Assembly: GCF_900113045.1 (NCBI RefSeq)
Contig: NZ_FONY01000039.1
Location: 1-52,340 of the forward strand
Origin: Thermoflexibacter ruber
Lineage (GTDB): Bacteria; Bacteroidota; Bacteroidia; Cytophagales; Thermoflexibacteraceae
Length of the DNA: 52,340 nucleotides
Direction: 5' to 3'
Below the pieces are notes generated by a model that did no database searches, was not told the origin of the DNA, and worked only from the letters and a program-made list of their open reading frames with translations. The first letter of the stretch is position 1. Every line of letters begins with the position of its first letter. Position numbers and translations under genes: made by a program. Positions 1 through 52,340 of this stretch are shown here, piece by piece.

Positions 1-257
1 TCGGCTTGCTGTGCCACACTCAACTTGCCTGTATAACCTTGATAATTATCTTGTAAATAGGCTTCCAAACCTACTTGCTCATATCGCTGCCGATAGTTCC
101 TCACTGTTCCTTCACTGATGCCTAAACTGGCACTAATCACCTCCATACTTTGACCCAAATGAAGCATTAAAAGCACAGTTATCTTCTTGTACGCTCTGGC
201 ATAGCGTTCATTGTGTTGTAACTCCCTTAGTAAATCATAGTCTGCTTGTGATAACAT
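1..257 (-). CDS. IS630-like transposase, N-terminal helix-turn-helix part (runs off the window)
   Basis: The reading frame starts at an ATG (255-257) and stays open to the window edge, giving 85 residues. It begins MLSQADYDLLRELQ and contains a helix-turn-helix of the kind that opens IS630/Tc1-type transposases (SMEVISASLGISEGTVRNY, about residues 37-55). The DDE catalytic domain would lie outside the window, so I cannot tell whether the element is intact. The gene points out of the window, and the 90 bases before its ATG are A/T-rich; I could not identify an inverted-repeat end there. It could also be a free-standing HTH protein. The IS630 assignment is from memory of the family. Confidence 0.65.
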   Translation of the reverse strand, partial: MLSQADYDLLRELQHNERYARAYKKITVLLMLHLGQSMEVISASLGISEGTVRNYRQRYEQVGLEAYLQDNYQGYTGKLSVAQQA

Positions 258-344
258 TTTTACTAATTTGATTACCAAATATTGTACTTTTTTCGTAATT
301 TTCCTAATCCAAATTTCAAAACCTTTTACTTTTTAGTATAAAAA

Positions 345-383
345 CAAATATAATAAAAAAGCAGGTAATATTTATTACCTGCT
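345..383 (-). terminator. Rho-independent terminator of the subtilase gene
   Basis: The inverted repeat AGCAGGTAATA (360-370) / TATTACCTGCT (373-383) is followed, read on the minus strand, by a T-rich tract (345-359). It sits about 30 bases after the subtilase stop codon. Confidence 0.75.
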
Positions 384-414
384 AAGAAAATTCCTTTTAA
401 ATTGTTAAAAATTG

Positions 415-3400
415 CTATTGGTAAATAATTTTTTTAATAAACTGCTCTCCGCCTGCCATTATCTTAAATAAGTAAACTCCTTTATCCCTGTTTTTAAGAC
501 TTAGGTTATATACTTCATCTTTGACCATATTGGTTTCTATACTTTCCAGTTTCTGTCCCAGCATATTGTAAATTTCTACATGTACTAAGGTAAGTGTTGG
601 CATGTTTACTTCTAACTTCACATCACCTTCGCTTGGATTGGGGTATAGATATACTTTGACATCGGGCGGAATCATAGATTTTGGCTTAATAACGACTGCC
701 TGTCTGCCCTCTGCTGCGCAACCTATTTCATTCCTGACAGATAAAAATACAGAGTAGGTGCCTGCGTTTTTGTAAATATATTTGAGGGTTTGCTGGTTAC
801 TGGAATAGCCGTCGCCTAAGTACCATTGATAGTACAATCCGTCTTTGGTTTCGGGCGTAAAAACAAGCGTGTCGCCTACATAAAGCACATTTTTGTCATT
901 CAGAGAGTTTACTTCAAAGCGAGAAGTTACATTATCTACCTTGACCTCTACTTTGGTGGCTTCGCTTTCGTGCAAAGAGTCTATACAAGTAACAAAATAA
1001 CTTTTTGTTGCACTTGGTTTGCCTAAGTCCCAGTCTGCTCCCTCATGAGCAAAAATAGAGGAAGGATAGATTTCATAAAACCTAAACTTTGTTCCTCCTG
1101 TGGGAGTTAGCTTTACCTGTGTGCCACTACATACTCTTATGTTGGCAATGAGGGGTGGTTTGGCTCTGTTGATGACTTTAATTTTCTTACTTGCAGAAGC
1201 CTTACAGCCATATCTGTCTATGATGGTAAGCGTGATGGTATATTCTCCTTGCTTCTTGTACAAATAAGTAGGGTTCTGCGATGTAAGCGGAGCAGAACCG
1301 TCCCCCATATTCCATGACCAGCTTATAGCCTCAGTGCTTCTATCTTGCAAAGCCACTATATTGTTGGCTCTGTAAAGCAGGATTTCCTCTGGAGCATAAA
1401 AGTCTGCTTTAGGTTTATTAACCGTAATTTGCACTACTTTGTAATCACTTTCTACAATGGAGTCTGTATTAGTAATATACAATGTTTTATTTTCCAATAC
1501 ATTACTTAAACTTAGGCTATTCCCTTGATGAATAGGAGTAGTAAGAGGCAAAGAAGCATAGAAGTTAAATTTTGTGCCATTGCTTGGGGCTATAACGATA
1601 GAACCTCCTTCACAAATTACCTGATTATCAACCGTAGGTATTTGCCCTTTTCTGCCTACGCGGAATATTTTAGCAATCGAGTCTGTACAGCCAGAAAAGT
1701 CTGTAACTTTTAACATTACTTTGTATATACCCTGTGCTTTGTAGCGATGTACCGGGTTGTTTTCTTTACTTTTAGAGCCATCACCAAAATCCCATTCCCA
1801 GTTGGTCAAACCTAAAGAGCCTTTGGATAGATTGGTAAAGGAAATTCGCTCATTGGTAATAGTATCTGCTTTGGGAGAGTAATCAAAATCTGCCGTCAAA
1901 TCTCCTCTCTTAATACTAACTTCTATGGGAAAACTCTCAAATGCAGAGTCTATATTGCTAATATACAACTTTTTGATATTCAAATCTTTGATAGTAATAT
2001 CTCGCCCTATATGAATTGCTTGAGCAAGTGGAAGGGAAAGATAAAACTTGAAATTTTGTCCGTTATTAGGTCTAATCTTTACTTGGTCTGTACGACAAGC
2101 ATAGATTTCTGAAACAGGTAGCGTAGGCATAGGGCTACGTACCAGGCGAACTACTTTGATAATTTTGGAATAGGAAGCCTGACAACCAAGGCTGTCTGTT
2201 ATAGTCAAAGTAACTTTATATTTGCCTGCTTTTGTAAATCGATGAATAGGATTAGGCAAGGTATCCACAGTAGTATCATCGCCAAAGTCCCATTGCCATT
2301 GAACTGCACTGGTGCTTTTATCTTTGAAATAAATGATTGTAGAGTCTGCAATATTGAGAGAATCAATAGCATAAAAATTGGCTTTTGCCTTATGTACTTT
2401 AAACTGATAGGCGAGTACTTCGCTTTCTATCAAAGAGTCTGCATTAGTGATATAAAATACCTTTGCCGTATCTGCCAAGCTGACTTTTAATTCCTTAGTA
2501 GTTAGATAAGGTTTTTTAAAATTATCTTTGTCATAGAAGTTTAGCTTTTCTGCATTGAGGGCTTTGATATATAAAGAATCTGCCCAGCAAAGTGTCGTAG
2601 GGATAACTGGCTTTTTACCTACGCTACTTTGAGGATTCAGTATCATTTCTGCCTTTCTCAGAGCCTGCCTCATTTCCTCTATACTACTGCCTGATAAGAA
2701 TACAAAAGTAACTTTTTGAGCTTCTCCTTTTTTAAGATTCTTAAGTTTCAATCCGACTACGTGAGCGACATCTGCCCCTGTGATGTTATACCCTGCTTGC
2801 AATCTTTTTAAACCATTGCTGAGTGTAATGAATTTCTCGGCTTCGGAAAATCCATCAAATAAGTTTACTTGCCCATCGCTGTATCTTTTTTCTAAGGGAT
2901 AGTACTGAGGCTCTCCACCTATAGCTTTTATACCCGCATAGGTTCTGCTATTGTCTTGGAATACGTAGCCAAATTCGTCTTGTCTATCCCAGTCTGCTAA
3001 GTTGTAGAAACCTCCACCCATGTCCCAGTCAGCGTACAATCCTACATACAAACTATCAATATCCTGATTACTTTGGTTGGTAAGAAGATAATCTACTAAA
3101 ATATATTTATCGTGTGGACTGTTTGCTTTTCCTTTGATTGTTTGTTCTATTAGTAATCCTATTTTGTTTTTGTCAGAGAAAATAGCAGAAGTCTGCACAT
3201 TATGAAAGTCTTTTTTTGTAAATCTAATATGTTGAATTGGCTCAAAGTCATTAGCTTTTGTGTTTTCATTGATTCTAATACTGTTGGCGACTTTACTTTC
3301 ACTGATGCCAACGAGCAGTCCCGCTTCTTTCAAAATCTGCCTTTGCTGAAATTCAATACCTATGCCTTCTGTATTTGTCTGATTGACCATTCCTATCCGA

Positions 3401-5148
3401 CCGTTCGCTGCGGAGGTAAGGCTAAAGTCATTGACGTATATATTCAGATAATAGTCAGAAACTTCTACAAAAAAGTATTGGTAGTCATTGTAATTGACAT
3501 CCTCAAAACCTACCCTAAACTTGATTTTTTCTCCTCTTGGGATATCAGGGTGCAGGTAAACCAAGAAAGGAGCAGAGGCATTAGTAACAGAGTCTAAGGT
3601 ATTTAACGCTCCGATGCGACAAGTATTTTTGACGATAGTTACGTAAGGCGAAGAGGTACTGAGTGTAGCCTTCAGCGCAGATGTACTTGGTTTGAGATAA
3701 TTCACAAAGTTTGCAACCAAACTTACTGTATCGTTTTGGAAAGCATATTCTCCAAACTTATTCACCAATTTGGGATTAAGCAATCTTACCGACTGAGCAA
3801 TATTGGCTTGTAATGCCTTCCATGCGTTTACTCTACCCTTGCCTAACTTTTCTGCTAAGGCAGGATTTCCCTGCAAGTGGTAAACATCATCAGCCGTAAC
3901 TCTTATCTGCTCTGCGACTTGCTGGGCTGTCATCTGCGGAAATCTTGCCATAACCAAACCCGCCAGACCTGATACAAAAGGAGCCGCAAAAGACGAGCCT
4001 TCGTGCATATTGTATAACTCTGTCATGGTAATCATGGTAGTCCAAATATTTTTACCCGGTGCCATGACATCTACAAAATGATTATAAGAACCGTAAATCC
4101 TATCGTTCTCATCAGAGGCGGCTACAGAAAGTACATTTTCATAGGAAGCAGGGAACAGTTCTATTTCTTGTTGTCTATTGCCCGCAGCCGCAACTACAAG
4201 GGCATTTTTAACCAAAGTAGCATAGTTAATGGTTTCTTGGAGCAGTTGTGATTTCCAGTCCGTACTCCCCAGAGAAATATTGATAATGCGACAACCGTTA
4301 TCTACGGCATATTTAATTGCTTTGGCAATGTCTGCACTTGTAGGGTCGGGCAGTTTGGGGAGCATATTTTGTGGCACAACTTTGATAGGCATAATGCGTG
4401 TGTTAAAACCGACCCCTGCTAAACCTATTCCATTATTGACCTTGGCAGCAGCCACGCCAGCTACTGCCGAGCCGTGCCAGCCCGCCAAGGCAAAGTTGTT
4501 TTGAGCAAAATCATAGCCTAAGGAATCATCTATAAAACCATTACCATCATCATCAACGCCTCTAAGTCCATACCTTTCCTTATGGTTGTACTTCAACTGT
4601 CCTTGAAACTCAGGGTGACCAGCCCAAATATAGTCATCTATCACAGCAATCACAATATTAGAATCTCCTTTGCTAATTTCCCATGCTTCAGGGACTTGGG
4701 CTTTTTCTAATCCCCATAAGCGACCTTCCACAAAGAATCTATCATTAGGACGAAACGGAGGTGAGAGTGTTTCAAAGTAGGTCAATGGCTCTACATGCTC
4801 TACCCAGCTTTGAGCTTTTAAGCGTGCTATAGCTTGAGCAAGGGATTCCTCTTGGCTTACCTCTACCTCATAGTAATTTTTTAATAAGTTGTTCTCAAAG
4901 GTATGGCTTTGAAATGGTGAACTTGACTCTTGAAATACACATTTGACTTGCTTCAGATTCATTTGGCTTCTTAGGGTACTTTCTGCGGCTTCTATTCTGC
5001 CATTAGTAGTAGCAGACTGCTTTATTTTTACAATGAGCTTATTAGGCACATACCTTTGCGGAAGCAGAGGTGATTGTGCTAAAACGAAGGAAGGGAAAAG
5101 GAAGCATAGAATTAGAAAAAATCTATCAAAATAAAATTTTAACTGCAT
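415..5148 (-). CDS. Secreted subtilisin-like serine protease with PKD repeats and T9SS sorting domain
   Basis: This 1577-residue protein is a large S8-family protease exported through the type IX secretion system. Residues 1-25 are a signal peptide ending VLAQ. Residues about 34-120 resemble an I9-type propeptide. The catalytic domain (about 140-450) shows Asp171 (VIDD), His225 (GWHGS), oxyanion Asn324 (AAAGN) and Ser386 (EGSSFAAP). An Asp-rich probable calcium loop lies near 199-208. Four PKD-type repeats follow, marked by WQWDFGDD, WEWDFGDG, WSWNMGDG and YQWYLGDG. The last 79 residues (1499-1577) form a type A C-terminal sorting domain, starting VYLYPNPSEG and ending FIKKIIYQ. The gene is monocistronic, with its own promoter and terminator. 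The substrate cannot be read from sequence; secreted nutrient or adhesion-related proteolysis is an inference. Confidence 0.95.
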   Translation of the reverse strand: MQLKFYFDRFFLILCFLFPSFVLAQSPLLPQRYVPNKLIVKIKQSATTNGRIEAAESTLRSQMNLKQVKCVFQESSSPFQSHTFENNLLKNYYEVEVSQEESLAQAIARLKAQSWVEHVEPLTYFETLSPPFRPNDRFFVEGRLWGLEKAQVPEAWEISKGDSNIVIAVIDDYIWAGHPEFQGQLKYNHKERYGLRGVDDDGNGFIDDSLGYDFAQNNFALAGWHGSAVAGVAAAKVNNGIGLAGVGFNTRIMPIKVVPQNMLPKLPDPTSADIAKAIKYAVDNGCRIINISLGSTDWKSQLLQETINYATLVKNALVVAAAGNRQQEIELFPASYENVLSVAASDENDRIYGSYNHFVDVMAPGKNIWTTMITMTELYNMHEGSSFAAPFVSGLAGLVMARFPQMTAQQVAEQIRVTADDVYHLQGNPALAEKLGKGRVNAWKALQANIAQSVRLLNPKLVNKFGEYAFQNDTVSLVANFVNYLKPSTSALKATLSTSSPYVTIVKNTCRIGALNTLDSVTNASAPFLVYLHPDIPRGEKIKFRVGFEDVNYNDYQYFFVEVSDYYLNIYVNDFSLTSAANGRIGMVNQTNTEGIGIEFQQRQILKEAGLLVGISESKVANSIRINENTKANDFEPIQHIRFTKKDFHNVQTSAIFSDKNKIGLLIEQTIKGKANSPHDKYILVDYLLTNQSNQDIDSLYVGLYADWDMGGGFYNLADWDRQDEFGYVFQDNSRTYAGIKAIGGEPQYYPLEKRYSDGQVNLFDGFSEAEKFITLSNGLKRLQAGYNITGADVAHVVGLKLKNLKKGEAQKVTFVFLSGSSIEEMRQALRKAEMILNPQSSVGKKPVIPTTLCWADSLYIKALNAEKLNFYDKDNFKKPYLTTKELKVSLADTAKVFYITNADSLIESEVLAYQFKVHKAKANFYAIDSLNIADSTIIYFKDKSTSAVQWQWDFGDDTTVDTLPNPIHRFTKAGKYKVTLTITDSLGCQASYSKIIKVVRLVRSPMPTLPVSEIYACRTDQVKIRPNNGQNFKFYLSLPLAQAIHIGRDITIKDLNIKKLYISNIDSAFESFPIEVSIKRGDLTADFDYSPKADTITNERISFTNLSKGSLGLTNWEWDFGDGSKSKENNPVHRYKAQGIYKVMLKVTDFSGCTDSIAKIFRVGRKGQIPTVDNQVICEGGSIVIAPSNGTKFNFYASLPLTTPIHQGNSLSLSNVLENKTLYITNTDSIVESDYKVVQITVNKPKADFYAPEEILLYRANNIVALQDRSTEAISWSWNMGDGSAPLTSQNPTYLYKKQGEYTITLTIIDRYGCKASASKKIKVINRAKPPLIANIRVCSGTQVKLTPTGGTKFRFYEIYPSSIFAHEGADWDLGKPSATKSYFVTCIDSLHESEATKVEVKVDNVTSRFEVNSLNDKNVLYVGDTLVFTPETKDGLYYQWYLGDGYSSNQQTLKYIYKNAGTYSVFLSVRNEIGCAAEGRQAVVIKPKSMIPPDVKVYLYPNPSEGDVKLEVNMPTLTLVHVEIYNMLGQKLESIETNMVKDEVYNLSLKNRDKGVYLFKIMAGGEQFIKKIIYQ

Positions 5149-5189
5149 GTCAAGATTTGGTTGTCCTATATAGCTCTGATTAAGTCAAG

Positions 5190-5222
5190 CAAAGCTAACA
5201 AAATTTTTCTAATCAACGCAAA
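5190..5222 (-). promoter_or_regulatory. Bacteroidetes-type promoter of the subtilase gene
   Basis: Read on the minus strand there is TTTG (5219-5222), a 21-base spacer and TAGCTTTG (5190-5197). This is a full match to the TTTG / TAnnTTTG pattern. Transcription would start near 5183 and leave a leader of about 35 bases. Confidence 0.6.
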
Positions 5223-5515
5223 GTTCACTTAGATTAACGTATAAAAACTAAAAAATGTTATTCTAATGTTTAATTAAGTTTCAATAAGTATTCGTTCCCT
5301 CGTAGTTCTGACTGACTTTCTAAGCAGCAGTAGAACTGTCAGATGCTATCCGAAAATTCCATTGTGGTTTTGAAAATTGCCCCCACAGTCAAAGAACATT
5401 TTTTCTTGAATGTCAATTAGGGAAAGATAAAGATGTAAATAAAAGCAAAAAGAATATTTTAACTTGTTATCCAAAAAACGGAAGTATGATAAATATCAAA
5501 ATCCAAAAAAATTAA
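5223..5515. other. Non-coding stretch between the divergent subtilase and thrS genes
   Basis: No convincing gene was seen on either strand. The stretch holds an imperfect inverted arrangement (AGTTCTGAC near 5312-5321 against AGAACTGTCAGA near 5330-5343) and is otherwise A/T-rich. No tRNA-like fold or insertion-sequence end was recognised. Confidence 0.5.
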
Positions 5516-5523
5516 CTACCTTC
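5516..5523 (+). promoter_or_regulatory. Candidate -7 promoter element of thrS
   Basis: The sequence TACCTTCG differs by one base from TAnnTTTG. It would place the transcript start near 5530, immediately before the leader hairpin. No clear TTTG was found at the -33 position, so support is modest. Confidence 0.35.
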
Positions 5524-5537
5524 GCACCCACATTTTA

Positions 5538-5559
5538 GCCTTGCAGTTGTAGGCAAGGC
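5538..5559 (+). promoter_or_regulatory. thrS leader hairpin, possible ThrRS operator mimicking tRNA-Thr
   Basis: GCCTTGC (5538-5544) and GCAAGGC (5553-5559) pair perfectly around the 8-base loop AGTTGTAG. The loop contains U-UGU-A, the central bases of a tRNA-Thr(UGU) anticodon loop. The hairpin ends 25 bases before the thrS ATG. In Escherichia coli, ThrRS represses its own translation by binding an anticodon-like hairpin upstream of its start. Extending that to this gene is inference from a five-base match. Confidence 0.35.
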
Positions 5560-5584
5560 GTTCACTTAAATTTTTTATAAGCCA

Positions 5585-7540
5585 ATGATTAACATTACTT
5601 TACCTGACGGCTCTGTCAGGCAGTATGAGCAAGGCGTAACAGGTATGCAAATCGCCTTGAGCATCAGCGAAGGTTTAGCGCGCAATGTCCTTGCCGCTAA
5701 GGTCAATGGAGAAGTTTGGGACGCTTCTCGCCCTATCCAACAAGACGCTACCGTTCAGCTACTCACTTGGAACGACACCGATGGTAAAAAAACATTTTGG
5801 CACTCCTCCGCTCACCTCATGGCTGAGGCTTTGGAGGCACTTTATCCTAACACCAAATTTGGGATAGGACCTGCCATAGACAATGGTTTTTACTACGATG
5901 TGGACTTCAACGGGCAGGCTTTTTCTTCTGATGACTTGCCAAAAGTAGAGGAGAAAATGCAAGAACTTGCTAAGCAAAAAAGTGAGTATATCCGAAAAGA
6001 AGTTTCTAAAAAAGAAGCAATTAGCTACTTTACCGAAAAAGGCGACCCCTATAAGTTGGAACTTTTAGAGGGTTTGGAAGATGGCAACATTACTTTTTAC
6101 ACACAAGGCAACTTTGTTGACTTGTGTAGGGGACCCCATATCCCTAATACGGGCTTCATCAAGGCAATCAAACTCCTGAATGTAGCGGGAGCGTATTGGC
6201 GAGGTGATGAGAAAAACAAGCAACTTACGCGTATTTATGGGATTACTTTCCCCAAAGCAAAGGAGTTAGAAGAATACTTACATTTCTTAGAGGAAGCCAA
6301 AAAGAGAGACCACCGCAAGTTGGGTAAGGAATTAGAACTGTTTACGTTCTCTGAAAAAGTGGGCATGGGTTTGCCTCTTTGGTTGCCCAAAGGGGCAGTA
6401 TTGAGAGAACGCTTGGAAAATTTCCTAAAAAAGGCGCAAGTAAAAGCAGGCTATCAGCAAGTGGTAACTCCTCATATCGGAGGAAAACAACTTTATATAA
6501 CTTCAGGACACTATGAAAAGTACGGCAAGGATTCTTTCCAGCCCATCAAAACTCCTGATGTGGACGAGGAGTTTTTACTAAAGCCGATGAACTGTCCCCA
6601 TCACTGCGAGATTTATAAGTCTAAACCTCGCTCTTACAGAGATTTGCCTATTCGCTATGCAGAATTTGGAACGGTGTATCGCTATGAGCAAAGTGGAGAA
6701 TTACACGGCTTGACGAGGGTAAGAGGTTTTACACAAGATGATGCACATATTTTCTGCCGCCCTGACCAAGTAAAAGAGGAGTTTAAAAAAGTAATAGATT
6801 TGGTCTTGTATGTATTCAATGCACTTAGTTTTGAGGACTATGTAGCCCAGATTTCCCTTCGTCATCAGACAGATAGAAGCAAGTACATAGGAGATGAAGC
6901 ACTTTGGGAACTTGCTGAGCGGCAAATTACCGAAGCGGCAACAGAGAAAAATTTGAAAACAGTGGTAGAATATGGGGAAGCGGCATTTTATGGTCCCAAG
7001 TTGGACTTCATGGTGAAAGATGCTTTGGGTAGAAGATGGCAATTAGGGACTATCCAAGTCGATTATCAGTTACCTAATCGTTTTGAGCTGGAATATACAG
7101 GAGCGGACAATCAGAAACATAGACCTGTGATGATTCACCGCGCTCCTTTTGGCTCTATGGAACGCTTTACCGCAGTGCTTTTAGAACACTGTGCTGGGAA
7201 TTTCCCACTTTGGCTCGCTCCTGAGCAGATAGCTGTATTGCCTATCTCTGAAAAATACCATGACTATGCCCAAGAGGTGTTTTTAACCCTCCAGCAAAAA
7301 GATATTCGAGGCTTTTTGGACGAGAGAGATGAAAAAATAGGTAGAAAAATTCGCGATGCAGAAGTGAAAAAAGTACCTTATATGCTCATCGTTGGTGAAA
7401 AAGAACAAGCAGAAGAAGCAGTTTCTGTGCGTAAAAAAGGAGAAGGGGACTTGGGTATGATGAAAATTGCTGACTTCTCTGCTCACTTCGAGAGTGAGGT
7501 AGAGAAAATGCTTAGTGGAGTAAAGGTAGGAGAGAATTAA
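5585..7540 (+). CDS. thrS: Threonyl-tRNA synthetase
   Basis: ThrRS charges tRNA-Thr with threonine in the cytoplasm. The 651-residue length is normal for a full bacterial enzyme. In order there is a TGS domain (about 1-62), the editing/SAD domain with the HxxxH zinc motif HSSAH (His73, His77), a class II catalytic core, and a C-terminal anticodon-binding domain. The core shows [10 protein letters not shown] (zinc/active-site Cys), the YRYEQSGE motif 2 region and the motif 3 segment near [11 protein letters not shown]. The ATG is the natural start because the TGS domain begins at once ([10 protein letters not shown]). The gene stands alone, with a strong terminator five bases after its stop. 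The usual bacterial neighbour infC is not adjacent. Confidence 0.97.
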
Positions 7541-7544
7541 TTGT

Positions 7545-7592
7545 ATTATACTTTACAAGGTTTTACAAACCTTGTAAAGTATAATTTTTTTG
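7545..7592 (+). terminator. Rho-independent terminator of thrS
   Basis: A perfect 18-base stem (7545-7562 with 7568-7585, loop TTACA) is followed by a run of T residues. It starts four bases after the thrS stop codon. Confidence 0.9.
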
Positions 7593-7605
7593 AACGGAAA
7601 AGCAT

Positions 7606-7635
7606 TTGTGCGTGGTTTGTTCTTTTTTCGCTAAA
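7606..7635 (+). repeat. Left inverted end of the Gabija/restriction islet
   Basis: The sequence TTGTGCGTGGTTTG, nine variable bases, then CGCTAAA. The same arrangement occurs inverted at 11960-11989 with one difference in the 14-base block. The pair encloses exactly the defence islet. The CGCTAAA part overlaps the last codons of the methylase remnant. Confidence 0.65.
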
Positions 7636-7991
7636 ACGCTACCAATATTTTTTCAACTTCTTCCTTTGCTTGTTTACGAAGTTCAAAAGAGTAACGGACT
7701 TTTTCGCTGATTTCTTGCAAAACTTTTTCTTCGGGCAAATACACCAAAATTCTGCCTAAATCGTAGTCGGAAATGTTCGGAATGGCTGCCCCTGTACGAT
7801 ACATAAAAACCTGTTTCAAAAACATTTCTGTTCGCAAATAATAAAGCAAATAGTACAATAAACAATACTTTTAGCATTTCGTCTAATGCTTGCCGTGCCG
7901 AAAGTCCGTCATTAGCATAAATGCTATTGTGGATTTCAGAAAACTTTTTGAGCAAGGAAGTTTCTTTTTGAAGGTCAAGTAAATTTTCCAT
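7631..7991 (-). pseudogene. Remnant of an N-6 adenine methylase / specificity protein (internal deletion)
   Basis: Two pieces of one type I-like modification protein lie in different frames. The first about 43 codons, from the ATG at 7989-7991, give MENLLDLQKET and a segment with IHNSIYANDGLSARQALDEM. This is the usual N-terminus of HsdM-like N-6 DNA methylases. A second piece (up to about 7858) reads FLKQVFMYRTGAAIPNISD and ends in a helical EKVRYSFELRKQAKEEVEKIL, typical of the C-terminal end of a target-recognition domain. The SAM-binding and NPPF core is missing and the join shifts frame, so it cannot be a working methylase. It starts two bases after the helicase stop and was probably co-transcribed. 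Family assignment is from remembered resemblance. Confidence 0.7.
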
Positions 7992-7993
7992 AA

Positions 7994-9574
7994 CTACACA
8001 AATTGAACATTTAAACTTTCTAATTTTTTCTTATTTGCTTCGTTGATTTGTTGTAAGCAAGCAATATACAAAGCCATTTTTGCTCTGCTAAATGCCACAA
8101 AACCTAATCTATAATGGTCTTCAAAAGCCTTTTTTTTATTTTTTTGATTATATTGAACAGCCACTCTATTAGTATGATTATTTTCTAACCATTTTTCAAG
8201 TTCGTTATTGTCTCTTGCAACTACTAAAACACACGTAGCTTCTAAACCTTTGGACTTGTGTATGGTAGTTGTGTAATCTGTGTGCTGTTGATTTTTTGGA
8301 ATTATTTTTAAATTCTGTAGTTCGCTAAAAAACTTTTCGGCATCAAAATGCTTTTCTGTGGATATTTGAAAGGCTAAATCTCGTTCAAAATAGGTCTTAA
8401 ACTCATCAAAGTTTGCAAATTCTTTTTTCCACAATTTTATGGCAAGTGTTCTGAGTTGAATTATATTGATATTGTATTTTTCGCAAATTTGTTTTGAATT
8501 AAATCCTACTATTTTGGTTATGATAAGTATTACCTCCGAAAGTAAATGATATGATTTTTTACTTTCATTTGAGATTTTAATTAAACCTGAAACGCTATCA
8601 AAAGCCTTGTTTTCAAATGCCAAATAAAACCTTTTGAAATCAGGTTCATCTCTCCAAATTTCTGTTTTATCTTTAAATGTATTTGAGATTTGCAGTAAAT
8701 CTGTTTGAGAAATAAAAAATACACCATTTTTTTCAACTGTTGAAAAACGGGCTTCTTGTTGTAATTGCGTATTGAAATTATTGATAAAAGTCGTAATTTG
8801 AGAACTACAACGGTTATTATCTCTTTTTTCTTCTACTTCATATTTTTGCTTATGCTGCAATATTGGAATTTTAGAGAAATCCTTGAAACCTGCTGAATAG
8901 TTAGATATGAACTGTTCTGCATCACCCACTTTATAGATTTTAGTCTTTTTTGATTTTCTGATTTCATCAAAAACTTTAAATTGTTGGTTATCAGTATCTT
9001 GAAACTCATCAACAAATAAAAACTGCAATCTACTACCTACTTTCTCTCTAACAATTTGATAATCGCATATCAAGTAAGACGCAATACTTGCTATTTTATC
9101 AAATGGTATTTTCCCCTGCCTAACTAATTGGTTAGTAAAGGCATACTCTAAGACTTGTTTCTGTTGAGCATTTTTCCTATTCCAATCTGGATGTCTGCCT
9201 GTGAGTATTTCTAATACTTTTTTATCATCTAACTCAAAAAATATTTTATCTGTCGCTATAAAATATTCTTTGATTGTGTTTTCCTTTTTATCTTTTTTAT
9301 CTTCAGTTACTTTTGGTAATAAACTTCCATAAGGCAAAACCAAAAATTTATTAAAAAAGGCATAAGTTGTACCCACAAAAACATTTGCAGGGATTTTGGT
9401 GTATTGGCTTAATCTTTCTCTGATAGAATTGGTAGCCGCATTGGTATAGGTAATTGCCGCTAAAAACCTATGTGGCTCTAATTCGGGCAAGTATTTTAGT
9501 ATTTCCTTTACCATATTGGTAGTTTTGCCACTACCCGCCCCCGCAATTACTAAGGTTGGTTTTTCTGTTTTCAT
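7994..9574 (-). CDS. UvrD-like superfamily 1 helicase, Gabija GajB-like
   Basis: This 526-residue protein is a UvrD/PcrA-type SF1A helicase. It shows Walker A AGAGSGKTT (residues 11-19), motif Ia ITYTNAATNSI, Walker B VDEFQDTD (near 190), motif III GDAEQ, motif V TIHKSKGLEA and motif VI FVAFSRAKMALY. All main motifs are present, so it should be active. Its ATG overlaps the stop of the upstream nuclease gene (ATGA, 9571-9574), which implies translational coupling. A short UvrD-like helicase directly after an OLD/TOPRIM nuclease is the hallmark of Gabija. In that system GajB hydrolyses nucleotides and works with GajA to cut invading phage DNA. Its use in phage defence here is inferred from pairing and context. 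Confidence 0.85.
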   Translation of the reverse strand: MKTEKPTLVIAGAGSGKTTNMVKEILKYLPELEPHRFLAAITYTNAATNSIRERLSQYTKIPANVFVGTTYAFFNKFLVLPYGSLLPKVTEDKKDKKENTIKEYFIATDKIFFELDDKKVLEILTGRHPDWNRKNAQQKQVLEYAFTNQLVRQGKIPFDKIASIASYLICDYQIVREKVGSRLQFLFVDEFQDTDNQQFKVFDEIRKSKKTKIYKVGDAEQFISNYSAGFKDFSKIPILQHKQKYEVEEKRDNNRCSSQITTFINNFNTQLQQEARFSTVEKNGVFFISQTDLLQISNTFKDKTEIWRDEPDFKRFYLAFENKAFDSVSGLIKISNESKKSYHLLSEVILIITKIVGFNSKQICEKYNINIIQLRTLAIKLWKKEFANFDEFKTYFERDLAFQISTEKHFDAEKFFSELQNLKIIPKNQQHTDYTTTIHKSKGLEATCVLVVARDNNELEKWLENNHTNRVAVQYNQKNKKKAFEDHYRLGFVAFSRAKMALYIACLQQINEANKKKLESLNVQFV

Positions 9575-11421
9575 TTGATAAGGAAGTCTAGACCGTCTTT
9601 GATGTAAGTAGGAACATTGATACTATTCAAATCTTCGTTCATCTTATCTAAAAGATTAGAGGCAAATTCAGATTTGTAGTTTTCAATTTCGTTAAAAAAT
9701 GTATTTACATCTATATCATTTGCCCCTAATGAAGCCCTAAAAGTTGCAACCTTTTTACGACTACTTAATTTTTTCTTTGTCTTTTCAAGCACGTCGAGTA
9801 AGGCACTTTTCCCTATGCCTGATTTATTACTTTCTATCAAGTCCTTTTCAAAAGTTTCTTTTGTAGTAATTTGAATATCAATTAAATTACTCATAGTTGC
9901 ATAAGCACGTTTAAGAGCAACTGCACGATTTTTAGTTTGCTTATCAGTATCACTATCTGTAAATACCACACATTTTACAAAAAAGCCATTTTTAATTACT
10001 TTTAAAAAATGCTCAAAAGCAACACCATTAACATTTACCACAATACAATTTTCTTTTTCAAGCGTTTTGCCTGTAACCTTCTCAAAAAATTTGGGCATTA
10101 GTAGTTGCTCTGCAATGCCTTCTACTAAGATGATTTTTCTTGAAAAAAACATTGTGGATTTGGTAGCATCTAAATACTTTACCAAGTAGTTAATGCTTTC
10201 TTTATCTTTTTCAGTATCCAAACCATTAAGAATGTAATGCGATTTTATATTGTTTTCTTCTTTGAACAAAACCAACGTATTGGTTAAACTTAACTTTGAG
10301 GTGATGTGCGATGAGTGAGACGTAAGAATGAGTTGAAGATGTTTTTTATCTTTTCCAATACTTTCAATATTTTCAGCCAAATGGTTTTGCAAATTTGGGT
10401 GCAAATGGGCTTCGGGTTCTTCTATGGCAATAAAACGAAATGCCGTAAAATCTCTAATTTTTTGCTCTGCCTTTATTTTCTCATCCTCAATGATTTGTGA
10501 AAGCAATAATGAAATATAGAGCAAATTATTCCTGCCCAATCCATTTCTTTCTACACTAATCGGATTTGAGCCGTAGGTAAGGCTTAACTTTTTAAGAATT
10601 TCAGAAGTTTCAGGTGAGGTAAAATCAAAATCTATTTTATTTATCGTATTAGCATCTGCCAATGAAACTTTATCAAGTAATGTATTAACATCTTCTCTTA
10701 TATCTTTCAGATTTTGGTTATCTTCTTTCAGTTCCTTTGTTAAACTACCCAAAATTTCTTTGATTTTATCGTAGTTTGAAAGTTCTTTTCTGTTCAAAAT
10801 TTTGTAAAGCAACCGACTATCGCTATTAGCAACCAATTCCTTTTTGGCATCACGTAAAGCATCTAAAAATTCCATTTTGAGCATACGCAAAAAGTACATA
10901 TCACAGCGGTTTGACGTATCATCACCACCGTAAATAGTATATTCGTAAGCATCTATTGGAAAATCAATTGTTTGCCAATCTAATTTCGTTTTCTCTCTTT
11001 GCTTTTTTATCCATTCATCTTTCTTGAAACTCACTTGTGGTGAAAATTCATAAACAACTTTTGCCTCTGTTAATTCACGATTTATACACCAATCTGCTAC
11101 TATTGCGGCTTGTTCATCTGTGAAATCCTTTAAAAATGCCTCAATCTTGACAATAGGTAGTTCTATTTCATTTAAGTTAGAAATAGATGTATTAGCAACT
11201 TTCTCTTTTAATGATTTCACAACATCATAGTTGAAATCATCAATTTCCAAGAGACGCTTCTTGAAAATGGTTATTTCTTGGCTAAAAATCAACCCAATCG
11301 CATTTAGCAAATTAGTTTTTCCTACATTATTTTCGCCAATGATAAGCGTAAAAGGTTGTAAATCAAGTTCTAAACTTGAAAAATTGCGGTAATTTTGGAT
11401 TTTGAGTTTGCTGATATACAT
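9571..11421 (-). CDS. OLD-family ATPase/TOPRIM nuclease, Gabija GajA-like
   Basis: The product has 616 residues. An ABC-type ATPase half carries Walker A IIGENNVGKTN (about 28-38), Walker B AIEEPEAHLHPN (about 331-342) and a TSHSSHI switch. A TOPRIM half has ILVEGIAEQLLMP (Glu near 432) and the acidic TDSDTDK (near 489). This is the layout of class 2 OLD nucleases and GajA. An in-frame ATG 60 bases upstream (11481) exists. I prefer 11421 because MYISKLKIQNYRNF is the standard start of the ATPase fold and the upstream extension is unlike the family. It is coupled to the helicase by a four-base overlap. Stand-alone OLD nuclease function is the alternative, but the helicase partner favours Gabija. 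Confidence 0.85.
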   Translation of the reverse strand: MYISKLKIQNYRNFSSLELDLQPFTLIIGENNVGKTNLLNAIGLIFSQEITIFKKRLLEIDDFNYDVVKSLKEKVANTSISNLNEIELPIVKIEAFLKDFTDEQAAIVADWCINRELTEAKVVYEFSPQVSFKKDEWIKKQREKTKLDWQTIDFPIDAYEYTIYGGDDTSNRCDMYFLRMLKMEFLDALRDAKKELVANSDSRLLYKILNRKELSNYDKIKEILGSLTKELKEDNQNLKDIREDVNTLLDKVSLADANTINKIDFDFTSPETSEILKKLSLTYGSNPISVERNGLGRNNLLYISLLLSQIIEDEKIKAEQKIRDFTAFRFIAIEEPEAHLHPNLQNHLAENIESIGKDKKHLQLILTSHSSHITSKLSLTNTLVLFKEENNIKSHYILNGLDTEKDKESINYLVKYLDATKSTMFFSRKIILVEGIAEQLLMPKFFEKVTGKTLEKENCIVVNVNGVAFEHFLKVIKNGFFVKCVVFTDSDTDKQTKNRAVALKRAYATMSNLIDIQITTKETFEKDLIESNKSGIGKSALLDVLEKTKKKLSSRKKVATFRASLGANDIDVNTFFNEIENYKSEFASNLLDKMNEDLNSINVPTYIKDGLDFLIK

Positions 11422-11454
11422 ACTTTTTTGCTCTAAACTTATATGTAAATATAC

Positions 11455-11468
11455 TACACATTTGTGTA
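11455..11468. promoter_or_regulatory. Palindrome upstream of the Gabija-like pair
   Basis: TACACA-TT-TGTGTA is a perfect 6-base inverted repeat lying 34 bases before the nuclease ATG. It abuts TATATTTA on the minus strand (11446-11453), a one-mismatch -7 element. It could be an operator; no dedicated repressor gene is present. Confidence 0.3.
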
Positions 11469-11483
11469 AAGTAAAAATCATTC

Positions 11484-11935
11484 TTATATTTCGTCAAAAT
11501 CTTCCCTTGTGTCTAATTGGCTTTCGTCAATTTCTCGTGGTGTGGGGTTTGTGTCTCGTATCAGTTTTTCAAGGTCGTTGTACTAAAGTGGTGTAAAAAT
11601 CGGGGTTCTGTTTTTCGTCTTTTACCAAAACATCAATCGTATAATTTTGGTACAGATGTTCAGGTGAAGTAGGCAAATGGCTAATTTTTTCGCCTTTTTT
11701 GCGAATGTAAAAGTCGCCTCTTGCCTCACTGTTTTTGGCGTTGTTGACTCCTGCGGGTTTTTCTTTGATACGCAAGACTTCGTAACCCAAGCTTTCCAAA
11801 TACTGTTTCAAAAGCAGTTCGCTAACTGCTCCCATAATGTAGCCGTTGGCACTTGGGCTACTTCGTAAGGTTTGCAAAAATACGTTTGTGGTTACGCCAA
11901 TCTTTTTTTATAAATTCTTGAATTTCGTCTTGCAT
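11484..11935 (-). pseudogene. Frameshifted remnant of a restriction-endonuclease-like gene
   Basis: From the ATG at 11933-11935 the frame gives MQDEIQEFIKKDWRNHKRIF and then stops after NLTK. Shifting one base resumes SSPSANGYIMGAVSELLLKQ, with LGYEVLRIKEKPAG, NSEARGDFYI and on to DFYTTLV (about 11595). A second shift near 11575 then reads NDLEKLIRDTNPTPREIDES and ends DFDEI with stop at 11484-11486. Two frameshifts in one coherent protein mark it as decayed, and it is probably also shortened in the middle. I recall such proteins as partners of N-6 methylases in Bacteroidota restriction systems but cannot prove the family. It and the methylase remnant flank the Gabija-like pair. Confidence 0.6.
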
Positions 11936-11959
11936 TCTGATTGTTAAAGTTTTGGCAAA

Positions 11960-11989
11960 TTTAGCGGTTTTCTTTCAAATCACGCACAA
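11960..11989 (-). repeat. Right inverted end of the Gabija/restriction islet
   Basis: On the minus strand this reads TTGTGCGTGATTTG, nine bases, CGCTAAA. It matches the left end (7606-7635) at 13 of 14 and 7 of 7 conserved positions, with the same spacing and opposite orientation. Confidence 0.65.
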
Positions 11990-12001
11990 CGGAACAGTAG
12001 G

Positions 12002-12856
12002 TTACTTGTAGTTTTTGGCTACTTGCCTTGATGTTCCCAAACCTTCTATGCCTAACTCAACTATATCGCCTGCTTTGAGGTAAGTAGGGGGATTCATTCC
12101 CAAACCTACCCCCTCGGGGGTGCCTGTAGAAATAATGTCGCCCGGTAACAAGGTCATGAATTGGCTTATATAGCTGACTAAGAAAGGTACATAGAAAATC
12201 ATATCCGAAGTATTACTATTTTGTACCATTTTACCATTTACTTTGAGCCAAAGAGGCAAGTTGTTGGGATTAGGAATCTCATCTTTGGTAGCAATGAAAG
12301 GTCCCAAAGGAGCAAAAGTATCACAGCTTTTTCCTTTTACCCACTGCCCGCCACGCTCTATTTGGAAGGCTCTCTCGCTGTAATCGTTGTGCAGAGCATA
12401 ACCAAGCACATAATCCATTGCTTCACTTTCGCTTACATAGGAGGCTTTTTTCCCGATGACTACCGCCAACTCAACCTCCCAGTCTGTTTTTTCACTATTC
12501 TTAGGAATAATCAAATCATCATTAGCTCCACAAAGAGCCGTAGTAGATTTGAAAAAAATAATCGGCTCAGTAGGAATCTTTGCATTAGTTTCTAAGGCGT
12601 GTTTGCGATAGTTTAGCCCGATACAAATGATTTTACTTGGCTTGTACAAGGGTACGCCAAAGCGAGCCTCAACTGGTACAATAGGACATTTTGCAAAGTT
12701 AGCTTGTAGCCAATCTTTGAGGCGATTGATGCCATGATTTGTAAAAAACTCTTCGGAGTAATCCTCTCCAAACCCGCTTACATCTATTTTTAATCCGTCG
12801 GGCATGAGTACACCCGGTTTTTCCTTACCTACTTCTCCAAAACGAAATAATTTCAT
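12002..12856 (-). CDS. Fumarylacetoacetate hydrolase family protein
   Basis: This 284-residue protein has the FAH fold used by hydrolases, lyases and isomerases acting on beta-diketo or 2-oxo acids in sugar-acid and aromatic breakdown. The conserved core reads IICIGLNYRKHA, FFKSTTALCG, DWEVELAVVIG (metal-binding acidic residues), HNDYSERAFQ, KSCDTFAPLGP and STGTPEGVGLG. The closest annotated relatives I recall are ureidoglycolate lyase-like and 2,4-diketo-3-deoxy-L-fuconate hydrolase enzymes; the exact substrate cannot be read. The start is the ATG at 12856, since an upstream in-frame TTG adds only two residues. It stands alone between the defence islet and the efflux operon. Confidence 0.85.
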   Translation of the reverse strand: MKLFRFGEVGKEKPGVLMPDGLKIDVSGFGEDYSEEFFTNHGINRLKDWLQANFAKCPIVPVEARFGVPLYKPSKIICIGLNYRKHALETNAKIPTEPIIFFKSTTALCGANDDLIIPKNSEKTDWEVELAVVIGKKASYVSESEAMDYVLGYALHNDYSERAFQIERGGQWVKGKSCDTFAPLGPFIATKDEIPNPNNLPLWLKVNGKMVQNSNTSDMIFYVPFLVSYISQFMTLLPGDIISTGTPEGVGLGMNPPTYLKAGDIVELGIEGLGTSRQVAKNYK

Positions 12857-12896
12857 AGTCAATGAGTTAGTTTTAATGATAGATTTCTCTTGAAAG

Positions 12897-12904
12897 CAAA
12901 AATA
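12897..12904 (-). promoter_or_regulatory. Candidate -7 element for the FAH-family gene
   Basis: TATTTTTG on the minus strand matches TAnnTTTG fully and lies 40 bases before the ATG. No TTTG is found at the -33 position. Confidence 0.4.
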
Positions 12905-12982
12905 AGTTATTTTTATTCTATAAATAGATAAATATTGACAAATTAAAAATCTTTCAGAGAGTCATACTTTGCCATCTATCAT

Positions 12983-15900
12983 TTACTTCCTTTTTCTACT
13001 TTTCCAATCCAAGAAATAATACAAAGTAGGAATAATAAAAGGAACGAAAATAAGCGTAGTAGTTAGCCCACCAATAATAACCGTCGCCAGAGGTCTTTGC
13101 ACGTCTGAGCCTATACCTGTGGAACGTGCTGCGGGAATTAAACCTATGATAGCTACGAAAAGCATCATTAGAATAGGACGAAGCTCGTGGACAGAGGCTT
13201 GCAAGACCAATTTTTTAAAGTCGTAAAAACCAGCCTTTTTCTTGCGTTCATACGCCGAAACGAGTAGTACACCTGCCATAACTGATACTCCAAAAAGAGA
13301 AACAAAACCTACCCCTGCCGAAACATTGAAGTTGTAGCCTCGCATCAATAAAGCTATGACACCTCCCAAAGCAGCTAAAGGCACGCAAAGAATAGTGATT
13401 AAAGTATCTTGCAAGTTGCGGTAGAGGGTAAAAAGTAAAACCCCCACTAAGACAAAAGTCAAAGGAATCACTAACATCAATCTCTTTCCTGCGCGTTCTA
13501 AGTTTTCAAACTGACCTCCATACTCGATGCTGTATCCTTTGGGCAGGTGAATTTGTGCGTCTATTTTTTTCTGACATTCTGCCACAAAGCCGCCCTGGTC
13601 GCGCCCTCTGACATTAGTGCGAACAGCTATCAATCTTTTTCCATTTAAGCGAGTGATATTAGTTTGCCCATCTATGAGTTTGATTTCTGCCAGTTGGTAA
13701 AGCGGAATCCTTGCCCCAGAGGGAGAGTTGATAAGTAAATTTTTAATGACATCTATGTTATCTCTGTACTCGGGTAAAAAACGAATTTTGATGTCAAAAC
13801 GCCTTGCCCCTTCATAAACAGTTCCGATGATTTTCCCTCCAATAGCTGCCTCTATCATCAACTGTATATCACTGACATTGATGCCATAGCGAGCTGCACT
13901 TTCTCTGTCTATTTCTATACTCAACTGCGTTTGTATGCCTTCTTGCTCTATGCCTGTTTCACTTGCTCCTTGTATTTCTCTAACAATACTTACAATGCTA
14001 TCTGCGGTTTTTCGCATCAAAGTCAGGTCATCACCTATAATAGAAATTGCTAAATCTGCGGCACTGCCCGTTACTACTTCCGAAACTTGGTCTATGATAG
14101 GTTGCCCGAAGGAAAAATAAGCACCGGGGAGAGCAGTTTGTAACTCATAGCGAATTTGGCTAATGAGTTCCTGCTTGGTGGTGTCCGCAGCCCAAAGCGA
14201 ATAATCTTTGAGGCTTATCATAATTTCAGTACGGTTTGGAGCGAAGGGGTCAGTGCCATCGTCATTGCGTCCTGTTTGGGTAAATACATTTTTGACTTGG
14301 GTGTGTTTAGAAATCACCTTGCGAATAATTGGGGCAATTTTGGCATTTTCTTGGATAGAAACCCCCGATGGCAAGAAGCAGCGAGCAAAAATAGAGCCTT
14401 CATCTAACTCAGGTAAAAACTCCGTTCCCACTTGTGGCAAAACGGTCAAGTAAATAAAAATTACTCCTCCAAAAGTAGCTATTAGAAATGGCTTACAGTA
14501 AGTTAGCAAAAGAGGCAGTAATTTTTCATATCCTTTTTCTAACCAAACAAGCAGGTAGTTTTTAATATTGAGCCTACGTTTTTTCTTCAGATAATTTTTA
14601 TATGCCAAAGAAATCAGCACAGGAATAATGGTCAAAGCACAAATCAGCCCTCCGATGACACCAAAAGAAAGCGTGTAAGCCATAGGCGAAAATAGCTTAC
14701 CCTCTACCCTTTGCAAGGTAAAAAGAGGAAGATAAGCCAAGATAATAATGAGTACAGTAAAGAAAATTTCCTGCCCAATTTCTTTAGCAGAAATCTCGCA
14801 TAAGTCCCTGACTACCAAGTCTTGTGCATCTCTTTTTTCCTCAGCTTCCTTTACTTTTCTTACCAAAGCTGCCGCCATGACACAAGCCCCATCTACGATT
14901 ATCCCAAAGTCAATCGCCCCCAAAGAAAGCAAGTTGGCAGGAATCCCTACCAACTGCATCATGAGAAAGGCAAAAAGCAAGGAAATGGGAATAGTAATCG
15001 CCACAATCAAAGCACTGCGAAGGCTACTGAGAAAAAATATCAGCACCACTACTACAATGATAAGCCCTTCTATCAAGGTATGTGAAACGGTTTTGAGTGT
15101 ATAACCCACCAATTCTGCACGACTGTAAATAATCCGAAGGCGAATCCCATTAGGCAGTTCATTGGTTTGGAGTTCTTGAATCTTAGCTTGCAATTTCTTG
15201 AGCAGTTCCGAAGGATTTTCTCCCCTGATAGCCAATACGATACCTTCTGTTCCTGTATTGGAGTCAATATCTTCCTCTGTTACAGTATATCCAAAAATTC
15301 CTGAAGGATTAGGTGGAGCGATTTCTATTTTGGCAACATCTCTCATAAAAATAGGCACGCCGTCCACCGCTTTGACTACAATATTCTCAATGTCTTTTTC
15401 ATTCCGCAATGTGCCAATGCCTCTAACTGCAAAGCCCTGTCCACCCCTTTGGATAACATTTCCACCTGTATTTTTGTTATTTTTTTCTACGGCATCTATC
15501 AAGTCATTTAAGTTCAAATCGTAGTGTTTCAACTGCTCAGGGCTGGTCAGGATATGAAACTCTTTGATAGGTCCGCCAAAAGTAGTAACGTCTGCCACAC
15601 CTTGCACTTGCAAAAGAGCGGGTTTAATCACCCAATCTTGTAAAGTACGAATCTCCATTGGTGTAAAATCCCCCTTGTTTTCCACAATATAGCGGAAAAT
15701 TTCTCCCACAGGGGTAGTCAAAGGCGCAAGTTCTGGCTGTACCTCATCGGGAATCTCTGCTGCTTGTAGTTTTTCCAAGACTACCTGCCGAGCATAAAAA
15801 TCGTCAGTGCCGTCGGTAAAAGTAAGCTGTACTACCGACAAGCCAAAAATAGTCCGAGAACGGCGAGAAAGCACTCGTGGCACACTGTTCAACGCTCTTT

Positions 15901-16108
15901 CTATGGGAATAGTAACCTGCTGTTCTACCTCCTCGGCGGCTCGCCCCTCATAGGTCGTAATGATAGTTACGTTGGTATCGGAAATATCGGGGTATGCCTC
16001 AATTTTTAGCTCTGTGAAAGCATAATAGCCAACCAGCATCAATGCCAAAGCCCCAATAATCACTGTGGCGGGGTTGCGAAAAGAAAATATTAGTATCTTG
16101 TTTATCAC
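12983..16108 (-). CDS. CusA/CzcA-type heavy-metal efflux RND pump
   Basis: This 1041-residue inner-membrane transporter belongs to the heavy-metal RND family, which exports divalent or monovalent metal ions by proton antiport. It shows the family start INKILIFSFRNP, a membrane segment at about 13-33, porter loops with EAYPDISD, and the long membrane block around 345-500 and 840-1030. The start codon is GTG (16106-16108). In membrane helix 4 the family motif DFGxxxDGAxxxxEN reads DFGIIVDGACVMAAA. Asp400 and Asp406 are kept, but the third acidic position is Ala413. Upstream genes encode the adaptor and outer-membrane channel, so it is the last gene of a tripartite efflux operon. The metal cannot be assigned. 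Confidence 0.92.
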   Translation of the reverse strand: MINKILIFSFRNPATVIIGALALMLVGYYAFTELKIEAYPDISDTNVTIITTYEGRAAEEVEQQVTIPIERALNSVPRVLSRRSRTIFGLSVVQLTFTDGTDDFYARQVVLEKLQAAEIPDEVQPELAPLTTPVGEIFRYIVENKGDFTPMEIRTLQDWVIKPALLQVQGVADVTTFGGPIKEFHILTSPEQLKHYDLNLNDLIDAVEKNNKNTGGNVIQRGGQGFAVRGIGTLRNEKDIENIVVKAVDGVPIFMRDVAKIEIAPPNPSGIFGYTVTEEDIDSNTGTEGIVLAIRGENPSELLKKLQAKIQELQTNELPNGIRLRIIYSRAELVGYTLKTVSHTLIEGLIIVVVVLIFFLSSLRSALIVAITIPISLLFAFLMMQLVGIPANLLSLGAIDFGIIVDGACVMAAALVRKVKEAEEKRDAQDLVVRDLCEISAKEIGQEIFFTVLIIILAYLPLFTLQRVEGKLFSPMAYTLSFGVIGGLICALTIIPVLISLAYKNYLKKKRRLNIKNYLLVWLEKGYEKLLPLLLTYCKPFLIATFGGVIFIYLTVLPQVGTEFLPELDEGSIFARCFLPSGVSIQENAKIAPIIRKVISKHTQVKNVFTQTGRNDDGTDPFAPNRTEIMISLKDYSLWAADTTKQELISQIRYELQTALPGAYFSFGQPIIDQVSEVVTGSAADLAISIIGDDLTLMRKTADSIVSIVREIQGASETGIEQEGIQTQLSIEIDRESAARYGINVSDIQLMIEAAIGGKIIGTVYEGARRFDIKIRFLPEYRDNIDVIKNLLINSPSGARIPLYQLAEIKLIDGQTNITRLNGKRLIAVRTNVRGRDQGGFVAECQKKIDAQIHLPKGYSIEYGGQFENLERAGKRLMLVIPLTFVLVGVLLFTLYRNLQDTLITILCVPLAALGGVIALLMRGYNFNVSAGVGFVSLFGVSVMAGVLLVSAYERKKKAGFYDFKKLVLQASVHELRPILMMLFVAIIGLIPAARSTGIGSDVQRPLATVIIGGLTTTLIFVPFIIPTLYYFLDWKSRKRK

Positions 16109-16196
16109 TTTTTTTAATGACTAATTGCAAAATTTTAATTACTAATTAAGAATGACTAATTTATATTTTAATCATTCCAGATTCCTCATTTCTAAA

Positions 16197-17156
16197 TCAA
16201 TACCCAAAACTGAACCCTTTGAGCAGTATTACGTTGGAAATAACCACACTATCTCCTTCGCTTACCCCACTTTTTAAAATTGTATATTCACCGATTTGCT
16301 TTTCTGTTAGTACCTCGCTACGCTGGAAAACATTGCCTTTTCTTTTAAAAATATAGGTTTTGCCCTCTACAGTAACTAAGGAAGTATTAGGCACGGCTAT
16401 TTTATCGCTTTCCATGATGCCAAAGCGAGCTTCTGCAAACATTCCGGGTTTGAACTTCTCATCTCTATTTGGGAGCGCAATTCTTACGTTTACCGTTCGA
16501 GTATTGGGGTTCAGCACTTCGCCAATAGCTACAATTCTACCTTCAAAAAATTCATTGCTATAAGATTTGAACTCTATTTGGCTGGTATTTCCTACTCTGA
16601 TGTAGCGCAGGTCTGGCTCTGCGACACTTGCTACTATCCAAGCTGTATTAGGCGGGGCAGATTTGAGTTCGGAGGGTTTGTAGCCAAAAACTCGCAAGCG
16701 AGTTTCCCCTTCGAGCATCTCATTTTGTGCTTCAATCATACCTGTTTTCGCTTCTAAGAGTTCCCTACCCGTTGCTGCACCATTTTTATACATATCTTGT
16801 ACCCTTGTATAAAACTCAGTATCTCTATTAAAGTGTGCAACGCTCTGCAAATAAGCACTATACAGTTGGGTAATTTCAGGATTCTCGAAAAGAATAATTT
16901 TGTTCTCCTCGCCTCCTGCCCCTGCATAAATGGTAGCGGCAACTTTGGCGGGTGCTTCTACCTTGCCTTCTAAAGAACGTTTGGAAGCATACCAAGTATC
17001 GAAATAAGGAGGTAAAGACGCAAAAATGATTTGCGTGCCATTCTCTTTGATTTGTGGTTTTTCTGCTTTTTGCACTTGGAAAGCTGGTTTGTCCTTACTT
17101 TCACAAGCAAAAAGTAAAAAACTCAAAATGAATATTTTATACGATTTCATTGCCAT
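16197..17156 (-). CDS. Efflux RND periplasmic adaptor (CusB/HlyD-like lipoprotein)
   Basis: The 319-residue protein has a lipoprotein signal (LLFACES, lipidated Cys18), so it should be anchored in a membrane facing the periplasm. The middle part is helical (about 105-135), flanked by a barrel-type region with EARFGIMESDKIAVPNTSL near 240-258. This is the membrane-fusion domain typical of CusB-like adaptors. It is shorter than CusB and lacks an obvious N-terminal metal-binding Met cluster. A lipoyl-type half before the hairpin is weakly recognisable. It lies between the channel gene (41-base gap) and the pump gene (88-base gap), all co-directional, and would link the two in one complex. Confidence 0.85.
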   Translation of the reverse strand: MAMKSYKIFILSFLLFACESKDKPAFQVQKAEKPQIKENGTQIIFASLPPYFDTWYASKRSLEGKVEAPAKVAATIYAGAGGEENKIILFENPEITQLYSAYLQSVAHFNRDTEFYTRVQDMYKNGAATGRELLEAKTGMIEAQNEMLEGETRLRVFGYKPSELKSAPPNTAWIVASVAEPDLRYIRVGNTSQIEFKSYSNEFFEGRIVAIGEVLNPNTRTVNVRIALPNRDEKFKPGMFAEARFGIMESDKIAVPNTSLVTVEGKTYIFKRKGNVFQRSEVLTEKQIGEYTILKSGVSEGDSVVISNVILLKGFSFGY

Positions 17157-17197
17157 TCTATTATTCTTAATTTAAAATAATTTTCAAACCATTCCAT

Positions 17198-18457
17198 TTA
17201 TTCCACTAACTGTTGAATCCAGCCACTTACATAAAGCAGATGAATGTATTTTTTCTGCAAATCTTGTAAGGCTTCGTTGTAAAATTGCTGAGTATCAAAG
17301 AAGGTGCGTTGGGCTTCTAAGTAGTCAATGATGGTGGTATTTCCTTTCAGGTAAGCATAACGAACAGTATTGACTACCAGCCTTGACTTATCGACAATGT
17401 TACTAAATCTGGTTAGATTTTGCTTAGCTGTTTGATATAAATTATAGGCATTGAGGATTTCTATTTGGGCTTGTTGTTGGCTTGTGCTAAGTTGGAGTTC
17501 GGCTTGTTGTTTGATTACTTTTGATTTTTGGATTTCACCTTGGTTGCGGTCAAAAAGTGGGATAGGTAAGGTGGCAAAAATGCCTGCATACATAATGCTG
17601 TTTTGCGGATTGATGATGATGCCCAGTTCAGGTTGGGGATATTTGAGTGCCTCTTGCAGTTTGATATTACTTTCTGCGGTGATAATAGCTTGCTGATTTA
17701 CTTGAATATCTGTACGTTGTCTAAAACCTAAGGCTAAGAGGCTATCTAAGGTCTGTGGCAAATTTTGGAAATCGAGGTCGACCTCTGTAACATTTACGCT
17801 GTCATTTCTGCCAAGCAAAAAAGCCAAAGACTTGCTTTGGGTGGAAAACAAACGTTCTGTACTAAGAATCTCGAGTTGGTACTGCTCTGAAAGAATCTGA
17901 GTACGAGTGAGTTCCGAAGGTAAAATGACTTCGTTCTTCAAGCGATTTTCATTGATTCGCACCAACGTATCCACATTATTTTTTGTTTCTGTTAGTAAGA
18001 TAAGTTTTTGTTGTAAAATCCATGTATCTAACCACAAATTAGCTACTTCATACACCAAGTTTCTTTTTAAATCTTCATTGCTTTTCGTTATCAAATTTAC
18101 ATTTTCCTTTGCAAAATCTATTTTTCGTTGTCTTTGTTGTTTTACATAAAAAGTTTGCGTGAATTGCCACCAGTCTTGTCTATTCCTCCCACTAATCAAA
18201 AAGGAGGAGTTATCAGCAAATTGCCCTTTATCAAAAAGCAATAAAGTCTGATTATTAAGCTGAGGATTATATTTTAGCCCTGCGGTAATTATATCACTTT
18301 GGGAAATGGGTATATTATATTGAGCAATTTTCAAATAGGGGTGATTCAGTGCGGCTTGTTTAATCGCTTGGCGAAGGGAAAAAGAGGACTGCGCATAAGA
18401 TGCTATACTGAATAGTATATACACACCTATAAATTTAATCATGAAAATATATTTCAT
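17198..18457 (-). CDS. TolC-family outer-membrane efflux channel
   Basis: The 419-residue protein has a signal peptide ending SIASYAQ and two long alpha-helical repeats with the TolC/OEP pattern: LRQAIKQAALNHPYLKIAQ at the N-terminus, LPSELTRTQILSEQYQLEI in the middle, and YLKGNTTIIDYLEAQRTFFD near the end. It forms the outer-membrane duct of the tripartite pump and is the first gene of the efflux operon. A -7 promoter element lies about 50 bases upstream. The start at 18457 is kept although a second Met follows at residue 6. In many Bacteroidota the channel is fused to the pump; here it is separate. Confidence 0.9.
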   Translation of the reverse strand: MKYIFMIKFIGVYILFSIASYAQSSFSLRQAIKQAALNHPYLKIAQYNIPISQSDIITAGLKYNPQLNNQTLLLFDKGQFADNSSFLISGRNRQDWWQFTQTFYVKQQRQRKIDFAKENVNLITKSNEDLKRNLVYEVANLWLDTWILQQKLILLTETKNNVDTLVRINENRLKNEVILPSELTRTQILSEQYQLEILSTERLFSTQSKSLAFLLGRNDSVNVTEVDLDFQNLPQTLDSLLALGFRQRTDIQVNQQAIITAESNIKLQEALKYPQPELGIIINPQNSIMYAGIFATLPIPLFDRNQGEIQKSKVIKQQAELQLSTSQQQAQIEILNAYNLYQTAKQNLTRFSNIVDKSRLVVNTVRYAYLKGNTTIIDYLEAQRTFFDTQQFYNEALQDLQKKYIHLLYVSGWIQQLVE

Positions 18458-18508
18458 TGGTTAAGCAATTAACTGTAAAAATAGCTTTGATTAGTGAATG
18501 GTACGATG

Positions 18509-18516
18509 CAAAAGTA
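18509..18516 (-). promoter_or_regulatory. Candidate -7 element of the efflux operon
   Basis: TACTTTTG on the minus strand fully matches TAnnTTTG. It lies 51 bases before the channel-gene ATG in an A/T-rich spacer. No good -33 TTTG was seen. Confidence 0.45.
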
Positions 18517-18574
18517 AAATTTTATATTTAAAAATAAATTTATACTCTTTTAGAGGTATTTCCTATTTATTTTT

Positions 18575-21202
18575 CTACAATTTAAAGCCCATTACCAAAA
18601 TGTCATCGGTCTGCCTGCCTCCATTTTTCCAATAAATTAGTTCTTTCTCGAGCATTTCTTTTTGCTCTTCCATGCTCATGCCGTACATTTCGGTAAGAAA
18701 ATGTCGGAAGCGTTTGGTGGTATATTTGCTTTTTTTATCTCCTCCAAACTGGTCTTGGAAGCCGTCAGAAAATAAGTATATGGTATCTCCTTTTTGGTAG
18801 GAAATGCTATGCTTATCAAAAACTTTATCATTTTTGTATTGCTTACTGCCTACTGGGAAAATATTGCCTTTGATTTGGTCTAACACTCCATTACGGACTC
18901 TATACAGAGGAAGTTTTGCTCCTGCAAAATGAATGAGTTGCTTTTCTCTTTCTATGACAGCTACGGCTACGTCCATGCCATCATTGCGCTTTTCTAAGGA
19001 AGAGTCTAAGTTTTTAGTAACTTTTTTATCCAGCTCAGCAATGATATAATCTGGGCTGGTAATTTCATTTTCTATGACAATCTGGTTGAGCAAGTCATTG
19101 CCCATCATGGTCATAAACGCCCCCGGTACGCCGTGTCCTGTGCAATCTACTACGGCAAGTATGACCCCAGCTGTTTGGGAACTGCCGTTGGCGGAAGGTA
19201 ACTCAGCAAACCAGTAAAAATCTCCACTGACGATGTCTTTGGGGTGATAAATGATAAAATATTCCTCAAAATTCTTTTTAATTAGTTCGGTATCTGGCAA
19301 AATAGCATCTTGGATGCGCTTTGCATAGCGGATACTTTGTGTAATTTTTATGTTAGAGTTTTCTATTTCATGGTAAGCAGAGGCATTGTCTAAGGCGATA
19401 GAGGTATAAGATGCCAAAGTACGCATAATTTCCAAGTGCTGATGCGTATAGGCATTTTTTTCAAAACTCTGAACAGTAGTTACGCCCAGTACCTTATCCC
19501 CTACGACTAAGGGAATGTAAATCACCGAAGCAGGTTCAACATCAGCCACTGGAGGTGGCTGATAATCAGGTATGTAGTTGATATACTCTTTGGCAAAGTC
19601 ATTCATAAATACTTCCTTTCTGTTTTTTACTACCCATACAGAAAGGTTAGTTGTATCAGTCATCGGAATCACCTCTGAAGGCAGCCGCTGGTTGCGTTCT
19701 ATATTGAGTTTGTACTCAATAACCTGTTTTTCAGAGTTGTAAATATCTACTCCAAAGACTGATGCGTCCATCATGTCATTGACATAACGGTACAATTTGC
19801 TAAAAATATCTTCAATACTAAGCGTAGAGGTGATTTCTTGCCCTATTTGACTGAGTAAAGCCATGTTCCTATATGCCGCCTCGAGTTCGTGTGCTTTTTC
19901 TTGTATTTCTTGGGTTCTTTCTGCTACTTTCTCTTCCAACTGCTCATTAATCTGTTTCTGTAATTGTAATGCTTCTTCTTTTACTTTGGCATTCCTACGC
20001 TTAAATTCTTTGAGTTTAGAACCTAAGGCAAAAGAAAGTAAGATGACCTGTGCCGCCGCTCCTATTTGAATACTGTTGTCTGTCCATAGATTGAGCGGGA
20101 TAAGCCCTAAATGTTTTACAGAATAAACCAATAGTCCTAAGCCGTAGCATGAAAACCCCAATAAAAAGTAGCGAGCAGGGTGGCTACCTCTGTAAACAGC
20201 AAGTAGGCTGGCAATAAATAAAGTAACTCCCTCTAACAATCCTATCAAAGAAGTTACCACAGACATAATAAAGGAAGGGAGAATAATGGAAGGTATCATT
20301 AAACCTACAGTAACAAGAGCAAAGCTCATTAAAATTTTGTCCAATACAGGAGAATATTCCTTCATTTCTAAAAAATCTCTGCAAAATACTGCTGTCCAAA
20401 AGCCCAAAGAAAGAGTAATGACGGGCAGGATATGATTTTGCATCCATACATTCTCGGGCCAGAGGTACTCGAAAGCATGACCATTGAGAATAGTAATGAG
20501 AAAAAAGGAACTCAGCATAGCAAAGACGTAATACAGATAGCTGGTGTCCCTGATAGAGAAGAAGATATATATATTTTCTAAAATAATTAGCAAAATGATG
20601 CCGTAGATAATCCCAAAGAAAAACTGAATATTGTGATTGTATTCGCTGAATGCGATAGGGGTCCAGAGCGTCATTGGGAGGCGTACACTATTGCCGTCTG
20701 AAGAAATACGCAAGTAAAAAACTTTGGAATCCCAAGTAGAAATAGTAATAGGGAATACGAAGTTTCTATTTTTGACTTCGCGAGTGCTAAAAGGAAAATA
20801 ATCGCCAGATTTTTTGACCAACCACTTGTCCAACTCGTCATAGTAAATTTCTATGCTGTCTAACATAGGATAGTTGATTTCTAAAAAAAAATTTTCTTGG
20901 CGCGTAGTTTGATTATCTATCTCCAATTTGACCCAAAATGCTGAATTAGAGAAACCTAAGTTCGTATTGGTATTTTCTAACTGCTTAAACAGGTGGTCGT
21001 ATTTTCCAGAAGCAATCTCATAAATAGACAGGGTTTTGAGAGAATCCTCTAAGTAAAACAATTCTGTGCTGATAGGATACTCTCCTTTTTCATCACTTAC
21101 TACAAGCACTTTTTGAGCCACAGCTATATACATAGTAGATAGACTAAGGAAACACGCATATAGTAAAAACTGAAGCCCTTTGTAAGTAAATGAGTTACGC
21201 AT
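18575..21202 (-). CDS. 7TM-DISM sensor with GAF and SpoIIE/PP2C phosphatase output
   Basis: The 875-residue membrane receptor starts with a signal peptide (to about residue 30). A periplasmic 7TMR-DISM extracellular domain follows (about 45-185), then a seven-helix membrane block (about 190-400) and a coiled coil (about 405-465, rich in EEALQLQKQINEQLEEKV). A GAF domain (about 470-620) comes next, and last a PP2C-type SpoIIE domain (about 660-875). The phosphatase shows SGDFYWF, VVDCTGHGVPGAFMT (metal-binding Asp), FSDGFQDQFGG and GRQTDDILVMGF. All metal-site acidic motifs are visible, so activity is likely. Such proteins usually dephosphorylate an anti-sigma-factor antagonist; no such partner gene is nearby. 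The next gene upstream is another membrane sensor. Confidence 0.92.
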   Translation of the reverse strand: MRNSFTYKGLQFLLYACFLSLSTMYIAVAQKVLVVSDEKGEYPISTELFYLEDSLKTLSIYEIASGKYDHLFKQLENTNTNLGFSNSAFWVKLEIDNQTTRQENFFLEINYPMLDSIEIYYDELDKWLVKKSGDYFPFSTREVKNRNFVFPITISTWDSKVFYLRISSDGNSVRLPMTLWTPIAFSEYNHNIQFFFGIIYGIILLIILENIYIFFSIRDTSYLYYVFAMLSSFFLITILNGHAFEYLWPENVWMQNHILPVITLSLGFWTAVFCRDFLEMKEYSPVLDKILMSFALVTVGLMIPSIILPSFIMSVVTSLIGLLEGVTLFIASLLAVYRGSHPARYFLLGFSCYGLGLLVYSVKHLGLIPLNLWTDNSIQIGAAAQVILLSFALGSKLKEFKRRNAKVKEEALQLQKQINEQLEEKVAERTQEIQEKAHELEAAYRNMALLSQIGQEITSTLSIEDIFSKLYRYVNDMMDASVFGVDIYNSEKQVIEYKLNIERNQRLPSEVIPMTDTTNLSVWVVKNRKEVFMNDFAKEYINYIPDYQPPPVADVEPASVIYIPLVVGDKVLGVTTVQSFEKNAYTHQHLEIMRTLASYTSIALDNASAYHEIENSNIKITQSIRYAKRIQDAILPDTELIKKNFEEYFIIYHPKDIVSGDFYWFAELPSANGSSQTAGVILAVVDCTGHGVPGAFMTMMGNDLLNQIVIENEITSPDYIIAELDKKVTKNLDSSLEKRNDGMDVAVAVIEREKQLIHFAGAKLPLYRVRNGVLDQIKGNIFPVGSKQYKNDKVFDKHSISYQKGDTIYLFSDGFQDQFGGDKKSKYTTKRFRHFLTEMYGMSMEEQKEMLEKELIYWKNGGRQTDDILVMGFKL

Positions 21203-21286
21203 TATTTATGCTGAAATAGACTGAAAAGAATTTGCTTGCTAACGATTTTATGCCTGCTCGTTTTAAAGGGGGAAGTATTATTTATG

Positions 21287-21294
21287 CAAAATTA
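21287..21294 (-). promoter_or_regulatory. Candidate -7 element for the SpoIIE-type sensor gene
   Basis: TAATTTTG on the minus strand is a full TAnnTTTG match. It overlaps the stop codon of the upstream sensor gene and would give a leader of about 80 bases. No -33 element was recognised. Confidence 0.35.
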
Positions 21295-23556
21295 GAAAAT
21301 TTTTGTTTCATTTTTAAAAGAAGTCAATTCATTCTCAACCTTTGCCAATTTTTGTACCAAATGTTGCTCTTTTTCTTTGAAGGCAGTGATACTTTGCTCA
21401 AATAATTTTTTTTGGGCTTCTATTTGTATCTTAGCTCTCTCTTTTTCCATTTGTATTGCTTCTATGACCTTGTTCTCTTGTTGCTTTCTTTCGGTAATAT
21501 TACGAGTAAAGATAGAGATTCCTGTAATGTGTTTATTTTCGTCTTTGATGGGGTTATAATGAATCTCATAGTATCGAACTTCTTGGGCAAATAAGAGTTT
21601 TTCCTCAACCACAAATTTTTCTCCTGCCAAGCACCTATCAAAATAGGCTTTAAAAATAGGTTTCTGCTCAGGCAAATAAGTATCCAAGATATATAGCCCC
21701 TGTTCGGCTTCCATACCTGTCCTAATTTTGAGGTTATTGCGATATACCTCATTGAAAAGGATAAGTCTATACTGAGTGTCCAACACAATCACTACATCGT
21801 CTATGTTATTAATCAACGCTTCTAAGGTAGCTTCTTTGGATTCTAATTCTTGCATCGCTGCTTTTTGCTTTTGCATTTCTATCTCCAAACTTTCTTTGAC
21901 TTGCACAAGTTCTTTTTGTGTTTTTTGCATCTCCTCCTCCTTGCTAAGCAGAATCAAACGCTGCGATTGTGAGTCAGCTAAGAGTTTTTTGGTCTGTTCA
22001 TTAATTTTAGTGGTAACGATGGTGGAAGCAAGCGTTTCCGCTAACTTCTCAATAAAATCAACCTCTTGTTTCTCAAAAGGTTTGAAACTCGCCAATTCTA
22101 TGACTCCTGTAACTTTGTCATTAATTTTTAGAGGAACGATAAGCAATTCTCTGGGGGTAGCCTCTCCCAGTCCAGAAGTAATCTGCATGTAACCTTCGGG
22201 AATTTCGTTGAGATGAAGGGTTTGTTTTTCTATGTATGCCTGTCCGATAAGCCCCTCGGCAAATTTATCTCGCACCCGAATCTTTTTTTCTACAAATCTT
22301 TTTTTGTTGTAAGCATAACAACTAACTAATTCTAAATAGGTTTCTTGGGCATTGTCATTATTCAATACAAAGATACCTCCTTGATTAGCACTGAGCACGT
22401 TCACCAGATTGGAGATGACCTCATCAAGCATTTCTTTGAAGGAAGTATAATCTCTGCGTATGATTTCCACAAACTTTGCCATGCTTTCCGTTGCCCAAAT
22501 GCGTTTTTTCTCTTGTATGGTAGCAGCTTGGAGTTGGGCTTGCATCTGCATAAGAGCATTTCCTAAGGTATCATTTGGGCTGGTAGGCCGGAAATCAACA
22601 TCATATCTACCCTTTCCTACGCTCAGCGCAAACTCGCTTGCCTTTTTGAGATTTTCAGAAAGTTGCAAACCCGCTTGAATAATTGCATTGAGTTCGTCTT
22701 TGGTTTGGTGAGGTTTTTGGTCTAACTCGCCTAAGGCAAGTTTATTTAGCAAAGCTACAGGGTAAGCAATAGAATGACGCAAATTGAGGATAAGCGAATA
22801 GGATATGCCCAAAATTAAAATTACCGCCAAACTTCCCAAAACAATAATAGTAATGTTTGTTCTTTGGATATTGGATTGGATTAGGTTGACCTCATTTTTC
22901 AGCAAGGTTTGTTGGGTTTGTATAAGTGGTTGTATGGCATTAGCAATTTTTTGGCGAATGGGGGTAGCTTCTGTTGCCAGCATTTCCACCATTTTTTGTT
23001 GGGTTTTGCGGTCTTGGTTATACTGAGCAAGTTGTTCTATCGCAATGGCACTGACGCTGTCCGTGCTAATGCCCTCGTAGTTAAAAGCACGACGATTTTC
23101 TAAAAAATAGTTATCTACTTTATCCTGAACATTTTTAAAATCTATAAGCAATCGGTTAATCTCTGCCACTTGTTGTCTGTCTGCTTTTGAGTTGGATTCA
23201 TTGCTTAGTTGATTGAGAGTTTCCAAGGCTACTTTGATTTCTTTTTCCCATACTTGGGTACGTTCTGTTCTATCTGTCTCATCGCCAGACATAATGTAGG
23301 CTTCTTGGGAGGCAGTAACTTTGTCTAAACCACTTGACAAACTGGAGGCAGCAAGTGCCAGAGGTATTTCCAAATGTTCTACGTCGCGACTGATGCGATA
23401 GGTCTGCTGATTCTGCACATAGACGATAATAGAAAGAGTAAAAAATAAGGCTAAAGATAGAAAAACCAATACCAAAGTTCTGCCTTGAATGGTATTGAAA
23501 CTAAAACGGTTAATAAATTGACGAACATCTACTTGCCGATGTGTATTTTCCTGCAT
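21292..23556 (-). CDS. Membrane HAMP-GAF-PAS sensor protein without an output domain
   Basis: The 754-residue protein has one membrane helix near the N-terminus (LVLVFLSLALFFTLSIIVYV) and a mostly helical periplasmic part of CHASE3-like character. A second helix follows (about 235-255), then a HAMP linker, a GAF domain (about 350-510), a coiled coil, a PAS domain (about 580-700, INNIDDVVIVLDTQYRLILFN) with a PAC end (ISIFTRNITERKQQENKV), and a C-terminal coiled coil. No kinase, cyclase, phosphatase or chemoreceptor output was found. The start is the ATG at 23556; an upstream in-frame TTG would add 16 unlikely residues. It probably signals through a partner, perhaps the SpoIIE-type sensor 89 bases downstream. 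That link is inference. Confidence 0.85.
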   Translation of the reverse strand: MQENTHRQVDVRQFINRFSFNTIQGRTLVLVFLSLALFFTLSIIVYVQNQQTYRISRDVEHLEIPLALAASSLSSGLDKVTASQEAYIMSGDETDRTERTQVWEKEIKVALETLNQLSNESNSKADRQQVAEINRLLIDFKNVQDKVDNYFLENRRAFNYEGISTDSVSAIAIEQLAQYNQDRKTQQKMVEMLATEATPIRQKIANAIQPLIQTQQTLLKNEVNLIQSNIQRTNITIIVLGSLAVILILGISYSLILNLRHSIAYPVALLNKLALGELDQKPHQTKDELNAIIQAGLQLSENLKKASEFALSVGKGRYDVDFRPTSPNDTLGNALMQMQAQLQAATIQEKKRIWATESMAKFVEIIRRDYTSFKEMLDEVISNLVNVLSANQGGIFVLNNDNAQETYLELVSCYAYNKKRFVEKKIRVRDKFAEGLIGQAYIEKQTLHLNEIPEGYMQITSGLGEATPRELLIVPLKINDKVTGVIELASFKPFEKQEVDFIEKLAETLASTIVTTKINEQTKKLLADSQSQRLILLSKEEEMQKTQKELVQVKESLEIEMQKQKAAMQELESKEATLEALINNIDDVVIVLDTQYRLILFNEVYRNNLKIRTGMEAEQGLYILDTYLPEQKPIFKAYFDRCLAGEKFVVEEKLLFAQEVRYYEIHYNPIKDENKHITGISIFTRNITERKQQENKVIEAIQMEKERAKIQIEAQKKLFEQSITAFKEKEQHLVQKLAKVENELTSFKNETKIF

Positions 23557-23640
23557 AAGTTTCCAACTTAATAAAAAAATTGAGGAGGGTAAATACAAAA
23601 TCAAATATACAAATATTTAGCAATAATAAAAAATTAAAGT

Positions 23641-23691
23641 AAGTATTAAAAAATTAGGCTACCTAAAACCATTTTAGTCTTAGATAGCCTA
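23641..23691 (-). terminator. Rho-independent terminator of the DUF2911 gene
   Basis: TAGGCTACCTAA (23655-23666) pairs with TTAGATAGCCTA (23680-23691), with one G-U type mismatch. On the minus strand it is followed by a T run. Confidence 0.8.
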
Positions 23692-23710
23692 TATTTAACT
23701 TTTACATTTT

Positions 23711-24559
23711 TTACTTCATTTTTTTAGCCTCTGCCAAAAGTTTCTCGTTGAACTCTACGTACTGCATATTGTTAGCCGTTTTTGCCATTTCCATAGATTT
23801 CTCAGCACTTGCCATAGCATCTTTGTACTTTTTCATTTTCATTTCTATTTGTGCTCTCAGGTACATTGTCCAGTATTGAGGTTGCATAGACGTAGATTTG
23901 ACAATCCACTCGTAAGCCTTGTTGATGTCTTTGTTGTTATTGAAATAGTAAGAAGCGGCTTGGAAGAAACCATTGGCATCTTTATTGGGGTTGGTAAAAT
24001 CAGCGATTTGTTTTTCCACTTTGGCATCTACATCGGTTTCTATTTTTAGTTTAACCACTGTATTTTCCCAAGCAAACTCCAAATTAGCGGAGTTCATGCC
24101 CAAATCAGTGAAAGAAATAGTAAAAGTTTCTACCTTGTTTGCAGCAGTCATAGGCTTTACTTTTACTCTCAAAACGTCTTCCTCTTGCTTGTAGTTGCCT
24201 TCCCCTGTATTCAAGTTTTTGCTGAATACTACCGTCCATTCATTGGGATTGGGGAAAGACATAATTGCATACTCGCCTTTGGCTAACTTATTTCCCTCGA
24301 TAGTAACCTCATCAGAGAAGGAGATTCTGGTAGCTTGGTTTGCTCCTGTACGCCAAACTCTGTCGTATTTGACTAAATCTCCAAAAATTACTCTCCCTCT
24401 GGCACTTGGGCGAGAGTAATTAACTGAAATATTAGTCAAACCCACTACCTGGGTTACAGAAGCCGCAGGGCTGGGTGCAGGAGGCGTGATTTGGGCTTGT
24501 ACTAAGCTAAAACAACAGCACAGCACAAATACAGATAATACTACGTGTAACTTTTTCAT
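23711..24559 (-). CDS. DUF2911 family secreted protein
   Basis: This 282-residue protein has a signal peptide ending SLVQAQ. The DUF2911 core follows, recognisable by the early PSPAASVTQVVG, ISVNYSRPSARGRVIFG and VWRTGANQATRISFS, and by WTVVFSKNLNT and FTDLGMNSANLEFAWENT further on. A helical tail (about 185-282) resembles a short tetratricopeptide region (NKAYEWIVKS, YLRAQIEMKMKKYKDAMASAEKS). The family is common in Bacteroidota and its function is unknown. The protein should sit in the periplasm. It is monocistronic, with its own terminator. Confidence 0.88.
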   Translation of the reverse strand: MKKLHVVLSVFVLCCCFSLVQAQITPPAPSPAASVTQVVGLTNISVNYSRPSARGRVIFGDLVKYDRVWRTGANQATRISFSDEVTIEGNKLAKGEYAIMSFPNPNEWTVVFSKNLNTGEGNYKQEEDVLRVKVKPMTAANKVETFTISFTDLGMNSANLEFAWENTVVKLKIETDVDAKVEKQIADFTNPNKDANGFFQAASYYFNNNKDINKAYEWIVKSTSMQPQYWTMYLRAQIEMKMKKYKDAMASAEKSMEMAKTANNMQYVEFNEKLLAEAKKMK

Positions 24560-24932
24560 AATTTTTTATTTTGTGTTAATGATTTATTGGTTTAGAAAAG
24601 TAATTCACTGTGAAAGACACACAGCATCAAATTTTGGTGTTAAAATTAGATTTTTTTAATGGAAAGTATAGAAATCTTATCTTGCATTTAACAAAAGTTA
24701 GTAAATAGGGGGCATAAACATAAGGAATAGCTGTATCCTCCCCAAACCTGCAATTTCATGGCAACTCTTTGGGGACTAACATTGCAACTCTTGACTAACA
24801 GGATTAGGTTTTTGCAGTTATAATAGACATTGATTTTAATGAAGTTAGACTAACTAAATAATTATGGTAATTTTTATATACAGAATTGGTAAAAGAAAGA
24901 ATCTTAAACAACTTTATAAACTAAATTTGAAA
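24560..24932. other. Intergenic stretch with direct repeats and a hairpin
   Basis: No gene was recognised between the divergent DUF2911 and cyanophycinase-like genes. The stretch holds a stem CCCCAAA (24740-24746) / TTTGGGG (24768-24774) and a compound direct repeat listed separately. It probably contains both promoters, but no convincing TTTG / TAnnTTTG pair was found. Confidence 0.5.
24761..24800. repeat. Compound direct repeat GCAACTCTT...GACTAACA
   Basis: GCAACTCTT occurs at 24761-24769 and 24784-24792. GACTAACA occurs at 24774-24781 and 24793-24800. The second copy lacks four central bases (TGGG) present in the first. Possibly a tandem regulator-binding site for the gene downstream. Confidence 0.5.
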
Positions 24933-25952
24933 ATGTACTTACACTTGTTACTATTTTTATTTTTTATGCTCATGGCTTGTAGTCAAACCAAGCATAGTCC
25001 TCAGCTATTAGATAAGCAAAAAAATAGCCCAGCCGCTATTGGCATCGTAGGAGATACCGTAGATGTAAAAACTAATCATAAAGCTGGCTTTTTGTTAGCA
25101 GGAGGAGGGGCAGACGTAGATGCAGCCATGAAATGGCTTGCCGAACATTCAGACGGCGGGGATTTGGTAATAATTAGGGCATCAGGAGGTACTGGCTACA
25201 ATCAATACTTGTACGACTTACATAAAGTTAATTCGGTGGAAACTTTACTTATCAACTCAAGAGCATTAGCGGGAGATAGTTATGTAATTAGGCGATTAAA
25301 AGAAGCTGAGGCGGTATTCATCGCAGGAGGCGACCAAGCCAATTATATCAATTTCTGGAAGGAAACTCCCGTGGAAGCAGCTCTTAACTATCTTATCAAT
25401 GAGAAAAAGGTAGCTATTGGAGGTACAAGTGCAGGCAGTGCTGTACTTGGGGAGGGCATCTATGATGCACTTACAGGTTCTATTATCTCAGCGGAAGCCT
25501 TAGCTAATCCTTACCATACCTTTATGAGCTTACAAACAAGTAACTTCTTAAAAATTAACCTTTTTAAAAGCACGATTATAGATACACATTATTCACAACG
25601 TGACCGACAAGGTAGGCATTTTACCTTTTTGGCTCGCCTATACCAAGACTATAATTGGAAACAAGCCAAGGGTATTGGTGTAGATGAGCGGACTGCTGTC
25701 TGTATAGAGCCAAGTGGAAAATTGCAAGTAGTGGGAGAGAACTATGCCTACTTTCTTATCAATCAAACTGAAAAACCTGAGGTGTGCCAAGTAGGGCAGC
25801 CTCTTACTTGGGAGCGGGGGAAAAATGCCGTTCGTACTTATGAAATCAAAGGTAATACAGCACACACTTTTGACTTAAACACATGGGAGGGAGAGGGAGG
25901 AGCATGGAAGCGATGGTATGCCGTTGAGGGAAAGTTTGAAATCATCAATTGA
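24933..25952 (+). CDS. Cyanophycinase-like S51 peptidase, lipoprotein
   Basis: The 339-residue protein belongs to peptidase family S51, serine exopeptidases that include cyanophycinase and alpha-aspartyl dipeptidase. The nucleophile elbow GGTSAGSAV places the catalytic Ser near residue 165. AGGGADVDAAMKWL, IRASGGTGYNQYLY and IAGGDQANYI are family landmarks. The ATG at 24933 is preferred to one at 24864 because it directly opens a lipoprotein signal (LMACSQ, lipidated Cys). The upstream version would bury that signal. Export and lipidation suggest digestion of external aspartyl peptides or cyanophycin. No cyanophycin synthetase is in the window, so storage-polymer turnover by this organism is not supported here. 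Confidence 0.85.
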   Translation: MYLHLLLFLFFMLMACSQTKHSPQLLDKQKNSPAAIGIVGDTVDVKTNHKAGFLLAGGGADVDAAMKWLAEHSDGGDLVIIRASGGTGYNQYLYDLHKVNSVETLLINSRALAGDSYVIRRLKEAEAVFIAGGDQANYINFWKETPVEAALNYLINEKKVAIGGTSAGSAVLGEGIYDALTGSIISAEALANPYHTFMSLQTSNFLKINLFKSTIIDTHYSQRDRQGRHFTFLARLYQDYNWKQAKGIGVDERTAVCIEPSGKLQVVGENYAYFLINQTEKPEVCQVGQPLTWERGKNAVRTYEIKGNTAHTFDLNTWEGEGGAWKRWYAVEGKFEIIN

Positions 25953-25995
25953 AATCAAACCAAGGCATACCAAAGGTGCTAAGTGCTGTTTTTGC

Positions 25996-26916
25996 TTATT
26001 TCTGAGGAGGATTCTTCATTATCTCATAACATAACTGAGGCGAAGTATCCTCAATCCCAGTAAGCAGATAGACCACTTTCCCTGCGTCCGAAGCATCTAT
26101 TGCATAGTAATTTTCAGCTCCAGAAACAGGTTTGATACTCATGCAAAGCCTATCAAAGAGCCATCGCCAACTCCCTTTTTTGTAGTAGCTATGATTACGC
26201 GCTGGAGCGGTAATGAGCCACTCGTATTCTTTCCAATTCTTCATTAGGCAAAGGTTTTGGTTTTTAATGGAAACAATTTTTAACTCGCCACCCTCAGCAT
26301 TTGAAAAACTCTGTCTAATTTCTGGCATAGTCCACCCCGAATGGCTCTCCCATGGATAGGGTTGGTCTGCATGAGTATCATTCCAATTATTAATGGTAGA
26401 GATGACGGTAACATATTTTCTCTTGTCCTTATTTGCTCTGGCAATCGCTTCACCGATTACATGAACGGGACCATCGGCAATAATGAAAAGTGGATTTCCC
26501 TCATCGGACTTATCTATTTCTTGTTTTAATGCCTCATAGGCTGATTCAGGGTTATCTACAGCACATATAAATTTGGTTTTTTTAAATCCAAATATTTTTC
26601 CTCCTTTCAGTGTACTTTCTTTCATTTGTTCATAGGGCGTTACGCCGTCCACACCCGGATGCTCATAATTGCTCCCCCATATATGGTCGGAGTAAATATA
26701 AACCGTCAGTTTATCTTGTAGTCCTTTAGCCGCAATCAAAGCCAAAGACAAAGGAGTGGCTGCCCAGTCGTCGTGGTCGTGTTCGTTTCCATCGGCACTT
26801 ATCACTATTCGCCCTTTGCCTTGCCATAGTGGAGATTGAGCAAATAAACAAGTTATTTGAATAAGAATAAGCAGGCTAAATAATCCTTGTCTGAGAAAAA
26901 AAACTTTCATATTCAT
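25996..26916 (-). CDS. Secreted nucleoside-hydrolase-like protein
   Basis: This is a 306-residue exported protein with a signal peptide ending CLFAQ. Its N-terminal motif ISADGNEHDHDDWAATPLS resembles the Asp-rich metal site that opens the inosine-uridine nucleoside hydrolase fold. NPLFIIADGPVHVIGEAI and YVTVISTINNWND fit the following strands. Other parts diverge, so the substrate may not be a nucleoside; related domains occur in secreted carbohydrate-acting proteins. The start is the ATG at 26916 (a nearby ATG at 26910 is possible; an upstream TTG is not needed). It converges on the cyanophycinase-like gene with 43 bases between the stops. Confidence 0.6.
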   Translation of the reverse strand: MNMKVFFLRQGLFSLLILIQITCLFAQSPLWQGKGRIVISADGNEHDHDDWAATPLSLALIAAKGLQDKLTVYIYSDHIWGSNYEHPGVDGVTPYEQMKESTLKGGKIFGFKKTKFICAVDNPESAYEALKQEIDKSDEGNPLFIIADGPVHVIGEAIARANKDKRKYVTVISTINNWNDTHADQPYPWESHSGWTMPEIRQSFSNAEGGELKIVSIKNQNLCLMKNWKEYEWLITAPARNHSYYKKGSWRWLFDRLCMSIKPVSGAENYYAIDASDAGKVVYLLTGIEDTSPQLCYEIMKNPPQK

Positions 26917-27018
26917 TTTAGATTGATGCTTCAAAATTTTAATAAAGGTAAACAGTTTTTTTTAGACAAAAAAATCTGCTACGCTTAAAATATTAGAGAA
27001 ATTTACTATGTCCTCATT

Positions 27019-27050
27019 CTTGGAATAAGCAAAAAAGTTTTTTACTTTTG
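27019..27050 (+). promoter_or_regulatory. Promoter of the phosphohexose mutase gene
   Basis: CTTG (27019-27022), 20 bases, then TACTTTTG (27043-27050). The -7 part is a full TAnnTTTG match and the -33 part is off by one. The predicted start is near 27057. Confidence 0.55.
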
Positions 27051-27063
27051 GAATGAAGGCTTG

Positions 27064-27079
27064 TCTGACTACCGTCAGA
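27064..27079 (+). promoter_or_regulatory. Hairpin near the 5' end of the mutase leader
   Basis: TCTGAC-TACC-GTCAGA is a perfect six-base stem with a four-base loop, just downstream of the predicted transcript start. It may stabilise the mRNA 5' end. No known riboswitch was recognised. Confidence 0.35.
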
Positions 27080-27127
27080 TAAGTCAGTTGAGTTACTTAC
27101 TTAAATATAAAATTCCAATAAATCAAT

Positions 27128-28843
27128 ATGGACATCACAATTCAGAAAAAAATAGACCAATGGAAGTCAGGAAACTATGACGCCGAAACCAAAGAAGCCA
27201 TTAGTAAGATGAGTGAAGAAGAACTCATAGACTCTTTTTACAAAGATTTAGAATTTGGTACTGGCGGCTTACGTGGACTTATGGGAGTAGGCTCTAATCG
27301 CGTGAACAAATATACGGTAGGGGCGGCTACACAAGGGTTAAGCAACTACCTTAAAAAAGCCTTCCCCAACGAACAGGTAAAAGTAGCTGTGGCTCACGAT
27401 AGTAGAAATAACAGCCCATTTTTTGCCTCTATAGTAGCAGATGTTTTCTCTGCAAATGGTTTTAAAGTATATTTCTTTGAGTCTTTGCGTCCTACTCCTG
27501 AGCTTTCTTTTGCTATTCGCCATTTTGGGTGCCATAGTGGGGTTGTACTTACTGCCTCTCACAATCCCAAAGAATACAATGGATACAAAGCCTACTGGAC
27601 TGACGGAGGACAGGTTACACCACCACATGACAAAAACATCATCGCAGAAGTAAATGCAATTACTTCCGTAGAGGAAATTAAGTTTGAGCGTATGGCAGAA
27701 AATATACAAATCATAGGTAAAGAAGTAGATGAGGTCTATTTAGATATGATTTGTGGGCTTTCTGTTTCCAAAGATGTTATCCAAAGGCAGAAAGATTTAA
27801 AAATTGTTTTTTCTCCTATTCATGGAACGGGTATCACGCTCGTCCCCAAATTATTAGAAAAAATGGGTTTTACCAATGTCCATATCGTGCAAAGGCAAGC
27901 CACTCCAGATGGAAACTTCCCTACGGTAGTTTATCCTAATCCTGAGGAGGAGGAAGCGATGCGCATTGGATTAGAACAGGCAAAAGAGATAGATGCAGAC
28001 GTACTCATGGCGACTGACCCCGATGCAGACAGGGTAGGAATCGCAGTAAAAAATCATAAAGGTGAATTTGTGCTTTTGAATGGGAATCAAACAGGTAGCT
28101 TGCTCATCGGCTACATGATTCAGGCTTGGAAAGAGGCAGGGAAAATTACAGGAAAGGAAATGGTGGTAAAAACAATAGTAACTTCTGAATTGATAGATAA
28201 GATGGCTGAGGCAAACGGGGTGAAATGTTACAATACTTTGACAGGCTTTAAGTACATAGCCGAAGTTATCAAAGAAAAAGAAGGGAAGGAAACTTTTATT
28301 GCAGGAGGCGAGGAGAGTTACGGCTACCTAATAGGTGATGCGGTGAGGGATAAAGATGCGGTAGCTTCTTGTGGAATGATTGCCGAGTTGGTGGCTTATG
28401 CCAAAGACAAGGGCATGAGTTTGTTTGATATGCTCATAGATAATTATTTGAAATATGGTTTTTACTACGAAAACCTAATTTCTATTACCAAAAAAGGTAA
28501 AACAGGGGCAGAAGAAATCAAAGCAATGATGGCTGAGTGGCGCAGAAACCCTCCCACAATCATCAATAGAAGCAAAGTTACTAAAGTGCTTGATTACCAA
28601 GAGAGTATCGCCAAGGATTTGATAGCAGGCACGACTACTCCTTTAGCATTTCCCAAATCAGACGTATTGCAGTTTTACACCGAAGACGGTAGCAAGATTT
28701 CGGCAAGACCTTCTGGCACAGAGCCTAAGATTAAGTTTTATTTTAGTGTAAATACTACCCTGAAATCAAAAGCAGACTACGATGCTACCGAACAGGTGCT
28801 TAAAGAAAGGATTACAGCCATCATAAAAGACTTAGGATTGTAA
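27128..28843 (+). CDS. Phospho-sugar mutase (phosphoglucomutase/phosphomannomutase)
   Basis: This 571-residue alpha-D-phosphohexomutase interconverts 1- and 6-phosphates of glucose or mannose in the cytoplasm. The four signature sites are in order: the phosphoserine loop TASHNPKEYNGYK (Ser144), the metal loop ATDPDADRVGI, the sugar loop GGEESYGYL, and the phosphate loop RPSGTEPKIKFY. Length and the FGTGGLRG start motif match the long PgcA-type enzymes. Glucose versus mannose preference is not decidable. It has its own promoter and terminator. Confidence 0.93.
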   Translation: MDITIQKKIDQWKSGNYDAETKEAISKMSEEELIDSFYKDLEFGTGGLRGLMGVGSNRVNKYTVGAATQGLSNYLKKAFPNEQVKVAVAHDSRNNSPFFASIVADVFSANGFKVYFFESLRPTPELSFAIRHFGCHSGVVLTASHNPKEYNGYKAYWTDGGQVTPPHDKNIIAEVNAITSVEEIKFERMAENIQIIGKEVDEVYLDMICGLSVSKDVIQRQKDLKIVFSPIHGTGITLVPKLLEKMGFTNVHIVQRQATPDGNFPTVVYPNPEEEEAMRIGLEQAKEIDADVLMATDPDADRVGIAVKNHKGEFVLLNGNQTGSLLIGYMIQAWKEAGKITGKEMVVKTIVTSELIDKMAEANGVKCYNTLTGFKYIAEVIKEKEGKETFIAGGEESYGYLIGDAVRDKDAVASCGMIAELVAYAKDKGMSLFDMLIDNYLKYGFYYENLISITKKGKTGAEEIKAMMAEWRRNPPTIINRSKVTKVLDYQESIAKDLIAGTTTPLAFPKSDVLQFYTEDGSKISARPSGTEPKIKFYFSVNTTLKSKADYDATEQVLKERITAIIKDLGL

Positions 28844-28854
28844 TTTTTTAGATG

Positions 28855-28896
28855 ATAAAGGCTGTTTGAAAAGTCAAGCAGCCTTTATATTTTTTT
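28855..28896 (+). terminator. Rho-independent terminator of the mutase gene
   Basis: ATAAAGGCTG (28855-28864) pairs with CAGCCTTTAT (28879-28888) and is followed by A and seven T residues. Confidence 0.85.
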
Positions 28897-28941
28897 ACTT
28901 TTTATGCTTAGGAAGTAAATAAATTGGCAAATTTGTTATTG

Positions 28942-28949
28942 TAATTTTG
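28942..28949 (+). promoter_or_regulatory. Candidate -7 element of the CHAT-STAND gene
   Basis: TAATTTTG fully matches TAnnTTTG. It lies 112 bases before the ATG. The -33 region has no good TTTG at the usual spacing. Confidence 0.35.
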
Positions 28950-29053
28950 CCCAATAATTAACAGTAGTAAAAATTTCCTTCACTATTTTTCTCATTTTAT
29001 TCCAAAATTTTCTAACTTGCACATTATCAGATAAAAAATTTTAAAAGCCCCCA

Positions 29054-32000
29054 ATGCCTGCAAAACCTATCATATTTCTTGCCTTTGCCAACGATAAGGT
29101 CGACAATACTCGCTATCTGAGGAACTTACCCTTAGAGATGGACGGCGTTCGCAGGGCTTTGTACGAAGCTGAGGACGCAGGGCTGTGCGAAGTTTTAGAG
29201 CGAGCAAATGCCACAATTGAGAACATCTTAGATGTTTTCCAAGACAATCGCTACAAAGATAGGATAGCTGTTTTTCACTATGGAGGTCATGCAGACGGCT
29301 ACCAGCTGCTTTTGGAGCAGTTAGATGGTTCACATTCCATTGCACACGGAGGAGGGCTGGTGTCTTTTTTCGCTAAACAAAAAGGGCTAAAACTCATTTT
29401 TTTTAATGGCTGTAGTACCCAACAACAATCACAGGAATTGGTCGAGGCAGGCGTTCCCATAGTGATAGGTACTTCGCAAGCTATCAGTGATGACATAGCT
29501 ACTTCACTTTCCATTCGCTTTTATGGAGGTTTGGCAAATGGGGCAAGCATAGAGCGAGCTTGGTTAGAGGCAATAGACTATGTAAAAATTCAGAAAGGCT
29601 CAAATAGTGTGAGAGGCTTATATCGCAAAGGAGAGGTCAAAGCTACCGAAGACCGCTTCCCTTGGGAAATGTACGTAAGGACGGGAGCAGAGCTTATCAA
29701 AGAATGGAATCTTCCTGAAGCAGTAGAAAACCCTCTTTTTGGCTTGCCAGAAATCCCCGCTAACTATGACTTACCTGATGAGCCTTTTATGTTTTTAGGG
29801 CGTTATGAACGCCGCCATGCGGAAGTGTTCTTTGGTAGGTCTTACTACATTAGGGACTTATACAATCGTATTTCCTCTAAAAACTCTGCCCCCGTGATTT
29901 TGCTCTATGGGCAATCTGGCGTAGGCAAGTCTTCCTTACTTGATGCGGGTTTGTTGCCTCGCTTAGAAGGAGAATATCAGGTAGCTTATCTTAGACGTAA
30001 TAGAGAGTTAGGCTTGTCTGGCACGCTCAAAGAGGCTTTGGAGTTTAAGGAAAAAACAAGCTACCAAAACGGGCATACTACACAAAACCAGATAGATAAC
30101 CTACTGAATATCAATGGAAGTTTTTTGAAAACCTTAGAGCAAATAGCCCAATTAGAAAGCATAGCCCTCCATTCCGAAGATGCCTTAAAAGTAGAGTTGT
30201 TGGCTGTGATTAATCGCTTTAAAAGGAAGAATGAGGAAGTTTTTTCCCACGAAGCCAAACGCTACAAATACGAACAAGCCAAAGCAGTAGCCCAAGACAT
30301 CAAAGATTTGAGGCAGAAACGCAAAGGCAATGCTATTTTTAATGAAAAAAGATTCCACAAAATAGAAGAAGAAATAGAAATTGGTCATAATGATTCCTTG
30401 CTTAGCTATTGGAAAGCCAAAGAAAAAAAAGAAGGGAAACCTGTGGTCATCATCTTAGACCAAGTAGAAGAAGTTTTTACCCAGCCTAACACGGCTTTTC
30501 CTAATGAGTTGGAAATATTTTTAGCTGATTTAGATAGCATTTTTAAAAATCCTCAAAATCGCCCACAAGGGAAACTCATTTTAAGCTATCGCAAAGAGTA
30601 TCACCCTGAAATAGAGGAACTGCTCAAGATTCAAGGTATTCCGAGAGAAAATATTTTCTTAACACATTTAGACAAAAAGGATATTATCGATGTAGTTACA
30701 GGACTTACGCGTACAGAAAAACTAAGGAAAAAATACCGATTAGAAATCCAAGAACACCTCCCTGCTATTATCGCAGATGACTTACTGGAGGACAAAGACT
30801 CCTCTATCGCCCCTGTCTTGCAAATCTTGCTAACAAAAATGTGGAATATGATAGTCCAAGATGATTATAGGGTTTTTTCGGTGGATAGATACCAAGAACT
30901 GAGGAGAGAAGGGGTACTATTAGGTGATTTTTTCTACCAACAAATGGGCAAGCTGAGGTCATGGAATCCTGAAATTGAGCAGACGGGCTTGGCTTTGGAC
31001 TTGCTTAGCTTCCATACAACTAACTTAGGAACGGCAGACACGCGTAGCTTGGAGGAAATCGAGAATCGCTATGGAAATAGAGCAGAAGTATTTGACTTGC
31101 TGTTAGTTTGTAAGGATTTGTACTTGCTTACTAACCGCACCGAAAGTATTACAGGACTTGCTCATGATACCCTCGCCCCACTGATTCAAAATGAGTACAA
31201 AAACTCTGACCGCCCAGGGCAAAGAGCTGCTCGTATTTTAGAGAGCAAAGTAGTTGATTTTGTGGACAATAAAAAAATTCTTTTAGACGAAACAGACCTC
31301 AATCTGGTAGAAGCAGGGCAAAAGGGCATGAGGGTTTGGACAGAAGACGAAACTCGATTGATAGCATTGAGTAGAAAAAGACGCAATAAAAAAGTTTTCT
31401 TGCGTAGGGTATTGGTTTTCAGTATTTTTATAGTAACAGGAGTCATTGCAGTATTGGGAATTTTTGCAATGAACGAGAGAGAAAAAGCCGAGATGAGAAG
31501 GGAAGATGCAGAACGCATGAAAGAAATCGCTGATTACCAAAAACAAAAAGCACTCCAAGCCCGAGATTCTTTCCAAGTCCAACGTGTGAGAGCCGAGCAG
31601 GCTACAGAATTAGCTCTTTTGGAACAGGAACGAGCCGAGCAGGCAGCGGCTTTAGCTAAAAGGCAGGAGCAGATTGCCAGAGATTCCGCAGAATCAGCAC
31701 GTAAGCAACGTATAGAGGCAGAAAAGGCAAGTAGAGAATCACAGATTAGTGCTACCCTTGCCAATGATGCCGCTTTTCAGGCAGAAATCAAAAGTAGGCA
31801 AGCAGAAAAGCAAAATGCAGAATCTAAGTTAGGAGAATTTAACGCCAAAGCCAAAGAGTTAGCAATTTTATCCACTGCCCAAACAGAAAACATAGATTTT
31901 AAAAATAGGCTTGCCTTAGCTGCTTACCAAATGGAGAAAAATGGCTTACAAAATACTATCAAAAGCGTAAATGACATCAGAACACGCTACGAGGATACGG

Positions 32001-33223
32001 TCTATTTTAAGCCCAATCAGCGGAGAATACCTATTTATAGGCGTAATTATGGCAACTTATTGACCTTTCAAGACCTAATTAACTACCAAGTGAGCGTAAA
32101 TAAAACTTCCTCAGAAGTATTTTATGCCTTGCGTCAAGCCTTTATCGCCCAACAAAAAGACTATTTATACGAAAATACAGAGTCTTGGGCAATGGCAATC
32201 ACCAAAGACAATGAATTGATTTTCAATAACCAAGATGAAGGTATCAACAAAGCACTCCTATTCTCCTCCTCTGAAGGTCTGCCCCAGCTGAAAGGAGTAG
32301 AAAAACTCAGCACAGGTTCTAAGAGGAGTTCGCCCCGTAGCATTATCATAGCAGAAGAAAAAATTTATTGTAGTACCCAAGACGGACAAATCGTAGCTTG
32401 GAACACGTCAAATCCTACTATAAAAGAAGTCTTAGTAAGTCAGTCAGGGAGTATCCTGACAATGGTACATTCAAAAAATGCCAATGCTTTGTTCTATGCA
32501 ATACAAGGCTCTGTCTATCAATATGATTTAAAAAATCACATCTACAAACCAATCCTCCAACAAGCAAGCAGTATTAGACAATTGGTTATCATAGAAAATC
32601 AACATCAATCTTACCTAATCTTTGCAGATGAGCAAGGCAGTATCATCGCTTTGGATTTGAACGACCCAAGCAAGCAAAGCAAGATGATTTATCAGCAAAC
32701 CAATAGAGGCGGAATTTATGCACTTACTTATATCCCACGCCAAAAATGGTTAGTCGCAGGAGATGTAAACGGCAGGTTGATTGTGTTGTGGGAAATCAGC
32801 ATAGAAAATCTACAAAAAAATGATTTTAGTGCTAAATTTGCCATAGAAAAAAAGCATAGAGGCATTGTAAGGACAATAGTAACAAGTCCTGATAATCAGT
32901 ACGTAGCCTCAGGCAGTTGGGACGGCACCGTATTGCTTTGGAAAATGGACGACATCAAAGTAGGGAATCTCATCAATGAGCCTCTACTCTCGATTCAAAA
33001 CGAGAGCAAGGTACTTAGCTTGCAATTTGATAAAACCAATAATTATCTCATAATTGCAGATGAGAAAAATATCCGAATCTGTCCTACCCAACCCTATATT
33101 TTTTATCAAAGAATTTGTGATATTACGAAAAAACAAGAGGAAACTAAAGATTGGAAAGATTTTTACAGCAGAGAGGAAAATAAAATCATCAGAGAGGAGT
33201 GCAAGTGTGTAAGATGTGAGTAG
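29054..33223 (+). CDS. CHAT protease - STAND ATPase - TM - coiled coil - WD40-like protein
   Basis: This 1389-residue protein looks like a prokaryotic death-type receptor. Residues 1-205 form a CHAT (caspase-like) domain with HYGGH (His79) and FFNGCST (Cys120) as the probable dyad. A STAND/NACHT-type ATPase follows, with GRSYYIRDL, Walker A GQSGVGKSS (286-294), then AGLLPRL, and Walker B VVIILDQVEE (Asp469). Between the two Walker motifs lies an unusually long charged helical insert (about 330-460). One membrane helix lies near 784-806, then a long Ala/Glu/Arg-rich coiled coil (about 806-935). The C-terminal region (about 1040-1360) contains propeller-type repeats, clearest at SPDNQYVASGSWDGTVLLWK. 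In related STAND proteins repeats sense a trigger and the ATPase assembles the effector. Protease activation and cell suicide are inference. A restriction-modification pair follows 99 bases downstream. Confidence 0.88.
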   Translation: MPAKPIIFLAFANDKVDNTRYLRNLPLEMDGVRRALYEAEDAGLCEVLERANATIENILDVFQDNRYKDRIAVFHYGGHADGYQLLLEQLDGSHSIAHGGGLVSFFAKQKGLKLIFFNGCSTQQQSQELVEAGVPIVIGTSQAISDDIATSLSIRFYGGLANGASIERAWLEAIDYVKIQKGSNSVRGLYRKGEVKATEDRFPWEMYVRTGAELIKEWNLPEAVENPLFGLPEIPANYDLPDEPFMFLGRYERRHAEVFFGRSYYIRDLYNRISSKNSAPVILLYGQSGVGKSSLLDAGLLPRLEGEYQVAYLRRNRELGLSGTLKEALEFKEKTSYQNGHTTQNQIDNLLNINGSFLKTLEQIAQLESIALHSEDALKVELLAVINRFKRKNEEVFSHEAKRYKYEQAKAVAQDIKDLRQKRKGNAIFNEKRFHKIEEEIEIGHNDSLLSYWKAKEKKEGKPVVIILDQVEEVFTQPNTAFPNELEIFLADLDSIFKNPQNRPQGKLILSYRKEYHPEIEELLKIQGIPRENIFLTHLDKKDIIDVVTGLTRTEKLRKKYRLEIQEHLPAIIADDLLEDKDSSIAPVLQILLTKMWNMIVQDDYRVFSVDRYQELRREGVLLGDFFYQQMGKLRSWNPEIEQTGLALDLLSFHTTNLGTADTRSLEEIENRYGNRAEVFDLLLVCKDLYLLTNRTESITGLAHDTLAPLIQNEYKNSDRPGQRAARILESKVVDFVDNKKILLDETDLNLVEAGQKGMRVWTEDETRLIALSRKRRNKKVFLRRVLVFSIFIVTGVIAVLGIFAMNEREKAEMRREDAERMKEIADYQKQKALQARDSFQVQRVRAEQATELALLEQERAEQAAALAKRQEQIARDSAESARKQRIEAEKASRESQISATLANDAAFQAEIKSRQAEKQNAESKLGEFNAKAKELAILSTAQTENIDFKNRLALAAYQMEKNGLQNTIKSVNDIRTRYEDTVYFKPNQRRIPIYRRNYGNLLTFQDLINYQVSVNKTSSEVFYALRQAFIAQQKDYLYENTESWAMAITKDNELIFNNQDEGINKALLFSSSEGLPQLKGVEKLSTGSKRSSPRSIIIAEEKIYCSTQDGQIVAWNTSNPTIKEVLVSQSGSILTMVHSKNANALFYAIQGSVYQYDLKNHIYKPILQQASSIRQLVIIENQHQSYLIFADEQGSIIALDLNDPSKQSKMIYQQTNRGGIYALTYIPRQKWLVAGDVNGRLIVLWEISIENLQKNDFSAKFAIEKKHRGIVRTIVTSPDNQYVASGSWDGTVLLWKMDDIKVGNLINEPLLSIQNESKVLSLQFDKTNNYLIIADEKNIRICPTQPYIFYQRICDITKKQEETKDWKDFYSREENKIIREECKCVRCE

Positions 33224-33284
33224 AGAGTTTTACTACAAAATATTACCCCTTTGGGAATAATTTAGCTAAAAAATACCAAAGGTG

Positions 33285-33300
33285 TGCTATATTTATAGCA
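33285..33300. promoter_or_regulatory. Perfect palindrome before the restriction-modification genes
   Basis: TGCTATA-TT-TATAGCA is a perfect inverted repeat ending 22 bases before the methyltransferase ATG. It covers TATATTTA (33288-33295), a one-mismatch -7 element. A longer-range pair, CCTTTGG (33248-33254) / CCAAAGG (33276-33282), lies just upstream. It could be an operator for autoregulation; no controller gene is present. Confidence 0.4.
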
Positions 33301-33322
33301 ACAAAAGTAAATCAGCAAGATT

Positions 33323-34237
33323 ATGAAGCCTTTAATAAAATATAGAGGAGGAAAATCAAAAGAAATCCCTTATTTGATTAGACATATCCCACAATACAAC
33401 GGACGATATATTGAACCGTTTTTTGGTGGTGGTGCGTTGTTCTTTCACTTAGAGCCGAAAAGAGCAATCATAAATGACATTAATTCAAAACTTATCTCAT
33501 TTTACTTAGGTGTAAAAAACGACTTTGAAAGACTCAGAAAAGAATTAACTGAGATAGAGCGAGTTTACGCTATCAACCGAAAAAAATTTGAAGAACTAAA
33601 AAGTAAAACGCCTGATAAAAGAGTTGATGACGAGAACGAACCTCTGTATTATCAAATCAGAGATATGTTCAATGAACTTACTGAAAAAAAATACTCTGAT
33701 GCTTTGCTTTATTTCTTCATAAATAAGACCGCATATTCAGGAATGATACGCTACAATGCAAAAGGAGAATTTAATGTGCCTTATGGTCGATATGCGAACC
33801 TAAACACTTCATTGGTTACAAAATCTCACAGCAAATTACTTGCAAATACAGAAATATATAATCTCGACTATTCCGAGATTTTCCAAATGGCGACCAAAGA
33901 CGACTTTATGTTTTTAGACCCGCCATATGATTGTGTTTTTTCTGATTATGGCAATGCTGAACACAAAGACGGATTCAATGAAAAAAATCATATTGAGTTA
34001 GCTAACCAATATAAAAAACTAAAGTGCAAAGCACTTATGGTTATTGGTAGAACACCGCTAACAGAAAAACTATATGGCGACTACATTGTAGATGAATATG
34101 GCAAGTCCTATGCGGTAAATATTAGAAACAGATTTAAGTCCGAAGCGAGCCACATTCTCATTTCTAACTATGGCAATGAAGCATTAAAGAGAGAACCAAA
34201 ATTAATATTAGAAGAAGAATCTGTTTCCTATGGCTAG
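33323..34237 (+). CDS. D12-class (Dam-like) adenine-N6 DNA methyltransferase
   Basis: This 304-residue enzyme is an alpha-type N6-adenine methyltransferase. The start LIKYRGGKSKEIPYLIRHIP leads into the SAM motif EPFFGGGALFF. The catalytic motif IV is DPPYD (near residue 199), in the order typical of Dam/DpnM/D12 enzymes. It should protect host DNA against the partner nuclease, whose gene it overlaps by eight bases (ATG at 34230 inside the last codons). AlwI-type nucleases recognise GGATC, so a GATC-containing target is expected. That is inference from family and from the near absence of GATC in this window. Confidence 0.9.
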   Translation: MKPLIKYRGGKSKEIPYLIRHIPQYNGRYIEPFFGGGALFFHLEPKRAIINDINSKLISFYLGVKNDFERLRKELTEIERVYAINRKKFEELKSKTPDKRVDDENEPLYYQIRDMFNELTEKKYSDALLYFFINKTAYSGMIRYNAKGEFNVPYGRYANLNTSLVTKSHSKLLANTEIYNLDYSEIFQMATKDDFMFLDPPYDCVFSDYGNAEHKDGFNEKNHIELANQYKKLKCKALMVIGRTPLTEKLYGDYIVDEYGKSYAVNIRNRFKSEASHILISNYGNEALKREPKLILEEESVSYG

Positions 34238-35909
34238 AATTGACAGTAAAGTAATTTTTGTAACCACTTCACCACGGACACCTACAAAGATGATTCCTGA
34301 AATTGGGCTTTTGAACGCCCATTTCGCAGGACAAAAATGGAATACTGAAACTCAAAGAGCTTTTATGGAGCTATTGAGAGAGGAAAACTTTTTCAATGGC
34401 GAAGGTGCAAATGACCCAGCATTTAGTGCAAGAGACAGAATAAATAGAGCACCAAAAGCACTTGGTTTTGTAATTCTATCACCGACAATTCAACTTACAC
34501 CAGCAGGAGAAGAACTCGTAAATTCAAGAAGAAAAGACGAAATATTTTTAAGACAGCTTCTCAAATTTCAAGTTCCTTCACCATTCCATAAACCAACTGA
34601 AAATTCAGCAGAATTTTGGGTTAAACCATACCTTGAACTTTTCAGACTCATTAGACACTTTGGCTCATTGAAATTTGATGAGTTAATGATGTTTGGCTTG
34701 CAGTTAGTGGATTACCGAGAGTTTGACACTATTGTTGAGAAAATCAACCAATTCAGAATTGCCAAAGCACAGAATGAGGGAAACTACAAGCGTTTTAGAG
34801 CAGAATATTTCGACAGAGAGCTAAGAGAAATTTACAGTGCCGATATAAGTTCAGGAAATACACGAACCAGAGAAACAAATGATGCTTCGATTGCAAAATT
34901 TCTAAGCACCAAAGCAAGCAATATGAGAGATTACGCTGATGCTTGTGTTCGTTATTTGAGAGCAACGGGTTTGGTAAACATTTCTCATTTAGGAAAATCA
35001 ATCTCAATAGTTCCTGAAAAGATTCAGGAAGTTGATTATTTCTTGCAACACACCGACAGAGAACCTTGCTTTATTGATAACGAAGGACTATATGTTGCTT
35101 ATCTCGGCAATCGCCAAATTCCGACACTGCTAACAGACAATAGAGAACTATTAGAACAAAAAATCAGGGCAGAGTTTCCGCAACTCAATATTCGTGCGAC
35201 CGCAACATTACAAGAACTCAAAAACATATTTGCAGAGCAATTAGAAAATCGAAAAGAGCAAATAATAACGGAACAAGTTGCAGCAATCAAGGACTACCGA
35301 CTTTTTGAAGATATTTCAACAACGTTTGACCAAATACTTGATAATTCGCTTTACGACACGCCACTTATTTTGGAGTGGAACACTTGGCGAGCAATGACAA
35401 TGTTGGACGGTGGAGAAATTAAAGCCAATTTAAAATTTGATGACTTTGGAAATCCAATGTCAACAGCACAGGGCAATATGGCTGACATTATTTGCGATTA
35501 TGGTGACTTCGGTTTAACAGTAGAAGTAACAATGCAAAGCGGACAAAGACAGTATGAAACAGAGGGAGAACCAGTAACAAGACACCTTGCAAAATATAAG
35601 CGTGAAACTGAAAAACCTGCTTACTGCTTGTTCATTGCCCCAAACATAAATGACGCTTGCAAAGCCCATTTTTACGCACTACACAAAATGAACATTCAAT
35701 ATTATGGTGGATTTTCAACAATCGTTCCATTGCCTTTGAGTGTTTTCATAAAAATGGTTCAGGACTCTTATAACGCAAATTATATTCCCGAACCAAGACA
35801 CGTTCAACGATTTTTCGAGCGTTCAAATGAATTGGCTAACTCGACAGACAATGAAGTAGATTGGTATAACGGCATTATAGAAGAGGCTCTAAATTGGTTG
35901 ACAGAATGA
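34230..35909 (+). CDS. AlwI-family type II restriction endonuclease
   Basis: The 559-residue protein resembles the AlwI family of type IIS nucleases, which cut a few bases outside an asymmetric site. Family landmarks are the N-terminal FVTTSPRTPTKMIPEI, FSARDRINRAPKALGFV, LTPAGEELV and FLRQLLKFQVPSPFHKP. A C-terminal catalytic region reads GNMADIICDY, then LTVEVTM and RHLAKY, consistent with a PD-(D/E)XK-type centre. The length fits AlwI-like enzymes. It is translationally coupled to the methyltransferase. No frameshift or missing block was seen, so it should be functional. Confidence 0.85.
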   Translation: MARIDSKVIFVTTSPRTPTKMIPEIGLLNAHFAGQKWNTETQRAFMELLREENFFNGEGANDPAFSARDRINRAPKALGFVILSPTIQLTPAGEELVNSRRKDEIFLRQLLKFQVPSPFHKPTENSAEFWVKPYLELFRLIRHFGSLKFDELMMFGLQLVDYREFDTIVEKINQFRIAKAQNEGNYKRFRAEYFDRELREIYSADISSGNTRTRETNDASIAKFLSTKASNMRDYADACVRYLRATGLVNISHLGKSISIVPEKIQEVDYFLQHTDREPCFIDNEGLYVAYLGNRQIPTLLTDNRELLEQKIRAEFPQLNIRATATLQELKNIFAEQLENRKEQIITEQVAAIKDYRLFEDISTTFDQILDNSLYDTPLILEWNTWRAMTMLDGGEIKANLKFDDFGNPMSTAQGNMADIICDYGDFGLTVEVTMQSGQRQYETEGEPVTRHLAKYKRETEKPAYCLFIAPNINDACKAHFYALHKMNIQYYGGFSTIVPLPLSVFIKMVQDSYNANYIPEPRHVQRFFERSNELANSTDNEVDWYNGIIEEALNWLTE

Positions 35910-35911
35910 AG

Positions 35912-35985
35912 GGCGAACGGCTAACAGCGGTTTGGCGTAATGGCGGGTGCAGTGTTTCGCACAGCAGTTTTGTGGTGGATTAAAG
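35912..35985. other. G/C-rich cassette-like tail after the endonuclease gene
   Basis: The stretch starting GGCGAACGGCTAACAGCGG and continuing TTTGGCGTAATGGCGGGTGC, with a small GTGC/GCAC hairpin, is much richer in G and C than its surroundings. Similar sequences, as I remember, border acquired genes in other Bacteroidota. It may mark the right edge of the transferred unit. No strict attC core sites could be matched. Confidence 0.3.
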
Positions 35986-36076
35986 TATAGTTCCCCGATT
36001 GAATATTTGTGCTAAAAATCTACCACTACAATAAGCCAATAAACATTAATTATAAATATACAAATTCTTGATAATT

Positions 36077-36709
36077 ATGAATATAGCTGACATGCGCAAA
36101 GAATATACCTTAGAAAAATTAGATATTGAGAGTGTTAAACCGAATCCTTTTGAGCAGTTCAAGGACTGGCTACACGAAGCCATGAACTCCCAAATGTTAG
36201 AGCCTACCGCTATGCACTTAGCTACGGTAAGTGCAGATGGCAAACCCTCAGGACGCATAGTTTTGCTCAAAGGAGTGGATACAGGCTTTTTATTTTTTAC
36301 AAATTATCAAAGCAGAAAAGGAAAAGAACTTGCTACGAATCCTTTTGCGTCCCTGACATTTTACTGGGCAGAATTAGAACGTCAGGTACGTATAGAGGGA
36401 AAAGTAGAAAAAGTAAGTGAAGAAATTTCTAATGATTATTTTCACAGCCGCCCCAAAGGAAGCCAAATTGGGGCGATTGCTTCTCCACAAAGCCAAGTAA
36501 TCCAAGACAGAAACCTTTTGGAACGTCAAATCCAAGACTTAGCATCGCAATATCAAGATTCGCTACCTCCCAGACCTGCTTATTGGGGGGGGTATAGACT
36601 CGTCCCCGAAGTGCTGGAGTTTTGGCAAGGCAGACCCAGCCGACTCCATGACCGTATCCGCTATACAAAGCAGGGAGAAAATTGGAGGATAGAAAGATTA
36701 GCTCCTTAG
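36077..36709 (+). CDS. pdxH: Pyridoxamine 5'-phosphate oxidase
   Basis: PdxH makes pyridoxal 5'-phosphate from pyridoxamine or pyridoxine 5'-phosphate using FMN and oxygen. The 210-residue length is normal. Landmarks are MHLATVSADGKPSGRIVLLK (FMN and substrate contacts), FFTNYQSRKGKEL, SRPKGSQIGAIASPQS, and the C-terminal signature LEFWQGRPSRLHDRIRY. The ATG at 36077 opens MNIADMRKEY, the usual start; an in-frame TTG nine bases upstream is not needed. It stands alone between the restriction genes and the carbohydrate operon. Confidence 0.95.
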   Translation: MNIADMRKEYTLEKLDIESVKPNPFEQFKDWLHEAMNSQMLEPTAMHLATVSADGKPSGRIVLLKGVDTGFLFFTNYQSRKGKELATNPFASLTFYWAELERQVRIEGKVEKVSEEISNDYFHSRPKGSQIGAIASPQSQVIQDRNLLERQIQDLASQYQDSLPPRPAYWGGYRLVPEVLEFWQGRPSRLHDRIRYTKQGENWRIERLAP

Positions 36710-36800
36710 TGCTATTATAGCCTCGCCTTCACTAAATCTTTTTTTCATTAGACAACATTCAAAACGCTAATCAATCGTTTTTTAAAATCTCAAATTTTTA

Positions 36801-36830
36801 TTTGTTGTTTACAAAAGCTTTGTATATTGC
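36801..36830 (+). promoter_or_regulatory. Promoter of the GH43 operon
   Basis: TTTG (36801-36804), 18 bases, TATATTGC (36823-36830). The -7 part differs from TAnnTTTG at the last positions. The start would fall near 36837, just before the LacI-type operator. Confidence 0.4.
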
Positions 36831-36840
36831 ATCTAAATTT

Positions 36841-36856
36841 ATGCAATCGGTTGCAT
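36841..36856. promoter_or_regulatory. LacI-family operator-like palindrome before GH43
   Basis: ATGCAATCGGTTGCAT is a 16-base inverted repeat with one mismatched central pair and a central CG, close to the LacI/GalR pattern TGCAAnCGnTTGCA. It lies directly after the predicted transcript start and 37 bases before the GH43 ATG. That position suits sugar-responsive repression. The regulator gene is not in the window. Confidence 0.6.
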
Positions 36857-36892
36857 TATTTTTTATCTATTTGAAAATCAATTATAAACTCT

Positions 36893-37996
36893 ATGAAAAT
36901 GAAATTAAAAACAAATTCTCTTATGCTACTTACCTTCCTTGCTTTTACTTTCTGGGGGTGCGGGCAAGGTAGCCAAGAACAACAACAAGCAACCCAAGAA
37001 CAAGAAGCTCCCAAAGAGGAAAGCAAAAAGCCAATTTCTAAGCCCTTAGTTTCTCATATCTATACGGCTGACCCCTCTGCTCATGTTTTCAATGATAGAA
37101 TTTATATCTATCCTTCGCATGATATCGAATCCAACACCGCAGAAGACGACGAAGGGGGGCATTTTGACATGAAAGATTACCGAATACTCTCTATGGATAG
37201 CATAGGAGGCGAAGTAACAGAGCATGGAGTAGCTTTGGACATCAAAGATGTGCCTTGGGCAAAAAGGCAGATGTGGGCACCTGATGCCGCTTTCAAAGAC
37301 GGGACTTATTACCTATATTTCCCTGTGAAAGACAAGCAAGATATATTTAGAATTGGGGTGGCTACCAGTACCAAGCCAGAAGGTCCTTTTAAGGCAGAGA
37401 AAGAGCCTATCAAGGGAAGCTACAGCATGGATCCTGCCGTTTTCAAAGATGATGATGGTACTTATTACATGTACTTTGGAGGGATTTGGGGCGGTCAGCT
37501 CCAGCGTTGGTCTGGGGATAATACCTATAATCCAGAGGCAAAAAATAGAACTCCAGAGGAATTAGCCGTACTACCAAGAATTGCTAAGTTAGATGCCTCC
37601 ATGAAAGCCTTTGCGGAAGCACCTAAAGAAATCAAATTGGTAGATGAGAGTGGAAATATCTTTTATGAAAAAGACAATGACAAACGTTTTTTTGAAGCCG
37701 CTTGGGTGCATAAATACAAAGGGAAATACTATTTTTCTTACTCTACAGGAGATACTCATAATATCTGTTACGCTATTGGAGATAACCCTTACGGCCCTTT
37801 TACCTACAAAGGCATTGTGCTGAAGCCTGTGCAGGGCTGGACAAACCACCACTCTATCGTTGAGTTCAAAGGCAAGTGGTATTTGTTTTACCATGATACT
37901 GAACTTTCAGGAAAAACACACTTACGCAATGTGAAAGTTACTGAATTAAAATATAACGAAGACGGTACAATTCAGACGATTGAGCCTTATCAATAA
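36893..37996 (+). CDS. GH43-family glycoside hydrolase, lipoprotein
   Basis: The 367-residue protein has a lipoprotein signal (FWGCGQ) and a Gln/Glu-rich linker. A five-bladed GH43 propeller follows, with the three expected acidic residues: Asp in YTADPSAHVF (base), Asp in SMDPAVF (pKa modulator) and Glu in FFEAAWVHK (acid). Family members hydrolyse arabinan, xylan or arabinoxylan side chains; the exact linkage is not readable. It would act at the cell surface or in the periplasm. It opens an operon with an SDR dehydrogenase and a carbohydrate esterase, behind a LacI-type operator. Confidence 0.9.
   Translation: MKMKLKTNSLMLLTFLAFTFWGCGQGSQEQQQATQEQEAPKEESKKPISKPLVSHIYTADPSAHVFNDRIYIYPSHDIESNTAEDDEGGHFDMKDYRILSMDSIGGEVTEHGVALDIKDVPWAKRQMWAPDAAFKDGTYYLYFPVKDKQDIFRIGVATSTKPEGPFKAEKEPIKGSYSMDPAVFKDDDGTYYMYFGGIWGGQLQRWSGDNTYNPEAKNRTPEELAVLPRIAKLDASMKAFAEAPKEIKLVDESGNIFYEKDNDKRFFEAAWVHKYKGKYYFSYSTGDTHNICYAIGDNPYGPFTYKGIVLKPVQGWTNHHSIVEFKGKWYLFYHDTELSGKTHLRNVKVTELKYNEDGTIQTIEPYQ
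37430..37433. other. The only GATC found in the window
   Basis: It lies inside GGATCC (37429-37434) in the GH43 gene, at the Asp-Pro of SMDPAVF. Every other Asp codon before a C-starting codon that I checked is GAC, which avoids the site. Confidence 0.7.
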
Positions 37997-38005
37997 AAGA
38001 ACGAT

Positions 38006-38040
38006 AGAAATTCTATTTCTTTGAAAGGGATAGAATTTCT
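38006..38040 (+). other. Hairpin between the GH43 and SDR genes
   Basis: AGAAATTCTAT (38006-38016) pairs perfectly with ATAGAATTTCT (38030-38040) around a 13-base loop. There is no T run after it, so it is more likely an mRNA stability or processing element than a full terminator. Confidence 0.5.
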
Positions 38041-38070
38041 GTTGAGAATTTAGAAAAATCAATAATCAAG

Positions 38071-38814
38071 ATGACACCACAAAAAATAGCTATTGTAACA
38101 GGAGGAGGCTCAGGCATAGGCTTGGCAATTGCTCAAAAATTTGTCGCTAACCAGATTTTTACTATTATTATCGGGAGAGATAAGGAAAAATTAGAAAAAG
38201 CACAAGCAAGTTTAGGTGAACTTTGTGCCGCCATCTCCTTTGATTTGAATGACTTATCCCAAATTCCTGCCTTAGTGGAAAGCATAGCTCAGCAGTATGG
38301 GAAAATTGATATTTTGGTAAACAATGCGGGGATTAACATGAAAAAAGAATTGACGGAAGTTAGCGATGAGGATTTTCAAAGAATCCTACATACCAACGTA
38401 AGTTCCGTATTTGCTATGTCAAGAGAAGTAGTCAAACAAATGTTGAAACAAAAAAGTGGGGTTATTATCCATATCAGTTCTATGGCAGCCATGTACGGCT
38501 TGCCCAAAGTCATTGCCTACACTGCCTCCAAATCCGCTATTGAGGGAATGACTAAGGCAATGGCATCTGAGCTTTCTCCTTTGGGCATTAGGGTAAATGC
38601 CATCGCTCCTGGGTTTATCGCTACGGATATGTCTGCCAAAGCTCTCAACAATGACCCCGAACGCAAACAAAAAGTCCTTTCACGTACTCCTATGGGCTAC
38701 TTAGGCGAAACGGCAGATATTGGGGAAGCGGCTTTGTTTTTGGCTTCTGATGGGGCAAAATATATTACAGGCGTTTCTTTACGAGTAGATGGGGGAAATG
38801 CTATTGGATTTTAG
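38071..38814 (+). CDS. Short-chain dehydrogenase/reductase (FabG-like)
   Basis: The 247-residue classical SDR has the cofactor motif TGGGSGIG (residues 10-17), NNAG (84-87), the catalytic Ser137, Tyr150 and Lys154 (YTASK), and APGFIATDM. It is cytoplasmic and uses NAD(P). By sequence it could be a 3-oxoacyl-ACP reductase. Its place between a glycosidase and a carbohydrate esterase suggests oxidation of a released sugar or sugar acid instead. The gap to the next gene is short, consistent with co-transcription. Confidence 0.9.
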   Translation: MTPQKIAIVTGGGSGIGLAIAQKFVANQIFTIIIGRDKEKLEKAQASLGELCAAISFDLNDLSQIPALVESIAQQYGKIDILVNNAGINMKKELTEVSDEDFQRILHTNVSSVFAMSREVVKQMLKQKSGVIIHISSMAAMYGLPKVIAYTASKSAIEGMTKAMASELSPLGIRVNAIAPGFIATDMSAKALNNDPERKQKVLSRTPMGYLGETADIGEAALFLASDGAKYITGVSLRVDGGNAIGF

Positions 38815-38848
38815 AGTATTTTTTAGTAAATTAAGTAAATAGGTGAAA

Positions 38849-40786
38849 ATGAAAACCATAAAAATAGTTATCCTGCTTATTGTACTTTCTTCTTTTTGCA
38901 GTAATGCTCAGATTCGCCTACCTCGCTTGATTAGCGATGGCATGGTTTTGCAAAGGGACATCAAAGTAAAACTATGGGGCTGGGCATCTGCCAATGAAGC
39001 CATTAGCCTGACTTTCAAAGGGAAAACTTACCAAACCTCAGCCAACGAAGCAGGGAAATGGGTTTTGGAACTTCCTCCCCAAAAAGCGGGAGGTAGTTAT
39101 GATTTGATTTTTAAGGGAAAAAACGAGGTAAAAGTCAGTGATGTGCTTTTTGGAGATGTGTGGATTTGTAGCGGTCAGTCCAACATGGAATTGCCTATGG
39201 AAAGGGTAAGAGATAAGTATGCAGAAGAAATCGCCAAAGTGAACTATCCGCAAATTCGTCAATTTATAGTCCCTGATAAGTACGATTTTAACCAAGCCCA
39301 AGAAGATGTAAGCTCAGGGCAGTGGCAAGCGGCAGTTCCCAAGCATATTTTTGCTTTTTCTGCGGTGGCTTATTTTTTTGCCAAAGACATTTATGAAAAA
39401 TATAAAATTCCTATTGGCTTAATAAACAGTGCATTAGGAGGTTCTCCTGCGGAAGCATGGCTCAGTGAGGAAGCATTAAAAAAATTCCCTCACTACTACG
39501 AGGAAGCCCAAAAGTTTAAAAACAATGAACTTATCAAAGAAATAGAAAGCAACGACCAAAAAGTAAGCAATACTTGGTATCGCACACTCAATCAGAATGA
39601 TGAAGGCTTAAAAAATGCTTGGAAAAAACCAGATTTCAACGATGCTGATTGGCAGGAGATGTCTGTCCCTGGTTATTGGGCGGATAGTGGCTTGGGCAAT
39701 GTAAACGGCGTAGTTTGGTTTAGAAAGGAAATCAATGTCCCCGCATCTATGGTGGGCAAGCCAGCTAAGTTGCTCATGGGACGTATTGTAGATGCGGATT
39801 CTGTTTTTATCAATGGAACTTTTGTAGGCTCGGTTACTTACCAATACCCACCTCGCAGGTACGAGTTTGCCTCTACGATTTTAAAAGAAGGTAAAAACTC
39901 CATAGTGGTCAGGGTAGTAAATAACTCAGGCAGAGGTGGTTTTGTGTTGGACAAGCCTTACGAATTAATCGTTGATAACCAAACGCTTGACCTAAAAGGA
40001 AAATGGAAATTTAAGCTGGGGGCAAAAATGGAGGCATTGCCCAGCCAAACCTTTATTCGTTGGAAGCCGCTTGGACTTTTCAATGCCATGATTTACCCTT
40101 TGCTCAACTATGGCATCAAAGGCGTAATCTGGTATCAAGGGGAAGCTAATACCAAAAATCCTGCGGAATATACCGACCTGATGAGCAGTCTGATTACAGA
40201 CTGGCGCAAGCAATGGAAGCAAGGCGATTTTCCTTTCCTCTTTGTCCAATTAGTGAACTTTATGGAAACGAAAAAAGAACCTTCGGAAAGCGCATGGGCG
40301 GCACTTCGCCAAGCCCAATTGAAAACACTTTCTGTCCCCAACACAGGCATGGCAGTAGGCATAGACATAGGCGAATGGAATGATATTCACCCACTTAACA
40401 AGGAAGACGTAGGTAAACGCTTGGCTTTGCAAGCAAGAAAATGGGCATACAAAGACAAAAAAGTAGTTTATTCAGGTCCCATCTTCCAATCTATGCAAGC
40501 TAAAGACGGAAAACTTGTACTCAACTTTGCTCACATCGGCAAGGGCTTAATGGCTTTGGGTGGAGAACTGAAACAATTTGCAGTTGCAGGAGCGGATAAG
40601 AAATTTGTTTGGGCAAAGGCAGAAATCAAGAGAAATCAAGTCATTGTTTGGAGTGAAAATATACCTAATCCTGTGGTGGTACGCTATGCGTGGGCAGACA
40701 ATCCCGAGGGAGCAAACCTTTACAATAAAGAAGGTTTACCCGCTTCCCCTTTTGAGGCTTGGGTAGAAAGTGAAGATAGGAAATAA
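38849..40786 (+). CDS. Sialate O-acetylesterase-like (SASA family) carbohydrate esterase
   Basis: The 645-residue secreted protein has a signal peptide ending SFCSNAQ. A SASA-type esterase core is recognisable from GDVWICSGQSNMELPM (catalytic Ser near 111), INSALGGSPAEAWLS, GVIWYQGEANTKNPAEY and GIDIGEWNDIHP (catalytic Asp/His region). A jelly-roll-like segment (about 240-400, WYRTLNQNDEGLKNAWKKP onward) is inserted, as often seen in Bacteroidota members. Such enzymes remove acetyl groups from sialic acids or plant glycans. With GH43 in the same operon, hemicellulose deacetylation is more likely. The ATG at 38849 is chosen; a GTG six bases earlier is possible. Confidence 0.88.
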   Translation: MKTIKIVILLIVLSSFCSNAQIRLPRLISDGMVLQRDIKVKLWGWASANEAISLTFKGKTYQTSANEAGKWVLELPPQKAGGSYDLIFKGKNEVKVSDVLFGDVWICSGQSNMELPMERVRDKYAEEIAKVNYPQIRQFIVPDKYDFNQAQEDVSSGQWQAAVPKHIFAFSAVAYFFAKDIYEKYKIPIGLINSALGGSPAEAWLSEEALKKFPHYYEEAQKFKNNELIKEIESNDQKVSNTWYRTLNQNDEGLKNAWKKPDFNDADWQEMSVPGYWADSGLGNVNGVVWFRKEINVPASMVGKPAKLLMGRIVDADSVFINGTFVGSVTYQYPPRRYEFASTILKEGKNSIVVRVVNNSGRGGFVLDKPYELIVDNQTLDLKGKWKFKLGAKMEALPSQTFIRWKPLGLFNAMIYPLLNYGIKGVIWYQGEANTKNPAEYTDLMSSLITDWRKQWKQGDFPFLFVQLVNFMETKKEPSESAWAALRQAQLKTLSVPNTGMAVGIDIGEWNDIHPLNKEDVGKRLALQARKWAYKDKKVVYSGPIFQSMQAKDGKLVLNFAHIGKGLMALGGELKQFAVAGADKKFVWAKAEIKRNQVIVWSENIPNPVVVRYAWADNPEGANLYNKEGLPASPFEAWVESEDRK

Positions 40787-40844
40787 GAAGAATGTATGAT
40801 AAAACCTTTTCTAAAAGACTGCCAAAGTTGAAAGAGGAAAAGAG

Positions 40845-40852
40845 TATCTTTG
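40845..40852 (+). promoter_or_regulatory. Candidate -7 element of radA
   Basis: TATCTTTG fully matches TAnnTTTG and lies 38 bases before the radA ATG. The -33 region shows only weak similarity (GTTG at 40827-40830, spacing short). Confidence 0.45.
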
Positions 40853-40890
40853 TGAAAAGTCCGATATACGAGCCTAATCAAAGATAAAAC

Positions 40891-42282
40891 ATGGCAAAAG
40901 TTAAAACTTCTTATTTCTGCCAACATTGTGGTTATCAATCTCCTAAGTGGATGGGTAAATGCCCTTCATGCCAAAATTGGAATACTTTTGTAGAGGAGAT
41001 TATTCAGAAAGAAGAAAAGCCGACTTGGAAGTCGCACAGCAGTTCTTTGCAAATCGCCGCCAAACCCAAAATCATTACTCAAATAGACTACCAAGAACAA
41101 AACAGAATCATTACTTCTGATAATGAATTGAATAGGGCATTGGGAGGGGGCATCGTGCAGGGTTCTCTCATACTCATAGGTGGGGAACCAGGCATAGGAA
41201 AGTCGACGCTGATGCTACAAATAGCGATGAGTATGCCCACAGCCAAAGTGCTATATGTATCCGGGGAGGAGAGCGAACAGCAAATCAAGATGCGAGCAGA
41301 ACGTCTAAATATTCCCTCACAAGACCTAAGCAATAAAGAATCAGGGTGTTATGTACTCACAGAAACCAACACACAAAATATTTTCAAACAGATAGAAATT
41401 TTAGAGCCAGATTTGGTCATTGTGGATTCTATTCAAACGCTCACTACGGTAGCTATTGAATCTCCCGCAGGCAGCGTTTCCCAAGTGCGTGAGTGTGCAG
41501 GTGAAATGTTGCGATATGCCAAAGAAAGTGGTACACCTGTTTTCCTGATTGGGCATATTACCAAAGAGGGAACATTAGCAGGACCCAAGATATTGGAACA
41601 CATGGTAGATACGGTTTTACAATTTGAAGGAGATAGACATTTGAGTTACCGCATTTTGAGGACAGTGAAAAATCGCTTTGGTTCTACCTCAGAATTAGGG
41701 ATTTATGAAATGCGTTCTTCTGGACTAAGAGAAGTTACTAACCCTTCGGAAATTCTACTTTCACAGAGAGAAGGAGAGTTAAGTGGCATTACCATTGGCA
41801 CGACCTTAGAAGGGAATCGTCCCCTACTTGTAGAGGTACAGTCTTTGGTCAGCACAGCAACTTATGGTACGCCTCAGCGCAGTAGCACAGGTTTTGATGC
41901 CAAAAGACTCAATATGCTATTAGCTGTATTGGAAAAAAGAGGGGGCTATCGATTAGGCTCACAAGACGTTTTCCTCAATATTGCAGGAGGATTCAAGGTA
42001 GAAGACCCTGCCATAGACTTGGCAGTATGTGTGTCCATTATTTCCTCTTTAGAAGATGTACCTATCAGCGACCAAATTTGTTTTGCGGCAGAGGTAGGAC
42101 TTGGCGGGGAAATTCGTGCAGTGAATCGCATAGAAAACCGAATTGCCGAAGCACAAAAGTTAGGCTTTCATACTATTTTCATCTCTAAGTTCAATGCTAA
42201 GGGTCTTGACTTGCCAAGTTTTCAAATTGCTGTAAAGCCTGTAAGCAAGATTGGAGATATAGTGGAGTCTTTGTTTTTATAA
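40891..42282 (+). CDS. radA: DNA repair protein RadA
   Basis: RadA is a RecA-like ATPase that drives branch migration during recombinational repair. The 463-residue length is standard. The N-terminal C4 zinc finger has Cys10, Cys13, Cys24 and Cys27 (FCQHCGYQ, GKCPSC). Walker A is GGEPGIGKST, and VDSIQTL is in the Walker B region. The RadA-specific KNRFG motif is present, followed by a Lon-like C-terminal domain (AVLEKRGGYRLGSQDVFLN onward). It has its own candidate promoter and no operon partner. Confidence 0.97.
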   Translation: MAKVKTSYFCQHCGYQSPKWMGKCPSCQNWNTFVEEIIQKEEKPTWKSHSSSLQIAAKPKIITQIDYQEQNRIITSDNELNRALGGGIVQGSLILIGGEPGIGKSTLMLQIAMSMPTAKVLYVSGEESEQQIKMRAERLNIPSQDLSNKESGCYVLTETNTQNIFKQIEILEPDLVIVDSIQTLTTVAIESPAGSVSQVRECAGEMLRYAKESGTPVFLIGHITKEGTLAGPKILEHMVDTVLQFEGDRHLSYRILRTVKNRFGSTSELGIYEMRSSGLREVTNPSEILLSQREGELSGITIGTTLEGNRPLLVEVQSLVSTATYGTPQRSSTGFDAKRLNMLLAVLEKRGGYRLGSQDVFLNIAGGFKVEDPAIDLAVCVSIISSLEDVPISDQICFAAEVGLGGEIRAVNRIENRIAEAQKLGFHTIFISKFNAKGLDLPSFQIAVKPVSKIGDIVESLFL

Positions 42283-42287
42283 ACTAT

Positions 42288-42327
42288 GCTCAACCCCTAC
42301 AACTTCAAAGATTTTCAGGGGTTGAGC
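42288..42327. terminator. Hairpin between convergent radA and cytochrome genes
   Basis: GCTCAACCCCT (42288-42298) pairs perfectly with AGGGGTTGAGC (42317-42327). It lies five bases after the radA stop and seven before the end of the opposite gene. There is no strong T run on either side, so termination strength is uncertain. Confidence 0.55.
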
Positions 42328-42334
42328 AAAAAAA

Positions 42335-44251
42335 CTACTTTACACTCAAAATATACTGTGCCACTAACTTCAATTGCCTCTCTGACAGGTGCGACTGAGC
42401 TGGCATAGCCTCGCCCACACGCTTTTTGCCCGGTGCTTTTATCCACTGTATCATGGCGGCGGGATTGCCTTGATAAATTTGGGACATTTCTTTGATGGTA
42501 GGACCGATGAGTTTTTGGTCAAGGGCATGGCAAGCAGAGCAGTTTTCTTGGAAAACTTGCTTGCCCAAACTTACTTCTGCCGCCAACTGTTCTGGTGTAA
42601 GTTTCTCAGTTTTTGTATTTATTGCGGTTTTAGGCTTATCTAACGAAGCAGTTTTTGTAGGCGTAGTCATCGCCTTATTTTGAGTAACTTTTGCCTTTGG
42701 AGAATACTTAGCAACTATATTCGTTATTTTTTCACCTTCTGGAAACTCATTCAAAGTATAGTAACCAAAGTCATGTAAAAGAGGTACTTTCTCCTCCTTT
42801 GCAAGTACACCCATAGCCTTAATTTCATGCACGTAGTGCTGACGTAAACCCTCTACTACTAATCTCGCTCTCATACCATCTTCCGAAACCACCACCCCTT
42901 TGATTTTACACTCCTGCTCATTAATCATAGGGCTACCATACTTCCCGTGATGCTTGTAAATGAAACTCTTAATAGCGTATGAATCTATGTATTCTGCTGT
43001 AGTTCTATCCGCAGGCTTGGTAAATTCTAACTCAAATCCGTCAGGTTTGGCATATACGGCTTTGATTTCAAAGGGTATTTTTCCACTCCAAACCAGCCTT
43101 TGTAGGGCATAAGGAGCTTTCCCTGTACTTGCCCACCCGCGATTAGTTTGCCCTACGAACATGGAGCCATCTGTTCCCCAAGTCATACGTAAGACACCAG
43201 AAGCAAAACCTTCTCTAAATGGAAAAACAGCACCTTGATATTTGCCTTTGACTTTCTCTAAAAACACACGCATAATTTTGCTTTGTCCTTGGTCGCCTAC
43301 AAAAACTTGATTTTCAAATACGCCAAACTTGCCCGCCGTTTTATCAGGGACAATATCAGAAGTAGAGATACCTAAAATGCCATGTGGCAACCAAACTGAA
43401 GGAGGTTTAATTTTTCCCTTATTTTTGAGTTCCTCAGCCACCTCAAAAAGTGGTTTACCCGAGTCTGTGATGTCATTTCTTTTCAAACTCACAGGAGAGT
43501 TTGGCTCACTTGCCCAGTCCAGCCCTGCAGGATTCCCCCCAACAAAATCCCCTTGCTCTACGTGAGTGATAAAACCAGAACCTATCCAATCTCCTTGATT
43601 ATCAGAGTAAAAAATATCTCCTTCTGCATTAAAGCCCAAACCTGCGGGCGAGCGAACTCCTGTGGCGTATGGAACGAGTTTGCCTTCGGGAGTAATTTTG
43701 ACCATCCAGCCCCTCCACTTTACTTTGCTTCTCCCAATCCACCATTCAGGGTCAAAAAAGCCCACGTTGAACGTAACTATCATCTCGCCGTTGGGTAAAA
43801 ACTTAGGACCAAAGCTATATTCGTGATAGTTCCCTGACAAATCCCAAGAACAAACTGTTTCATATACATCAGCAATATCATCTCCGTTTCTGTCTATCAA
43901 TTTGGTAAGTTCACTTCTCTGGGCTACATAGAAGGCATTATCACGATAAGCTAAGCCCAAAATCTCGTGCAGTCCTTGTGCAAATAGTTTAAAATATGGA
44001 TTTTTCCCTTCTTTCATGTATGGATTCTCTATAAGCCAAACTTCACCTCTACGTGTAGCAACTGCTAATCTGCCGTCAGGTAGGCTCTCTACGCCCCCAC
44101 CTTCTAAGATAATCCCTTCTGGAATGGGCAGAGTAACCATTTTGTAATAGTCATTTTCTGTAGGAAGTTTGGGGGTTTCACTGGATTGGCTTAGTGCAGA
44201 GAATGAAAGCAAAAAGAATCCTAAGAAATAAAATACATTTTTCTTTTTCAT
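42335..44251 (-). CDS. Secreted beta-propeller dehydrogenase-like protein with C-terminal cytochrome c
   Basis: The 638-residue protein has a signal peptide ending SALSQ. A six-bladed propeller of the sorbosone/glucose dehydrogenase type follows (about 45-400, with VESLPDGRLAVATRRGEVW, HEILGLAYRDNAFYVAQR and GVRSPAGLGFNAEGDIFYSD). A linker comes next, and last a single cytochrome c domain with CSACH and a likely axial Met in EAMPAQSHLS. It should act in the periplasm, passing electrons from an oxidised substrate. No PQQ-specific motif was confirmed, so the propeller cofactor is uncertain. Confidence 0.85.
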   Translation of the reverse strand: MKKKNVFYFLGFFLLSFSALSQSSETPKLPTENDYYKMVTLPIPEGIILEGGGVESLPDGRLAVATRRGEVWLIENPYMKEGKNPYFKLFAQGLHEILGLAYRDNAFYVAQRSELTKLIDRNGDDIADVYETVCSWDLSGNYHEYSFGPKFLPNGEMIVTFNVGFFDPEWWIGRSKVKWRGWMVKITPEGKLVPYATGVRSPAGLGFNAEGDIFYSDNQGDWIGSGFITHVEQGDFVGGNPAGLDWASEPNSPVSLKRNDITDSGKPLFEVAEELKNKGKIKPPSVWLPHGILGISTSDIVPDKTAGKFGVFENQVFVGDQGQSKIMRVFLEKVKGKYQGAVFPFREGFASGVLRMTWGTDGSMFVGQTNRGWASTGKAPYALQRLVWSGKIPFEIKAVYAKPDGFELEFTKPADRTTAEYIDSYAIKSFIYKHHGKYGSPMINEQECKIKGVVVSEDGMRARLVVEGLRQHYVHEIKAMGVLAKEEKVPLLHDFGYYTLNEFPEGEKITNIVAKYSPKAKVTQNKAMTTPTKTASLDKPKTAINTKTEKLTPEQLAAEVSLGKQVFQENCSACHALDQKLIGPTIKEMSQIYQGNPAAMIQWIKAPGKKRVGEAMPAQSHLSERQLKLVAQYILSVK

Positions 44252-44310
44252 AATTAGCTTTGATAATCAATTAGTTGTGATTTTTTATTTATAGTTCTGT
44301 TAGAGATTTT

Positions 44311-44544
44311 TCAAACAGCAAGTACTCCTTTGATTTCAGGGACTTCATTTTTGATGGTTTGCTCCACGCCTGCCTTCAAAGTCATCACAGACATCGGACA
44401 AGAGCTACAAGCCCCGATGAGTTCTACTTGGGCAATCATTTCATCAGAAATATCCAATAACTTTACATTCCCCCCATCTGCCTCCAAATAGGGTCTGATA
44501 TGATTCAAGGCATTTTCCACCTTTTGTATGAGTTCTGTTTTCAT
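44311..44544 (-). CDS. NifU C-terminal domain (Nfu-type) Fe-S scaffold
   Basis: The 77-residue protein is a single Nfu domain: an N-terminal helix (VENALNHIRPYLEADGGNV) and the cluster-binding CSSCPMS motif (two cysteines per monomer, shared across a dimer). It would hand Fe-S clusters to target enzymes. It lies 73 bases after nuoB on the same strand. That is functionally sensible, because NuoB carries a [4Fe-4S] cluster. Confidence 0.93.
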   Translation of the reverse strand: MKTELIQKVENALNHIRPYLEADGGNVKLLDISDEMIAQVELIGACSSCPMSVMTLKAGVEQTIKNEVPEIKGVLAV

Positions 44545-44617
44545 ATATTCAAGCTATAAATATAGTGTTGCAAATATAGGATTTTAGATTATAATTTCTG
44601 GATTTCTAACATATTAG

Positions 44618-45154
44618 TCAAATTGAGCTATTTTCTTGCATTTTTAACAAGGTTTCAATTGCCTTAGGCGCATCATTTTGTTTAAGTTTAATTTTCTCTT
44701 GTAATTTCAAAAAACCACCAATCAATGCCTCTGGACGCGGCGGGCAGCCTTGCACATAGACATCAACAGGAATAATTCTGTCCACTCCTTTGACTACATG
44801 ATAGCCATGCTCCCAATAAGGTCCTCCGCAGTTGGAGCAGCTTCCCATAGAAATCACGTAGCGAGGCTCTGACATTTGCTCATATAAGCGGCGAATGCGG
44901 TCAGCCATCTTAAAAGTTACCGTGCCAGCTACTATCATTACATCGGACTGTCGGGGTGAGGCACGTGGGAAAACGCCGATTCTGTCCAAATCATAATTAG
45001 AAGTATAAGCCCCCATCATTTCTATGGCACAACACGCCAAGCCAAAACTCATAGGCCAAAGCGAGGACAAACGCGCCCAGGTCAGTAAATCGTCTAACTT
45101 TGCTACTATGATTCCTCCTTCTCCTGTTTTTATTCTCTCAGCAAAATTCATCAT
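44618..45154 (-). CDS. nuoB: NADH-quinone oxidoreductase subunit B
   Basis: NuoB holds the terminal N2 [4Fe-4S] cluster of complex I. The 178-residue protein shows [12 protein letters not shown] (two adjacent cysteines), [26 protein letters not shown] and [11 protein letters not shown], which together supply the four cysteine ligands. The start is one of two tandem ATG codons (45154 or 45151); an upstream TTG is not needed. No nuoA, nuoC or nuoD gene lies beside it. Its neighbours are an Nfu scaffold downstream and a divergent lipoprotein upstream. Confidence 0.96.
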
Positions 45155-45270
45155 TTGCAACTCTTTTAGAGGTTAATTCGTCTTTTATAAAAACTAAACT
45201 TAGGCTTTTTTATACCTTCCCAAACAATAATTTGTTTTTAAAACTTCAAATTAATGGGTATTTTATTAAA

Positions 45271-45303
45271 TTTGTAACAAAAATTATAGAGAAAGTATTT
45301 TTA
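45271..45303 (+). promoter_or_regulatory. Candidate promoter of the small lipoprotein gene
   Basis: TTTG (45271-45274), 21 bases, TATTTTTA (45296-45303, one mismatch to TAnnTTTG). It would give a very short leader before the ATG at 45320. Confidence 0.4.
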
Positions 45304-45319
45304 AAAGTATAAAATTCTT

Positions 45320-45841
45320 ATGAAAAAGTATTCTTTAACCATTTACGGACTTTTGCTACTTGCCTTTTTGTTCAATTCTTGTAAGACAAATATTATAGAA
45401 GTGCCTCCGCCAGACTATATAGATATTATGACTAAAGCAGGTACATTCAAGATGTTTAAAAGATTTGATAGTGGCACAGAGGAGGATAGACTATTTAAGT
45501 CCCGTAATGCAGACATTGTCATAAAAAAATCGCCTACGCCTAACGAAGTACTTTTTGAGGAAACTTACAAGCAAAATGAAAGGGACGTAACAGTTACCTA
45601 TCGTGTAACCTTGGTGGACCCTACTGCCTTTTCCAATGCAGTTAAGTTGAGCATTGCACGCCAGACAATAAACAACGACACCTATGAGGGAACGATACAC
45701 CCCGATTTGGCAAGTAATAACTTGCAAGGTTTTTTCGAGGCTTTCGATGCCAATGACAAAAAAGACCCTAAAACACCAGTCAATAGATTGATATTCGCAC
45801 TTAGGGTGAACGGGGAACGCTGGCTCTATGGAGCAAGATAA
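45320..45841 (+). CDS. Small lipoprotein of unknown function
   Basis: I do not recognise the family. The 173-residue protein has a clear lipoprotein signal (LLLAFLFNSCKT, lipidated Cys21). The mature part is mixed in charge with predicted strands (VTVTYRVTLVDP) and no cysteine pair, repeat or catalytic motif. It ends in an Arg-rich tail (VNGERWLYGAR). It is divergent from nuoB and has a terminator directly after it, so it is probably monocistronic. Confidence 0.8.
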   Translation: MKKYSLTIYGLLLLAFLFNSCKTNIIEVPPPDYIDIMTKAGTFKMFKRFDSGTEEDRLFKSRNADIVIKKSPTPNEVLFEETYKQNERDVTVTYRVTLVDPTAFSNAVKLSIARQTINNDTYEGTIHPDLASNNLQGFFEAFDANDKKDPKTPVNRLIFALRVNGERWLYGAR

Positions 45842-45886
45842 AAACACTTGGAAAAATTCATCTAATCTTCTAAATCTTTTATCAAA

Positions 45887-45922
45887 AGGGGCTACCTAAA
45901 AGTTTGGATAGCCTCTTTTTTT
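45887..45922 (+). terminator. Rho-independent terminator of the small lipoprotein gene
   Basis: AGGGGCTACC (45887-45896) pairs with GGATAGCCTCT (45906-45916), with one bulge and one wobble, followed by a T run. Confidence 0.8.
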
Positions 45923-45975
45923 CTGTTTTCAAAAATGCTGTTACCAAAATATTCTAAGAATTTTTACCTTGCAAT

Positions 45976-45983
45976 TATCTTTG
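45976..45983 (+). promoter_or_regulatory. Candidate -7 element of the M14 peptidase operon
   Basis: TATCTTTG is a full TAnnTTTG match, 40 bases before the ATG at 46023. No good -33 element was seen. Confidence 0.45.
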
Positions 45984-46022
45984 TGTAAAACTCCTCATCA
46001 CCTAATATTAACTGTAACAAAT

Positions 46023-47516
46023 ATGAAAACAAAAATACTGCTGATTTTATTAATATATTTTTCTCATATCTCACAAGGTCAAAGTATAATGGACAAAAAA
46101 CAGTTCATAGAGCAGATTGCTAACAAATACAATTCTTACAAAGAAGTTTCTATCAAAGATAGACGCTTTAAACACAAAGACGTACAAGCTCTTATCGAGA
46201 AAGTAAAGAACAACCCTTTATTCCAAGTAAGTCTTTTAGGCAAATCCATAGAGGGACGCGATATTTCACTGATTACCTTAGGTACAGGACAGACAAAAGT
46301 CTTGCTTTGGTCACAGATGCACGGGGACGAGTCCACAGCTACTATGGCACTTTTCGATATTTTTAATTTTTTTACCCAAAAAGATGAGTCTGACGAGTTG
46401 AAAAAGGATTTACTAAGTAAAGTAACCTTGTACTTTATCCCCATGCTCAACCCTGACGGCGCAGAAGTTTGGAAACGCCGCAATGCTTACGAAATAGACC
46501 TAAACCGCGATGCGATTCGCCTCCAATCCCCCGAGGCTATGATTTTAAAAAATATTCGCGATAGCATTAATCCCGAGTTTGGTTTTAACTTGCACGACCA
46601 GAGTATTTTCTATACGGTAGGCAACACTCCCAAACCCGCTACGATTTCTTTCCTTGCTCCTGCTTTTAACTATGAAAAAGACATCAACGAGGTCAGAGGC
46701 AGAGCAATGAAACTAATTGCAGAATTGACAGAAACGCTCTATCAATTTATGCCCAATCAAATAGCCAAATACAATGACGACTTTGAGCCAAGAGCTTTTG
46801 GAGATAATATTCAAAAGTGGGGAACAAGTGTAATTCTCATAGAATCAGGAGGCTACCCCAATGACCCCGAAAAACAGTACATCAGAAAAATGAACTTTAT
46901 TGCCCTCATGACGGGCATTTTCTCCATCGCCCATCAAAACTGGGAAAAATACCAAATTGCACAATATGAGGCTATCCCTTTTAATGAAAGGTTACTTAAA
47001 AGTTTGATATTGAGAAATTTATCTTTGAAAAAAAATAATAAAGACTATAAAGTAGATGTAGCTTATCTTTATAGTGAAATAGGTATAGACAACGATAGGA
47101 ATTTTTACTATAAAAATGCTATAGATGAAATCGGCGATTTGTCTATTTACTACGGCTATCAAGAAGTAGATTGTGTAGGAATGACAGGCGAGGAAGGCAA
47201 AGTTTATCCCAAAAAGTTCAGTAGTTTACAAGAAATCAAAAAATTAAATCTAAGAGATTTGTACAAAGAAGGCTATACTTCGGTCGTTTTAGAAAAAGAA
47301 AAAATTAGCGAAGATTTTACTACTCTGGGAATCAATATCTTACTAAATACAGATAAGCGTTATAAGAAAGTAGGAAGCCCGCTTGCCGCTATGGGCAAAA
47401 ACCCTGATATAGTAATTCGCCAAAACGGGAAAGTTCGCTATGTAGTCATTAATGGATTTGTCCAAGATATGGAAAAGGAAAGTAATACTATTCTAAACTC
47501 GCTGATTTACAGATAA
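46023..47516 (+). CDS. Secreted M14-family zinc carboxypeptidase
   Basis: The product is 497 residues with a signal peptide ending HISQGQ. The zinc site is visible as MHGDEST (His100, Glu103) and the later FNLHDQ. NPDGAEVWKRR and YEIDLNRD are typical substrate-pocket segments, and VILIESGGYP carries the probable catalytic Glu. The region after about residue 330 is a C-terminal extension unlike the classical domain. An in-frame ATG at 45969 would place 18 residues before the signal peptide and is rejected. The next gene begins eight bases after the stop, suggesting an operon. Confidence 0.88.
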   Translation: MKTKILLILLIYFSHISQGQSIMDKKQFIEQIANKYNSYKEVSIKDRRFKHKDVQALIEKVKNNPLFQVSLLGKSIEGRDISLITLGTGQTKVLLWSQMHGDESTATMALFDIFNFFTQKDESDELKKDLLSKVTLYFIPMLNPDGAEVWKRRNAYEIDLNRDAIRLQSPEAMILKNIRDSINPEFGFNLHDQSIFYTVGNTPKPATISFLAPAFNYEKDINEVRGRAMKLIAELTETLYQFMPNQIAKYNDDFEPRAFGDNIQKWGTSVILIESGGYPNDPEKQYIRKMNFIALMTGIFSIAHQNWEKYQIAQYEAIPFNERLLKSLILRNLSLKKNNKDYKVDVAYLYSEIGIDNDRNFYYKNAIDEIGDLSIYYGYQEVDCVGMTGEEGKVYPKKFSSLQEIKKLNLRDLYKEGYTSVVLEKEKISEDFTTLGINILLNTDKRYKKVGSPLAAMGKNPDIVIRQNGKVRYVVINGFVQDMEKESNTILNSLIYR

Positions 47517-47524
47517 GAAAACTC

Positions 47525-48361
47525 ATGCAAAAAATAAGATTCGGTTTTTTTATTTTCCTTTTTAATATTGCCTGCTCCTCTCCAACTTTGCAGGAGCAGA
47601 GCAAGCAAAGCGTAGCCATAAATCCTGAAAAAATACAATTTCTCAACCAAATTCAATTATATCAGCACAGTAAAAATCTTAAATACCAATTAGATAGTGC
47701 TAATATTTCCCCAGAAGATATTATCAATTTCTGCCGAGTAAGTTTTGATATAGAGCGGAAAACTGCCCTAATCCATGCGATACGCTCAGAAATTCCCAAT
47801 AACCTCCAAGAAATAAACCAAGAATATTGGGGTGGAATTTTGTACGACTTACGAAGGTTCATGGAAAACATAAGCCTACTTAAGCAAGGTAATGATAAAG
47901 TATTTATGGACGTAGGCTCAGGTAATGGCGAAAAACTTTACGCCGCTCTTTGTTTGGGTTTTGAAAAAGCAATAGGCATAGAATATTCCCCTGATTTGGT
48001 CAAAATCGCCAAAGAAAGTTTGCAAGATTTTAAGCAAAGTGGACAAATCCATGCTATTTTAGCTGATGCTTTTGAAGTCAGACCAGAAATCTACGCCCAA
48101 GCCGATTTTATTTATCTTTACTCACCCATCAAAGACAACGAGCTCATGGCAAAGCTAACCTACCAAATCATGCAAAGCATGAAAAACGGGGCAAAACTGC
48201 TCGAAGTTCGCTTTGTTTACCGAGATGAATTAGCAAAAATTAGTAACTTAGACATTCCTGAAATGGCAGGTTTATTTGCTTTGAAAAAAGAAAATAAACA
48301 ATTTTACTACGCACAATACGACCAATACCAAACAAAATGGGTTATTTTACCCTCAAAATGA
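47525..48361 (+). CDS. SAM-dependent methyltransferase-like protein with a lipoprotein signal
   Basis: The 278-residue protein begins with a textbook lipoprotein signal (FFIFLFNIACSS, Cys17), yet residues about 120-260 form a class I Rossmann methyltransferase. Motif I is FMDVGSGNGEK, followed by GIEYSPDLVKIAKESL and LADAFEV. The order resembles DOT1-like or PrmA-type enzymes, but no substrate can be assigned. SAM is not expected outside the cytoplasm, so the signal and the fold are at odds. It is packed between an M14 peptidase (8 bases) and a helicase (4 bases). A later in-frame start without the signal is possible but has no evident support. Confidence 0.8.
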   Translation: MQKIRFGFFIFLFNIACSSPTLQEQSKQSVAINPEKIQFLNQIQLYQHSKNLKYQLDSANISPEDIINFCRVSFDIERKTALIHAIRSEIPNNLQEINQEYWGGILYDLRRFMENISLLKQGNDKVFMDVGSGNGEKLYAALCLGFEKAIGIEYSPDLVKIAKESLQDFKQSGQIHAILADAFEVRPEIYAQADFIYLYSPIKDNELMAKLTYQIMQSMKNGAKLLEVRFVYRDELAKISNLDIPEMAGLFALKKENKQFYYAQYDQYQTKWVILPSK

Positions 48362-48365
48362 CACT

Positions 48366-51300
48366 ATGCTTGATTTTTTTGAATTACTGATAGAAATTCA
48401 TCAAGAGAATACTTCACTATCAGAAAAGTATATCAAACTCAAAAATGTATTAGATGAGGTAAGTAAAGACTTAACCAAAAATATTGGCTTGCACTTCTCC
48501 AGCTTCTTTGCGCGCATTGCTTTCCTTACCAACCAACATCAAATCAACAAAAGGATAGCTTGGCACTTGCAGCAAATCCGCCTTCTCAGTCATCAAATTT
48601 TGAGAAAAGGCTACCAACCTTCTCAAAATGAATATGATAATGCTTTCAAATCCTTAGCTGAGAGCCTGACAAAGTTCTACCAAGTCGGTATGCCTCCTGA
48701 AGTAGCAAGCATATTGCCTTTGACAGATTTTTTTGCTCCTTTGCCCAAAGTCATTGGAAAAAGCATTGAGAAAGTACGAGTAGAAGTAATAAGCATAGAT
48801 TGGAAAAATGAAATTTTATACTGTCTTGCAGAAAGCAATGAATCAGAGGAGCAAATCTCGGTAAAGTATAATCTCCCAACTATCAATGATGAATTTACCC
48901 CTTCCATAAAAAAACTCTGGGAAGGAGCGCAACTCAACCTATTAGACGTACAAATAGATGAGAATGGTGTATATATTCCAAAATACTTTATTTTAGAGCC
49001 TGATTATCTCATAGATGTTTCAGGCATTGCCGAGTGTTTTCAAATGAAAGGCACGCAGCCTCTTGCTTTTTTATTGAGAAAATTAGAAGTTCAAGGACTA
49101 ACACTGTCCCAACACTTAGGGAATATTGCTAACTTTTTTCTCGATGAAGTCCTAAATCAAACAGATGAAAACCCTGCGACTTTTGAGAATAGTTTTCTTA
49201 AAACATTTCAATTATATCCTATAGAATACACCTCTTTGAAAGAAATCGAGGAGAATGCTGACTTTAAATCTTTTATGGGCAATGCCAATTTGCACTTTTC
49301 TAATATCAAACGGACGGTAGAGCAGGATTTTACTAAGTTTGGGATTAATAATGAAAACTGCTATATAGAGCCTTCTTTTTTTTCAGAAAAATATGGCTTG
49401 CAGGGACGATTGGACTTGCTTCATCAACGAAACAATAAGTTTGACATCATAGAATTGAAAAGTGGGAAGTCTGTACCTAACTCGGATATGTGGCTGAATC
49501 ATCGCATACAAACGCAGCTATATCGCCTCATGCTCCAATCAGTTTTTCAAACAGAGGCTCGTCAAATTAACCCTGCTATTTTTTACTCTGCCGCCAGTGG
49601 GAATAACCTTCGCTTTGCCGCCTCTTTCATCTCAGAGGAAAAAGAAATGCTCAATATCAGAAACTTAATTGTAGCTAATGAATTTGCCTTAGCGACCAGC
49701 GAATACCAAGCCAGGCAAGTAATAGGTCTGTTGCGAGAAAGTGAGTTCCAAAACTTTAGCCCTTTCGCTTTGGAATCAGTAGTGCATATTCAAAAAATAT
49801 TAGCAGTTGCTACTCCTTTAGAGAAAAAATATTTTTACGCTTTTGTCAATTTTTTAGCCAAAGAACATCAGTTAGGTAAAGTAGGTGATACCGAATTTAG
49901 CCAAGGACTTTCTGCACTTTGGGCAAAGAGTTTTGAAGACAAAGCTAATAGCTTTGAAATTTTATATGATTTACAAATTATTGATAATCAATCGTATTCT
50001 GAAAGCCCTTGTTTGATTTTTAAGCGGACTAATCCAAAGAACGATTTTGTAAATTTCCGCGAAGGCGACATAGGCATACTCTATCCACGAGATACTCCTG
50101 AAACTACTGCCCTGCAAAATCAAATTTTCAAATGCACGATTGAAAAAATAGAAAAAGATAGCATCAAAGTACGCTTACGCTATAAGCAAAAGAATCAATC
50201 TTTCTTTGAAAAATACAACTACTGGGCGATAGAGCATGATTTCTTAGAGCATAGCTTTAATGCTATGTATCGCGGTTTATTTAGCTTTTTAGAATGTCCG
50301 CTGAAAGAAAAAAAAGAAGTGATTTTAGGATTAAAAGCCCCAGCAAAGCCTATTATTCCAGAGGAAAAAACACCTCCGCCTCCATATTTCAGCGAACTCA
50401 ATCCTGAAAGTGCAGGTATCGTGCAAAAAGCCATGCAAGCAAAGGATTATTTCCTTATAGTCGGTCCCCCTGGTACAGGAAAGACCTCTCGCTTGCTGAA
50501 GACCTTAGTGAAAGAACTTTATAATCAAACAGATAGCATTATTTTACTCATTGCCTATACCAATCGCGCAGTAGATGAAATTTGCGAGGCAATTAGTGAA
50601 CATCACTTAGGAAATTTTATTAGAATAGGAAGTGAACTCTCCACTAAGCCCGAGTTTAGAGGGCATTTGTTGGATAAAATTGCATCACAAGTCAAAAACC
50701 GAGCAGAACTCAGAGAAAAGATTTTGCAAACAAGGATTTTTGTAGGAACATTGGCTTCTATCTCAGGGAAGAACGAACTGTTCAACTTAAAAAAGTTCCA
50801 TATCGCTATCATTGACGAAGCCTCTCAGATATTAGAGCCTCAAATTATTGGCATCTTACCCAAAGTGGAAAAATTCATCTTGATTGGCGACCAAAAACAA
50901 CTTCCCGCCATTGCCCAGCAAGCACCTGAGCTTTCCAAGGTGAAAGATAAAGAGTTGATAGAGATAGGTTTAACAAATCGTAGAAATTCCTATTTTGAAA
51001 GATTGTTTAACCTTTGCCAGAAAAATGAATGGACTTGGGCGTATGATATGCTGACGCATCAGGGGCGTATGCACGCTGAAATCATGGCTTTTGCCAATGA
51101 ATTTTTTTATGAGGGGAAATTAAAACTCATTCCTGCGGATTGGCAAATAGAAAGACTAAGTTTTAACGCAGGGGCTTATGAAAAAGATTCTTTGGCAGGT
51201 TTACTTGCTGTCAAGCGTTTGTTATTTTTCCCTACTCCCGTTTCGCATACTGATATAGATGAAAAAGTAAATGAGTTTGAAGCCTTAAAAGTAGTAGAAA

Positions 51301-51689
51301 TCATACAGGCTATTAGGCACTTGTATAGTCAAAATAATAAAGACTTTGTGCCAGAAAAAACTTTGGGGGTCATCACTCCTTACCGCAACCAAATTGCCAA
51401 GATTCGCCATGAGTTAGAAAAGGCGGGTATAGCTGATTATGAGCGAATTACGGTAGATACCGTAGAGCGTTATCAAGGCAGCCAAAGAGACATCATCATT
51501 ATTTCTTTTTGCATAAATAACATCTTACAAATGAGGAACTTAGTTTCTTTGGCTGATGACGACAAAACTGATAGAAAACTCAACGTAGCTATTACCAGAG
51601 CAAGGCAACAAATGATTTTTCTTGGCAATGAAAACTTATTGTCTAAAAATCAGATTTACAGGGCTTTGATTGATTTTGCGAAGAAGTAA
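48366..51689 (+). CDS. Dna2-like nuclease-helicase (PD-(D/E)XK plus SF1B helicase)
   Basis: The 1107-residue protein joins two activities. The middle part (about 300-420) has a RecB/Cas4-type nuclease core, GLQGRLDLLHQ followed by DIIELKSGKS (catalytic Asp and E-x-K). The C-terminal half is an Upf1/Dna2-type helicase: Walker A GPPGTGKTSRLL, Walker B IIDEASQ, motif III GDQKQLPAI, a GRMHAEIM segment, TVERYQGSQRDIIII and motif VI NVAITRARQQM. The N-terminal 290 residues are of unknown fold. I see no Cas4-type four-cysteine cluster. Possible roles are DNA end processing, replication repair or phage defence. It is the last gene of a tightly packed trio. Confidence 0.87.
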   Translation: MLDFFELLIEIHQENTSLSEKYIKLKNVLDEVSKDLTKNIGLHFSSFFARIAFLTNQHQINKRIAWHLQQIRLLSHQILRKGYQPSQNEYDNAFKSLAESLTKFYQVGMPPEVASILPLTDFFAPLPKVIGKSIEKVRVEVISIDWKNEILYCLAESNESEEQISVKYNLPTINDEFTPSIKKLWEGAQLNLLDVQIDENGVYIPKYFILEPDYLIDVSGIAECFQMKGTQPLAFLLRKLEVQGLTLSQHLGNIANFFLDEVLNQTDENPATFENSFLKTFQLYPIEYTSLKEIEENADFKSFMGNANLHFSNIKRTVEQDFTKFGINNENCYIEPSFFSEKYGLQGRLDLLHQRNNKFDIIELKSGKSVPNSDMWLNHRIQTQLYRLMLQSVFQTEARQINPAIFYSAASGNNLRFAASFISEEKEMLNIRNLIVANEFALATSEYQARQVIGLLRESEFQNFSPFALESVVHIQKILAVATPLEKKYFYAFVNFLAKEHQLGKVGDTEFSQGLSALWAKSFEDKANSFEILYDLQIIDNQSYSESPCLIFKRTNPKNDFVNFREGDIGILYPRDTPETTALQNQIFKCTIEKIEKDSIKVRLRYKQKNQSFFEKYNYWAIEHDFLEHSFNAMYRGLFSFLECPLKEKKEVILGLKAPAKPIIPEEKTPPPPYFSELNPESAGIVQKAMQAKDYFLIVGPPGTGKTSRLLKTLVKELYNQTDSIILLIAYTNRAVDEICEAISEHHLGNFIRIGSELSTKPEFRGHLLDKIASQVKNRAELREKILQTRIFVGTLASISGKNELFNLKKFHIAIIDEASQILEPQIIGILPKVEKFILIGDQKQLPAIAQQAPELSKVKDKELIEIGLTNRRNSYFERLFNLCQKNEWTWAYDMLTHQGRMHAEIMAFANEFFYEGKLKLIPADWQIERLSFNAGAYEKDSLAGLLAVKRLLFFPTPVSHTDIDEKVNEFEALKVVEIIQAIRHLYSQNNKDFVPEKTLGVITPYRNQIAKIRHELEKAGIADYERITVDTVERYQGSQRDIIIISFCINNILQMRNLVSLADDDKTDRKLNVAITRARQQMIFLGNENLLSKNQIYRALIDFAKK

Positions 51690-51711
51690 GCTGCTGCATT
51701 ACACTTATCTG

Positions 51712-51728
51712 CTCTCCCCAGTGGAGAG
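51712..51728 (+). terminator. Weak hairpin after the helicase gene
   Basis: CTCTCC (51712-51717) / GGAGAG (51723-51728) with a five-base loop, 22 bases after the helicase stop. There is no T run. The surrounding G/C-rich sequence resembles a dispersed repeat more than a standard terminator. Confidence 0.3.
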
Positions 51729-51779
51729 AGGTAGGTGGGGCAGAGGAAATCAGGAACGAATATTTGTTGAAAACTATAG

Positions 51780-52340
51780 TTGGTGAGACTCGTAATCAAG
51801 GTAGTCCTGCTGGTCAGGATTTACAATCTCGCCCAGTATTATTTCAAAGACGGTAGTCTTTATTACGCTACCTTTCCCATTCAAGAACAGGCGAAGCGAG
51901 GCGATTGGAACTATCAATTGAAAGGGGTTTATTCCATAGCCATTACCGACTTTCTCATAGATGACGACAAAGCAAACAGAGGCAAGATAGTGCATGACAT
52001 CAGACTAATAGAAAAGGAAACACACAAGATATTTTATGACAAGTTGCGCTTTATCTATGTAGAAATCAAGAAGTTTGACAAGACCTTAGAGGAGATAGAA
52101 ACGCATTTTGACAAGTGGTTGTATGTGCTAAAAAACTTAGTAAAAATAGAGGAGATACCAGCTAAGTTGCAAGAAAAAGTGTTTAGAAAGCTGTTTCAAA
52201 TCGCAGAGATTGCACGTTTTGATGAGAAGCAGTTACAATCTTACCGAGATAGTGAAAAGAACTATTTGGACTTTACTGCCTCTTTGGAAACTTCGTTTAA
52301 TGAAGGGAAAATTGAAGGAAAAGTGGAAAGAGAAATAGAA
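51780..52340 (+). pseudogene. 5'-truncated PD-(D/E)XK nuclease family transposase (PDDEXK_2/Rpn-like)
   Basis: The frame is open from 51780 to the window edge, but recognisable protein starts only near 51834: YYFKDGSLYYATFPIQEQAK, then GDWNYQLKGVYSIAITDFL. This matches the middle of the PDDEXK_2 transposase-like family, which ends in repeated GKIEGK-type segments, as here (EGKIEGKVEREIE). The N-terminal part of the family (DFAFKKIFG-type start and first catalytic residues) is absent, and no start codon with a plausible leader precedes it. It is therefore probably a dead fragment. Its 3' end lies outside the window. Confidence 0.65.

Follow-up and report, generated by a model that had tools for sequence, protein, structure and literature searches.

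A Gabija-bearing islet of Thermoflexibacter ruber reads as a stranded cassette of an integron-like system

A 4.3-kb islet in Thermoflexibacter ruber, lying between thrS and a fumarylacetoacetate-hydrolase-like (FAH-like) gene and outside any array, is very probably a gene cassette belonging to an integron-like system found in this lineage, and the two inverted tags at its edges would be R', where the cassette starts, and R'', where its attC site begins. The islet is part of a stretch of 52,340 nt (contig NZ_FONY01000039.1), which was analysed at its full length and is referred to here as the window. The cassette would extend from 11989 to 7595 on the minus strand (4395 nt), and reading leftwards from the right tag it contains a decayed R gene, an intact gajA, an intact gajB and a decayed M gene before the left tag is reached (Table 1). 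The stem of its attC is missing, and because of this the islet is not filed as a complete cassette; stranded cassette is the best name for it.

Table 1. Features of the window as interpreted here.
Feature	Position	Strand	Remarks
Cassette 5' end, G^TTGTGCGTGATTTG... (R' box and extension)	11960..11990	-	Putative crossover between 11990 and 11989; runs into TAAATTTG before the R gene
R'' arm, cassette 3' end, CAAACCACGCACAA	7606..7619	-	Reverse complement of the cassette start, with an A/G difference at position 11
Remainder of the collapsed attC, ATGCTTTTCCG^TT	7593..7605	-	GGCTTGGCG...CGCCAAGCC stem missing; putative crossover between 7595 and 7594
gajA, intact (AAA ATPase, OLD-like TOPRIM)	9571..11421	-	PADLOC GajA, E 5.2e-228; Pfam AAA_15 and OLD-like_TOPRIM; start at the MYISKL methionine
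gajB, intact (UvrD-like helicase)	7994..9574	-	PADLOC GajB, E 1.5e-113; Pfam UvrD-helicase
R gene remnant	11484..11935	-	Internal deletion of ~514 nt relative to G458, and frameshifts
M gene remnant (N6-methyltransferase, specificity-like C-terminus)	7631..7991	-	Internal deletion of ~1640 nt and a frame change; 668 aa in G458
Second attC-like site, hairpin present, 3' end degenerate	35918..36052	+	Model R1, 68.6 bits, E 1.3e-14
Adenine methyltransferase before the second attC-like site	33323-34237	+	PADLOC MTase_II, E 1.5e-77
Type II restriction enzyme before the second attC-like site	34230-35909	+	PADLOC REase_II, E 2.3e-53

Each tag consists of TTGTGCGTGRTTTG, nine bases of spacer and CGCTAAA, at 7606-7635 on the plus strand and at 11960-11989 on the minus strand, with a single A/G difference within the 14-mer; when the 14-mers are read 5' to 3' from TTGTGCG, the right copy has A and the left copy G at this base. 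An earlier note on this DNA had described the arrangement accurately (13 of 14 and 7 of 7 bases shared, an equal nine-base spacer and opposite orientation), and the genome-wide search for the degenerate pattern that it called for recovers, at up to 3 mismatches, just two matches in the whole 5.5-Mb genome, both of them the window pair, with no scattered copies. Shuffles of the window are expected to give none at this threshold. Among 395 genomes of the phylum, searched at up to 2 mismatches, three others have one match each, and since the reversed control pattern gives 2 matches these look like chance. No tag was found in viral contigs.

The note also held the pair to be too ordered for chance, a judgement that stands for the 14-mers and fails for the 7-mers and their spacer. 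On the left, CGCTAAA overlaps with the stop codon that ends the methyltransferase remnant (GTA GCG TTT TAG), and the right CGCTAAA runs into TAAATTTG before the R gene, which we take to be promoter-like by the Bacteroidota promoter consensus. The sister cassette of genome G013 retains the 14-mers but has no 7-mers at the nine-base spacing. The 7-mers with their nine-base spacer are a coincidence and lie outside the site. The 13/14 inverted match by itself is only fairly unlikely and not overwhelming, being reached by 1 of 300 simulated pairs of 80-nt flanks; as judged from sequence, the pair is made secure by a family signature, namely the end-pairing and position-11 rule of the array cassettes described below.

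The R side of the islet starts at the same point, GTTGTGCGTGATTTG, in the window, G458, G013, G003 and G557, the cassette 5' end being common to all of these (shorter in G557) and the sequence outside it differing in each genome. Outside the R side G458 and G013 have a palindrome of ~130 nt ending ...CCGTTGTGCG, and in both the start tag of the restriction-modification (RM) operon follows a hairpin site; on the M side of G013, CAAACCACGCACAAC leads into a palindrome, again a hairpin site. At the left edge of the window islet the minus strand reads CACGCACAA-ATG-CTTTTCCG^TTC, where intact sites have ...AAC-NNN-GGCTTGG...CCAAGCC-TTTTCCG^TT or similar, TTTTCCG^TT being a common 3' end among them. 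The window attC thus retains its R'' and CCG^TT flanks and lacks the folded stem between R'' and R', which is present in the G013 sister cassette (L074 5037-5125); because the stem is missing, the covariance model of such sites (model R1, below) gives no match to it. A search of the window with Rfam found nothing.

Further traces are seen just outside the islet. On the R side the sequence leading into the tag is ...AAGTAAC-CTA-CTGTTCCG^TTGTGCG, lying right across the stop codon of the adjacent gene, and we speculate that this edge might be a second stemless attC remnant. A CGGAA adjoins the right tag on its outside and another lies 6 nt outside the left tag in the same orientation, and the two read as the shared TTCCG of attC sites seen on the plus strand. 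Because the attC hairpin is lost, the cassette is probably now fixed in the chromosome, with stem loss as the presumptive cause. Tracing thrS and the FAH-like gene in relatives revealed no empty site, as the two genes have different neighbours in those inspected.

Sites of the same kind are abundant in this and other genomes. A palindrome-arm pattern allowing up to 2 mismatches has 52 matches in G013, 23 in the T. ruber genome, 15 in G003, 11 in G002, 5 in G458 and 4 in G557, with 0 to 2 per genome for the reversed control; the G458 count (5, control 2) is not distinctive. Many of these matches form opposite-orientation pairs ~90 nt apart, and there are runs of them on several contigs. The pattern CACAAACCGCYARC has 6 matches (control 2), of which four lack a hairpin by eye. 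An alignment of 27 sites gives, for most of them, the organization R''(..AAC)-3 nt-GGCTTGGCG-AAG-GGGG...CCCC-CCT-CGCCAAGCC-5 or 6 nt-CG^TT. Model R1 is a covariance model of these 27 sites, 10 of which are from T. ruber, so that it was trained on genomes later searched with it. With 150 of the 3001 first-look candidates scored, it has 67 matches in T. ruber at an E-value of up to 0.001; 54 of these, among those listed, are all at distinct places, and the other 13 may include opposite-strand echoes. Matches occur in 14 of 16 genomes, with none in G007 and G565 and two weaker ones in G015. On five T. ruber contigs (C26, C25, C88, C102 and C118) the listed matches are unidirectional within each contig, forming same-orientation attC arrays between genes, and several contigs begin or end inside a site. 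By these features the sites are attC-like, and the intervening DNA behaves as cassettes.

The array cassettes provide a rule with which the window tags can be compared. For 62 cassettes lying between consecutive sites, the start matches the reverse complement of the cassette's own end at an average of 7.7 of 12 positions (positions 4-15), as against 4.3 in all other pairings, and none of 20000 shuffles came up to the observed sum. The comparison drew on 93 of the 97 sites, since those on L212, L213, L215 and L216 stand alone and form no pair. Position 11 differs in every one of the 33 cassettes (among the 62) that match at 9 or more of the 12 positions, to which this count is limited, the start having A and the end G in 30 of them; position 10 differs in 8, and any other position in at most one. 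The remaining 29 cassettes fall below 9/12, and some of these probably span a missed site; three G005 cassettes share one constant sequence after G^TT. We also note that on L157 (G003) and L218 (G005) the sequence following G^TT is constant across the cassettes of one array, unlike other arrays, and that the constant sequence in G003 is a second short palindrome. The window cassette starts at G^TT, and its ends (GTTGTGCGTGATTTG and xTTGTGCGTGGTTTG) are complementary at 11 of 12 positions with the A/G difference at position 11, as is the G013 pair. Because the window pair obeys the end rule of the arrays, including the A/G difference, the tags are read as two cassette ends.

Hairpins modelled in the circular form of the cassette fold better on one strand. 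In the modelled sites of 32 well-paired cassettes the bottom strand folds to -32.3 kcal/mol on average and the top strand to -30.2 kcal/mol, the bottom strand being lower in 28 of the 32, and with the wrong partner both strands give about -22.6. These values are valid for well-paired cassettes only, since 47 cassettes were built and the 32 with at least 12/16 were folded, and those of L160, L161, L164, L211 and L218 (10 cassettes, all with 6 or fewer of the 12 end positions matching) and five weak single sites were left out. The A/G rule produces an A-C mismatch on the top strand and a G-T wobble on the bottom strand, and the difference is possibly a strand mark. In classical sites strand choice is set by an extrahelical base, and pairing beyond the 7-nt boxes to 9-11 consecutive complementary nt is usual in most cassettes, according to passages of PMC2727003.

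A candidate integrase is encoded in T. ruber itself (L096), where a tyrosine recombinase gene (7719-9353, 544 aa, with an N-terminal extension) is directly followed by ssb (9396-9758); this contig ends ...GTTGCGTTTATCCAGATG^TTAGC, 5 nt past the G of an attI-like site. G001, G002 and G004 have the integrase gene and ssb followed by GTTGCGTTTAT..AGATG^TT and then the first cassette, G013 has both genes with a similar attI-like site and then the first cassette, and G458 and G454 have the integrase gene and a similar attI-like site with no ssb detected. By sequence and position, the order of integrase, attI-like site ending in G^TT and first cassette is complete in G001, G002, G004, G013 and G458, and can be followed as far as the contig end in T. 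ruber and G454. In G003 the integrase gene and ssb are followed ~1 kb on by an attC-like site, and no attI-like site was seen behind them. The end rule is obeyed by the first cassettes of G002, G004, G013 and G458, and approximately by that of G001; the first-cassette attC of G458 is a weak match (E 0.0018). From its position we infer that this integrase acts on the attC-like sites.

The integrase core is Xer-like, with the catalytic residues seen in the T. ruber protein, the N-terminal extension of which has a weak match to HARP below the cut-off. With the integron-integrase model (cut-off 265) four integrases reach 193-223 bits; with NF040815, 'site-specific tyrosine recombinase/integron integrase', they reach 210-232 bits, two of the four exceeding its cut-off of 220. 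No integrase passes the TIGR02249 cut-off in any of 12 genomes or 14 control genomes. The IntI-specific extra stretch is absent, the G013 integrase having 2 residues in place of 205-247 in IntI4, for which a structure is known (2a3v). In its workings the system resembles an integron, but it is not filed as a canonical one, because this defining stretch was tested for and is absent. Absence of the insertion does not alone prove a new class, as it is not fully conserved in an integron-like subgroup, according to part of PMC8138268.

We envisage that in the excised circle the cassette start would follow its own attC, such that R'' and R' flank the hairpin, pair over ~15 nt and so complete the folded attC. 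Joining of the circle to its target at G^TT would next be carried out by a tyrosine recombinase, presumably with the folded bottom strand as its substrate. In the window, the integron-like machine of the lineage would have captured the cassette, and loss of the stem would then have fixed it. This scheme draws on what can be read in the DNA, that is the cassette-end rule, the arrays, the attI-like sites behind the integrase gene and the missing stem of the window attC. The suggestion that the tags are recombinase sites was right in kind, in that they look like the two arms of one integron-type attC parted by a linear cassette.

The tags could alternatively be the terminal inverted repeats of a non-autonomous transposon carrying the restriction-modification operon, as the earlier note's transposon-like ends would have it, and movement of RM systems is described in literature abstracts. 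We regard this as very unlikely. There are indeed 13/14 inverted repeats at both edges and same-orientation CGGAA sequences near both that are arguable as a target repeat, but on the left the CGGAA is set apart from the tag, it can be read as the TTCCG found ahead of G^TT in attC sites, and no transposase is visible among the islet ORFs. The sister copies adjoin attC-like hairpins, and array cassettes pair in the same manner with ends that vary between cassettes yet pair within each, every cassette having its own sequence, a pattern not expected from the repeats of a single transposon.

Yet less likely is that the tags are alike by chance, or that they stem from duplication of the promoter region of the RM operon. 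The right tag does run into promoter-like sequence, and the simulated flanks occasionally yield as good a match, but G013 has this pair too, with an identical A/G difference, and the end rule holds across arrays. It is extremely improbable that the islet is an invertible segment, flipped by a recombinase acting on the tags. Although these are inverted relative to each other, they differ by a systematic rule, all recognisable islet genes read one way from the right tag, and the islet is without a visible recombinase; the crossover-like G^TT at the cassette start and that after attC are in the same orientation, and in classical integrons no crossover takes place at the R'' arm itself, both of which speak against the inversion substrate that had been proposed.

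Read as a cassette, the islet probably has Gabija as its remaining useful cargo, because the surrounding R-M operon has decayed. As in other Gabija anti-phage systems, a GajA with ATPase and OLD-like TOPRIM domains is encoded beside a UvrD-like GajB, and both genes are intact, overlapping (by 4 nt) and have the expected domains; here, however, they are lodged between decayed R and M genes. The R protein is 325 aa long in intact relatives and has no Pfam or PADLOC match, and at the R deletion relative to G458 the aligned pieces overlap by 6 nt. Matches to the R remnant are present in 10 of 291 same-order genomes including T. ruber (E up to 1e-8), and to the intact R protein in 5 of 395 phylum genomes, again including T. 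ruber (E up to 1e-20), the other four at 34-51%. No relative of the R protein was found in viral contigs; there is one on a Thermus plasmid (34%), and a 102-aa piece of R has no relative among plasmids.

Comparison with other copies of the operon shows variable contents. Among the matches listed from same-order genomes, R and M pieces are 77-91% identical at the DNA level in L068, L069, L070, L071 and L075. The middle slot between R and M contains nothing in L069, a DUF4209 protein in L068 (9625-11553), a Ppl-like ATPase in L074 (350-3040) and Gabija in the window (7994-11481); that of L070 (2679-4475) encodes a protein which, judged by eye, is similar to the DUF4209 protein of L068. The slot appears to be a nested hotspot for another gene or gene pair, apparently defensive. 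The tags are absent from the related RM operons L069, L070, L071 and L075, and the M-side tag is absent from that of G458, so the operon does not take the form of a cassette in every case. The two nearest relatives of GajA that were found (a Kapaibacterium record, 85%; Flavobacterium tistrianum, 76%) likewise have no tag at up to 3 mismatches, and Gabija thus travels by other routes too. The Kapaibacterium gene (L047 8001-11359), with its 85% identical product, a GajB-like gene behind it and no tags, points to long-distance transfer.

With integron cassettes and attC sites, as in sedentary integrons and CALIN, the system shares one-way arrays, palindromic attC sites with AAC/GTT boxes, a G^TT boundary, a cassette start complementary to its own R'', an attI-like site behind the integrase and lone sites elsewhere in the genome. 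It differs in that the IntI-specific stretch is missing from its integrase, which stays below the integron-integrase cut-off, in having ssb between integrase and attI in most cases, and in attC arms that pair over ~15 nt with a fixed position-11 difference rather than over the 9-11 nt given in a passage of PMC2727003; the window's own site has in addition lost its stem. The recombinase core and catalytic residues (of the T. ruber protein) are shared with XerA/XerD-type recombinases and their 'integron-like' subgroup, from which the N-terminal extension and the position before an attI-like site and cassettes distinguish it. We tentatively raise, as a serious possibility, that this is a distinct second kind of integron, with a Xer-like integrase lacking the IntI-specific helix and bearing an N-terminal extension, usually a partner SSB, attC hairpins with ~15-nt arms, and strand choice possibly by wobble and not by extrahelical bases; it may have an independent origin or be a surviving ancestral form of single-strand cassette recombination.

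Integrons as such are not new to the phylum, since they have been reported in Bacteroidota (in a passage of PMC8618304) and Salinibacter ruber M1 is named as an example (in one of PMC9024848); what may be new is the type of integrase, together with the end rule. Listings of open-licence PMC papers contained no description of the integrase-ssb-attI arrangement or of the position-11 rule.

For the window itself, a pair of odd repeats becomes a readable history, in which a defence unit was captured as a cassette, degraded around a useful core and, it appears, became fixed. Part of PMC9024848 describes tools that depend on the extra domain for calling IntI; such tools would not call the integrase of this large cassette system IntI, and its arrays may be overlooked or be annotated as attC clusters that have no integrase. 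Escudero et al. (PMC4792948) discuss, in a portion of their text, how selection could have favoured the I2 domain before attC sites existed, and a naturally occurring system in which attC-like sites go together with an integrase that has no I2-type stretch would make the question of I2 origin directly testable.

Among other cassette-like units, we note a second lone one in the window at 33323-36052 on the plus strand, in which the hairpin of the second attC-like site is directly behind the methyltransferase and restriction enzyme genes; no clear G^TT start was seen in the 170 nt before it. Cassettes of an array on another T. ruber contig (C36, L141 129-6494) appear by eye to encode DUF262/HNH-type, ADP-ribosylglycohydrolase-like and methyltransferase-like proteins.
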